Below are positions 1-47,273 of a DNA stretch of 47,273 nt, piece after piece. A program made the position numbers and the translations under genes. How positions within the stretch are numbered: position 1 is the first letter of the stretch; each line of letters opens with the position of its first letter. The notes beneath the pieces were generated by a model. That model did no database searches. It had not been told where the DNA came from and saw only the letters and a list, made by a program, of their open reading frames with translations. The DNA is from Solirubrobacterales bacterium (lineage in GTDB: Bacteria; Actinomycetota; Thermoleophilia; Solirubrobacterales; 70-9), in contig DATMZR010000025.1 in the NCBI GenBank assembly GCA_035573435.1, forward strand, positions 1-47,273, given 5' to 3'.

Positions 1-2
1 AG

Positions 3-1073
3 CCCTACGCCGACCGCTTCCGGCTGATCCTCAACGACCTGGGAGCCGGGTTCGCGGCCCGCGGGAAGGACCTCGCGGCGATCATCAGGCGCGCCGACCC
101 GGCGCTGCGCCAGACCAACCGGGTCCTGGCCGAGCTCGCCAGCCAGAACCAGAAGCTCAGCCAACTGGCGCGCGACGGCGACCGGGTCCTGGCTCCGTGG
201 GCGCGCGAGCGCGCCGCCGTCTCGGGGTTCATCAACAACGCGAACATCGCCGCCGAGGCGACCGCGGAGCGAAGCCAGGACCTCGAGGCCGGGTTCGAGC
301 GCTTCCCGGCGGCGCTCCGCCAGCTTCACCAGACGATGGCCAAGCTGCGCGCCTTCTCCGACCAGGCAACCCCGGTCTTCGCCGAGTTCCGCGACGGCGG
401 GCCGGCGATCGCCCGCGCGACCAAGGCGCTCGGGCCCTTCGCCGAGGCGACTGAGCCGGCATTGACCAGCCTCGGCACGGCGGCGGAGCAGAGCAGGCAG
501 CCGCTCGTCGACTCCACACCGACCCTGCGCAATGCCGTCGAGTTGGCGAACTCGGCTGCCCCCGGGGGCAGGCGCCTCGCCACCCTGTTCACCAGCCTGC
601 GGAAGACCGGCTTCCACAAGAACTTCATGAAGCTGCTCATCAACACGACGGCGGCCATCAACGGCTACGACCAGTACGGCCACTTCCTGCGCGCCTGGCT
701 CCTGCCCAACTCGGCCTGCACCGCCCTGTTCGTGGTGTCTGATCGCGCGGACTGCATCGCGCACTTCAACGAGCCCACTCCGGCCAAGGCAAGCCTGGCG
801 CCGTCGAAGTCCCAGCGCAACGCCGCCCAGCAGCTGAGCAGCCTTGCGAAGTCGGACCCGGCGGCGTACCGGCAGTACTTCAAGCAGCTGCAGGGCGGGT
901 CGAGCACGGGCCTGCCGTTCGATGCTCTGGGCGATCCGTTGGGAGGCGACGGCGGCTCGGCCACGAACGGCTCAGCCAAGCGCGGGAGCGCTCGCCTGCC
1001 CTCGATGGCCGACGCGCGCGCCCTGCTCGACACCGTGATCGGCAGGCAAAACGGGATTGGGGGCGGCCAGTGA
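3..1073 (+). CDS. Mce family protein, 3' part (5' end outside window)
   Basis: The frame is open from the window edge and 356 residues are visible. The N-terminal membrane anchor and the MCE domain are missing, so the call rests on the helical C-terminal region (many Asn/Gln/Leu heptad-like stretches, as in the coiled tube-forming part of Mce proteins) and on the four complete Mce genes that follow. The tail is rich in Ser, Gly and Lys and ends in IGGGQ. The stop overlaps the GTG start of the next gene by four bases, so the genes are probably translationally coupled. Expected role: periplasm-spanning subunit of a lipid or sterol import complex driven by an Mce ATPase (not in the window). Confidence 0.85.
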   Translation, partial: PYADRFRLILNDLGAGFAARGKDLAAIIRRADPALRQTNRVLAELASQNQKLSQLARDGDRVLAPWARERAAVSGFINNANIAAEATAERSQDLEAGFERFPAALRQLHQTMAKLRAFSDQATPVFAEFRDGGPAIARATKALGPFAEATEPALTSLGTAAEQSRQPLVDSTPTLRNAVELANSAAPGGRRLATLFTSLRKTGFHKNFMKLLINTTAAINGYDQYGHFLRAWLLPNSACTALFVVSDRADCIAHFNEPTPAKASLAPSKSQRNAAQQLSSLAKSDPAAYRQYFKQLQGGSSTGLPFDALGDPLGGDGGSATNGSAKRGSARLPSMADARALLDTVIGRQNGIGGGQ

Positions 1074-2527
1074 CCCGCCGGCGCGCCGGTGTCATCGCCT
1101 CCAGCCCGGTCCTGGTCGGCGCGATCACGACGTTGATCGTGATCCTGGCGGTCTTCCTCGCCTACAACGCCAACAACGGCCTGCCCTTCGTGCCCACCTA
1201 CCGGATCTCCGTCCAGGTTCCGAATGCCAACACCCTGGTCAAGGGCAACGACGTGCGGATCGGCGGGGTGCGCGTTGGCATTGTGGAGAAGATCGTGCCG
1301 GTCCAGGACCCGGAGACCGGCGCCGTTTACGCCAAGGCGGATCTGAAGCTGGACAAGAGCGCCGAGCCGGTGCCCAAGGACTCCACCGTGGTGGTGCGGT
1401 CGCGCTCGGCGCTCGGCCTCAAGTACATGGAGATCAACAAGGGGACCTCTGACGAAGGCTGGCCCGAGGGATCGACCCTGCCGCTGAAGGTCGCCCACCC
1501 GAAGCCGGTTGAGATCGACCAGTTCTTCAACATCTTCGACGCTCCCACCAGGAAGGCTTCGCGCGCCAACCTGATCGCCTTCGGCAACGCGCTCGCGGGT
1601 CGCGGTCCGGACCTGAACCTGGCCTTCGGCGAGCTCCGACCCCTGGTCACCCACCTGGAGCCGGTGGCTCGCAACCTCGCCTCGCCGAAGACCGGGGTCG
1701 GGCGCTTCTTCCGCGCGCTGGCTGACAGCGCAGCCGAGGTTGCCCCCGTGGCCGAGACCCAAGCCCAGATGTTCGTCTCCCTGGACGCGACCTTCGGCGC
1801 CTTCGCCAGGGTGGCGCGTCCCTTCATCCAGCAGTCGATCTCTGAGGCGCCGCCCACGTTCGACACGCTGATCCGGACCGGACCGCCCATCGACAGGTTC
1901 CTCGGGCACAGCGCCACCCTGTTCCACGAGCTTCGCCCCGGGATCACGGCGCTGAGCGAGAGCTCCCCGACGGTGGCGGCGGCGTTCGAGACCGGCGCCA
2001 ACGTGCTGCCCGGCGCCCCGGAGATGAACCGCCAGGTGGCGCTCACCGCGCAGACGCTGGGTGACTTTGCCACGGACCCCGGTGTGAAGGGCGGGATCAG
2101 ATACTCGACGCAGTTCTTCGACTTCCTCAACCCGGCGCTCAAGTTCATCAACCCGGCGCAGACGGTGTGCAACTACGCGACGCTCCTGGCACGGAACGCG
2201 CAGGACACCCTCAGCATCACCCCCGACGGGATCGGCACCGCTCAGCGGTTCATCGTCATGTCGGCCGGACAGGAAGACCCGTTCACCGGAGTCAACGCTC
2301 ATAACAGCGAGAACGGCCCCTCGTCCGCCCCGGCGAGCCCGGCCACGGTCAACGCCTATAACAACCTCCTCCACGCCAACCCCTACCCGAATACCGCCTC
2401 GCCCGGGCAGCAGCCGCGTGAGTGCGAGGCGGGCAACGAGCCATTCATCTCGGGCCGGGTCGTGATCGGCAACCCGCCCGGAAACCAGGGGACCGTGACG
2501 GACGGCCAGATCAAGGGGCAGGGATGA
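1070..2527 (+). CDS. Mce family protein
   Basis: 485 residues with a GTG start overlapping the previous stop (GTGA). One membrane segment lies near residues 13-31. An MCE (MlaD-type) domain follows at about 43-130, with the typical core VRIGGVRVGIVEKI and the GLKYMEI strand. A long helical region follows, and the C-terminal part is rich in Asn, Pro and Gly. Known role of the family: hexameric extracytoplasmic tube that moves lipids across the cell envelope to a YrbE/MlaE permease. It is the second of five tandem Mce genes. Substrate cannot be read from sequence. No lipobox is visible. Confidence 0.93.
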   Translation: MTRRRAGVIASSPVLVGAITTLIVILAVFLAYNANNGLPFVPTYRISVQVPNANTLVKGNDVRIGGVRVGIVEKIVPVQDPETGAVYAKADLKLDKSAEPVPKDSTVVVRSRSALGLKYMEINKGTSDEGWPEGSTLPLKVAHPKPVEIDQFFNIFDAPTRKASRANLIAFGNALAGRGPDLNLAFGELRPLVTHLEPVARNLASPKTGVGRFFRALADSAAEVAPVAETQAQMFVSLDATFGAFARVARPFIQQSISEAPPTFDTLIRTGPPIDRFLGHSATLFHELRPGITALSESSPTVAAAFETGANVLPGAPEMNRQVALTAQTLGDFATDPGVKGGIRYSTQFFDFLNPALKFINPAQTVCNYATLLARNAQDTLSITPDGIGTAQRFIVMSAGQEDPFTGVNAHNSENGPSSAPASPATVNAYNNLLHANPYPNTASPGQQPRECEAGNEPFISGRVVIGNPPGNQGTVTDGQIKGQG

Positions 2528-4095
2528 GCCTGTTCCGCCGAGACTCCCGCGGGCCCATGAAGCGCGACCCGCACAACCCGCCGCCCGACGAGCGGATCTT
2601 CGGGCGCCACTACCGCGGACCGAAACCGGTGGCGATCGGCGTGCTCGTGGCGCTCTTGTTCCTGGCCGTCTTCTACCTCGGGTTCACCAAGCGCCTTCCG
2701 TTCACGAGCCGCGGCTACGAGCTCCACGCAGTGTTGGACAACGCAACCACCCTGAAGCCGAACTCCCTGGTACGGATCGCCGGGGTGAACGTCGGCAAGG
2801 TGAGCTCGGTACAGCCCGAGGGGAACGCGGCGGAGGTGACGTTCAACGTCTCCGACGACGCGCTGCCGATCCACGAGGACGCCACGCTCAAGGTCCGGCC
2901 GCGCCTGTTCCTGGAGGGGAATTTCTTCCTGGACCTCCACCCGGGGAGCCCGAGCGCGCCGGCGCTCGACAGCGGCTCGACGATCCCGACGACGCAGACC
3001 ACGACGGCCGTCCAGATCGACGAGATCCTGACCGCGCTCCAATCTGACACTCGGACCAACCTCAAGCGGGCTCTCAAGGGGTACGGCGAGGCGCTCAACG
3101 CCTCGCCCACCGCCTCCGAGGACGCCTCCCAGGATCCGGACGTGCAGGGCCTGACCGGCGCTCAGGCCATCAACGAGACCTTCCGCTACGGCGGCAAGGC
3201 GGGCCGCACCAGCGCGATCGTCAACCAGGCGTTCCTCGGCGAGCATCCACACGACCTCTCCAACCTGATCCGCGCCCAGCGCGACCTGTTCGCGAAGCTT
3301 GCCTCCACGGACGGGTCGCTGAGCGACCTGATCACGAACTTCAACACCACCGCGAACGCGTTCGCTGACGAGTCGACAAATCTCTCCGCCTCGATTCACG
3401 AGCTCGCCCCCACGCTTCAGGAGGCCGAGCCTTCGCTGCGCCACCTGAACGATGCGCTGCAACCTGCCCGCAGGTTGGCGATCGAGTCACTGCCCGGCAT
3501 CCGCGAGCTTCCGGCGACCATCCGCGCGGGCTCGCCGTGGCTGGTGCAGACCGGCAAGCTGCTGCGACCGAGCGAGCTGGGGAACACCGCCAGCCTGCTC
3601 GCCGCATCGAGCCCGCCGCTCGCGCGGGCCGGCCACGCTTCGCTGGATCTGTTCCCCGAGGTCGGCCAGTTCGGGCGCTGCGTGTCCCACAACCTAGTCC
3701 CGGCCGGGAACGTGCAAGTCGACGACGGCGCGTTCAGCACCGGCCAGCCGAACATCCGGGAGCTCTTCTACGGCGTCACCCAGCTGGCGGGCGAGAGCCA
3801 GGCCTTCGACGGCAACGGACCGATGGTGCGCTTCCAGGCCGGCGGCGGGCCCCAGCTCGTGAAGATGCCCAACCCCCACGGCGGAACCTTCGGCGGAGTC
3901 AAGAACAACGTGCTGTGGGCGCACAACATCGCCGCGCCGATCGCCACCCGCCCGCGGCTCCCGGTGGGGACGACCGGGCCCCGCGTCGACCCGCCGCCGT
4001 TCCGCATGGACGTTCCCTGTTACACGCAGGCGGTGCCCGACATCAACGGGCCCGCCGCGGACCCCGGCCCCCCGAGCCCGGAGGCGGTGCCGTGA
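2524..4095 (+). CDS. Mce family protein
   Basis: 523 residues. The ATG at 2524 overlaps the previous stop (ATGA) and was chosen over an upstream in-frame start at 2422, because the upstream part would lie inside the preceding gene. The cytoplasmic N-terminus is unusually long and charged (about 35 residues rich in Arg, Asp and Pro). It is followed by a membrane segment at about 36-54 and an MCE domain at about 64-145 (core VRIAGVNVGKVSSV). The rest is a helical region with a Pro-rich end. It probably forms a hetero-hexamer with the neighbouring Mce proteins. Confidence 0.93.
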   Translation: MSLFRRDSRGPMKRDPHNPPPDERIFGRHYRGPKPVAIGVLVALLFLAVFYLGFTKRLPFTSRGYELHAVLDNATTLKPNSLVRIAGVNVGKVSSVQPEGNAAEVTFNVSDDALPIHEDATLKVRPRLFLEGNFFLDLHPGSPSAPALDSGSTIPTTQTTTAVQIDEILTALQSDTRTNLKRALKGYGEALNASPTASEDASQDPDVQGLTGAQAINETFRYGGKAGRTSAIVNQAFLGEHPHDLSNLIRAQRDLFAKLASTDGSLSDLITNFNTTANAFADESTNLSASIHELAPTLQEAEPSLRHLNDALQPARRLAIESLPGIRELPATIRAGSPWLVQTGKLLRPSELGNTASLLAASSPPLARAGHASLDLFPEVGQFGRCVSHNLVPAGNVQVDDGAFSTGQPNIRELFYGVTQLAGESQAFDGNGPMVRFQAGGGPQLVKMPNPHGGTFGGVKNNVLWAHNIAAPIATRPRLPVGTTGPRVDPPPFRMDVPCYTQAVPDINGPAADPGPPSPEAVP

Positions 4096-5429
4096 GGCGC
4101 GCGATCCGCGAGCACCTGCGCGACTTCGTGGCGATCGGGGTCCTGGTGATCCTGGCGGTGGTCACCACCGGGATCATCCTCGCGTCGCAGACGACCCTGC
4201 TCCCGTCCTGGATCCCCTTGATCGGGGACGACAAGTTCGAGCTCAAGGCCGAGTTCAGCTCCGCCCAGGCGGTGACGCCGGGACAGGGACAGACGGTGAC
4301 CATCGCCGGGATCAACGTCGGCCAGGTGTCGGGGTCGGAGCTCGAAAGCGGTCGCGCCCTCGTGACCATGCAGATCGACCACAAGTACGCCGGCCTGATT
4401 CACCCGGACGCGTCGCTTCTGTTGCGTCCGCGCACGGGCCTCCAGGACATGACGATCGAGGTCGATCCCGGCACGGAGGGCAAGTCCGTCCAGGAGGGCA
4501 CGACGCTGCCGCTCGCCAGCTCGCAGCCGAACGTCCAGCCGGATCAGATCTTCGCCTCGCTTGACGGCGACACACGCTCCTTCCTGCAGCTCCTGCTCCA
4601 GGCGGCCAGTGAGGGCCTGGGCGATAATGGCCGCAAGCTGGCGGCGGGGCTGAAGCGCTTCGAGCCCTTCGCGCGCGACCTGGCCCGCATCAACGGGGCT
4701 CTCGCGACGCGCCGCGAGAACATCAAGCGGGCGATCACGAACTTCGGGCTCTTGAGCCAGGAGCTCGGCCGCCGCGATACCCGCCTCGCCGAGTTCGTCC
4801 GCTCCTCGAACGACGTCCTGGGCTCCTTCGCGAACCAGGAAGCCAACCTGCGCGACCTGCTCAAGGAGCTGCCCGGGGCGCTTCATGAGACGCGCCAGGC
4901 CCTCGTGAGCGGCGATCGCTTCGCCAAGGTTCTCGGGCCGGGGTCGCGACGGCTGATCCCGGCCGCCCAGGCGCTGGGCCCGGCGCTGCGCCAGGTGCGG
5001 CCGCTGTTCCGCAACACGGTCGGCCCGATCCGCGACCAGATTCGCCCCTTCGCGCGCGACGTGCAAAAGCCGCTGCGACAGGTCAAGCGGCTCGGCGAGC
5101 CGCTCGCGGACACATCGGTCCAGCTCAGCAAGAGCTTCAAGGAGCTGAACAAGTTCTTCAACGCGCTGGCCTACAACCCGCCCGGCTCCACTGACGAGGG
5201 CTATCTGTTCTGGGCCTCGTGGCTGAACCACAACACCAACGCGCTGTGGTTCACCCAGGACGCCGGCGGACCGCTGCGTCACGGCCTCGTGCTGCTGAGC
5301 TGCGGCACCGCGAACGCCGCCAACTTGGTGGTCCCGTTCAACATGGACCTGGCAACGCTTGCGCAGCTCAGCCGGGTGCCCACCAGCGAAGAGATCAATG
5401 CCCACGACCCCCCCTGCCCCGCGTTGTGA
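4092..5429 (+). CDS. Mce family protein
   Basis: 445 residues. The GTG start at 4092 overlaps the preceding TGA. A longer open frame runs back to 3537, but its first 185 codons are a shadow of the upstream gene. A membrane segment lies at about 13-31, and an MCE domain at about 47-128 with the core VTIAGINVGQVSG. A long amphipathic helical region follows, rich in Arg and Leu with RP-containing repeats near 290-345. The C-terminus contains two Cys (LLSCG and PPCPAL) that could form a disulfide. Fourth member of the Mce operon. Confidence 0.93.
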   Translation: MRRAIREHLRDFVAIGVLVILAVVTTGIILASQTTLLPSWIPLIGDDKFELKAEFSSAQAVTPGQGQTVTIAGINVGQVSGSELESGRALVTMQIDHKYAGLIHPDASLLLRPRTGLQDMTIEVDPGTEGKSVQEGTTLPLASSQPNVQPDQIFASLDGDTRSFLQLLLQAASEGLGDNGRKLAAGLKRFEPFARDLARINGALATRRENIKRAITNFGLLSQELGRRDTRLAEFVRSSNDVLGSFANQEANLRDLLKELPGALHETRQALVSGDRFAKVLGPGSRRLIPAAQALGPALRQVRPLFRNTVGPIRDQIRPFARDVQKPLRQVKRLGEPLADTSVQLSKSFKELNKFFNALAYNPPGSTDEGYLFWASWLNHNTNALWFTQDAGGPLRHGLVLLSCGTANAANLVVPFNMDLATLAQLSRVPTSEEINAHDPPCPAL

Positions 5430-5466
5430 CGCGCTCGAGAGAAACACGCACTCCTAGGGGCTGCTG

Positions 5467-7080
5467 ATGGAGACCCGGCCGCCCACGATCACCCGGATCC
5501 TGGTCGCGATCGGCTTCGCGCTCTCGTGCTTCGCGCTGGCGCTGTTCCTGTGGATCACCTTCGGCGGCCCGCTGCCGCTGAAGCCCGAGGGGTACCGCTT
5601 CACCGTCCCGTTCGACGAGGCGACCCAGCTCGCGGAGGAGTCTGACGTGCGGATCTCCGGTGTCCCGGTGGGGAAGGTGAAGGCTGTCGAGCTCGGGGAC
5701 AACGGGCTCGCCGAGGCGACGATCCAGCTCGACAGCCGCTACGCGCCGATTCCCGCGGACACCCGCGCGATGCTGCGCACGAAGACCCTGCTCGGAGAGA
5801 CCTTCGTGGAGCTGACCCCCGGGGACGCACAGGGCCCGACTCTGGAGGAGGGCGGCGATCTGCCGAAGGCGCAGGTGGCCAATTCGGTCCAGCTCGACGA
5901 GATCTGGCGCACCTTCAACGCGCGCACGCGCTCCGCGTTCAGAGTCTGGATGCAGGGGACGGCCGACTCCGTCCGTGGGCGCGGCCCCGACCTGTCCGCC
6001 GCGATCGCCGAGCTGGCCCCGTTCGCGGACGAGACCGACAGCCTGCTCCGCGTGCTGGACAGCCAGGACCAGGCGGTGCGCGAGCTCGTGCACAACGGCG
6101 GCACCGTGTTCCAGGCGCTGTCTGAGCGCCAGGGCCAGCTCCGCGGCCTGATCCAGAACTCGCAAACGGTCTTCTCGACCACCGCGCAGCGCAATCAGGA
6201 CCTGGAGGAGCTGTTCAAGATCCTGCCCACCTTCCAGCGCGAGTCGCGCTTCACCCTCGAGCGGCTCAATCGCTTCGCTCACACGGCCGACCCACTGGTC
6301 CAGCAGCTCCGCCCGGCCGCCCGCGAGCTGAGCCCGACCTTGGTGGCGGCACAGAAGGCGGCACCTGACCTGAAGAAGTTCTTCGAGGGCCTCCGAGGGG
6401 CGATCAGGTTCTCCGATACGGGCTTCCCGGCGCTCCGCAGGCTGCTCGGCGACGACTTCAAACCGCTCCTGTCCCGGCTCGGCGGCGTTGTCGACGGCCA
6501 GGACCCCTACCTCGCGCACCTGAACTCGATCATCCAGGTAATCGGGATGTACAAGCACGAGGTCACCGCCTTCCTCGGCAATGCCGCCGCGGCGGTGCAA
6601 TACAACCTGAACGCGGATGAGATCGCGGGGGCCAACGATTCGGTGCACATCTTGCGGACCACCAGCCCGCTGAACCCGGAGACCCTCGCCTCGTTCGACC
6701 AGCGGCTGAACAGCAACCGCGCGAACCCCTATTTCAAGCCGCTCGGCTACAACCAGCTAGCGAGCGGCCTGAAGAGCTTCGCCAACACGCCCTGCGGCGC
6801 CGGGATCAACGCCACGCTGCCGCCCCGCGCCCAGGTGGCCGGCGACCCCAACTTCCAGCCCTACGCCACCCCCGACCCGACCTTCTTCAACCCTCTCCTG
6901 GGCGACCCCGGCAACCTCTACGACCGGATCAAGTCGTATGCGTTGGGCCTGCCGATAACCCCCGGCGCGTCGAGCACCAGCACCGTGCCGGCCCCGCCGT
7001 GCGCGAAGCAGGGCAATTTCACCTCGGTCGGCAGGTCCCCGGAGTCCACGCCCTACCTGCATGTACGGCGCCAACCATAG
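5467..7080 (+). CDS. Mce family protein, last of the operon
   Basis: 537 residues with an ATG start and AGGGG seven bases upstream. This is the only Mce junction with a real gap (37 bases), so it has its own ribosome binding site. Membrane segment at about 11-33; MCE domain at about 41-120 with the core VRISGVPVGKVKAV. A long helical part and a Pro/Ser-rich C-terminus follow. It closes the operon; no ATPase or permease gene follows, so those must lie upstream of the window or elsewhere. Confidence 0.93.
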   Translation: METRPPTITRILVAIGFALSCFALALFLWITFGGPLPLKPEGYRFTVPFDEATQLAEESDVRISGVPVGKVKAVELGDNGLAEATIQLDSRYAPIPADTRAMLRTKTLLGETFVELTPGDAQGPTLEEGGDLPKAQVANSVQLDEIWRTFNARTRSAFRVWMQGTADSVRGRGPDLSAAIAELAPFADETDSLLRVLDSQDQAVRELVHNGGTVFQALSERQGQLRGLIQNSQTVFSTTAQRNQDLEELFKILPTFQRESRFTLERLNRFAHTADPLVQQLRPAARELSPTLVAAQKAAPDLKKFFEGLRGAIRFSDTGFPALRRLLGDDFKPLLSRLGGVVDGQDPYLAHLNSIIQVIGMYKHEVTAFLGNAAAAVQYNLNADEIAGANDSVHILRTTSPLNPETLASFDQRLNSNRANPYFKPLGYNQLASGLKSFANTPCGAGINATLPPRAQVAGDPNFQPYATPDPTFFNPLLGDPGNLYDRIKSYALGLPITPGASSTSTVPAPPCAKQGNFTSVGRSPESTPYLHVRRQP

Positions 7081-7105
7081 GCCTGCGCGCTCGTAGCGTC
7101 CCTGG

Positions 7106-7111
7106 TAGTCT
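7106..7111 (+). promoter_or_regulatory. Possible -10 box of the first secreted paralogue
   Basis: TAGTCT, preceded by CCTGG. The same TAGTCT in a similar GG-TAGTCT context sits upstream of the second paralogue at 8170-8175, which is the main reason for calling it. No convincing -35 element is visible. Transcription from here would give a leader of about 110 bases. Confidence 0.35.
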
Positions 7112-7187
7112 TCGTGGCGCCCCCGTCCTGCTCGAAGGGGGAAGACGGAGGGTGATCGAAGAGGCGTGACGGAGAGTGTTGCGCCAT

Positions 7188-7217
7188 TGCGCGTTTCACG
7201 CGCACGACAAGGAGGAG
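7188..7217 (+). promoter_or_regulatory. Leader hairpin followed by strong ribosome binding site
   Basis: A 7-bp stem (TGCGCGT/ACGCGCA) with a 3-base loop occupies 7188-7204. Four bases later comes AAGGAGGAG (7209-7217), eight bases before the ATG at 7226. The second paralogue has the same arrangement with an unrelated hairpin sequence. Confidence 0.6.
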
Positions 7218-7225
7218 ATCGATAC

Positions 7226-8074
7226 ATGCGGACTAGGAGACGCATCGCACTACTCTTGTGCTCGGCCGCGGCTCTCGGGGTGGGCTTCATCGCCTTCCCG
7301 GCGAGCTCCGCCGCCGCGCCGCCGGTGGTGCCGATTTGTACGCCGCCAGCGGGGGCGGGCAGCGATTCCTGCGCGTCGCTGCGGACCACCGCGCTTGCCC
7401 CGCCGATCGGCTCGGCGCTCGAGAACATCAAGCTGGGCGTTCGGGTTCGGTCGATCTTCACCGGGACCAGCGAGACGACCAGCGTCAAGTTGCAGTTCGA
7501 TGAGAACATCGCGCTCAACCTGGCGGGGATCCCGAGCTGTCCCGCGTCGGAGTTGGTGAACAAGAACCTCGCCCAGGCCTGGGAGCAGTGCGGCCCGGGG
7601 GCCGACGGCAGCCCGGCCAGCGAGGGCAACGCCTATCTGTCGACGGGGCTGGGTAACAACGTCAGCGGCCTCGGGTCGACGATCCCGAACGGCGGAGGCG
7701 CTGTCGCCTGCACGATGATCTTCAAGGGTGCAGATAACACCCACGTGACGATCTACGCGCGGGCCCCGGCGAACACCTCCGGGTGCGACAACCCCGCGAC
7801 CAACACCGGTGGCACGACCACGGTGCTGTTCACGGGCGCGTTGACACATCAGGCGGCCAGCTCGATCTACGACTGGACGCTGACCGTGCCGAACACCCAG
7901 ACCGCGGACCCCGCCCTGGACGATTTCTACGCGACGCTTTCGCGTGGAACCGCCTTCCGGGCGAAGTGCGTGACCAGGAGCCCGAGCGCCCACAGGATGC
8001 AGGGAACCTGGGATTACACCGCCGTCGGTGATGCGAACGACAACTACACGGCGGTACATGCGTGCCCCCACTAG
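7226..8074 (+). CDS. Secreted protein, paralogue 1 of a tandem pair
   Basis: 282 residues from the ATG at 7226, chosen because a textbook AAGGAGGAG lies eight bases upstream; an in-frame start at 7166 lacks one. A Sec signal peptide is clear: Arg-rich start, hydrophobic core to about residue 25, then an Ala-rich cleavage region (SSAAAPP). The mature part is rich in Thr, Gly and Asn, with paired Cys and the motif LAGIPSCPAS followed by QAWEQCGPGADG. I do not recognise an enzyme domain; it resembles extracellular beta-rich proteins common in Solirubrobacterales. The next gene is a clear tandem duplicate. Function unknown; location outside the cytoplasmic membrane is well supported. Confidence 0.85.
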   Translation: MRTRRRIALLLCSAAALGVGFIAFPASSAAAPPVVPICTPPAGAGSDSCASLRTTALAPPIGSALENIKLGVRVRSIFTGTSETTSVKLQFDENIALNLAGIPSCPASELVNKNLAQAWEQCGPGADGSPASEGNAYLSTGLGNNVSGLGSTIPNGGGAVACTMIFKGADNTHVTIYARAPANTSGCDNPATNTGGTTTVLFTGALTHQAASSIYDWTLTVPNTQTADPALDDFYATLSRGTAFRAKCVTRSPSAHRMQGTWDYTAVGDANDNYTAVHACPH

Positions 8075-8114
8075 TGGGAGCGGATTCCTAGGCTCGAAAG
8101 GGCCAAGGACGTAG

Positions 8115-8145
8115 CGAGAGGGGCGGCGAGGTGCCGCCCCTCTCG
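8115..8145 (+). terminator. Hairpin terminator after secreted paralogue 1
   Basis: Perfect 13-bp stem with a 5-base loop, followed by TGTTT. The T tract is weak, so termination may be only partly intrinsic. The same hairpin with minor changes follows paralogue 2, so the terminator was duplicated with the gene. Confidence 0.75.
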
Positions 8146-8169
8146 TGTTTGGGAGGTACGCTTTCCGGG

Positions 8170-8175
8170 TAGTCT
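8170..8175 (+). promoter_or_regulatory. Possible -10 box of the second secreted paralogue
   Basis: TAGTCT, identical to the box before paralogue 1, and placed just after the terminator of paralogue 1. It suggests that the two copies are separate transcription units. No clear -35 element is visible. Confidence 0.35.
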
Positions 8176-8193
8176 CCGGCAGGGATAGAGAGA

Positions 8194-8228
8194 GGGGCAG
8201 GCGCCACCTGCCCCGGTACAAGGAGGAG
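8194..8228 (+). promoter_or_regulatory. Leader hairpin followed by strong ribosome binding site
   Basis: A perfect 8-bp stem (GGGGCAGG/CCTGCCCC) with a 5-base loop spans 8194-8214. Five bases later comes AAGGAGGAG at 8220-8228, eight bases before the ATG at 8237. The layout matches paralogue 1 but the hairpin sequence is different. Confidence 0.6.
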
Positions 8229-8236
8229 ATTCATAA

Positions 8237-9070
8237 ATGAGGACCAGGAGACGCATTGCGTTACTTCTGTGCTCGGCCGCGGCTCTCGGGGTGGGCTTGA
8301 TCGCCTTCCCAGCGAGCTCCGCCGCCGCGCCACCGGTGGTGCCGACCTGTAATCCCGTGGCCTCGACAGGAAGCGATTCCTGCGTCAGCGGCAAGGTCAC
8401 GGCGGTCAGCCCACCGCTTGGGACCGCGCTCGAGCCCATCAAGCTGGGCACTCGGGTTCGCTCGGTCTTCAGCCCATCGACCGACGAGACGACCAAGGTG
8501 GTCGTCAAGTACGACGACGCCGGCACGATCAACCTGGCCGGAATCCCGAGCTGTCCCTCGTCGGAGCTGGTGAACAAGAACGTCTCCCAGGCCTGGGAGC
8601 AGTGCGGCCCGGGGGCCGACGGCAGCCCGGCCAGCGAGGGCAACGCCTACCTGTCGACGGGGTTGGGGAACAACGTCAGCGGGATCGCGTCCACCATCCC
8701 GAACGGAGGAGGCGCGGTCGCCTGCGTGATGATCTTCAAGGGTGCCGACAACACCCACATCACGCTGTTCGCGCGGGCGCCGGCGAACACGTCCGGGTGC
8801 GACAACCCGGCGACCAACACCGGCGGCACCACGACGGTGCTGTTCACGGGCACCCTGACGCAGCAACCCGCGTCCTCGCCGTACGGCTGGACGCTGACAG
8901 TGCCCAACACCCAGACCGCGGATCCCGCCCTGGACGACTACTACGCGACCACCAGCCGTGGAAGCGCCTTCCGGGCGAAGTGCGAGAACCCGCTCAAGAT
9001 CCAGGCGACGTTCACGTACACGAGCACGCCGACCGACACGGTCAACGGCACGAACCAGACGTGCCCGTAG
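8237..9070 (+). CDS. Secreted protein, paralogue 2 of a tandem pair
   Basis: 277 residues. The signal peptide is almost identical to that of paralogue 1 (MRTRRRIALLLCSAAALGVG) and long blocks of the mature protein match, including the LAGIPSCP and QAWEQCGPGADG segments and the NPATNTGGTTTVLFTG segment. The stretches after the signal peptide and near the C-terminus have diverged most. Same Cys pattern. The pair is a recent tandem duplication of gene, ribosome binding site and terminator. Function unknown; secreted or surface protein. Confidence 0.85.
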   Translation: MRTRRRIALLLCSAAALGVGLIAFPASSAAAPPVVPTCNPVASTGSDSCVSGKVTAVSPPLGTALEPIKLGTRVRSVFSPSTDETTKVVVKYDDAGTINLAGIPSCPSSELVNKNVSQAWEQCGPGADGSPASEGNAYLSTGLGNNVSGIASTIPNGGGAVACVMIFKGADNTHITLFARAPANTSGCDNPATNTGGTTTVLFTGTLTQQPASSPYGWTLTVPNTQTADPALDDYYATTSRGSAFRAKCENPLKIQATFTYTSTPTDTVNGTNQTCP

Positions 9071-9114
9071 CGGGATCGAATTCCTAGGCCTCGAAGATCG
9101 GGCCAAGGACTAGC

Positions 9115-9147
9115 GAGAGGGGCGGCCAAGTGCCGCCCCTCTCTTTT
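9115..9147 (+). terminator. Rho-independent terminator after secreted paralogue 2
   Basis: Perfect 12-bp GC-rich stem, 5-base loop, then TTTT. It is nearly identical to the hairpin at 8115-8145, and the sequence before it (TTCCTAGG, GGCCAAGGAC) is also shared by both copies. Confidence 0.85.
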
Positions 9148-9164
9148 CCGCCGCAGCGGCGAGG

Positions 9165-9170
9165 TAGCGT
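9165..9170 (+). promoter_or_regulatory. -10 box for a probably leaderless lipoprotein transcript
   Basis: TAGCGT ends six bases before the ATG at 9177 and no Shine-Dalgarno sequence lies between. One of a series of TANNNT boxes at this distance in the window. Confidence 0.5.
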
Positions 9171-9176
9171 CCGGCG

Positions 9177-9521
9177 ATGGCCTGTCGCCGGTCGATCCTC
9201 GCCGTCCTGCTCGCCGTGTTGGCACTCGTGGCCGGCGGCTGCGGGTCGGGCGGCTCGACCTCGGATGACGAGATCGTCAGCGCCCTGGACCTGAAGCAAT
9301 CCGGCGCCGGATACGAGATCGCCGGCGATCCCTTCTGCACCGTCGACGAGCTGCTCAACGACGCCGACGAAGTCGATGCCGCAAGTGGCGACGGCGGAGA
9401 CACCTTCGTGATCGCGAGCCCCGACGCGGAGATCGGAGTGCTGGCGCGCCGGCCCTTCGCCCCGGACTGCACGCGGCAGGCACGAGCTGAGCTCGAGCGC
9501 CTGGGCTCCAAATCGGACTAG
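9177..9521 (+). CDS. Small predicted lipoprotein
   Basis: 114 residues. The N-terminus is a lipoprotein signal peptide: charged start, hydrophobic core, and the lipobox LVAGGC with the lipidated Cys at about residue 22, followed by a Gly/Ser linker. The mature domain of about 85 residues is acidic with two further Cys (PFCTVDE and APDCTRQ), which could form a disulfide. No family recognised. It is likely anchored to the outer face of the cytoplasmic membrane. Confidence 0.8.
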   Translation: MACRRSILAVLLAVLALVAGGCGSGGSTSDDEIVSALDLKQSGAGYEIAGDPFCTVDELLNDADEVDAASGDGGDTFVIASPDAEIGVLARRPFAPDCTRQARAELERLGSKSD

Positions 9522-9532
9522 GCCCACGGCGT

Positions 9533-9538
9533 TAGGCT
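9533..9538 (+). promoter_or_regulatory. -10 box before the RemA-like gene
   Basis: TAGGCT ends nine bases before the ATG at 9548. The intervening bases include CCGGG but no Shine-Dalgarno match. Compatible with a very short or absent leader. Confidence 0.4.
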
Positions 9539-9547
9539 TCAACCGGG

Positions 9548-9814
9548 ATGGCTGCCAAGCGCGAGCCCCGGCTGGTCTCGCTGGGCTACGGGAAGTTCGC
9601 CCGGGCCGACCGGATCTACGCCCTGGTGCCGCTTGAGCCGGGGGAGCGAGGGGAGGGCAGGCGCACCTACGTTCACATCGACGGCCTCTCGGAGCCGGTC
9701 GTCGCCTCCCGATCGGAGAAGGCGATCCTCGCCGAGATCGAGGCGGCGCTGACCGAGGCGGCGGGGATCCCCCGCCGTCGGCGCACCGCGAAGGGGCAGG
9801 AGAGCCTGCTCTAG
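9548..9814 (+). CDS. Small protein resembling RemA/DUF370
   Basis: 88 residues. The first half (RLVSLGYGKFARADRIYALV) resembles the start of the RemA/DUF370 family (a short strand, a GFG or GYG turn, then N/D-R-I), and the later EPVVASRSEKAILAEI resembles the family's second half. RemA of Bacillus is a DNA-binding activator of matrix genes; DUF370 proteins elsewhere are uncharacterised. The C-terminus has a basic patch (RRRRTAKG) suited to nucleic-acid contact. The family call is by eye and could be wrong; the reading frame itself is convincing. Confidence 0.6.
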   Translation: MAAKREPRLVSLGYGKFARADRIYALVPLEPGERGEGRRTYVHIDGLSEPVVASRSEKAILAEIEAALTEAAGIPRRRRTAKGQESLL

Positions 9815-9835
9815 CGGCCCGGCCTCCGAAGGGGC

Positions 9836-10612
9836 TCAGGCGGCGCGGAGAAGTCCGCCGCGCGCTTGGGGAAAGCGCCTGAAGAGGGCAGGCAGGGCGG
9901 GCAGCAAACGGCGGATCGCGAGCTGCGAGGCGGCGAGCACGCGCTCCCGCCCCGGTCCCCAGTCGAGCCGGAGCTCGTCACGCAGGGGCCCGGGGAGGGT
10001 TCCCACGGTGACCAGCCTGATCGCCTCCGTCGCCGGCCAGGCGACCCGGGGCAGGCCGGGTCGGAGGACCGCCCGGGTTACCTCGCGCGTGGTCCCGGTG
10101 ACTCGCAGGCCGCCCGCCAGCATCGATGCCCAGTAGCGCCGGAAGGCCGTGTAGTCGGCGGGCATCGCGTCGCGGGGGATCGAGTACGCCTCGCCGAGCG
10201 TCTTCATCTCCTCGTAGTAGAGGCTTCGCTCTCGCGGCGTCAGGGCCGCCACGTAGCGCTCGTAGATCGTCAGCGAGGTGTCGATCAGGGTCGCGTGCAC
10301 CCAGAGGAGCAGCTCGGGCTCGAGGGCGCGGTAGGCCTCAGCCTGGTCGTCCCTTCCGGCGACGCGGCGGTGGGCCCGGCGTAGCCCCTCCGCAGCAGCT
10401 TGGGAAGCCTCGGGGTCCCCGAAGACGATCGTCAGCGTCACCTCGAGGGTTCGGTAGAGCCTGCCCCACGGGTCCTCCCGGTAGTTGGAGAACTCCGCCA
10501 CGCCCGCCGCCACCTTCGGATGGGCGACCTGGAGGATCAGCGCGCGCCCGCCGCCGAGCAGCAGCACCGCCTCGCCGTTGACGCGCCAGGTGAGCGAGCC
10601 GGGACCGAACAT
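9836..10612 (-). CDS. Oxygenase MpaB family protein (DUF2236)
   Basis: 258 residues. The N-terminal FGPGSLTWRVNGEAVLLLGGGRALILQVAHP is characteristic of the ER-bound oxygenase MpaB/latex-clearing-protein-type catalytic domain. Conserved landmarks are visible: Arg in SLTWRV, His in AHPKVAAGV, and the LLWVHATLIDT segment with a second His; these family His residues bind haem. Soluble, with no signal peptide. It lies nine bases after the deazaflavin-dependent reductase on the same strand, so the two are probably co-transcribed and may act on the same kind of substrate. Substrate unknown. The start codon is ATG. Confidence 0.85.
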   Translation of the reverse strand: MFGPGSLTWRVNGEAVLLLGGGRALILQVAHPKVAAGVAEFSNYREDPWGRLYRTLEVTLTIVFGDPEASQAAAEGLRRAHRRVAGRDDQAEAYRALEPELLLWVHATLIDTSLTIYERYVAALTPRERSLYYEEMKTLGEAYSIPRDAMPADYTAFRRYWASMLAGGLRVTGTTREVTRAVLRPGLPRVAWPATEAIRLVTVGTLPGPLRDELRLDWGPGRERVLAASQLAIRRLLPALPALFRRFPQARGGLLRAA

Positions 10613-10621
10613 CTCGCCGCC

Positions 10622-11056
10622 TCAGGCGGGGCTCAGCTTGATCACCGGTATGTCGCGGCTCGAGCGCGCCTGGTAATCGGCATAGGGCGGATAGGTCTCG
10701 ACGAGCCGAGGCCAGACCTCGACCTTCTCCTCCGGCGATGCCTGGCGAACCGCGACGCGCTGCCGCTCCCCGCCGACCTCGACCGTCGTCTGCGGCATCT
10801 CGCGCAGATTCAGCCACCACATCGGGTGCTTGTGCGAGCCGCCCTTGGAGGCCACGATCACGAAGTCGGCGCCGTCCCGGGTGTAGATCAGGGGGCTGAC
10901 CCGCTCCCGGCCGCTCTTCCGGCCCACGTGATGGAGCAGGAGCACCGGCGCCCCCCCGTATGTACCGCCGATCCGGCCGCCGCTTGCGCGGTAGAGCGCC
11001 ACGTGCACGCCGACGAAGCGGTTCCAGACCCACCAGGTCCCGGGTGCTGCGCTCAC
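10622..11056 (-). CDS. Nitroreductase family deazaflavin-dependent oxidoreductase (Ddn-like)
   Basis: 144 residues. The GTG start at 11056 has AGGTGA eight bases upstream. The motif block LLLHHVGRKSGRERVSPLIY and the later VASKGGSHKHPMWWLNL are hallmarks of the F420-dependent Ddn/FDR split-barrel family. These enzymes reduce substrates with F420H2, which fits an actinobacterium. The N-terminus has aromatic residues (TWWVWNRF) as in the lipophilic helix of Ddn. It is divergent from metG with a 39-base intergenic region that must hold both promoters. Confidence 0.9.
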   Translation of the reverse strand: MSAAPGTWWVWNRFVGVHVALYRASGGRIGGTYGGAPVLLLHHVGRKSGRERVSPLIYTRDGADFVIVASKGGSHKHPMWWLNLREMPQTTVEVGGERQRVAVRQASPEEKVEVWPRLVETYPPYADYQARSSRDIPVIKLSPA

Positions 11057-11080
11057 GGTGACTTCACCTCAGTTGCTCAC

Positions 11081-11086
11081 TACCCT
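11081..11086 (+). promoter_or_regulatory. -10 box of metG
   Basis: TACCCT ends nine bases before the GTG at 11096 with no Shine-Dalgarno sequence in between, suggesting a leaderless or nearly leaderless mRNA. Confidence 0.4.
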
Positions 11087-11095
11087 TCTGCGACC

Positions 11096-12652
11096 GTGTC
11101 TTACTACATAACCACTCCGATCTACTACGTCAACGCAGAGCCTCACCTGGGGCACGCCTACACGACGATCGCCGCCGACGTCCTGGCTCGCCACATGCGC
11201 CAGCGTGGCGAGGACGTGTTCTTCTTGACCGGCACCGACGAGCACGGTGAGCCGGTTGCCCAAGCGGCCGAGAAGCTCGGCCTCGAGCCCCGGGAGCTCG
11301 CCGACCGCAACGCGCCCCGGTTCAAGGACCTGATGCCGAAGATCAATGCCTCGAACGACTTCTTCATCCGCACGACTGATCCACAGCACGAGGCCAAGGT
11401 CCAGGAGGTGACCCAGCGGGTCCACGACAACGGCCACGTGTACGAGGGGACCTACGAGGGCTGGTACTGCCCACGCTGTGCCGACTTCAAGACCGACTCG
11501 GAGCTGGGCGAGGGCAACACGTGCCCGATCCACAAGATCCCGCTGGAGCGCGAGCGGGAGGAGAACTGGTTCTTCCGGCTCTCCTCCTTCCAGGAGCAGC
11601 TCGAGCGCCTCTACGCCGAGCGCCCGGACTTCGTGCGGCCCCAGGCCCGCTACAACGAGGCCCTGTCGTTCATCCAGGGCGGGCTGGCCGACGTCTCGCT
11701 CTCCAGGCCGAAGCTGACCTGGGGAGTGCGGCTGCCCTGGGATCCAAGCCAGGTGATGTACGTGTGGTTCGACGCGCTGCTCAACTACATCACCGCGCTC
11801 AGCTACGCGCGGGAGGGCGAGGACCTGACCGAGCGCTTCTGGCCGGCGTTCCACATCATCGGCAAGGACATCCTCAAATTCCACGCCGTCTACTGGCCCG
11901 CCTTTCTCATGGCCGCGGGCTACGAGGTGCCAAAGCGGATGTTCATCCACGGCTACCTGCTGATGGAGGGCCACAAGATGTCGAAGTCGCTAGGTAACGT
12001 GCTCGACCCCTTCGAAGTGATCGAGCGGTTCGGCGCCGACCCGCTTCGCTACTACTGCCTGCGCGAGGTCCCGTTCGGTCGCGACGGATCGGTCTCCGCC
12101 GCGGGATTCGAGGCCCGCTACGAGGCGGAGCTCGCGAACGAGTACGGGAACCTCGCCAGCCGGGCGCTGGCGATGATCGAGCGCTACCGCGATGGTCGCG
12201 TGCCCGAGGCGGATCCCGACCCGGAGCTGGCCGGCGGCGAGGCCGGCCTCGCCGGGCTGGAGAACCGGGTCGCGGAGCTCCTCGACCGGGCCGAGCTGAC
12301 CCAGGCGCTGGAGGAGATCTGGGTGCGCGTGCGCCGGCTGAACCGCTATGTCGAGGAGACCCGCCCCTGGGACCTTGCCAAGGAGGAGAAGGCGGACCCT
12401 GGCAAACCCGGTCGCTCGCGGACGCGAAGCGGAGCAAGCGACCGGCTTGATGAGGTGTTGTACGGGCTTGCGGAGGGCGTCCGGGTCGTCAGTCTGTTGC
12501 TGTACGCGTACATGCCAGAGACCGTGGACCGGTTGCTGGCGGCAGTGGGCGAGGACGATCGAGCCCTGGCGTCGTTCGGCTCGCGCGGCGGCGGCCAGGC
12601 GATCGGGAAGCTCGCACCGCTGTTCCCGAAGATCGAGACGCCGGCGGCGTAG
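11096..12652 (+). CDS. metG: Methionyl-tRNA synthetase with an in-frame hairpin insertion
   Basis: 518 residues. Class I synthetase that charges tRNA-Met. The HIGH-type motif HLGH is at residues 17-20 and KMSKS at 294-298. A single zinc knuckle is formed by CPRC (125-128) and CPIH (143-146), the Cys3-His form known from Thermus MetRS. The protein lacks the C-terminal dimerisation/tRNA-binding extension found in many bacteria. The GTG start at 11096 was chosen because the protein then begins VSYYITTPIYYVN, the usual N-terminus. Residues about 435-449 (PGKPGRSRTRSGASD) interrupt a helix of the anticodon-binding domain between KEEKAD and RLDEV; they are encoded by a palindromic repeat element. 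Confidence 0.97.
   Translation: MSYYITTPIYYVNAEPHLGHAYTTIAADVLARHMRQRGEDVFFLTGTDEHGEPVAQAAEKLGLEPRELADRNAPRFKDLMPKINASNDFFIRTTDPQHEAKVQEVTQRVHDNGHVYEGTYEGWYCPRCADFKTDSELGEGNTCPIHKIPLEREREENWFFRLSSFQEQLERLYAERPDFVRPQARYNEALSFIQGGLADVSLSRPKLTWGVRLPWDPSQVMYVWFDALLNYITALSYAREGEDLTERFWPAFHIIGKDILKFHAVYWPAFLMAAGYEVPKRMFIHGYLLMEGHKMSKSLGNVLDPFEVIERFGADPLRYYCLREVPFGRDGSVSAAGFEARYEAELANEYGNLASRALAMIERYRDGRVPEADPDPELAGGEAGLAGLENRVAELLDRAELTQALEEIWVRVRRLNRYVEETRPWDLAKEEKADPGKPGRSRTRSGASDRLDEVLYGLAEGVRVVSLLLYAYMPETVDRLLAAVGEDDRALASFGSRGGGQAIGKLAPLFPKIETPAA
12408..12445 (+). repeat. 38-base palindromic element, copy 1 (inside metG)
   Basis: A 9-bp terminal stem (12408-12416 with 12437-12445), a C/A mismatch, two more pairs, a GGA/GA internal loop and an apical minihairpin CGC-GAA-GCG. 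It matches copy 2 (13506-13543) at 31 of 38 positions, and all differences except one in the apical loop are compensated pairs. It is read in frame as part of MetRS. Similarity between the copies also includes ACCC just upstream. Confidence 0.85.
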
Positions 12653-12703
12653 GCGCTGCCGTCGCCCGGCATCTCGCAGGGAAGGCCGGGCCGATTTCGC
12701 ACC

Positions 12704-12709
12704 TAGACT
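12704..12709 (+). promoter_or_regulatory. -10 box of tatD
   Basis: TAGACT ends seven bases before the GTG at 12717, and no ribosome binding site is present. This fits transcription starting at or next to the start codon. Confidence 0.5.
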
Positions 12710-12716
12710 GCGCGCC

Positions 12717-13487
12717 GTGGTCGATACTCACGCGCATCTCGGGCTTTGCGAGCCCGCAGAGGGGGATCTGGTCGGCGCCGCCCGCCGGGTGGGGGTGCGG
12801 CGGATGCTCACGGTGGGGATCGACGAGACATCCAACCGCGGGGCGATCGCCGCCGCCGAGGCGCATCAGGAGGTGTTCGCATCCGTGGGTCGCCACCCGA
12901 ACGGCGCAACGGGCTTCGACGAGCGGGCGGCGGCCGAGATCGAGGGACTGGCGGGCCACGAGCGGGTGGTCGCGGTGGGTGAGACCGGCCTCGATTACTA
13001 CCGCGACCGTGCCCCCCGCGAGCAGCAACGGGTCGCGTTCCAGGCACAGATCGGCATCGCCCGGCGAACGGGCTTGCCGGTGGTCATCCACATGCGAGAC
13101 CGCGCAGACAGCGACCAGGCCCTATCCGACACCTTCGCGACTCTGGCCGGCGAGGCCGAGGGGGTGACCGTGGTGCTTCACTGTTGCTCGGCTCCACCGG
13201 AGCGGATCGAGGAGGCGGCCGGGCACGGCTGGTACTGCTCCTTCGCCGGCAACCTCACGTATCCGAATGCCGATGCGCTGCGGGAGTCCGCCCGCCTGGT
13301 CCCGGAGGAGTTGCTCCTGGTCGAGACCGACTCGCCGTTCCTGGCCCCGCAATCGGTGCGCGGCAAGCCCAACCAGCCGGCCAACGTGGTGGAAGTCGCC
13401 GAGCGTTTGGCAGCCGAGCGGGGCATCCCCTACGAGGCGATGGAGCGAATCGTCGAAGCGAACGCGGCCCGAGCCTTCCAATGGTGA
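12717..13487 (+). CDS. tatD: TatD family metal-dependent hydrolase/DNase
   Basis: 256 residues. TIM-barrel amidohydrolase-type nuclease. The first metal-binding motif HAH is at residues 5-7, a metal Glu in VAVGETGLDYYRD, further His in PVVIHMRD and VVLHCCS, and the final Asp in LLVETDSPFLAP. The GTG start places VDTHAH at the usual distance from the N-terminus; the longer upstream frame lies inside metG. It sits between metG and rsmA, the classic bacterial order. Confidence 0.95.
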   Translation: MVDTHAHLGLCEPAEGDLVGAARRVGVRRMLTVGIDETSNRGAIAAAEAHQEVFASVGRHPNGATGFDERAAAEIEGLAGHERVVAVGETGLDYYRDRAPREQQRVAFQAQIGIARRTGLPVVIHMRDRADSDQALSDTFATLAGEAEGVTVVLHCCSAPPERIEEAAGHGWYCSFAGNLTYPNADALRESARLVPEELLLVETDSPFLAPQSVRGKPNQPANVVEVAERLAAERGIPYEAMERIVEANAARAFQW

Positions 13488-13505
13488 GCAGGGCAGGCAG
13501 CAGAC

Positions 13506-13543
13506 CCGGCCGCCCCCGGACGCGCAGCGGAGGAGGCGGCCGG
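13506..13543 (+). repeat. 38-base palindromic element, copy 2 (rsmA leader)
   Basis: Same structure as the copy in metG: 9-bp terminal stem (13506-13514 with 13535-13543), conserved C/A mismatch, two inner pairs, GGA/GA internal loop and apical CGC-GCA-GCG. The right arm carries GGAGGAGG (13529-13536), the only Shine-Dalgarno candidate for rsmA. The element fills most of the 58-base gap between tatD and rsmA. Confidence 0.85.
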
Positions 13544-13545
13544 CA

Positions 13546-14307
13546 GTGAGACTGGGCCAAAACTTCCTCGCGGACCCCAACCTGCTGGAGGCGATCGTTC
13601 GCGACGCCGCCCTCGATCCCGGTGACGTGGCGCTCGAGATCGGGGCGGGGGAGGGGGCGCTGAGCGACCTGGTCGCGCCGCGCGTCGCGCACCTGCACGC
13701 AATCGAGCTCGACCGGCGGCTGGCCGGCGAGCTGGGTGCCGTGTCGGAGCGCCATCCGAACCTCTCGATCGTGTGGGGCGACGCGATGCGGATCGACCTG
13801 GGGGCGCTGAAGCCGGCGCCGACGGCGGTGGTCTCGAACCTCCCCTACTCCATCGCCACCCCAATCCTGCTGAGGACGATCGCCGAGCTTCCCGGGGTGG
13901 AGAGGTGGACGGTGATGTTGCAGCGAGAGATCGCCGACCGGCTGCGGGCGAGCCCCGGCTCGCGAACCTACGGCGCTCCCAGCGTGCTGGTCCAGCTCGC
14001 TTGCGACGTGGAGCTGGTGCGCACCGTGGATCGCGCGGTGTTTCGGCCCAGGCCACGGGTGGATTCCGCGCTGGTGCGATTGACGCGACGTGCCGCGGCA
14101 GCCCCGCCGCCCCTTGCCCGGCTCGTGCGGGACGCGTTCGCGCATCGACGCAAGCCCGTTGCCGGGTCGCTGGAGCTGGCCGGAGGGCCCTCGCGGGATG
14201 CGGTGCGCCGCGCGCTCGGTGCTCTCGGCCAGGACACCGAGGTGCGGGCCGAGGCGCTCGCCCCCGCTGACTTCGTGCGTCTCGCGGAGCGCTTGGAGAT
14301 CCGTTGA
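13546..14307 (+). CDS. rsmA: 16S rRNA dimethyladenosine transferase RsmA (KsgA)
   Basis: 253 residues. It dimethylates two adjacent adenosines near the 3' end of 16S rRNA. The SAM-binding motif VALEIGAGEGALSD is at about 26-39 and the catalytic NLPYSIATP at about 95-103. The start at GTG 13546 gives the short N-terminus RLGQNFLADPN that matches the family core; in-frame codons upstream run through the repeat element without any start. Its ribosome binding site lies in the right arm of that element, nine bases before the start. The stop overlaps ispE by four bases. Confidence 0.95.
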   Translation: MRLGQNFLADPNLLEAIVRDAALDPGDVALEIGAGEGALSDLVAPRVAHLHAIELDRRLAGELGAVSERHPNLSIVWGDAMRIDLGALKPAPTAVVSNLPYSIATPILLRTIAELPGVERWTVMLQREIADRLRASPGSRTYGAPSVLVQLACDVELVRTVDRAVFRPRPRVDSALVRLTRRAAAAPPPLARLVRDAFAHRRKPVAGSLELAGGPSRDAVRRALGALGQDTEVRAEALAPADFVRLAERLEIR

Positions 14308-15140
14308 CGCTCCGCGCGCCGGCGAAGCTCAACCTCTGTCTCTACCTGGGTCCCCGCCGGCCGGACGGCCGGCACGAGATCCGCTCGCTCTTCTGCCCGC
14401 TGACGCTTGCCGACCGCATCGTGGTCTCGGATGCCGACGCGGACCAGGTGATCTGCCCGGGCGTCGAGGGGCCGAACCTGGCGCAGGAGGCCTTGATCGA
14501 GCTTCGTCACCGTGGTTGGAGCCGGACGCCCGCCAGGGTGGAGATCGAGAAGCGCATTCCCGTGGCGGCGGGGCTCGGCGGTGGGAGCGCCGACGCCGCG
14601 GCGCTCTTGCGCCTCGCACGCGACGAGGTCGCGGGGATCGAGGAGGTCGCAGCCGACCTTGGCGCCGACGTGCCCTCGCAGCTCGATCCCGCGTTCGCCC
14701 TCGTCGGCGGGGCCGGCGAGGTGGTGCAGCCGCTGCCCACGCCGGGCGAGTTCGCCGCCGTGCTCCTACCGGGCGATGAGGGCCTGAGCACCGCCGATGT
14801 GTACGCGGAGGCTGACCGCCTGGGCCTGGGCAGGGACCTGACGGAGCTGAATGCCATCGCGGAGCGGCTGCGCACCGCCGGTGGCGGCGGCGCCTCGCCG
14901 CTCGACTACCCGGAGCTCCTGGTCAACGATTTGGGCCGGGCGGCGCTTTCGATCCGGCCGGAGATCGCCGGGGCCCTCGCCGCCCTCGATCAGGCCGGGG
15001 CGAGGGTCGCACTGGTCGCCGGATCGGGCCCGACCGCCGTAGGGCTGTTCGAGGACATCGTCGCCGCCGACCGAGCCGCCGACGCGCTGCCGCCGCGCCA
15101 TGCGAAGGCGATCGTGGCGGCGCCCGAAACCAGCCGATGA
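14304..15140 (+). CDS. ispE: 4-diphosphocytidyl-2-C-methyl-D-erythritol kinase
   Basis: 278 residues with a TTG start overlapping the rsmA stop (TTGA). GHMP kinase of the non-mevalonate isoprenoid pathway. It opens with APAKLNLCLYLGPRRPDGRHE, including the substrate Lys, and the glycine-rich ATP loop GLGGGSADAAA is at about residues 92-102. The third motif appears as VAGSGPTAVGLF near the C-terminus. The rsmA-ispE linkage is typical. The rare TTG start and tight overlap suggest translation coupled to rsmA. Confidence 0.95.
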   Translation: MTLRAPAKLNLCLYLGPRRPDGRHEIRSLFCPLTLADRIVVSDADADQVICPGVEGPNLAQEALIELRHRGWSRTPARVEIEKRIPVAAGLGGGSADAAALLRLARDEVAGIEEVAADLGADVPSQLDPAFALVGGAGEVVQPLPTPGEFAAVLLPGDEGLSTADVYAEADRLGLGRDLTELNAIAERLRTAGGGGASPLDYPELLVNDLGRAALSIRPEIAGALAALDQAGARVALVAGSGPTAVGLFEDIVAADRAADALPPRHAKAIVAAPETSR

Positions 15141-16642
15141 GCGCGGACGGCCGCGAGCGGCGCTCGCACCTGCCGCATTTCGTCATCGCCGCGCTCGCGA
15201 TCGCCGGGTTTGTGGCCCTCAACCGGCTGCTTCCGAACATCGACCTCCAGACGGCGCTGGAGGACGTGTCCTCCAGCCTGGGCAGCTTCACGTACGTCCT
15301 CGTCGGGCTGGGAGCGTTTCTGGAGACCGGCGCCTTCGTCGGGCTGGTGCTCCCGGGTGAAACGGTGGTCATCCTTGGCGGCGCGGTCGCGGGTCAGGGC
15401 GATACCTCGATCGTGCTCACGATCGGAATCGTCTGGTTTGGAGCGGTGCTTGGCGATTCGGTGAGCTTTCTGCTCGGCCGCCGGCTGGGCCGGGATTTCC
15501 TCATGCGATACGGCCCGAGGGTGCGAATCACGCCGGAGCGCTTCGCGCAGGTGGAGGCCTACTTCGCCCGCCACGGGGGCAAGACGATCGTGGTCGGGCG
15601 CTTCATCGGCTTGGTGCGGGCGCTGGCGCCGTTCATCGCTGGCAGCTCGGGGATGTCATACGGGTACTACCTGCCGTTCAGCGTCCTGGGCACGGGCCTC
15701 TGGGCGGCGACCTTCAGTCTGATCGGCTACTTCGCCTCGCAGAGCCTCGACAAGGCCGCGGAGGCCGCCGGGCGGGGCACTCTGTTCTTCGGGATCGCGG
15801 TGGGCGTGATCGTCGGGGTCGTGGTGGCGGTGCGCTTCCTGCGCCAGCCGGAGAACCGAAGGCGGCTGGCGGCGGGCATGGAGCGTCGCGCGGCGCTCCG
15901 TCCTCTGCTCGCGCTGGGGCGTCGGGTGGCCCCGGAGGCGCGTTTCCTGTGGGGCCGGGTGACGCCCGGCCAGCTGGGGCTCGAGTTCACGACCCTGCTC
16001 GCCGTGCTCGCCGTCGCCGTCTACGTCGTCATTGCGTACACGGGGGTCATATCCGGCGATCCAAGCGCGACGACCGGCGACCGCACGGCGTTTGATATCG
16101 CCGGTCACCTGCGGACGCCGTGGGTCACGGACGTCGCCAAGATCGTCACCGCGCTCGGCTCCGCCGCCGTCAATCTGCCGCTGGCGGCGCTCGCGGCGGT
16201 GCTCCTGGCGGCGAGGCGGCGCTGGGCGGAGGCGGCTGTGGTCGTGGCGGCGGTGGCAATCATCTATATCGGGGTCCCCGAGCTCAAGGACGTAACGGAT
16301 CGTCCGCGGCCTTCTCACCCGCTCACCGGCGTGGAGGGCTCGAGCTTCCCCAGCGGCCACGCCGCACACGCGGTGATCTTCGGCTGGCTGGCGCTCACCC
16401 TCATGGTGCGATTGCGTCCCGGAATCTCGGGGGGCTCGGCGCTACTCGTCGTCGGGATTGCGCTCGTGGGGCTGGTGGGGCTGTCCCGGGTCTACCTGCG
16501 GGCCCACTACATGAGTGACGTCACCACCGGCTGGGCGCTGGGCGTGGCGGCGTTCGCCGCCTGCGGGGCGGTCGCCATGATCGTCACCCACTTGCGCCAG
16601 AATGCCTCCCGAGATGCCGCGCCTGCTCGGGCTAGGGACTGA
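15137..16642 (+). CDS. DedA-PAP2 fusion membrane protein
   Basis: 501 residues, ATG overlapping the ispE stop. The N-terminal half (about 30-230) is a DedA/SNARE-associated domain: GAFLETGAFVGLVLPGE, then GDSVSFLLGRRLG and the FIGLVRALAPFIAGSSGM re-entrant segment. The C-terminal half (about 285-485) is a PAP2-type lipid phosphatase with all three active-site motifs: KDVTDRPRP, SSFPSGHA, and SRVYLRAHYMSDV. About ten membrane segments. DedA proteins move lipids such as undecaprenyl phosphate across the membrane, so the fusion may join lipid flipping to dephosphorylation of a polyprenyl or phosphatidyl substrate. Placement after ispE fits isoprenoid-lipid metabolism. Confidence 0.93.
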   Translation: MSADGRERRSHLPHFVIAALAIAGFVALNRLLPNIDLQTALEDVSSSLGSFTYVLVGLGAFLETGAFVGLVLPGETVVILGGAVAGQGDTSIVLTIGIVWFGAVLGDSVSFLLGRRLGRDFLMRYGPRVRITPERFAQVEAYFARHGGKTIVVGRFIGLVRALAPFIAGSSGMSYGYYLPFSVLGTGLWAATFSLIGYFASQSLDKAAEAAGRGTLFFGIAVGVIVGVVVAVRFLRQPENRRRLAAGMERRAALRPLLALGRRVAPEARFLWGRVTPGQLGLEFTTLLAVLAVAVYVVIAYTGVISGDPSATTGDRTAFDIAGHLRTPWVTDVAKIVTALGSAAVNLPLAALAAVLLAARRRWAEAAVVVAAVAIIYIGVPELKDVTDRPRPSHPLTGVEGSSFPSGHAAHAVIFGWLALTLMVRLRPGISGGSALLVVGIALVGLVGLSRVYLRAHYMSDVTTGWALGVAAFAACGAVAMIVTHLRQNASRDAAPARARD

Positions 16643-16865
16643 GTTCTACCTCTTCGGTGGCGCCGGGCTGATCAGCCTGCTCGCGTTCGCGGCGTTCATA
16701 CTCGTTCCGGCAGTCGGCTCCTACGGGCGGACCTGGGAGAAGGCGACGGCGGCGCTCCTGTCGATCTTCGTGCTCGCCGCGTTGCTGCTCTTGGGGGTCG
16801 CGCTCGGTGTGCTGATCGTCTACTTCTGGGACGACATCACGCGGATCGTTCCCGGCCTGGACTGA
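16602..16865 (+). CDS. Small two-helix membrane protein
   Basis: 87 residues. The ATG at 16602 gives a 41-base overlap with the DedA-PAP2 gene in another frame. Two clear membrane segments (about 18-38 and 46-73) are separated by a short basic loop (SYGRTWEKA). No family recognised. An internal start inside the overlap is possible and would shorten the N-terminus without removing a helix. It may be an accessory subunit of the upstream lipid phosphatase, but that is inference from position only. Confidence 0.7.
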   Translation: MPPEMPRLLGLGTEFYLFGGAGLISLLAFAAFILVPAVGSYGRTWEKATAALLSIFVLAALLLLGVALGVLIVYFWDDITRIVPGLD

Positions 16866-16897
16866 GCGCATGTTTTCGTTGACGGCGGGCCGCCGAC

Positions 16898-16903
16898 TAG
16901 AAT
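16898..16903 (+). promoter_or_regulatory. -10 box of the PucR-type regulator gene
   Basis: TAGAAT ends six bases before the GTG at 16910 with only TTTGGG between, so the mRNA is probably leaderless. Confidence 0.5.
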
Positions 16904-16909
16904 TTTGGG

Positions 16910-18148
16910 GTGAGCTCGAAGCCGACGAGCCCCAAAGTCCCTGCAAAGGGGGCAGATGACGCGACGCTCGAGGCCCTCTCGGCGGCGATCGAGTCGGGCG
17001 CCGGACTGCCCGCGGTGGCGCGCGCCGCGGCCAAGGCGCTCGGCGCCAGCATCGCGCTGATCGATCGCTCGAGCGCCGTGCTCGCGGTCGCCGCCTCCTC
17101 GTCCGCGGAGGAAGGAAAGCTCCTCTCCGATGCGGGGGACGTGGCGTCGGTCGAGCTGCGCGTCGCGGACACGGTGGTGGGCGAGCTTCGCTACCGGGCG
17201 CGGGGGGAGCCTCCCTCGCCGGCGCTGGCCCGGATGGTCTCGACGCTGCTCGCACTCGAGGTGGAGCGCTCGCGAGCGCCGGAATGGGCCAGCGACGAGG
17301 CGGCGGGCGCGTTCGTGCGGGCCGTCCTCGCCCGAGAGGTCACGGACCGCGGGGACATCGTCGCCAGGGCCGCGGAGCTGGGAGCGCAGATCGAGGCGGG
17401 GGCGGGGGTTGTGATCGCCCGTGCCGCCCCGCGCACCGCCCAGTCGGGCGAGTGGAGGGCGCGGGTGCTGACGGTGGCCCTGCGGGCGCTTCGGTCGACG
17501 GGAGGCGGCTCGCTTGGAGCGCTGGCCGAGGGCGAGCCGGCCGAGGTCGCAGCGATCGTGCCCGCGTCCGAGGACGGTGCCCTGGCGCGGGCCGCGCAGG
17601 GTCTGGAGCGCGAGCTGTCTGCCGCGTTGCCGAGCTTCGCCGTGACCGTGGCTCGAAGCCGTCCCACCCAGGACCCGGTCGACCTCTACCGGGCGGGCAA
17701 GGAGGCTTTGCTGGCCGCCAACGTGGCCGAGGCCGAGGGCCTCTCGCTGCTTGCGTTCGAGGACACCGGCGCCTACCGCCTGCTGCTGCCGGCGATGAGC
17801 GAGGACCCCGGAGAGCTGGAGCGCTTCTACGAGGAGACCCTGGCGCCCCTCGCCGGCTACGACGAGCAGTACGAGACGGAGCTCGTGGCGACCGTGGAGG
17901 CCTATCTGGAGAACGACGGCAACGTCGCCCAGACCGCCGCTCAGCTGTTCACCCACCGGCACACGGTCCGCTACCGGCTGGAGCGCGTCAGGGAGCTTTC
18001 CGGCCACGACATCTCCTCCAGCGAGGGACGCGAGAAGCTCAGCCTCGGGCTGAAGGCGATGCGCGTGCTGGGGATCGCCGCGCCGCGCGGCCCGGCGATG
18101 GAGCCGGGCACCGAGGCCGGCAGGGTCCGCCGCCCGGCGGAGGACTAG
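16910..18148 (+). CDS. PucR/CdaR-type transcriptional regulator
   Basis: 412 residues with a GTG start. The C-terminal helix-turn-helix of the PucR family is clear at about 330-385: VEAYLENDGNVAQTAAQLF followed by THRHTVRYRLERVRELSGHD. The N-terminal part (about 20-110) looks like a GAF-like sensor region, and the middle resembles the GGDEF-like CdaR domain. Such regulators typically respond to a metabolite; the ligand cannot be read here. Its stop codon overlaps the stop of the convergent SRPBCC gene in a shared CTAG. Confidence 0.88.
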   Translation: MSSKPTSPKVPAKGADDATLEALSAAIESGAGLPAVARAAAKALGASIALIDRSSAVLAVAASSSAEEGKLLSDAGDVASVELRVADTVVGELRYRARGEPPSPALARMVSTLLALEVERSRAPEWASDEAAGAFVRAVLAREVTDRGDIVARAAELGAQIEAGAGVVIARAAPRTAQSGEWRARVLTVALRALRSTGGGSLGALAEGEPAEVAAIVPASEDGALARAAQGLERELSAALPSFAVTVARSRPTQDPVDLYRAGKEALLAANVAEAEGLSLLAFEDTGAYRLLLPAMSEDPGELERFYEETLAPLAGYDEQYETELVATVEAYLENDGNVAQTAAQLFTHRHTVRYRLERVRELSGHDISSSEGREKLSLGLKAMRVLGIAAPRGPAMEPGTEAGRVRRPAED

Positions 18149-18609
18149 CCCGCCACTCGCGAGCGAGCGTAGGGCTCGAGGCCCTCCATCGCCCGCTTGA
18201 TCGACCAGTTGTGGTTCCAGCGGAAGAGGGGCCTCAATACCGGGGTGAGGACACGTAGGAGCGGCCGGTCGGCGACCACGCGCCAGTCGAAGTGCACGTG
18301 AACGCCGCCATTCGAGGGAGTCAGTGTCCAGATTCCCTTGCCGGTCAAGTCGCCCACGACGCTGACCTCGAGCTCCCGCGGGCGCTCGAGGCGAACGATC
18401 TCGGAACGGGTCTTCAGGTGATAGGGGAGCCTGCCCTTGAACTCCTGGCGCGAGACGCAGCCGACCTCGGGCGCGCAGTCGGCTTCGACCGCGATATAGA
18501 CGGGCCGCCACCACTCGGGATAGGTGCGGGCGTCGGCCAGGGCGTCGAACACCGCCTCTTGCGGCGCATTCACGTCCCACTCGTCGATGAACACGTATTC
18601 GTCGGCCAA
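18145..18609 (-). CDS. SRPBCC family protein (polyketide cyclase/START-like)
   Basis: 154 residues. Probable TTG start at 18609, preceded by a good purine-rich site (AGGAGAGGA). The fold signature is visible: an N-terminal strand with VNAPQEAVFDALADARTYPEWW, typical of the helix-grip START/SRPBCC fold, and later strands LEVSVVGDL and HVHFDWRVVA before the long C-terminal helix. These proteins hold hydrophobic ligands; specific function unknown. Convergent with the PucR-type gene. Confidence 0.85.
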   Translation of the reverse strand: MADEYVFIDEWDVNAPQEAVFDALADARTYPEWWRPVYIAVEADCAPEVGCVSRQEFKGRLPYHLKTRSEIVRLERPRELEVSVVGDLTGKGIWTLTPSNGGVHVHFDWRVVADRPLLRVLTPVLRPLFRWNHNWSIKRAMEGLEPYARSRVAG

Positions 18610-18671
18610 GTCCTCTCCTCTACGGAGCTACCGCGGCCCCGGATCATTCTGTGAGCCAAAGAGTGTCGAAG

Positions 18672-18745
18672 CTCCGGGGGAGGGAATCGAACCCAAATCG
18701 CCTTCAGGACCAAAACCTGACGTGCTGCCACTACACCACCCCGGA
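18672..18745 (-). tRNA. tRNA-Gln (anticodon TTG)
   Basis: The minus strand folds as a cloverleaf. The acceptor TCCGGGG pairs with CCCCGGA; the D arm contains AGTGGCAG; the anticodon stem TCAGG/CCTGA has the loop TTTTGGT with anticodon TTG; the T arm contains GGTTCGATTCC. The discriminator is G, as expected for tRNA-Gln, and the CCA end is not encoded. Reads CAA (and CAG by wobble). Confidence 0.95.
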
Positions 18746-18795
18746 TTCACGACCAGTGTACGGACGATTCCCGCACGTTCCGTCGGGGCGCCATG

Positions 18796-18809
18796 GGAAC
18801 ATATGTTCG
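18796..18809 (+). promoter_or_regulatory. Predicted LexA (SOS) box
   Basis: GGAACATATGTTCG contains the perfect palindrome GAACATATGTTC and matches the Gram-positive/actinobacterial LexA consensus CGAACRNRYGTTCG at 13 of 14 positions. It directly abuts the ATG of the HNH endonuclease at 18810, so LexA bound there would block transcription. Confidence 0.7.
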
Positions 18810-19625
18810 ATGCCGAGGCCACTGCCGTTCAACGAGGCTCAGGCTCGGGACGCCATCGGGCGGGCGCGTTGCTGGACTGAAGCACTTGCGTTTCTTGGCT
18901 ATCGCAACGCCGGCGGCAACGCAGGAACGGTCAAGAAGTACGCGGCACGATGGGGCATCTCCACCGACCACTTCGATCCGCGAGCGGTCATGTTGGAGGC
19001 CCTGGAACGCAGCCGCAAGAATCGCAACGGCTTGCCGCTCGACGAGGTATTGGTAAGGCGCTCGAGCTACTCGCGAGGTCACCTAAAGGAGCGACTGTTC
19101 CAGGCCGGCCTGAAGAAACGGCGGTGTGAGCTGTGCAGCCAAGGAGAGCGTTGGCGAGGCCGCCTGATGTCTCTCATACTCGATCACATCAACGGGGTGC
19201 CGGACGACAACCGGCTTCAGAATCTGAGGGTCGTCTGCCCTAACTGCGCGGCGACCTTTGACACCCACTGCGGCAGAAATCTTCCGCGTCAACGAGAGTG
19301 CGTTGGATGTGGTCGGACGTTTCCCCCTCGGACGATTCAGCAACGGTATTGCTCGTTTCCTTGCTTCACCGGAGCGAGGACCCGCAACGCTGGCAAGCCC
19401 GCGCCATCATCCACGTTCGGGATCCCACAGCCTGACCGGCGCCTGGTCGAGCGTCCGCCATATGAGCAGCTCATCAAGGAAATCGAGGAGACGAGCTACG
19501 TGGCCGTGGGACGCAAGTACGGCGTCTCCGACAATTCGATCCGCAAGTGGATTCGTTTTCACAGGCGGGAAAAGGAGCGTGTGGAGCACGAGGTCGCGCA
19601 AGCTGGCGAACAAGGAGGCACCTGA
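18810..19625 (+). CDS. HNH endonuclease with zinc knuckle and C-terminal helix-turn-helix
   Basis: 271 residues. An N-terminal region of about 50 residues resembles a small DNA-binding module (PFNEAQARDAIGRARCW). The HNH core is at about 108-150: CELCSQGERW, then LILDHINGVPDDNRLQNLRV and CPNCAATFDTH. A second zinc ribbon follows (CVGCGRTFPPR, then YCSFPC), and a C-terminal helix-turn-helix (YVAVGRKYGVSDNSIRKWI). By eye the base composition is less GC-rich than its neighbours. The start at 18810 follows a LexA-type box. It could be a homing-type, phage-derived or DNA-damage-response nuclease. It lies 64 bases from the 5' end of tRNA-Gln, but no duplicated tRNA end was seen. Confidence 0.88.
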   Translation: MPRPLPFNEAQARDAIGRARCWTEALAFLGYRNAGGNAGTVKKYAARWGISTDHFDPRAVMLEALERSRKNRNGLPLDEVLVRRSSYSRGHLKERLFQAGLKKRRCELCSQGERWRGRLMSLILDHINGVPDDNRLQNLRVVCPNCAATFDTHCGRNLPRQRECVGCGRTFPPRTIQQRYCSFPCFTGARTRNAGKPAPSSTFGIPQPDRRLVERPPYEQLIKEIEETSYVAVGRKYGVSDNSIRKWIRFHRREKERVEHEVAQAGEQGGT

Positions 19626-19685
19626 CCTAATTGGACGCCCGGTTCTCCGGTCCAGTCGCCAGCGCACGGCTGGCTGCCGCCGCTT

Positions 19686-19691
19686 TACGAT
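19686..19691 (+). promoter_or_regulatory. -10 box of glmU
   Basis: TACGAT ends seven bases before the GTG at 19699; no Shine-Dalgarno sequence is present. Leaderless initiation is likely. Confidence 0.5.
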
Positions 19692-19698
19692 TCCGAAG

Positions 19699-21090
19699 GT
19701 GAGCGGGCCCACGGTCTTGATAATGGCGGCGGGCGAGGGCACCCGAATGCGCTCGTCCGTGCCGAAGGTGCTGCACCCGATCTGCGGGCGACCGATGATC
19801 GCCTGGCCGGTGCTCGCCGCCCACGAGGCCGGCGCCGGGCGGGTCTGCGTGATCGCCTCGCCCGACCGCGACCTCTCGGCCGGGCTCCCGGACGGCACCG
19901 AGACCGTGATCCAGCCGGAGGCCGACGGAACCGGCGGCGCGGTGCGGGCGGCACTCGACGTCGTCGGTGACTCGGAGACGGTCGTCGTCATGAACGGCGA
20001 TCATCCGCTGGTCTCCGCCGAGCTGATCACCGGCCTCGTCGACGCTCACCGGGAGGCCAGTGCGGCGGCAACCGTGGTCACGGTCGACCGTGACGACCCC
20101 GAGTCCCTCGGCCGCGTGGTCCGCGACCCGAGCGGGGAGTTCGAGCGCATCGTCGAGACCAAGCACCCCGAGGGCGTGCCGCCCGAGGTGCTCGCGATCC
20201 GCGAGGTGAACACGAACACGTTCGCGTTCGCGGGCACCGCCCTCGCGGAGGGCGTGGCGCGGATCACCAACGACAATTCCGCCGGCGAGTACTACATCGG
20301 CGACGTGTTGCGCGCGCTGCGCGAGCAGGATCGGCGCATCCTGGTTCACAAGGTGGGCGACGTGAGCGTGAACATCGGCATCAACACCCGCGTCGAGCTG
20401 GCCGTGGTCACGGCGGAGGCGCGGCGCCGCATCCTCGAACGGCACATGCTCGCCGGCGTCACCGTCACCGACCCGCAGGCGACCTGGATCGATGCCGACG
20501 TGGTGATCGAGCCCGACGTGGTGATCGAGCCCGGCACGACCTTGCGCGGCCGGACCAGCGTCGGACGCGGCAGCGTGATCGGCCCTCACACGACGCTGAT
20601 CGACTCGAGCCTCGGCGCCGAGGTCACGGCCCCACACTCCTACCTGGTCCAGTGCGAGGTCGCCGACGCCTGCCAGGTCGGCCCCTTCGCGCATCTGCGC
20701 CCGAGCGCGACCCTGCGTAGGGGCGCCAGGGCGGGCGCTTTCGTGGAGATCAAGGGCTCGGAGATCGGCGAGGGGGCCAAGGTCCCGCACCTGGCCTACG
20801 TCGGCGACGCGGAGGTCGGTGCCGACGCCAACGTTGGGGCCGGAACGGTCACCGTCAACTACGACGGCTTTCGCAAGCACCGGACGAAGATTGGGGAACG
20901 TGCGCGAATCGGGTCCGACACCATGTTGGTCGCGCCCGTGAGTGTCGGCGATGACGCTTACACTGGGGCCGGCTCGGTGATCACCGAGGACGTCCCACCC
21001 GGGGCGCTCGGGATCGAACGGGCAGAGCAGCGCAACGTCGAGGGATACGCCGAGGAGCGGGCAAGGAAAGCGAAGGCCGAGGAATCATGA
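19699..21090 (+). CDS. glmU: Bifunctional UDP-GlcNAc pyrophosphorylase/GlcN-1-P acetyltransferase
   Basis: 463 residues with a GTG start. It makes UDP-N-acetylglucosamine for peptidoglycan. The N-terminal nucleotidyltransferase signature TVLIMAAGEGTRM then SVPKVLH is at about 5-26, and the metal-binding MNGDHPL near 98. The left-handed beta-helix acetyltransferase half starts near 250, shown by hexapeptide repeats (IEPDVVIEPGTTL), with the active-site region ending in VGAGTVTVNYDG and GAGSVITEDVPPG. The longer upstream open frame lies partly in the HNH gene and was rejected. Stop overlaps prs (ATGA). Confidence 0.97.
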   Translation: MSGPTVLIMAAGEGTRMRSSVPKVLHPICGRPMIAWPVLAAHEAGAGRVCVIASPDRDLSAGLPDGTETVIQPEADGTGGAVRAALDVVGDSETVVVMNGDHPLVSAELITGLVDAHREASAAATVVTVDRDDPESLGRVVRDPSGEFERIVETKHPEGVPPEVLAIREVNTNTFAFAGTALAEGVARITNDNSAGEYYIGDVLRALREQDRRILVHKVGDVSVNIGINTRVELAVVTAEARRRILERHMLAGVTVTDPQATWIDADVVIEPDVVIEPGTTLRGRTSVGRGSVIGPHTTLIDSSLGAEVTAPHSYLVQCEVADACQVGPFAHLRPSATLRRGARAGAFVEIKGSEIGEGAKVPHLAYVGDAEVGADANVGAGTVTVNYDGFRKHRTKIGERARIGSDTMLVAPVSVGDDAYTGAGSVITEDVPPGALGIERAEQRNVEGYAEERARKAKAEES

Positions 21091-22118
21091 GCACGCTCGA
21101 AGAGCGCCCCCGTCTGGTCAGCTCGATCCCGCAGGACTACACCAAGCGGCTGATGGTGTTCGGCGGCCGAGCCTCGATGGAATTGGCCGCGAAGATCGCG
21201 GGCCACCTCGACGTCGACCTCGGCGAGGTGGATCTGCGCACGTTTGCCAACGGCGAGGTCTACTGCCGCTACGAGGAGTCGATTCGCGGGGCCGACGTGT
21301 TCATCGTCCAGTCGACGGCGGCGAACGAGGCGCACGGCATGACCCCCAATGACGCCCTCGCCGAGCTCCTGATGATGATCGACGCCGCTCAGGGTGCCTC
21401 GGCGCACCGGATCATCGCCGTGATGCCGTGGTACGGCTACGCCCGGCAGGACAAGAAATCGGCGCCACGCGAGCCGATTTCGTCACGAGTCGTCGCCAAG
21501 TGCCTCGAGGGCGTTGGCGTGGACCGGGTGCTGACGATGGACCTCCACGCCGGGCAGATCCAGGGCTTCTTCCACGTCCCCGTCGACCACATGACCGCGA
21601 TGCCGATGCTCACGCAGTGGTTCATCGACCAGGCGGTCACCGAGGAGCTCGTGATCGTCTCGCCCGATGCCGGACGGGTGAAGATGGCGCGCAACTTCGC
21701 CCGCAAGGTCGGATGTCACTGGGCGGTGATGGAGAAGGAGCGCCCCGCCCAGCAGGTCGCCGAGATCGGCTACGTGGTCGGCGAGGTCCATGGCAAGACC
21801 GCCGTGCTCGTCGACGACATGATCGATACCGCCGGCACCCTCGCCGCGGCGGCGCGCACCGTCCTCGAGGAGGGGGCCGCGCGCGTGATCGCCGCCGCCA
21901 CCCATGGCGTCTTCTCGGCCCCGGCGTACGAGCGGCTCGCCTACGAGAACTCCGGGCTCGAGCAGATCGTCGTCACGGACACGATTCCGCTGCGTCCTGG
22001 CGCGCCGGACAACATCACCGTGCTCTCCACGGCCCAGACCCTCGCGGATTCGATGCGGCGGATCTTCGCCGACGACTCGGTCAGCGAGATCTTCGCCGGC
22101 GAGAACCAGCTCTTCTAG
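21087..22118 (+). CDS. prs: Ribose-phosphate pyrophosphokinase
   Basis: 343 residues, ATG overlapping glmU. It makes PRPP from ribose-5-phosphate and ATP. Visible motifs: the flexible-loop region YGYARQDKKSAPREPISS, the metal/ribose-5-phosphate segment MDLHAGQIQGFF, and the PRPP-binding loop AVLVDDMIDTAGT. It is longer than usual (about 315) by an N-terminal extension of roughly 20 residues. The final codons and stop form half of a 21-bp direct repeat whose other copy is 3.1 kb downstream, so the gene end looks like the attachment site of a mobile element that restores the reading frame. Confidence 0.97.
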   Translation: MSTLEERPRLVSSIPQDYTKRLMVFGGRASMELAAKIAGHLDVDLGEVDLRTFANGEVYCRYEESIRGADVFIVQSTAANEAHGMTPNDALAELLMMIDAAQGASAHRIIAVMPWYGYARQDKKSAPREPISSRVVAKCLEGVGVDRVLTMDLHAGQIQGFFHVPVDHMTAMPMLTQWFIDQAVTEELVIVSPDAGRVKMARNFARKVGCHWAVMEKERPAQQVAEIGYVVGEVHGKTAVLVDDMIDTAGTLAAAARTVLEEGAARVIAAATHGVFSAPAYERLAYENSGLEQIVVTDTIPLRPGAPDNITVLSTAQTLADSMRRIFADDSVSEIFAGENQLF

Positions 22119-22122
22119 CTTT
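22102..22122 (+). repeat. Direct repeat, left copy (putative att site in prs 3' end)
   Basis: 21 bases covering the last codons and the TAG stop of prs are repeated exactly at 25239-25259. Beyond the exact match both sides share a looser CATGCGG-TTT-GGCCC block. A tyrosine-recombinase C-terminal remnant lies 400 bases inside. Confidence 0.7.
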
Positions 22123-22178
22123 ACCCGCATTCCCATGCGGTTTGTGGCCCCTTTTGCTAACCGGGTGCTAACCGGAGG

Positions 22179-22509
22179 TCACGAGCGAGATGTAATGCCA
22201 ATCCCTGCGTGCTCTCCCACGAGGACCTGCAGTTCCTCGAGTCCTCGGGGTGGCTGCCGGAGGGAGAATGCACCGTCCGGTAGCTCAGACAAGTCCAGCG
22301 CGCCGTCGTCACCGACCGAGTACGTCCCGGCCAGTTCGTCGCCATGTTCTGCCGTCTTTCCTGGCTCCACGTGCTTCAGCAAACCGCTTACTTCAACCGG
22401 ATGAAGGCTCCATCCGCCACGGTTTACCGAGAGCGCAACTGAGACGAACTTCCCTATGCGGTCATTTAGCCACGTCAGGGCTTGGTCTCGGTCTATCTCC
22501 TGAAATCAT
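22179..22509 (-). pseudogene. Small hypothetical gene with an apparent frameshift near its start
   Basis: The open frame 22505-22179 encodes a plausible soluble protein (segments EIDRDQALTWLNDRIGKFV, GTYSVGDDGALDLSELPDG, GEHAGIGITSRS) but has no ATG or GTG start near its beginning. An ATG at 22509 with AAGGA upstream is in a different frame; removing one G from the GG at 22499-22500 would join it as M-I-S-E-I-D-R. So this is either a one-base frameshift or a sequencing error. No family recognised. It lies inside the putative integrated element. Confidence 0.5.
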
Positions 22510-22518
22510 TTGTTCCTT

Positions 22519-22590
22519 TCACGCCGTGAGCGCGGCCGCCACGCGCTCGGCGGCCAGTTCGTCTGACTGCGGTAGCAGGTGGGCATAGGT
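22519..22590 (-). pseudogene. Tyrosine recombinase (integrase) C-terminal remnant
   Basis: The minus strand reads TYAHLLPQSDELAAERVA and then AALTA before a TGA. This is the typical end of phage-type integrases, where the TY in TYAHLLP contains the catalytic tyrosine. Upstream of the Thr codon the similarity stops abruptly (the frame continues only as SPPASSG), so nearly the whole enzyme is missing. It lies 400 bases inside the left direct repeat, where an integrase gene is expected. Confidence 0.75.
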
Positions 22591-22720
22591 TCCGCTCGAC
22601 GCCGGTGGCGACGCGTACGCGAGCGAGAACCTTCAGCTCTTATGCGCTGAGCATCATCGGTTGAAGACTGCACGCGAGAACCGCGAGAGGTTCACGCTTC
22701 CTCCGGCTGCCTAGCAGCCG

Positions 22721-22768
22721 CTACTCCCGCAGCCCGGCGACTTCGAGGGCTTCGTCCGCGTTGGCGAA
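22721..22768 (-). pseudogene. SnoaL-like C-terminal fragment
   Basis: The minus strand reads FANADEALEVAGLRE then TAG. This matches the ends of the intact array members (DEALETLGLSE, SALEAAGLSE). Nothing of the rest of the gene remains next to it; the delta-60 repeat gene starts ten bases away. Together with the start fragment at 24217-24250 it looks like one SnoaL-like gene, or two, split by insertion or recombination. The stretch 22591-22720 before it holds nothing I can identify. Confidence 0.7.
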
Positions 22769-22780
22769 AGCCGATCCTAT

Positions 22781-24079
22781 TCAGCCCCCCAGATACCGGG
22801 CAAGCGCGAACGTGTCGCGGCCGAAGCCGACCGCGACGATCCTGCCGTCGCCCTGGAGCGCCATCCCAAGCGCACCGTCGAAGCCGTCGGAGCCGCCGAA
22901 GCTGGTCCGCTTCCTGCCGTCGGCGGAGAAGCTCGTGTCCAGCGAGCCGTTCGTGTTGTAGCGGGCCAGTCCGAAGTCCCCGGGACCGGCGCCGCCGCCG
23001 ACTTGGCCGACCGCGACGATCCTGCCGTCCGCCTGGATCGCGACGTCGGTTGCCATCTCGCCGGCCGCGTACGGGAAGCTGGTCGTCTGCTTGCCGTCGC
23101 CGGAGAAGCTCGTGTCGAGCGAGCCGTTCAGGTTGTAGCGGACGAGCGCGAAGTCACGGTTGCCGCCGGAGTCGTGGCCGCCGACCGCGACGATCTTGCC
23201 GTCGCCCTGGAGCGCCACCGCGCTCGCAGAGTCGTAGGCCCCGCCGAAGTCAGTCGTCTGCAGGCCGTCGCCGGAGAAGCTCGTGTCAAGGGAGCCGTCG
23301 GTGTTGTAGCGGGCGAGCTCGAAGTCGCCTCCGCCGCCGCCGACCGCGACGATCTTGCCGTCGCCCTGGAGCGCCACCCCGCCCGCCCGGTCGTCCCCGG
23401 CGCCCGCGAAGTCGGTCGTCTTCTTGCCATCGCCGGAGAAGCTCGTGTCGAGCGAGCCGTTCAGGTTGTAGCGGGCGAGCGCGAAGTCCCCGGCGCCGGA
23501 GCTGGGGTCGGTGGTGCCGACCACGACAATCTTTCCGCCCTGGACTGCCACCCCGACCGCCCCCCCTTCGGCGAAGGCTCCGAAGACGGTCGTCTGCTTG
23601 CCGTCGCCGGAGAAGGTCGGGTCGAGCGAGCCGTCCGGGTTGTAGCGGGCGAGGGCGAAGCCGCCGGTGCTATCGGCACTGAAACCGACGACGACGATCT
23701 TGTTGCCCTGAAGCGCCACGTCGGTGGCGCCGTCCGCGCCATTGAAGTCGGTCTGCACGCTGCCGTCGCCGGAGAAGCTCGGGTCGAGGGTGCCGTCCAG
23801 GTTGTAGCGAGCGACCAGGAAGTCCCCGTAGACCCCGATGAACTGTCCCACCGCGACGATCTTGCCGTCCGCCTGGCGGACGGCCGCCTCCGCCGTGCTG
23901 AACCCGCACTGGCAGAAGTTGGTCGTCTGCTTGCCGTCTCCCGAGAACGTCGGGTCGGGGTCGCCCGCGGCGGCCATGGCCGCTGCCGAGAAGACGAGAC
24001 TGACCAGCAAGGCAAGGACCACGCCATGTCTCACGGGCCTTGGAGTCACGGTCAACTGAGAAAGAGGGTTTCGACGCAT
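22781..24079 (-). CDS. Secreted delta-60 repeat protein
   Basis: 432 residues from the ATG at 24079, preceded by GAGG at a good distance; a TTG four codons upstream is less likely. A signal peptide runs to about residue 38 (cleavage near AMAAAGD). The mature protein is about seven repeats of some 55 residues with the pattern GSLDTSFSGDGKQTT, then VALQGDGKIVAVG, then DFALARYN, which is the delta-60 repeat. Such repeats probably form a beta-propeller or solenoid on the cell surface; function unknown. The DNA is itself strongly repetitive (unit near 165 bases), so copy number may change by slippage. Located inside the putative integrated element, between two SnoaL fragments. Confidence 0.92.
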   Translation of the reverse strand: MRRNPLSQLTVTPRPVRHGVVLALLVSLVFSAAAMAAAGDPDPTFSGDGKQTTNFCQCGFSTAEAAVRQADGKIVAVGQFIGVYGDFLVARYNLDGTLDPSFSGDGSVQTDFNGADGATDVALQGNKIVVVGFSADSTGGFALARYNPDGSLDPTFSGDGKQTTVFGAFAEGGAVGVAVQGGKIVVVGTTDPSSGAGDFALARYNLNGSLDTSFSGDGKKTTDFAGAGDDRAGGVALQGDGKIVAVGGGGGDFELARYNTDGSLDTSFSGDGLQTTDFGGAYDSASAVALQGDGKIVAVGGHDSGGNRDFALVRYNLNGSLDTSFSGDGKQTTSFPYAAGEMATDVAIQADGRIVAVGQVGGGAGPGDFGLARYNTNGSLDTSFSADGRKRTSFGGSDGFDGALGMALQGDGRIVAVGFGRDTFALARYLGG

Positions 24080-24216
24080 GGGGAACCTCAATGGAGCCGG
24101 TTTAGACGGAGGCCAGGCGCGTCGGCGAGTCCGTTAGGGCTTGTCGGCGGGTCGGGCGACCGCCTGAAAGGCAAGCCTCTCACTCGAGACAGGCTGAGTC
24201 AACCCTCGCAATGACC

Positions 24217-24250
24217 CTCCTGCGACATCGCCCGCGCAGTATCTCGCGCC
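24217..24250 (-). pseudogene. SnoaL-like promoter and start fragment (34-bp repeat, copy 1)
   Basis: These 34 bases are identical to 26742-26775, which is the region from codon 4 to about 22 bases upstream of the first intact SnoaL gene. On the minus strand it contains GATACT, then GCGCGGGCG, then ATGTCGCAGGAG. Here the frame stops after MSQEGHCEG. A third, looser copy of the upstream part lies at about 24577-24599. Confidence 0.7.
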
Positions 24251-24327
24251 CTAGGGGGAGGGTGGACCAGCGATACCGCGAAGGCGTGGGACGGCCCCGG
24301 TGGCTCGGCGCAAGGAAAAGCGTTTTT

Positions 24328-24537
24328 TTACGAGTCAGCCTCGAGCTTGACCCCCTCGGCCGTGAACGGCTCCCCCTCTAGGGCCGCGCGGACCCGCTCG
24401 ACGGCCCTCTCGCCATTCTCGGCGGATAGCCGAGCGATCACCCCCTCCTCGGCCACGAGGTTCTGAATTCCGGCCAGGGCGAGCAGCCCTGCGGCTCGGT
24501 GAGCATCGCCGCGAACGTCGACGAGGTAGTGGGGCAC
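24328..24537 (-). CDS. Small hypothetical protein
   Basis: 69 residues from a GTG at 24537. The sequence alternates strands and helices (MPHYLVDVRGD, HRAAGLLALAGIQNLVAEE, ERAVERVRAALEGEP), which would suit a small ferredoxin-like or ACT-like fold, but no family is recognised. Codon use has the expected high third-position GC. Inside the putative integrated element. Confidence 0.6.
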   Translation of the reverse strand: MPHYLVDVRGDAHRAAGLLALAGIQNLVAEEGVIARLSAENGERAVERVRAALEGEPFTAEGVKLEADS

Positions 24538-24570
24538 GCGCCCGATGCTAAGGCGGCCGTAACCGAGGCT

Positions 24571-24708
24571 TTAGCGCTCGCGCAGTATCGCGCCTAGGGG
24601 CCATCTGTCATCCGCCTGCTCAGGGGCGTCCACCAGCGATTTGGCAAACAGCCCTAACAGAAAAAACGAGAGGACGGATAGTCCAATGATTATGGCGATG
24701 GTCATCAT
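24571..24708 (-). CDS. Small single-pass membrane protein
   Basis: 45 residues from the ATG at 24708 (or 24705). A longer frame to 24837 exists but overlaps the divergent zinc-ribbon gene and lacks a ribosome binding site. One hydrophobic segment (TIAIIIGLSVLSFFLLGLFA) spans about residues 3-22, followed by a short charged tail. No family recognised. Its last codons share sequence with the 34-bp SnoaL upstream repeat, so the 3' end may be a recombination product. Confidence 0.45.
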   Translation of the reverse strand: MMTIAIIIGLSVLSFFLLGLFAKSLVDAPEQADDRWPLGAILRER

Positions 24709-24745
24709 CGATGACTCCAATACCCGCGTCGACCCACGGGCAACC

Positions 24746-25093
24746 ATGGCGTCACCGCGACTACGTAGCTTCCTGACTGTGGACAAGCGCTGGTGCCGCC
24801 GTTGTGGAACCGCAATCGCCGCCGACCGGGCGCGCACCGCCCGCTATTGCTCTGACCGCTGCCGGCGCGACGCCTGGAACGAGCGCACACGCGGCACGGC
24901 GCCCGACGACGAGGACACCGAGGCGGGGCGGCTCGAGGTCCGGCGTCGACTCGCGGCGGCGTCCCGTGTCGAGAGGCGGTGTAAGTGCTCTAACCCGCTC
25001 GGGCTTGTCGACCAGGACGGCCAGGCGGCTTGCTTTCGCTGTGGTTGGCCGCTGGCGCGGGACCGGGTCGGGGAGCTGCCGCCTGCGGCATGA
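24746..25093 (+). CDS. Small zinc-ribbon protein
   Basis: 115 residues from the ATG at 24746. A longer open frame begins at 24641 but overlaps the divergent small membrane protein. Two possible zinc sites: WCRRCGTAIAADR with ARYCSDRCRRDAW at about 17-45, and CKCSNP with CFRCGWP near the end. Small CxxC-YCSDRC proteins of this type are frequent on actinobacterial mobile elements, which fits its place just inside the right direct repeat. Probably nucleic-acid binding; exact role unknown. Confidence 0.7.
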   Translation: MASPRLRSFLTVDKRWCRRCGTAIAADRARTARYCSDRCRRDAWNERTRGTAPDDEDTEAGRLEVRRRLAAASRVERRCKCSNPLGLVDQDGQAACFRCGWPLARDRVGELPPAA

Positions 25094-25238
25094 CGGTGCT
25101 CGAAATGCAAACCATTTGCTAACGGGCGCAGCCGCAAACCCCGGAATAGGGACCATTCAAGCCAACCGCGGCGGGTCCCGATTCCTCCGATTTGCAGCGG
25201 ATTCCGGACTAGAGCCGATTTGACCGGATGGGGCTCAA

Positions 25239-25259
25239 AGAACCAGCTCTTCTAGCTTT
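25239..25259 (+). repeat. Direct repeat, right copy (putative att site)
   Basis: Exact 21-base copy of the prs 3' end at 22102-22122. No gene is found in 25094-25418 apart from this repeat. The stretch also holds ATTTGCTAACGGGC at about 25110, which resembles TTTTGCTAACCGGG just inside the left repeat, and a short GATGC-CACGA duplication at about 25288-25310. These could be recombinase arm sites. Confidence 0.7.
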
Positions 25260-25418
25260 CTCTAGCGCTCATGCGGGTTTTCGGCCCGGATGCCCACGAG
25301 ATGCGCACGAGCGGGGCGCTAGCCATCTGGACCCCTACGCCGCGCTAAGGAAGCGCTCGAGAGGGAGAACCCGCAAGCGTGGGTGTGGGGAGCGATTCCG
25401 CCCTCGAATACCTCGCGG

Positions 25419-25529
25419 TCAAGACTGATCGCCGCCGTCTCCTCGCCGGCCTCGAGCCGGACGAAGATCGCCTCGTCGATTGAAAGCGTCGTTGGCTTGG
25501 CGCAGCAGGTCCACGTTTTCTTGCGACAT
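25419..25529 (-). pseudogene. SnoaL-like gene start, truncated
   Basis: It starts MSQENVDLLRQANDAFNRRG, like the array genes, and is set three bases after the stop of the 25533-25937 gene in the same TAG-GCG-ATG arrangement. After about 21 codons similarity is lost and the frame ends. It is the last, broken member of the array. Confidence 0.7.
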
Positions 25530-25532
25530 CGC

Positions 25533-25937
25533 CTACTCCGACAGCCCGGCGGCTTCGAGGGCAGATTCTCGGTCGAAATCCCCCTCGACACGCAGGATTC
25601 GACCGTCGCGAAGCGTCCACACCCACGCCAGCTGACTCTCGACCTCGATACCGCTGCCCTGCCCGCGCCCTGTCACCTGCATGACCGCCACCACGTGAGG
25701 GTCGGCATCGATGAGTTCCACCGACTCGACCGAGAACTGATCCCAGACCTCGGCGACGTCGGAGGTAAAGCGATCGACGCCTTCATAACCGTCGTAGACG
25801 GCCGGGTTGATCTTGCGCCCGCGAAGATCCATTCGAATCTCTGGGTCAAAGAACTCGGGCCGCCGCTCCGGCTCTACCCCGCCCGCGTTCCACAGACCGA
25901 GGACGCGCCGCACGATCTCCACATTCTCCTGCGACAT
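25533..25937 (-). CDS. SnoaL-like/NTF2-fold protein, array member 3
   Basis: 134 residues. It starts MSQENVEIVRRVLGLWN and ends AALEAAGLSE. NTF2-like cone fold typical of SnoaL-like proteins: N-terminal helix, a FDPEIRMDLRG segment, YEGVDRFTSDVAEVWDQF, then paired strands (VVAVMQVTGRGQGSGIEV, LAWVWTLRDGRILRVEGDFD). Such proteins bind small hydrophobic ligands or act as isomerases/hydrolases; this one is unassigned. Only three bases separate it from the neighbours on both sides, so the array is one operon. Confidence 0.88.
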   Translation of the reverse strand: MSQENVEIVRRVLGLWNAGGVEPERRPEFFDPEIRMDLRGRKINPAVYDGYEGVDRFTSDVAEVWDQFSVESVELIDADPHVVAVMQVTGRGQGSGIEVESQLAWVWTLRDGRILRVEGDFDRESALEAAGLSE

Positions 25938-25940
25938 CGC

Positions 25941-26339
25941 CTACTCCGAGAGGCCCAGGGTTTCCAGCGCTTCGTCGTGATCCCAGAAGAACTCCTGGTA
26001 GATGACCTTGCCCCTGCGCACCGTCACGACATTGGTCAGCTCCAGGTTCGTGTCGGGGCCGAGGCCTACCCCACGCCAGATCTGCCTCACGACAACGTGG
26101 TCGGCGTGGTCAATGAAGTCGCTGATCGGTTCCAGGACCTGGGATGCGGACGCCCACTCGCGGAGCTGGTCCCACTCGCGCATGATCGCCTCCCGACCTA
26201 CAAAAGGCCCCGGCTCGGGCCAATCCTTCGGGGCCCGAGCGATGGCATCTGGGTCGTACAGCTCACGAAAGGCGTCCATGTCCCCCGCATTCCACATGTC
26301 GAACAGGGCCCGCATGATCTCCACGTTCTCCTGCGACAT
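25941..26339 (-). CDS. SnoaL-like/NTF2-fold protein, array member 2
   Basis: 132 residues. It starts MSQENVEIMRALFDMWNAGD and ends DEALETLGLSE. Same fold pattern: helix, LYDPDAIARAP, then GREAIMREWDQLREW, then DHVVVRQIWRGVG and TNVVTVRRGKVIYQEFFWD strands. Sequence between members 2 and 3 is far less similar than their start and end blocks, so the paralogues have diverged while the junctions stayed alike. Function unassigned. Confidence 0.88.
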   Translation of the reverse strand: MSQENVEIMRALFDMWNAGDMDAFRELYDPDAIARAPKDWPEPGPFVGREAIMREWDQLREWASASQVLEPISDFIDHADHVVVRQIWRGVGLGPDTNLELTNVVTVRRGKVIYQEFFWDHDEALETLGLSE

Positions 26340-26342
26340 CGC

Positions 26343-26753
26343 CTACTCCGAAGGCCTGGCGGCTTCGAGGGCTTGGATGGGGTCGTTGTAGACGTCGGTG
26401 CGCGTGATCTGCCCCTCAGCGACAGTGACGACGCACCACGTGCGTTCCTCCATCTCTATCCCACTCGACACACCCTTGAAGCGGGTCACCGTTGCGACCA
26501 GCACTTTGTCCGGGCCAACATCCACCGCACCCTTCAGGTCCCCCTCCCAGCTCACTGCGTCACCAATCTGCTGAAGCCAGGCCTTGTAGCCCGCCGCACC
26601 CTTGGCTTCCCCCTCTCCCAGGGTGTTGGCCACAAGCGATACGAGAACGTGGTCCGGGTGATAGAGCGCGTTTACCGTCTCGAAGTCGGGTTCCGGCCGC
26701 TTGCTTGCGGCCTGTATCGCCCGTACGACGAGGTCAAGGTTCTCCTGCGACAT
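26343..26753 (-). CDS. SnoaL-like/NTF2-fold protein, array member 1
   Basis: 136 residues. It starts MSQENLDLVVRAIQAA and ends IQALEAARPSE. Same fold landmarks (LYHPDHVLVSLV, AAGYKAWLQQIGDAV, RTWCVVTVAEGQITRTDVYND). It is the first gene of the array in the direction of transcription. Upstream lies the 34-bp block that is repeated at 24217-24250 and includes GATACT nine bases before the start, a possible -10 box for a leaderless operon. Function unassigned. Confidence 0.88.
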   Translation of the reverse strand: MSQENLDLVVRAIQAASKRPEPDFETVNALYHPDHVLVSLVANTLGEGEAKGAAGYKAWLQQIGDAVSWEGDLKGAVDVGPDKVLVATVTRFKGVSSGIEMEERTWCVVTVAEGQITRTDVYNDPIQALEAARPSE

Positions 26754-26775
26754 CGCCCGCGCAGTATCTCGCGCC
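26742..26775 (-). promoter_or_regulatory. SnoaL array promoter/start block (34-bp repeat, copy 2)
   Basis: Identical to 24217-24250. It covers the first codons of array member 1 and about 22 bases upstream, including GATACT nine bases before the ATG on the minus strand, which resembles a -10 element. No Shine-Dalgarno sequence precedes the start. Confidence 0.5.
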
Positions 26776-26816
26776 GACAGCCTGAGGCTGAGCGTGTTGG
26801 CTCCGGGTCAGCTGTC

Positions 26817-27473
26817 CTAGGTCAAATCCGCAGCTACGGCTGTTCCGTAGAACTCGCAACGTGGGGTACCGAATCCCGTCGTGAAGGCGTGGAAGTCGAC
26901 CGTGACGACTTGGCCCGAGATATGGAAGACGACCTGGCCCTCCACACGATTGAAGTTGCCGACCGCGAGGCTTCTCCTGACGGCATCGTCGTTGCGGTCC
27001 AACGTGGTCATGTGGCCACCGGCGATGGAGTGACCGGCTGTACTGATGGCTACGGGGCCGTTCCTCTCGGTTTGGTCGGTGAGCAGGGCGTCGAACCTCG
27101 CCGTCGAGCCGGTGCGGTTCACCAGGTAGATGTAGAGGGTCGGCCCAGCCTCGCACTCCCCGCGCACCCCCATCGTCCCCACCGCGGAGATCGAGGTGAG
27201 GCCGGTGCCGGCGGGTGCGGAGAACGCGAGCTTGTGTGGACGCGAAGAGGGGTTGAAATCCTTGCTTTCGAGGTTGCCGTCCAGAACATCGAATGTGTTG
27301 ATCGCGTTGTCGGCGACGTCCTCCCGCTGCACCTGAGGACCGGGGCCGAGGTCGTCCGACTGTACGGTGTCGGTGCCGTTCAAGGCGACGGCGGTGCCCC
27401 CGGTCAGCACAATGAACGCGAGGAGTGTGACCATCACGTTCGCGTAAGTCAGGTGGCGGCGGATGTGGCGCAT
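26817..27473 (-). CDS. Secreted or anchored hypothetical protein of the YANVM type
   Basis: 218 residues. The ATG at 27473 has GGGAGG seven bases upstream; a TAGGGT (-10-like) lies at 27504-27499, giving a short leader. The N-terminus RHLTYANVMVTLLAFIVLTG followed by GTAVAL is a recurring signal/anchor segment in Thermoleophilia proteins. The mature part has a low-complexity acidic linker, then a beta-rich domain of about 130 residues with two Cys (GECEAG and PRCEFYG). No catalytic motif seen; function unknown. Confidence 0.82.
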   Translation of the reverse strand: MRHIRRHLTYANVMVTLLAFIVLTGGTAVALNGTDTVQSDDLGPGPQVQREDVADNAINTFDVLDGNLESKDFNPSSRPHKLAFSAPAGTGLTSISAVGTMGVRGECEAGPTLYIYLVNRTGSTARFDALLTDQTERNGPVAISTAGHSIAGGHMTTLDRNDDAVRRSLAVGNFNRVEGQVVFHISGQVVTVDFHAFTTGFGTPRCEFYGTAVAADLT

Positions 27474-27559
27474 GGGTCCTCCCTAGGTCGTTGTGGCGAC
27501 CCTACATGGGCCTGCTGCGCGCGTCTAGCTTTGACCCCGGCAGCTTCGGACGGCGTTCG

Positions 27560-28975
27560 TCACGGGTGGGTCAGGCAGCCGGGACCTGCGCAGTCTCGCA
27601 ACTCCTGGAGGCGAGCCGCGAGCTGGGCTTGGACCAGCGCGTAGGCGGAATCATCAGCGCGGCTTTGAAGCTCGAACGGGTCCTTCCTCAGAGCGTAGAG
27701 CTCTCTCTCGCCTGTGTTGTACTCCGCATACATGTAGCGCCCGGTCCGGATTGCCGCGAAGCCCGCTTGCTCGACTAGGAGTTCGCGTCCGCGCTCGATC
27801 CCCGGGTGCTGGGCCACCGGGATCAGTGAGCGCCCGTCCATCTGCAGGCCAGGGGTTGCGTTTGTGACCCCGACGATGGTCGGCGCCAGGTCGGCGTTGA
27901 TGACGAGGTCATTGACGCTCACCCCTACCGGGATGCCCGGTCCCCGCATCATGAGCGGCACCCCGATCGACTCCTCGTAGATGCGCTCCTTGCCGCGGGG
28001 GATTCGGTGCTCACCGTGGAAGAAACCGTTGTCGGAGGTGAACATGAGCACGGTGTTCTTGAGCTCACCATTGACCCTTAGAGCCCGAACGATCGCCTTC
28101 ACCCCCTCGTCCACAGAGAGGACCGACTCGAGCCTGCAGCGATACTGGCGCTGGATGTTCGCGATTTCACCCGCACTCAGGCGTGGCAGGTTCTGGATCG
28201 CGGCGGGCTTGTCCGAGACATCGGACTCGTTGAAGTTCGCCGGCCTCGGGAGCCGCCTGGAGTCGAATGCATGGGCGTGGCGGGGCGCCGGCTTCGCTGT
28301 GCCAGAGCAATTGAAGGGCCGGTTCCGGTTCGGGCTTGGGCCACCGGAGTGCGGCGCCGTATAGGTGAGCCAGAGAAAGAACGGCTGGGGCTTGGGCGCC
28401 CGGCGGCTGACGAAGCTGACCGCCTTGCGGGTCAGCACGTCCTGCTTGTAGTCGGCCGGATCGTGGCCATAGTGGACCAGGGTGCCGTTCTCGTTCAGTG
28501 TGTAGTCGTAGACCTTCTGCGTGTCCGGGGCCGCTGCGCGCCATTCGGACCAGCCGGGCGGGACGCGCGGGCTGTTCGAGTAGCCGTTCAAGTACTTGCC
28601 GATCATCGCGGTGTAGTACCCCGCCCCCTGGAGCCAGACAGCCAGATTGTTGTTCCCATACACCGCTTGGAAGCGTGGGAAGGCGCTTGTCGCAGGGCTG
28701 CCATAGACACGGTGGTTGTGCACGTACTGGCCGGTGAGGAAGGTGGTGCGCGAGGGGCAGCAGAGCGAGTAGTTGACGAAGCTGTTTCGGAACGTCGCGC
28801 CTCTGGCACCGACGTGTGCCTTGACGTTCTCCATCACCCGCATCGATTTGACCGTCTGATCGTCGGTCTCCACCACGAGGACGTTCGGTTGTCCGTAGGC
28901 TGCCCCAGCGGTGCCGCAGAACGACACGAACAGTGCGGCCAGCGCAACCGTCGCGGGCCAGGGCCGCGCATTCAT
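27560..28975 (-). CDS. Secreted sulfatase
   Basis: 471 residues from the ATG at 28975; the open frame continues another 80 codons upstream but that part has no signal sequence or ribosome binding site. Signal peptide to about residue 27. Alkaline-phosphatase superfamily: metal-binding VVETDDQ near 35-40, and the formylglycine motif CCPSR at 72-76 in the context LCCPSRTTFLTGQYVHNHRVYG, so Cys72 is the residue to be oxidised. Later FTSDNGFFHGEHRIPRGKERIYEE contains the second metal site (Asp, Asn) and His/Lys. Closest in feel to N-acetylglucosamine-6-sulfatase/arylsulfatase types. It needs a formylglycine-generating enzyme, which is not in the window. Confidence 0.93.
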   Translation of the reverse strand: MNARPWPATVALAALFVSFCGTAGAAYGQPNVLVVETDDQTVKSMRVMENVKAHVGARGATFRNSFVNYSLCCPSRTTFLTGQYVHNHRVYGSPATSAFPRFQAVYGNNNLAVWLQGAGYYTAMIGKYLNGYSNSPRVPPGWSEWRAAAPDTQKVYDYTLNENGTLVHYGHDPADYKQDVLTRKAVSFVSRRAPKPQPFFLWLTYTAPHSGGPSPNRNRPFNCSGTAKPAPRHAHAFDSRRLPRPANFNESDVSDKPAAIQNLPRLSAGEIANIQRQYRCRLESVLSVDEGVKAIVRALRVNGELKNTVLMFTSDNGFFHGEHRIPRGKERIYEESIGVPLMMRGPGIPVGVSVNDLVINADLAPTIVGVTNATPGLQMDGRSLIPVAQHPGIERGRELLVEQAGFAAIRTGRYMYAEYNTGERELYALRKDPFELQSRADDSAYALVQAQLAARLQELRDCAGPGCLTHP

Positions 28976-29009
28976 CAACTGCTTCACTGGAGACCAGTCA
29001 AGGGGTGGA

Positions 29010-29042
29010 CAGAAAGATACGCCCGGCTTCGTGCCGGGCGTA
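29010..29042 (-). terminator. Rho-independent terminator (minus strand)
   Basis: A 10-bp stem (29018-29027 with 29033-29042) with a 5-base loop is followed on the minus strand by TCTTTCTGT. It would end transcription from the RTX-like gene before the sulfatase gene. Confidence 0.7.
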
Positions 29043-29077
29043 CCTGGAACTATCGTCGCTTGAAGGGCAGCGTCTAG

Positions 29078-29106
29078 CGCGAGGGCGGCATCCCGCCGCC
29101 CTCGCG
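29078..29106 (-). terminator. Strong hairpin after the RTX-like gene
   Basis: Perfect 12-bp stem with a 5-base loop, 45 bases past the stop of the RTX-like gene on the minus strand. No T tract follows, so it may stabilise the 3' end or act together with the terminator at 29010-29042. Confidence 0.45.
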
Positions 29107-29150
29107 TCCCGCCTCGCTCTCCGGAAAGGCGCCCGGCCCGAGTGGAGGGG

Positions 29151-29942
29151 CTAGGTGTTGCAGCTGACCCGCAGGCGCACGGACTTCGCTCCGATCGAAA
29201 CCCTGAGGAAGCCATCGGCCGTGCATCCGTAGAGGCCCGTGGCCGTCCAGTCGTCGTCGACGACCACTACCCCGGCGCCCGCTGCGAGCGTCACGCCGCC
29301 GCCACCGGAGACCGTGCCGACAAGTGCGTCGGCGCGGTCACCGTCGATCTGGAAGTGGCAGAGCGGGAGCTCGTTGGCGCAGGTGAGACCGGTGGCGCTT
29401 TTGACCCGGAGCTCGTTGGCCGCGACGCCGGGACCACCGCCGCCTGGCGTTCCGACTTTGGCCGTCTCGCAGTTCTCCGTCTTGGGTAGGTCGACCTGAT
29501 CGATCCTGCAAAGGTCATCCCCCGCCCCGCCGTTGACGACACGGTCCTTGTTGCCGTCGACGGCCTTGAGGCGGTCGGCGCCCTTGCCGGCCGAAATTCG
29601 GTCCCTTCCCTTGGAGCCCGTGATCCGGTCCTTACCGCCGGAGCCCTTGAGCCGGTCGCCGCCCTTGCCGCCGCGGAGGCGGTCCTTGCCCCCGGCCCCC
29701 TTGATCCGATCGGCACCGGCGCGACCGCTGACTCGGTCATTCCCGCCCTTGGCGTTGATCCGGTCGGCCTTCTTGGTGCCGACGATCGTGTCCTTGCTGT
29801 TCGATCCGGCGATCCGCTTGGCGACCGCGGGCCCAGCGGAAAGCGCGACCAGCGCGGCCAGGGAGGCGATGACCGCGAATCCCGGCAAATGCTTCCTAGT
29901 GGCCCGATCCCTGGCTGGTGCTTCCTTGCTCGAGCTGCCCAT
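29151..29942 (-). CDS. Secreted RTX-like repeat protein with basic repeats
   Basis: 263 residues. The ATG at 29942 has GGAGGAA nine bases upstream. A signal segment (HLPGFAVIASLAALVALSAG, to about residue 41) is followed by about ten nonapeptide-like repeats (GSNSKDTIVG, GGNDRVSGRAGADRIKG, GGKDRLRGGKGGDRLKG) and a C-terminal beta domain with three or four Cys. The repeat frame GGxGxDxLxG is that of calcium-binding RTX proteins, but many positions are Lys or Arg. So calcium binding is doubtful and contact with anionic polymers is possible. Function unknown. Confidence 0.88.
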   Translation of the reverse strand: MGSSSKEAPARDRATRKHLPGFAVIASLAALVALSAGPAVAKRIAGSNSKDTIVGTKKADRINAKGGNDRVSGRAGADRIKGAGGKDRLRGGKGGDRLKGSGGKDRITGSKGRDRISAGKGADRLKAVDGNKDRVVNGGAGDDLCRIDQVDLPKTENCETAKVGTPGGGGPGVAANELRVKSATGLTCANELPLCHFQIDGDRADALVGTVSGGGGVTLAAGAGVVVVDDDWTATGLYGCTADGFLRVSIGAKSVRLRVSCNT

Positions 29943-30038
29943 GCTCTGTGTTCCTCCGTTCCTGGCCGCGGAGATCCTGCGCAGAGGGCGGATCTCGCGG
30001 CCGTTTGAGTTATCCCTGCCTGGGTTGGTGCCCAGTCG

Positions 30039-30054
30039 TGGGTACGTGTACCCA
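30039..30054. promoter_or_regulatory. Inverted repeat, possible operator
   Basis: TGGGTACGTGTACCCA: two 7-base arms around GT, in the 234-base gap between the divergent RTX-like gene and the glycerophosphodiesterase-like gene. It is a size and symmetry typical of a dimeric repressor site. No other strong element was seen in this gap. Confidence 0.35.
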
Positions 30055-30176
30055 GGGCCAGGTGCGCCACTCGCGGGGTGGACGATTCTCCGACCCCGGG
30101 GTCTCGGGCACAGGCGGCTTTAGCCACGAACCGTCCGACGACCCGGACAGGCTTCGACCATGTCACGGTTTGGGGG

Positions 30177-30929
30177 TTGAAGCGAATCGGGCACAAGGGA
30201 GCCGACCTGATCCGGCCGGGGAATACGCTCGAGAGCTTCGAGGCGGCGGTTGCGGTGGGCGTCGAGATGATCGAGCTGGACGTCCTTCGCCCGCGCGCGG
30301 AGTTCCTCGACGGCGGCGACTGGCGACGCGCAGCGGCGGGGCCGGTGGAAGGGGCGCCCCCGCTCCTGGTCGCCCACGATTGGGGTGACGCCGCCCGCCG
30401 GAAGCCGCTGACGCTCGACGAGGTGCTCGACGCCTTCACTCGGACGCCGCTCGACCAAGTCGAGATCGACTGCGACCTGAAGATCGCCGGGCGAGAGGAC
30501 GAGGTCGTGGGGGCGCTGGGCCGACGGGGCCTCCTGGAGCGAGCTTACATCTCGACCATGGAGGTCTCCAGCCTGCGGGTGCTGCGCGAGCTCGACTCCG
30601 GGGTGCGGCTGGGCTGGACGGTGCCCAAGGTGACGCGCGACTGGAACTCGATTCCCTGGGCAAAGCCCCTGGTGATCGCCGGGCTCATCTCGCTGCGAAG
30701 GCGCGTGCCGGGCGAGGTTCGCCGCGAGGCGCCGGGGCTCGGCGTGGGTTCGATCTGGGCCTACGACCCGGTGATCACCCCGCGCCTGGCCCATGTCTGC
30801 CACGACGCGGGCCTCGAGTTGATCGCGTGGACCGTCGACGAGCCGCAGGAGATGCGGCGGCTCGCAGCGCTCGGGGTCGACGGCATCTGCACCAACGACC
30901 CCCGCCTCTTCACCGCGCTGCACGGCTGA
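30177..30929 (+). CDS. Glycerophosphodiester phosphodiesterase-like protein
   Basis: 250 residues from a TTG at 30177, which places the domain start (LKRIGHKGADLIRPGNTLESF) at the N-terminus; an ATG at 30078 is also in frame and would add 33 residues with no family likeness. TIM-barrel GDPD fold: IELDVLRPR (metal Glu/Asp), LLVAHDW (His), QVEIDCDLK and WTVDEPQEMRRLAALGVDGICTNDP at the end. The usual HRG...PENT appears here as HKG...PGNT, so Arg and Glu of two strongly conserved motifs are changed. It may be active with altered specificity or be partly degenerate. Two bases before the transporter gene. Confidence 0.85.
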   Translation: MKRIGHKGADLIRPGNTLESFEAAVAVGVEMIELDVLRPRAEFLDGGDWRRAAAGPVEGAPPLLVAHDWGDAARRKPLTLDEVLDAFTRTPLDQVEIDCDLKIAGREDEVVGALGRRGLLERAYISTMEVSSLRVLRELDSGVRLGWTVPKVTRDWNSIPWAKPLVIAGLISLRRRVPGEVRREAPGLGVGSIWAYDPVITPRLAHVCHDAGLELIAWTVDEPQEMRRLAALGVDGICTNDPRLFTALHG

Positions 30930-30931
30930 CG

Positions 30932-32512
30932 ATGTCTGTGCCGTCCGCAGGATCCGACCGGATTCAGCCGGGCACGACGGTGGCCCTGATCGCGATGGGC
31001 CTCGGCGTGATCGTGATCGCCAACGACTTCACGGCGCTGAACGTCGCCCTGCCGGCGATCGAGGAGGACTTCAACGTCGACGTCGGCACGGCGCAATGGG
31101 TGATCAACGCCTACTGCCTCGTGTTCGGGATGGCGATCGTCACCGGTGGGCGGCTCGCCGACCTGTTCGGGCGGCGCCGCGCCTTCTTCGTCGGCAGCGC
31201 CATGTTCGCCGGCTTCTCGCTGCTGGGCGGAGCCGCTCAGGACGCGCAGTGGCTGATCGCCACCAGGGTTGGCATGGGGCTCGGCGGGGCGTTGATGTGG
31301 CCCGCGATCCTCGGCATGACCTACGCCGCCCTGCCGGAATCGAAGGCCGGTCTGGCCGGTGGACTGATCCTGGGGGCGGCCGGGGTCGGCAACGCCATGG
31401 GACCGCTGCTCGGCGGCGTTCTCACCGATGAGCTGAGCTGGCGCTGGATCTTCTATCTCAACGTCCCGATCGCGGCTTTCGCGGTCCTCGTCACCTGGCT
31501 CAAGGTCCATCAGCCGCGACCGGAGGTAGGCAGCCAGCGAATCGACTATGCGGGCATCGTCACGCTCTCGACCAGCCTGCTCTTGGTCCTGGTGGCGTTC
31601 GACCAGGCCGCTGACTGGGGGTTCGGCGACGCCCGCGTGATCGGAATGCTCGCGGTGGCAGTCCTTCTCGTCGTCGCCTTCGCCCTGATCGAGCCGCGGA
31701 TGAAGGAGGGCGCCCTGGTCCCGGCGGCGGTGTTCCGCAACGCGGAGTTTCGCTCTGCCTGCCTGACGGTGCTCCTGATGTCGGCGGTGTTCTTCGCCAC
31801 GGTGCTCTACGCGCCGCAGTTCATGGAGAAGATCCTTGACTACTCGGCGCTCGAGGCCGGCCTCGGAATGGTGCCGATGCTCGGCACCTTCGCCCTGGTC
31901 TCGTTCATCGCGGGCCCCATCTACCAGCGGTTGGGCCCGAAGCAGACGATCACGCTCGGGGCCGCCGGCTTGGCGATCGGCCCCTTCCTGCTTTCGATGG
32001 TGGACGCGGATTCCGGTTACGCGGCATTGATCCCCGGCCTGGCGATGACCGGGATCGGAGCCGGGTTCTTCTACTCGTCCGTGACCACCGCGGGAGTCAC
32101 CGCACTCGACCCCTCACGCGCCAGCCTGGCGGGCGGGCTGATCTACATGTTCCAGATCGCCGGCGGCGCGATTGGGTTGGGAATCACGACCACGATCTTC
32201 ACCCTGTCGTCGGAGAACGAGCTGGCCGACAAGGCCGACGCCGCCGGCACGCACCTGACCGATCATCAGACTGCCGTCCTTCACGGGGTGCTCGCCGGGA
32301 CCGACTCCGGCACCGCGGCGCTGCACCAGCTCGATCCCTCGGCCCAGGCCACGATCACCACGATCGTGCGCGAGTCGTTCGCCACGGGCGTCCAAGCCGG
32401 CTTCACGTTCGTGACGATCGCCGCCTTGCTCGGGTTCGTGATCTCGCTCTTCTTCGTCGGCGGCCGGCTGCTTCCAGGGCGGCAGGGCAGGGCCGAAGAG
32501 GCTCAGGCCTAG
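30932..32512 (+). CDS. MFS transporter, DHA2 (14-helix) family
   Basis: 526 residues from the ATG at 30932, two bases after the preceding stop. About 14 membrane segments. DHA2/EmrB-QacA signatures: LNVALPAIEEDFNVDVGTAQWVINAYCL in the first helices, GGRLADLFGRRRAFF as motif A, and GGALMWPAILGMTYAALPESKAG followed by GNAMGPLLGGVLTDELSWRWIFYLNVP as motif C region. Probably a proton-driven exporter; substrate unknown. Its TAG stop shares a CTAG with the convergent AarF-type gene. Confidence 0.93.
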   Translation: MSVPSAGSDRIQPGTTVALIAMGLGVIVIANDFTALNVALPAIEEDFNVDVGTAQWVINAYCLVFGMAIVTGGRLADLFGRRRAFFVGSAMFAGFSLLGGAAQDAQWLIATRVGMGLGGALMWPAILGMTYAALPESKAGLAGGLILGAAGVGNAMGPLLGGVLTDELSWRWIFYLNVPIAAFAVLVTWLKVHQPRPEVGSQRIDYAGIVTLSTSLLLVLVAFDQAADWGFGDARVIGMLAVAVLLVVAFALIEPRMKEGALVPAAVFRNAEFRSACLTVLLMSAVFFATVLYAPQFMEKILDYSALEAGLGMVPMLGTFALVSFIAGPIYQRLGPKQTITLGAAGLAIGPFLLSMVDADSGYAALIPGLAMTGIGAGFFYSSVTTAGVTALDPSRASLAGGLIYMFQIAGGAIGLGITTTIFTLSSENELADKADAAGTHLTDHQTAVLHGVLAGTDSGTAALHQLDPSAQATITTIVRESFATGVQAGFTFVTIAALLGFVISLFFVGGRLLPGRQGRAEEAQA

Positions 32513-33924
32513 GCCGGCTCGGCGATCCCCGGCACGCGGCGCTCGCCACGCTCCTCGAAGTACGCCCACTCGAGCTCCCCCAGCTCCCCGGTGGGCGCGT
32601 CGCCGTAGACCCACTCCCTCGTGATCCGGTGCCAGTTCCGGGTTGCGCGCAGCTGCGCCAGCACGGCCAACACGCCGGTCTCCATCCGCCTACCCATCAG
32701 CTCCTCGGCGGGGAGGCTCTGGCGGCGAATCAGGTCGAAGTACTGCGAGCGTGGATCGGAGGTGGCTTCGATCACCTTCATCACCCGCTCCGGGGTGAGC
32801 TGGACCTCGCGGTCCTCCATGTACCAGCCGCCGACCACCATCACGTGCTCCATCAGCCGCTCGGCGTCGAACTTGGACGGGTTCTTGATGAAGCCGAGCA
32901 CGTGCAGGGCTTCGCGGAGCGCCTCCGGGTCGCGGCGCGAGGCGGCGTCGAGCGCCCACTGCTCGAGCTCGATCTGCTCGCGATCGAGCCGTTTGGTCAT
33001 CCCGAAGTCGAGAAAGGCGACCCTCTCGTCCGGCATCAGGACGTAGTTGCCGGGGTGCGGATCGGCGTTGAACTGCTGCAGGTGGTAGATGGAGCCGAAG
33101 CTGAACCGAAAGACGATCTCGCCGAACCGGTCGCGCTCGGGCTGCGGGAGGAGCTTCACGTCCTCGAACCGGAGGCCCTCGACGTATTCCGTCACCAGCA
33201 CGCGGCGCCGTGAGAGGCGCGTGAGCACGTCCGGGACGTAGATGAATGGGTGGCCGCGGTAGGCGCGGGCGAAGGTCCGCTGGCTCTGCGCCTCGTACTC
33301 GTAGTCGAGCTCCTCCATCACCCGCAGGCGAAGCTCCTCCGCGACGGCCTTGGCGTCGAGTCCGGGCGCGAGCGCCCGGGCCAGGCGCATGATCATGCCG
33401 GCGTTGCGCAGGTCCGACTCCAGTGCCTCGGCGACGCCGGGGTACTGGATCTTCACCGCGACCGTGCGCCCGTCGTGCAGCTCGGCGCGGTGCACCTGCC
33501 CGATCGAGGCGGCGGCGAATGCCTCCTCCTCGATCTCGGCGAACAGCTCTGAGAGCGGCTCACCGCGATATTCCTCCTCGAGGACCGTGTTGACCTTCTC
33601 CCACGGCATCGACGGGGCCGAGGTGCGCAGCTTGGCGAGCTCCTCCTGGTAGAGCTCGGCGTACTCGGGCGGCAGGAACTCGGTGTCGATGAAAGAGGCG
33701 AGCTGACCGAGCTTCATCGCCGCTCCCTTCATCTGGCCCAGGGTCGCGGCCATCTTCACGGCGGTTTCCAGGTGGCGCGCCTCGAGCCGCCGCTCGGCTC
33801 CCTCGCTGGACCGGGCGACGTTCGTAGCCTTCGTGCCCGCGTAACGCGTCGCCTGCACGCCCAGCGCCGAGCCCAGCTTCGCCGAGCGCCGCATGCGGCC
33901 CTTGGGGATCTTGTTGTCCGCCAC
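32509..33924 (-). CDS. AarF/UbiB (ABC1) family atypical kinase
   Basis: 471 residues, GTG start at 33924. Family signatures in order: KMAATLGQMKGAAMKLGQ (the KxGQ motif, about 58-75), FAAASIGQVHRAEL (the Ala-rich nucleotide loop), VAVKIQYPGV (catalytic Lys), EELDYEYEAQ, NADPHPGNYVL and FLDFGMTKRL (metal Asp). These ATPases support quinone or other isoprenoid-lipid metabolism. There is no C-terminal membrane helix. Promoter: TACCCT six bases before the start on the minus strand, no ribosome binding site. Convergent with the DHA2 transporter. Confidence 0.95.
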   Translation of the reverse strand: MADNKIPKGRMRRSAKLGSALGVQATRYAGTKATNVARSSEGAERRLEARHLETAVKMAATLGQMKGAAMKLGQLASFIDTEFLPPEYAELYQEELAKLRTSAPSMPWEKVNTVLEEEYRGEPLSELFAEIEEEAFAAASIGQVHRAELHDGRTVAVKIQYPGVAEALESDLRNAGMIMRLARALAPGLDAKAVAEELRLRVMEELDYEYEAQSQRTFARAYRGHPFIYVPDVLTRLSRRRVLVTEYVEGLRFEDVKLLPQPERDRFGEIVFRFSFGSIYHLQQFNADPHPGNYVLMPDERVAFLDFGMTKRLDREQIELEQWALDAASRRDPEALREALHVLGFIKNPSKFDAERLMEHVMVVGGWYMEDREVQLTPERVMKVIEATSDPRSQYFDLIRRQSLPAEELMGRRMETGVLAVLAQLRATRNWHRITREWVYGDAPTGELGELEWAYFEERGERRVPGIAEPA

Positions 33925-33930
33925 GGCATC

Positions 33931-33936
33931 AGGGTA
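33931..33936 (-). promoter_or_regulatory. -10 box of the AarF-type gene
   Basis: On the minus strand TACCCT ends six bases before the GTG at 33924; no Shine-Dalgarno sequence. Divergent from the box at 33966-33971, 29 bases away. Confidence 0.5.
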
Positions 33937-33965
33937 GCCGCGCGCGGCCGAGATTTCGCCTCTCG

Positions 33966-33971
33966 TATGCT
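33966..33971 (+). promoter_or_regulatory. -10 box of the metallo-hydrolase gene
   Basis: TATGCT ends six bases before the GTG at 33978; no Shine-Dalgarno sequence. The same TATGCT precedes the PpiC-type gene at 40867. Confidence 0.55.
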
Positions 33972-33977
33972 TGCCGG

Positions 33978-34742
33978 GTGCCGAGCCGGGCGGCCATCAC
34001 CTACGGCGGCCACGCCACGGTGCTGATCGAGATGGGGGAGGCGAGGCTGCTGACGGACCCACTCCTCCGCAAGCATTTGCTGTTCGTCCTGCGCCGGCAC
34101 AGCCGAGTGGACCGCGACGCCCTGGGTCGGGTGGATGGGGTGCTGATCTCGCACCTGCACCGCGACCACCTCGACCTTGCCTCGCTTCGCATGATCGGGC
34201 GCTCGGTGCCGATCGTGGCTCCGCCCGAGAGCGCCGAGTTCTTCGCAAAGCACGGGTTCGAGAACGTGACTGAGCTCTCCCCAGGGGAGACGGGGACGCT
34301 GGCGGGGGTGCAGGTGCGAGCGGTGGAGGCCAAGCACGGCCAGGGACGCATGTTCGGGTACGGCAAGGGAGGGGCGGTCGGCTACGTCGTCGAGGGGCCC
34401 GTGCGGGTCTACTGCGCGGGCGACACAGCGCTCTTTCCAGGGATGCAGGGCCTCGCCACCGACCTCGACGTGGCCCTGCTGCCGATCTGGGGATGGGGCC
34501 CCTCGCTTGGGCCCGGCCACCTCGATCCCGAGGATGCGGCAAGGGCTTTGGAGATGTTGCAGCCGCGGTTCGCGGTGCCGGTGCACTGGGGCACGCTGGC
34601 GCCGCTCGGTGCCAGGCGCATGTGGCCGTGGCTGTTCGAGCGACCGGCTCGCGAGTTCACCGAGTGGGCGCGGCGCCTGGCGCCCGAGGTAGAGGTCCGC
34701 GTGCTCCAGCCAGGCCAGACGCTGCAAGTCGACGAAGCCTGA
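33978..34742 (+). CDS. MBL-fold metallo-hydrolase
   Basis: 254 residues, GTG start. Metallo-beta-lactamase fold of the UlaG/NAPE-PLD-like type: ITYGGHATVLIEMGEARLLTDPLL at the N-terminus, the metal motif SHLHRDHLD (HxHxDH) near 55-63, VEAKHGQGR, the bridging Asp in VYCAGDTALF near 140, and the final His in FAVPVHWGT near 200. Typical substrates in this group are phosphodiesters or lactones; none can be assigned. Soluble, no signal peptide. Confidence 0.92.
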   Translation: MPSRAAITYGGHATVLIEMGEARLLTDPLLRKHLLFVLRRHSRVDRDALGRVDGVLISHLHRDHLDLASLRMIGRSVPIVAPPESAEFFAKHGFENVTELSPGETGTLAGVQVRAVEAKHGQGRMFGYGKGGAVGYVVEGPVRVYCAGDTALFPGMQGLATDLDVALLPIWGWGPSLGPGHLDPEDAARALEMLQPRFAVPVHWGTLAPLGARRMWPWLFERPAREFTEWARRLAPEVEVRVLQPGQTLQVDEA

Positions 34743-34780
34743 GCGCGCTCCCGCGGCGCCGGCCGCCGCAAAGGTCTAGC

Positions 34781-34786
34781 TATCCT
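34781..34786 (+). promoter_or_regulatory. Possible -10 box of the L25 gene
   Basis: TATCCT ends eleven bases before the ATG at 34798, which has no ribosome binding site. The spacing would leave a leader of a few bases at most. Weaker case than the other TANNNT boxes. Confidence 0.35.
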
Positions 34787-34797
34787 CCTGGCTGGCC

Positions 34798-35514
34798 ATG
34801 GCCGGCGATCGGGCAACTTTGAAGGTCGAGGAGCGCAGCGAGTTCGGCTCGCGGCCGAGCCGCCGCCTGCGCCGCTCCGGCCTGGTTCCGGGCGTGGTCT
34901 ACGGCGACGGCAAGGAGGCACGCGCCTTTCAAGTGCCCGAGCGCGTGGCCCGCGCCGCTCTCACCCATGGTGGCGCCTTGATCGATCTCGAGTTCGACGG
35001 CTCCGGGTCCACTCCCGTGGTGGTCAAGGAGCAGCAGCGCGATCCCGTCCGAGGCGCGCTGATCCACCTGGACCTGCTCGAGGTCAAGCTCGACGAGGAG
35101 ATCCAGGCCGAGGTGCCGATCGAGCTACTCGGCGCCGAGGACGCCCCCGGGGTCAAGGAGGGCGGCGTGCTGGAGCACGTCACGCACCAGATCACGATCG
35201 AGGCCCTGCCGACAGCGATCCCCGAGAGCATTGCCGCCGACGTCTCCGGGATGTCGATCGGCGACACGCTTCAGCTCAGCGCCCTGGTCGCGCCGGAGGG
35301 GGTCGAGTTCGCCGTCGACGACCCGGGTGAGGTGACGATCGCCACCCTGTCGCCGCCGCGCGTCGAGGAGGAGCCCGAGCCGGAGGTCGAGGAGGAGGCC
35401 GAGCTGGTCGGCGAGGAGGGCGAGGTTCCCGAGGGCGAGGAGGCTCCCGCCGAGGGCGAGGCGCCGGAGGGCGAGGCGCCGGCCGAGGGCGGGGCCTCCG
35501 GCGAAGGGGACTAG
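34798..35514 (+). CDS. rplY: 50S ribosomal protein L25, CTC/TL5 form
   Basis: 238 residues. The N-terminal L25 domain (about 1-90) binds 5S rRNA; FGSRPSRRLRRSGLVPGVVYG is the typical start. The C-terminal TL5/CTC domain (about 95-185) is present. The last 50 residues are an acidic, repetitive tail of Glu, Ala, Pro and Gly (EGEAPEGEAPAEGGASGEGD). In this family, general-stress protein Ctc is the long form. The rplY-pth order is conserved across bacteria. Confidence 0.95.
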   Translation: MAGDRATLKVEERSEFGSRPSRRLRRSGLVPGVVYGDGKEARAFQVPERVARAALTHGGALIDLEFDGSGSTPVVVKEQQRDPVRGALIHLDLLEVKLDEEIQAEVPIELLGAEDAPGVKEGGVLEHVTHQITIEALPTAIPESIAADVSGMSIGDTLQLSALVAPEGVEFAVDDPGEVTIATLSPPRVEEEPEPEVEEEAELVGEEGEVPEGEEAPAEGEAPEGEAPAEGGASGEGD

Positions 35515-35535
35515 CCGCTGTCGCTTCTTCGCCGG

Positions 35536-36144
35536 TTGCGTCGCGGTGGAGAGAGGGGGGAGCCCGCGACGTCGGCGGGCACCGACCGCGTCCTGGTGGT
35601 CGGTCTCGGCAACCCGGGCTCGCGCTACGCGGCCACCAGACATAACGTCGGCTTCGAGGTGGCCGCCGAGCTCACACTGCGCTGGGAGATGCCGCGGGCC
35701 AAGCAGCGCTTTCGCGGCCTGATCACGGAGGGGCGAGCCGGCCCCGGTGGGCCGCGTGTGGCGGTGCTGATCCCTCAGACGTTCATGAACGAGTCGGGGA
35801 CCTCCGCAGGCCCGGCGCGCGGGACGCTAAAGCTGCCGCTCGAGCGGGTCGTCGTGGTGCACGACGAAATCGACTTTCCGTTCGGCGAGGTTCGCTCCCG
35901 GCTCGGCGGCGGGCTCGCCGGCCATAACGGCCTGAAGAGCATCGCCCGTGGACTGGGTGGCCCAGACTTCTGGCGGGTGCGGGTGGGGGTGAGCCGCCCC
36001 GATTCGACCGACCCCGAGGTTGTCGCCTCCTACGTCCTGTCGCGCTTCGCCGAGCCCGAGGCGGAGGTGCAGGAGCTGGTGCGCCGAGCCGCCGACGAAG
36101 TCGAACGGCTGGTGCGAGAGCTGAGCGAGGAGTCGCCGGAGTAA
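35536..36144 (+). CDS. pth: Peptidyl-tRNA hydrolase
   Basis: 202 residues. It frees tRNA from prematurely released peptidyl-tRNA. Active-site features: GLGNPG near 25-30, ATRHNVGFEV with the catalytic His, FMNESG, VVHDEIDFPFG with the Asp, and GGGLAGHNGLKSI with the Asn. The TTG start at 35536 is the only start codon before the core apart from GTG inside LVVGLG, so the first 18 residues are uncertain. One base of its TAA is shared with the ATG of the next gene. Confidence 0.95.
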   Translation: MRRGGERGEPATSAGTDRVLVVGLGNPGSRYAATRHNVGFEVAAELTLRWEMPRAKQRFRGLITEGRAGPGGPRVAVLIPQTFMNESGTSAGPARGTLKLPLERVVVVHDEIDFPFGEVRSRLGGGLAGHNGLKSIARGLGGPDFWRVRVGVSRPDSTDPEVVASYVLSRFAEPEAEVQELVRRAADEVERLVRELSEESPE

Positions 36145-36860
36145 TGACATTGACGACCTACGACGTGGACGACGGGATCGCTCTCCTCAGGCTCGATCGG
36201 CCCGAGGTTCGGAACGCGATGAACACGCAGATGCTCGAGGAGATGCTCGGCCACCTGGCAACTGCCCGCGACGACGACGACGTGCGGGTGCTGGTCCTCT
36301 CCTCCACGGATCACATGGGCCTCTCGGCCGGCGCCGACGTCCGCGAGCAGCTCGACGCCGAGGGGCGGGTGCGGCGCATGGAGCTGTTCGCGCAGCTCTA
36401 CGACGAGCTGACCGGTTTTCCGAAGCCGACGGTCGCCGCCTGCCACGGCTCGTGCGTCGGCGGCGGCGGCGAGATCGCCGTTGCCTGCGACCTGCGGGTC
36501 GGCGGCTCGAACCTGCGTCTGCGCTTCCCCGGCGGGGCACTCGGCGTCCCGGTGGGACCGGCGCGCCTGGCGACCCTCTGCGGGCTCGCGGTGGCCAAGT
36601 ATCTGCTCCTCACGGCCAAGGAGGTGGGCGCCGAGGACGCGCTTCGCTGGGGGCTCGTCCACAGGGTCGCCCCAGCGGCCGCCACCGAGGAGCAGGCGCT
36701 GAACCTCGCTCGCTCGGTCGCGGAGCATCCTCCAGAGGCGGTCGCCCGCCTGAAGCGGATGCTCCACGACTGGGACGGGGTCGAGGGGCGCTCGCGCGCC
36801 GAGGGCGAGGGCCAGGTGGAGTGGCAGCGCTCGGGGCCGGGGCTTCCGTTCGAGGGCTAG
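36144..36860 (+). CDS. Enoyl-CoA hydratase/isomerase family protein
   Basis: 238 residues. Crotonase fold: LDRPEVRNAMNTQMLEEM at the N-terminus, oxyanion-hole segments GLSAGADVRE and CHGSCVGGGGEIAVACDLRV. The first catalytic Glu appears in GGGGEIAVA; the second, usually in FPE...G, is replaced (RFPGGALGVPVG), so a simple hydratase reaction is unlikely and isomerase, hydrolase or other crotonase chemistry is more probable. Coupled to pth by a one-base overlap. The stop shares CTAG with the convergent DHFR-like gene. Confidence 0.9.
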   Translation: MTLTTYDVDDGIALLRLDRPEVRNAMNTQMLEEMLGHLATARDDDDVRVLVLSSTDHMGLSAGADVREQLDAEGRVRRMELFAQLYDELTGFPKPTVAACHGSCVGGGGEIAVACDLRVGGSNLRLRFPGGALGVPVGPARLATLCGLAVAKYLLLTAKEVGAEDALRWGLVHRVAPAAATEEQALNLARSVAEHPPEAVARLKRMLHDWDGVEGRSRAEGEGQVEWQRSGPGLPFEG

Positions 36861-37423
36861 ATCTCGTAACGGAGCTCGACCATCCCGCTGTCGAAGGTCC
36901 GCGTCCCCGCCAGCTTCATCGGGCCTCCAGGTAGGCGGCGGTCGAACAGCGGCTTGCCCTCGCCCAATACGACCGGGACCACCGTTACCAGCACTTCGTC
37001 CAGCAGACCCGCGTCCGCGAACTGAGACGCGACGTTGCCGCCGCCGACGACCCAAAGGTTGTGCTCCCCGGCGGCCGCGATCATCTCGTCGTGTAGATCC
37101 GCGACCTTCGCCTCCGCGATCCGCACGTCGACCTCGTCGCCCGCGGGCTGCGGCAGGTCCCGGGAGCTCAGGACCCAGTACGGCTTTCCCTTGTAGGGCC
37201 ACTCACCGCCGTCGCCGATGTGCCCCAGGATCCACTCGTACGTCACCGCGCCGCTGACCAGAGCACCGACGTTCTCGTAGAACCGATCGTAGGAGCCCTT
37301 GATCGGCTCGACGCCGTCCCCTTCGAAGCTGCCCTCGTACTCGAGCAGCCATCCGAGGGTGTCGTCGGCCTCGGCGATGTAGCCGTCGAGCGTGCTCGCG
37401 CAGTAGTACTGCGTCCTGGGCAT
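36857..37423 (-). CDS. Dihydrofolate reductase-like protein (RibD C-terminal domain)
   Basis: 188 residues, ATG start. Opens with QYYCASTLDGYIAEADDTLGW, the usual start of stand-alone RibD-C/DHFR-like reductases, and has NLWVVGGGNVASQFADAGLLDEVLVTVVPVVLGEGKPLF, the NADPH-binding GGG and the ending block. Probably an NADPH-dependent reductase; true folate reduction is not implied. It is divergent from mfd, and the -10 boxes of the two genes overlap on one palindrome. Confidence 0.92.
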   Translation of the reverse strand: MPRTQYYCASTLDGYIAEADDTLGWLLEYEGSFEGDGVEPIKGSYDRFYENVGALVSGAVTYEWILGHIGDGGEWPYKGKPYWVLSSRDLPQPAGDEVDVRIAEAKVADLHDEMIAAAGEHNLWVVGGGNVASQFADAGLLDEVLVTVVPVVLGEGKPLFDRRLPGGPMKLAGTRTFDSGMVELRYEI

Positions 37424-37429
37424 TCGAGC

Positions 37430-37439
37430 ATCCTAGGAT
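37430..37439. promoter_or_regulatory. Shared palindromic -10 element for two divergent genes
   Basis: ATCCTAGGAT is a perfect 10-bp palindrome. On the plus strand it holds TAGGAT (37434-37439) eight bases before the mfd ATG at 37448; on the minus strand TAGGAT (37435-37430) six bases before the DHFR-like ATG at 37423. Neither gene has a Shine-Dalgarno sequence, and the whole gap is 24 bases. Confidence 0.65.
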
Positions 37440-37447
37440 CACATGCG

Positions 37448-40831
<3,384 letters not shown>

Positions 40832-40852
40832 AGAGCCGTAAGTCAGGCCCGT

Positions 40853-40858
40853 TATGCT
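40853..40858 (+). promoter_or_regulatory. -10 box of the PpiC-type gene
   Basis: TATGCT ends eight bases before the GTG at 40867; no Shine-Dalgarno sequence. Separates this gene from mfd as an additional transcription start. Confidence 0.5.
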
Positions 40859-40866
40859 CCCGCCTC

Positions 40867-42094
40867 GTGCCCATCCCCAAGGACAGGCGAATCGTGGCGG
40901 CTGCGGTCTTTGGCGCGGTCGTGGTCGTGCTCTTCGTGATCGTGGCGATCGCCCAGGGCATCGGCAATCCAAGCGTCCCCTCGGGCGACGTAGCGACGGT
41001 CGAGGATGTCTCGAATGGAGACATCACCCAGGAGGAGTACGACTCCGCGCTGCAGCAGATTGCCGCCCAGCAGGGAGTCAAGAAGATCCCGCCGCCGGAC
41101 GACCCTTCCTACGGCGACCTGCGCGACGCGACGATGGCGGACCTGCTCCTGGGTCGCTGGGTGCGGGGCGAGGCCGCCGACCGCGGCATCAGCTTCTCAG
41201 AGAGCGAGATCTCGAACCGCCTGGATCAGATCATCAAGCAGGACTTCGGCGGCCAAAAGCAGTTTGAGACCTTCCTGAAGCAGAATCACTTCACGCCCGA
41301 GCAGGCGCGGGCCCGGGTTGAGCTTCAGCTGCTGGGCGACGAGGTCCAAAAACAGGTCCTCGGCGGGGAGCAGCCGGTCTCGCAGTCCGAAATCGAGGAC
41401 TACTACAACGTGAACAAGACTCAGTTCCAGCAGCCGGAGTCGCTCACCATCCGCCGGATCGTCAACAAGGACCAGGCGCAGGTGGAACAGGCAAAGACGC
41501 TGCTGGAACAGGACGACTCGGCGGCGAGCTGGAAGAAGGTGGCGGCGCGCTATTCCACCGAGGACGCGACCAAGGACAAGGGCGGTTTGATCACGGGCGT
41601 GACTGCGGGACAGAGCGAACCTGCCCTCGAGCAGCAGCTCTTCGCCGCCCCCGAGGGGGAGCTCGTCGGGCCGTTCAAGGGCCAGACGGACTACTACCTG
41701 ATCCAGGTCGAGAAGATCACCCCCGCGCAGACGACACCGCTCGACCAGGTCAGCAAGCAGATCGAGGACCAGCTCAGGTCGGGCAAGCAGCAGCAGGTCG
41801 CGCAGGAGTTCCAGACGGACTTCCTGGAGAAGTGGAGGTCGCGGACCTTCTGCGCCGACGGGTACGTGGTCGACCGCTGCGACAACTTCACGCCCCCGGT
41901 CCAGACGATCCCGGGCGCCGCCCCCGTCCTTGCGAGGCCAGTTGTTTCGCCGGGGCAGACGACGGTGTTCCCCGGCCAGGCGCCCACCGTTCTGCCGCAG
42001 GGGCCCATCAACCAGGTCGCGGCAGCGCAGCCCGGCGTGATTCCACCGGGCGGAGCGCCGATCCCGCAGGGCGGAGCGCCGGTGCCCGCGCCGG

Positions 42095-42102
<8 letters not shown>
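40867..42102 (+). CDS. Membrane-anchored PpiC/SurA-type peptidyl-prolyl isomerase
   Basis: 411 residues, GTG start. One N-terminal membrane anchor (about 9-29), then a SurA/PrsA-like chaperone region with ITQEEYDSAL and helices EIEDYYNVNKTQFQQPE. The parvulin-type PpiC domain at about 190-290 contains LTIRRIVNKDQAQVEQAK, WKKVAARYSTEDATKDKGG, and GELVGPFKGQTDYYLIQVEK. Two Cys (FCADGYVVDRCDNF) could form a disulfide. The last 60 residues are rich in Pro, Gly and Gln. Probably an extracytoplasmic foldase. Its end overlaps mazG by eight bases. Confidence 0.92.
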
Positions 42103-44060
<1,958 letters not shown>

Positions 44061-44084
44061 AGCCCGGGCGCCGAACCATGGAGC

Positions 44085-44420
44085 GTGAGCGCTCGCGCCT
44101 ATCGGGTGGCACCACGCCGGCAGGCCCGCGGACGGCCGGCGAGCCGCATTCACTGGGACAAGCTGGGCCGCGTCGTTCTGGTGATCGTGCTGTTCGTGAT
44201 CCTGTTCTCCTACGTGAATCCGGCGGTCAACTTCATCGATGCCTGGCGAGACTCGCGCGCTCAGCGCAGCGAGCTGGTCGAGCTGCGAAAGGAGCACGAG
44301 CGTCTGGCCGCCAAGGCGGCCGCCCTCGACGACTCCAAGGCCGCCGTCCGGGCGGCGCGCAAGCTGGGCATGGTCACAAACGGCGAGCGTGCCTACGTGA
44401 TCCGCGGCCTGGACAAATAA
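44085..44420 (+). CDS. FtsB/DivIC-type septum formation initiator
   Basis: 111 residues, GTG start. A basic N-terminus, one membrane segment (about 29-48, VVLVIVLFVILFSYVNPAVN), then a coiled coil (about 57-90, RSELVELRKEHERLAAKAAAL) and the C-terminal AARKLGMVTNGERAYVIRG, the standard end of DivIC/FtsB proteins. It acts with FtsL and FtsQ/DivIB in septal wall synthesis. Immediately after eno, the order found in many bacteria. Confidence 0.92.
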   Translation: MSARAYRVAPRRQARGRPASRIHWDKLGRVVLVIVLFVILFSYVNPAVNFIDAWRDSRAQRSELVELRKEHERLAAKAAALDDSKAAVRAARKLGMVTNGERAYVIRGLDK

Positions 44421-44445
44421 CTCCGGCGACTCCGCGCTCAACACC

Positions 44446-46674
44446 GTGAGCGTCGCGTTCGTCATCGCGCCGACGGGCGACCGCACGCTCACCGTCGGTG
44501 CGTATGTGGGCGGCGTCCTCGAGCTGGCCGTGGTGCTGGCGGCGCTCGCCTTCGGCGCCTACCGCGTGCGCGCCCTGCTCCTGCCGGGCTGGTCCGGGGC
44601 GCCGGCACGGCTGGCGGAGGGAGTGCTGGGGGTGGCGGGCCTGATCTGGGTCTGCGAAGCGGTGGGGACGTTCGGCGGATTCAAGGAGGGCATCGTGCTC
44701 GGCGCCCTCGTGGTGACGGGCCTGGCCGCCGGCCTGGTGGCCACCAGGCTGGCTGACTCGAGGCCCGCGCGGTCGGCCACCGGGCCACCGGCGCCCCCCA
44801 CCTGGGGCCTCGCCCGCGCGGTCGCGGTGCTGACGTGTGCGGCCCTCGCCGCCGCCTGGATGGTGCCGACCCTGGGGACGCTGGCGGCGGGCATGGATCG
44901 CGCCGACAGCCTCTGGTACCACATGCCGCTCGCGGCCCGGTTCGTGCAGACGGGCTATCTGGGCCACATCGAGTTCTTCGACCCGATCTTCCTGGCCTCG
45001 TTCTATCCCGCGAACTCCGAGGTCCTGCACGCCGTCCCGATCCTGTTCACGGACCGCGACAGCGTCTCGCCGCTGCTCAACCTGGGCTGGCTTTCGGCGG
45101 CCCTGCTCGCGGCCTGGTGCATCGGCCGGCCTTACGGCTTTGCGCCGCAGGCCCTGATCGGCGCCTCGCTGGCGCTCGGCTCGCAGAGCCTCGTCGAGTT
45201 CCAGGCCGGCGAGGCGCTCAACGACATCACGGGCCTCGCCTTCCTCCTCGCCGCCGTGGCGCTCTTGGTCAACGGGTACGCGTCGGCCAGGGGCCCCGAC
45301 TCCGGGCGTACGATCGCTCCCGCGGTGCTCGCCGTGGCCGGGATCGCGGCCGGGCTGGCGGCGGGGACGAAGCTCTCCTTCCTGGCGCCGGTCGCGGCGC
45401 TCACGATTGCCGTCGTCGTCATCGCCCAGCGGAGTACGCGCCTTCGCGCCGCCGCGTTCTGGGGCATCCCGATGCTGGCTGCCGGGGGCTATTGGTACGT
45501 GCGCAACCTGATCGCGGTCGGCAACCCGATCCCCTACATAGGCTCGCTGGGCCCGATCTCGCTGCCCGCCCCGGACCGCGACTTCCAGCTTCGGCCCGAC
45601 TTCGCCGTCGTCCACTACTGGAACGACACGGACGTGTGGCGGCACTGGTTCGCACCCGGCTTGAACGACTCGTTCGGGACCCTCTGGCCGCTGACCCTGG
45701 TGGCGATGGTGGTGGTCTGTGTGCTGGCCGTCTGGCGCGGGCGCGAGCCGATCCTGCGCGCGCTGGGCGGCGTCGTGGCGGTGACCGCGATCGCCTACCT
45801 GTTCACGCCGCTCACCGCCGCCGGCGAGGAGGGGGAGCCGATCTCGTTCGTGTGGAACGTTCGCTACCTGGCTCCAGCCGTCGCGATTGGCCTGGCGATC
45901 CTGCCCTGTCTGCCCGCGCTCCGCGCGACGCCGCGGCGGCGGGCGGCTGTCCTAGCCGGGCTCACCGTTCTGCTCGCCTTCACGGTCGGCTCGCTGGTGC
46001 AGTGGGACCAGGGCCACACCAAGGGCGCCGTGGCCGCCGCTGCGCTGGTGATCGGCGCTGCGGTGGTCGTCTGGATCCTGCGCTCACGCGGGACGCTCGC
46101 GCCCCCCATCCCCAGGCGCATCCGGGCGAGTGTGGCCGTCGCCGCACTTGTGGCCGCCGTCGCCGCGGGCTACGCGGAACAGCACCACTACCTCACCCAC
46201 CGATACGAGGACACCGGCCGGGTCCAGGACCTCGCAGGCGCGCTGCGCTGGTCCCGGGACGTGCGCGACGCCCGGATCGCCATCGGGGGCATTCGCGGGG
46301 TGTTCACGCAGTACCCCTTCTACGGCACCGACCTCTCGAACCGGGTGCAGTGGCTCGGCCTCCGCGGCCCGCACGACGCCTACCTGCGAATCCCGAATTG
46401 CCGCGAGTGGCGCAGCGCCATCAACGCGGGCGGCTACACGCACGTCGTCACCACCTTCGACCCCTATCTGCCGGGCACGATGCGCAACTCGCCCGAGGGG
46501 CGCTGGACCGAGTCCGACCCCAACGCCCGGGTCGTCCTGCGCGACGGCCCGGTGAGGGTGTTCGAGCTTCGCGGGCCGCTGGACCCCGCCGGCTGCACGG
46601 GCCAGCGACCGCTCACGGAAGCCCAGCTCCACAGCGTGCCGAACCTGAGTGGCACGCCGTCAAAAAACGACTGA
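44446..46674 (+). CDS. Polytopic membrane protein, GT-C glycosyltransferase-like
   Basis: 742 residues with about 12-14 membrane segments and a C-terminal soluble domain of about 150 residues. The loop after the third or fourth helix, AAGMDRADSLWYHMPLAARFVQTG, resembles the acidic first loop of GT-C glycosyltransferases that use polyprenyl-phosphate sugars. WYVRNLIAVGNPIPYIGSLG is another segment common in such proteins. The C-terminal domain (VFTQYPFYGTDLSNRVQWLG, GYTHVVTTFDPYLPGT) is soluble. Acceptor and donor unknown. GTG start at 44446; no ribosome binding site seen. Confidence 0.78.
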   Translation: MSVAFVIAPTGDRTLTVGAYVGGVLELAVVLAALAFGAYRVRALLLPGWSGAPARLAEGVLGVAGLIWVCEAVGTFGGFKEGIVLGALVVTGLAAGLVATRLADSRPARSATGPPAPPTWGLARAVAVLTCAALAAAWMVPTLGTLAAGMDRADSLWYHMPLAARFVQTGYLGHIEFFDPIFLASFYPANSEVLHAVPILFTDRDSVSPLLNLGWLSAALLAAWCIGRPYGFAPQALIGASLALGSQSLVEFQAGEALNDITGLAFLLAAVALLVNGYASARGPDSGRTIAPAVLAVAGIAAGLAAGTKLSFLAPVAALTIAVVVIAQRSTRLRAAAFWGIPMLAAGGYWYVRNLIAVGNPIPYIGSLGPISLPAPDRDFQLRPDFAVVHYWNDTDVWRHWFAPGLNDSFGTLWPLTLVAMVVVCVLAVWRGREPILRALGGVVAVTAIAYLFTPLTAAGEEGEPISFVWNVRYLAPAVAIGLAILPCLPALRATPRRRAAVLAGLTVLLAFTVGSLVQWDQGHTKGAVAAAALVIGAAVVVWILRSRGTLAPPIPRRIRASVAVAALVAAVAAGYAEQHHYLTHRYEDTGRVQDLAGALRWSRDVRDARIAIGGIRGVFTQYPFYGTDLSNRVQWLGLRGPHDAYLRIPNCREWRSAINAGGYTHVVTTFDPYLPGTMRNSPEGRWTESDPNARVVLRDGPVRVFELRGPLDPAGCTGQRPLTEAQLHSVPNLSGTPSKND

Positions 46675-46688
46675 TTGCTCCGAACACG

Positions 46689-46714
46689 CTCGGTGCCCCC
46701 GAACAGGCACCGAG
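46689..46714 (+). terminator. Hairpin after the GT-C-like gene
   Basis: A 9-bp stem (CTCGGTGCC/GGCACCGAG) with an 8-base loop 14 bases past the stop. No T tract follows, so it may not be an intrinsic terminator. The rest of the gap to 46871 shows no gene and is visibly less GC-rich. Confidence 0.5.
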
Positions 46715-46871
46715 AGGGGGTGAATGGCGGGTTTGTGGCGCATACCGCCATAAACGCGCCAGCGACCGGAGTGGTGGCTTGGGGATGCCCCCTTATTGAC
46801 TGGTTTTGGGGTTTGCCTATTGCCTGATCGGAGAACGTCCACACCCCCGCCGGGCCGCCGACGTGCCCAGG

Positions 46872-46877
46872 TACGCT
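46872..46877 (+). promoter_or_regulatory. -10 box of the last gene
   Basis: TACGCT ends six bases before the ATG at 46884; no Shine-Dalgarno sequence. Confidence 0.5.
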
Positions 46878-46883
46878 GCCGCG

Positions 46884-47273
46884 ATGCTCAGCGTCTACGC
46901 GTCGGCGGCCGCGATCCTGCTCGCCTCGCTGGTCGTCGGCCGGGCACTGCTGCACCTGTTGGGACGCACCGAGGCGACCTGGCTGGCAGGCGCCGTGGGC
47001 TTCGCTGCGCTGACGATCGCCGCTCCTCTCCTGATCCGGCTTCCCGGCCGGGCCGTGACGGTGGCAGTCCTGATCGGGGTGGCGGTCGGAGCCTCGCTTT
47101 TCCAGCTCTGGCGCACCTGGGAAACCCGGCCCAGAACGGCTCCGGGCGCCCCTTTGGCGGTGATCCTCCTGGTCGCGGCGGCGGCCTCGCTGCCGTTCGT
47201 CGTCAACGAGCGCCAAGGCCCTCTGGGAGAGGGCATCTACACGAACGACCAGGCCGCCCAGCTGTACTGGACC
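46884..47273 (+). CDS. Membrane protein, 5' part (3' end outside window)
   Basis: 130 residues are visible and the frame is open at the window edge. Four hydrophobic stretches: SVYASAAAILLASLVVGRAL, WLAGAVGFAALTIAAPLLI, VTVAVLIGVAVGASLF and APLAVILLVAAAASLPFVVN. The loop after the last one, NERQGPLGEGIYTNDQAAQLYW, resembles the first acidic loop of GT-C-type membrane glycosyltransferases, as in the preceding gene. The ATG follows a TANNNT box at six bases. Family assignment is tentative. Confidence 0.7.
   Translation, partial: MLSVYASAAAILLASLVVGRALLHLLGRTEATWLAGAVGFAALTIAAPLLIRLPGRAVTVAVLIGVAVGASLFQLWRTWETRPRTAPGAPLAVILLVAAAASLPFVVNERQGPLGEGIYTNDQAAQLYWT

What the first reader, a model, noticed from the sequence alone, without database searches (positions are those of the whole stretch)
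12398..12445. The hairpin element is inserted in frame in methionyl-tRNA synthetase
MetRS reads KEEKAD, then about 15 extra residues (PGKPGRSRTRSGASD), then RLDEVLYGL. The extra residues coincide with the element plus a few flanking bases (45 bases, a multiple of three). It resembles the Rickettsia palindromic elements that persist inside essential genes, here placed in a helical region of the anticodon-binding domain. The insert is basic and Ser/Gly-rich, so probably a surface loop.
Basis: partly seen in the sequence, partly recalled or inferred. Interest (0 to 1): 0.72.

Follow-up and report, generated by a model that had tools for sequence, protein, structure and literature searches.

The report
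Hairpin repeat inserted inside tRNA-synthetase gene
A roughly 40-base self-complementary DNA repeat, found in many copies only in one family of actinobacteria, has inserted itself without breaking the reading frame into the essential gene for methionyl-tRNA synthetase and into more than a dozen other enzyme genes, adding about 14 amino acids in what looks like a tolerant loop, much as the 'selfish' palindromes of Rickettsia do.

Summary
MetRS (11096-12652, +) carries a 38-nt hairpin at 12408-12445. Compared with orthologues it adds 14 in-frame residues (435-448). Of 30 aligned family MetRS genes, 26 lack these residues. G023 has its own copy at the same junction, G030 a copy a few codons upstream, and G021 (same genus) what looks like the 3' half. 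The MetRS tree forces at least three changes of occupancy, most simply three gains. The hairpin is one copy of a dispersed repeat: 18 matches in this genome, found in 24/50 genomes of the family, and its exact core in 0/271 other sampled genomes of the class. The apical core GGACGCGAAGCGGA is constant while the arms change sequence but stay complementary. At least 29 copies lie inside coding sequence (LeuRS, IleRS, CarB, UvrA, UvrC, Lon, ArgC, PlsX, HisF and others). All six frames of the consensus are open, yet only three are used (18:8:3:0:0:0). This works like Rickettsia palindromic elements and intragenic REPs. It is not a member by tests: no CGTC/GTAG tag, and no correlated RAYT-type transposase. 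Most likely it is a non-autonomous selfish repeat, filtered by selection to permissive loops and hydrophilic frames; its mobiliser is unknown. Neutrality in MetRS and the surface-loop position are inferred, because the structure predictions failed.

The parts
11096..12652 (+). metG, methionyl-tRNA synthetase, 518 aa, host gene of the element
   Evidence: ORF; full-length matches to solved MetRS, 2csx E=2e-144; 65-85% identity to full-length family orthologues
12398..12439 (+). Net in-frame insertion of 42 nt, residues 435-448 PGKPGRSRTRSGAS, relative to the empty-site orthologues
   Evidence: Protein and codon alignment of 30 family MetRS
12408..12445 (+). Palindromic repeat element, short form (38 nt)
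   Evidence: Covariance model R1: 61.2 bits, E 3.8e-9 in the window; genome copies
12408..12416 (+). 5' arm CCGGTCGCT (sequence variable between copies, pairing kept)
   Evidence: Covariation over 93 distinct copies
12418..12435 (+). Conserved apical module: GC/GC closing pairs around GGA-CGC-GAA-GCG-GA
   Evidence: Nearly invariant in alignment A1 and in the listing of 111 copies
12437..12445 (+). 3' arm AGCGACCGG; a single conserved unpaired A (12436) precedes it
13506..13543 (+). Second copy in the window, between the tatD stop (13487) and the conserved start of ksgA; either a KsgA N-terminal extension or intergenic
   Evidence: R1 54.5 bits, E 6.8e-8

Best explanation
The MetRS insert is one copy of a family-specific, dispersed, non-autonomous palindromic repeat. 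Shown: it is a repeat with a constant apex and co-varying arms; it inserted into MetRS at least three times in this family, if the forced changes are gains; it sits in frame in many unrelated essential enzymes; it uses only three of six open frames, chiefly PAAPGREAEEAAG and PAASSASRPGAAG. Inferred: copies spread by an unidentified machinery that recognises the folded single strand; insertions that shift the frame, hit a folded core or encode hydrophobic or highly basic frames are purged; the rest persist as nearly neutral spacers in loops and later erode, as the half element in G021 MetRS suggests. The repeat has no known role in MetRS function.
For: Empty sites in MetRS (26/30), NuoC and Lon orthologues. 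On the MetRS tree, starred branches force three changes of occupancy. Copy numbers are patchy: G048 44, G021 33, G000 18, G043 16, none in 18 genomes of genus g2. The exact core is in 14/28 family and 0/271 other class genomes, with the reversed control pattern at zero. Arm covariation: 86% of cells paired; 135 double-changed cells against 48 shuffled; slid controls at most 61% paired and at most 61 double-changed cells. Frame usage 18:8:3:0:0:0, none of 100,000 uniform simulations as extreme. Host proteins identified by curated profiles. Inserts in HisF (33 residues) and PlsX align to gaps in solved structures.
Against: No mobilising enzyme was found. Y1 transposases occur in 3/50 genomes and none has a copy close by. 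No clear target-site duplication is visible. The arms stay complementary in most copies, whereas ageing selfish inserts are expected to lose pairing (RPEs do, according to PMC6649704), so recurrent renewal or some maintenance may be needed. G000 and G023 share the same junction and frame though inserted separately, which suggests site preference or strong filtering.
Confidence: 0.82

Rival explanations
1. The palindromes are made and kept perfect locally by template switching at replication forks. A short core is copied around, and the arms are generated or corrected from each other at the new site.
For: Arms differ freely between copies yet stay complementary. Part of the 3' arm in MetRS (GACCGG) equals a plausible native D-R codon pair, which occurs as such in the empty-site MetRS of L084. 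Template switching is an accepted way to perfect quasi-palindromes (PMC6649704).
Against: Similar arm types recur at unrelated genes in one genome: CCGGTCGC in MetRS and NuoC of G000, CCCGACACC twice and CCCGGCACG twice in G048. Conserved sequence extends beyond the arms (RAC before, C-TTG-TT or AGTTATTC after). The long form is a defined ~105-nt unit.
Confidence: 0.2
2. A functional RNA or DNA site (translation-pausing hairpin, protein-binding site) positively selected in metG and other genes.
For: Strong conservation of the apex and of pairing; present in many housekeeping genes.
Against: Absent from most orthologues, even within genera (G024 against G023; G048 against G049 for Lon). Both orientations and three frames occur in unrelated proteins. 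No Rfam family matches.
Confidence: 0.05
3. Ordinary length variation of a loop in a G+C-rich protein; the palindrome is coincidental.
For: This MetRS loop and the NuoC loop also vary in length in genomes without the element (L090).
Against: The same 38-nt structure recurs at E 1e-5 to 1e-7 across the genome and in other genera.
Confidence: 0.02

Closest known systems
Rickettsia palindromic elements (RPE)
   Same: Palindromic repeats inserted in frame in unrelated, often essential genes, with an open frame through the element and both genic and intergenic copies (PMC10969869, PMC2229807)
   Different: Shorter (38-nt hairpin; the long form is about 105 nt) and G+C-rich; actinobacterial; no CGTC tag; all six frames open; arms vary freely but stay paired
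Intragenic GTAG and CGTC REPs (PMC3733652)
   Same: 20-40 nt hairpins with sub-families of complementary stem variants; some lie in frame inside genes, including DNA-repair and tRNA-synthetase genes
   Different: No GTAG/CGTC motif at the ends (at most 3 of 111 copies per motif and side); no RAYT correlation; a constant complex apex, not a constant end tag
MITEs such as ERIC and Correia elements
   Same: Short non-autonomous repeats, sometimes fused in frame to genes (PMC2229807)
   Different: No terminal inverted repeats with target-site duplication recognised here; much shorter genic form
Integron attC sites (from general knowledge, not tested)
   Same: Structure conserved while arm sequence varies, with unpaired bases
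   Different: attC has a variable apex and conserved ends; here the apex is the conserved part

Membership tests
Rickettsia palindromic elements | In-frame insertion in many unrelated protein genes | tested here: met
   29 coding-internal copies; hosts named
Rickettsia palindromic elements | About 105-150 nt long palindrome, Rickettsiales genomes | tested here: not met
   38-nt hairpin and ~105-nt long form; found in one family of Solirubrobacterales-labelled genomes
CGTC REP super-family | Unpaired CGTC at one end | tested here: not met
   CGTC or GACG within 8 nt in at most 3 of 111 copies per motif and side
GTAG REP / RAYT system | Unpaired GTAG at one end | tested here: not met
   GTAG or CTAC in at most 1 of 111 copies per motif and side
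GTAG REP / RAYT system | Cognate Y1 (RAYT) transposase flanked by the repeats | tested here: not met
   PF01797 in 3 of 50 genomes, no element near any hit
MITE | Terminal inverted repeats plus target-site duplication | tested here: inconclusive
   Only divergent empty sites were available; no clear duplication seen
Rfam structured RNA | Match to a curated family | tested here: not met
   None in the window except a tRNA, none in seven loci carrying the element

The most novel reading that the evidence does not exclude
The repeat is moved by an unknown enzyme that recognises the folded single-strand hairpin by its constant apex and by pairing, not by arm sequence or an end tag. That would be a mobile-element system distinct from REP/RAYT, and one that repeatedly adds peptide spacers to essential enzymes of a whole actinobacterial family.
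Probability: 0.3. Interest if true: 0.78.

Novelty: new variant of a known kind. Interest (0 to 1): 0.66.

Why it matters
It extends protein-coding palindromes to a family of actinobacteria known here only from environmental assemblies, with a repeat short enough to compare occupied, half-deleted and empty sites across genera. MetRS and Lon each show a loop occupied in several lineages, so the open questions (does the repeat insert repeatedly at the same point, how are its arms kept complementary, does the added peptide cost anything) can be tested directly. It also warns that some 'insertions' in enzymes of such genomes are repeat-derived spacers and not functional adaptations.

Tried and rejected
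Rfam gave nothing. RAYT/Y1 transposases as mobilisers: not supported. Phage and viral collections: no match to the 38-mer among phages, and one core-only match in a viral contig that lacks the arms. Core-only hits in Streptomyces and other unrelated genomes score only about 27-30 bits and were set aside as chance. Common ancestry of the G000 and G023 MetRS copies was considered, but G023's sister G024 is empty and the tree needs separate changes. One DNA alignment used wrong coordinates for G021 and is not relied on. The automatic split into long and short forms used a loose pattern and its counts are not used.

Full report
CHECK OF THE OBSERVATION. The window is contig 25 of a 2.58-Mb assembly. 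MetRS is encoded at 11096-12652 (+). It reads ...WDLAKEEKAD PGKPGRSRTRSGAS DRLDEVLYGL. The hairpin is the 38-mer at 12408-12445: arms CCGGTCGCT/AGCGACCGG, a C.A mismatch, GC/GC, then GGA-CGC-GAA-GCG-GA. A 38-nt hairpin in such G+C-rich DNA is not remarkable by itself (z -1.67). Its recurrence is: a covariance model of the 38 columns finds 14 copies in this genome with E below 1e-5 and 18 with E up to 0.001, one of them 1.1 kb downstream at 13506-13543.

THE METRS SITE. In an alignment with 29 full-length MetRS from the same family, 26 read W.LAK-DE-x4-LD without the insert; the 14 residues 435-448 are missing. Solved MetRS structures also have a gap of about 15 residues exactly here, between the conserved PW.L.K and the LxxVLY..(V/A)EG segment. 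Four genomes of the family are not empty. G000 (the window) has the full copy. G021, of the same genus, keeps GGCGGAGCAGGCGATCGG, which looks like the 3' half of the element. G023 has a full copy at the same junction and in the same frame, with arms CTGGTCGCC/GGCGATCAG. G030 has a copy with 6-bp arms (GCCGGC), a few codons upstream and in another frame. On a maximum-likelihood MetRS tree built without the sparsely filled columns, well-supported branches force three changes of occupancy; G023's congener G024 is empty. Three gains is the natural reading; one gain with many clean losses would cost more changes.

THE FAMILY OF REPEATS. 111 copies from this and related genomes were read with flanks. 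The apex GGACGCGAAGCGGA is close to invariant. The arms are not, yet they stay complementary: 13 of 14 pairs show changes on both sides, 135 double-changed cells against a mean of 48 in shuffles, and 86% of cells paired against at most 61% when the partner is slid. There is a short form, typical inside genes (RAC before the 5' arm, C-TTG-TT after the 3' arm). There is also a long form of about 105 nt that adds an upstream hairpin GCTAGCGACGAAGTCGC..., a CCTGCCG...GCCCTAA linker and the end AGTTATTC; long copies are mostly intergenic and some are in tandem. The rough automatic split misassigned some copies, so no counts are given.

WHERE IT LIVES. The model finds the repeat in 24 of 50 family genomes and 8 of 12 genera, from 44 copies (G048) down to none in all 18 genomes of genus g2. 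The exact core occurs in 14 of 28 family genomes and in 0 of 271 other genomes sampled from the class; the reversed control pattern is absent throughout. A named scan gives environmental assemblies labelled Solirubrobacterales, Conexibacter sp., Thermoleophilia or Actinomycetota. Core-only hits in Streptomyces and other unrelated genomes lack the arms (about 27-30 bits). Solirubrobacterales belongs to class Thermoleophilia, phylum Actinomycetota.

INSIDE GENES. A codon-usage score trained on MetRS finds 29 copies with coding sequence in the same frame on both sides. The hosts include CarB, IleRS, LeuRS, ArgC, farnesyl/polyprenyl diphosphate synthase, PlsX, UvrC, citramalate synthase, SdhB, UvrA, SMC, an Lhr helicase and an ABC transporter, Lon, NuoC and HisF. 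In HisF of G021 a long-form copy adds 33 residues between two segments that align to solved HisF; in PlsX the insert falls in a gap of the solved homologue. NuoC of G021 is empty where G000 is occupied. Lon is occupied in G049 and G021, has a degenerate insert in G000, and is empty in the other orthologues read.

READING-FRAME FILTER. The consensus has no stop codon in any of six frames, yet internal copies use only three: PAAPGREAEEAAG 18, PAASSASRPGAAG 8, and the RPRTRSGGG frame (seen in MetRS and NuoC) 3. No uniform simulation in 100,000 was as extreme. The unused frames encode PPPPDAKRRRRR, PPPPPLRVRGRR and RRLLRFASGGG. This points to selection on the encoded peptide. Caveats: the set includes two Lon and three MetRS copies, one copy next to EngA (L162) may be intergenic, and the codon score is a simple one.

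HOW IT MOST LIKELY WORKS. Shown: repeat family, insertion by comparison with empty sites, in-frame survival, maintained pairing. Inferred: spread as a non-autonomous element, probably through the folded single strand, and passive tolerance in loops. The mobiliser is unknown. Y1/RAYT transposases are present in only 3 of 50 genomes, without copies nearby. Template switching could generate or restore arms and remains a live rival. The surface-loop position in MetRS is supported by gaps in orthologues and in solved structures, but was not modelled reliably.

COMPARISON. The closest precedents are the RPEs, which lie in frame in many Rickettsia genes, at least one of whose products (guanylate kinase) stays active (PMC2229807, PMC10969869), and intragenic GTAG/CGTC REPs in other phyla (PMC3733652). 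The present repeat works the same way but lacks both tags and the RAYT link, is far shorter than RPE-1-type elements, and sits in a different phylum. The PMC searches made here found no description of it; subscription papers were not searchable.

Noticed in passing
L214:509-1399 (+), G021: HisF carries a long-form copy as a 33-residue in-frame insertion between two segments aligned to solved HisF structures.
   Followed up: partly
L356, L357, L358: The Lon loop just before GPILCFVGPPGVGKT is occupied in G049 and G021 and holds a degenerate insert in G000, while the other orthologues read, including congeners, are empty.
   Followed up: partly
window 13506-13543: Second copy of the repeat between the tatD stop and ksgA; depending on the start codon it is a KsgA N-terminal extension or intergenic.
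   Followed up: partly
G043:C14:19258-19354, G043:C28:24930-25026, G030:C21:33741-33837: Core matches in threes with a 39-nt (13-codon) period, suggesting in-frame tandem expansion.
   Followed up: no
L004, L015, L218: Tandem intergenic copies of the long form with a period of 93-95 nt.
   Followed up: no
window 22806-23957: Array of about seven 160-177 nt imperfect tandem repeats with a conserved 43-nt block, apparently a repeat-rich protein on the minus strand.
   Followed up: no
window 7207-7764 and 8218-8778: Adjacent duplicated stretches about 1 kb apart, 77-85% identical.
   Followed up: no
L395, L402, L405, L415: The NuoC loop that holds the element in G000 is long and rich in P, G and A in several other lineages; these may be eroded insertions.
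   Followed up: no
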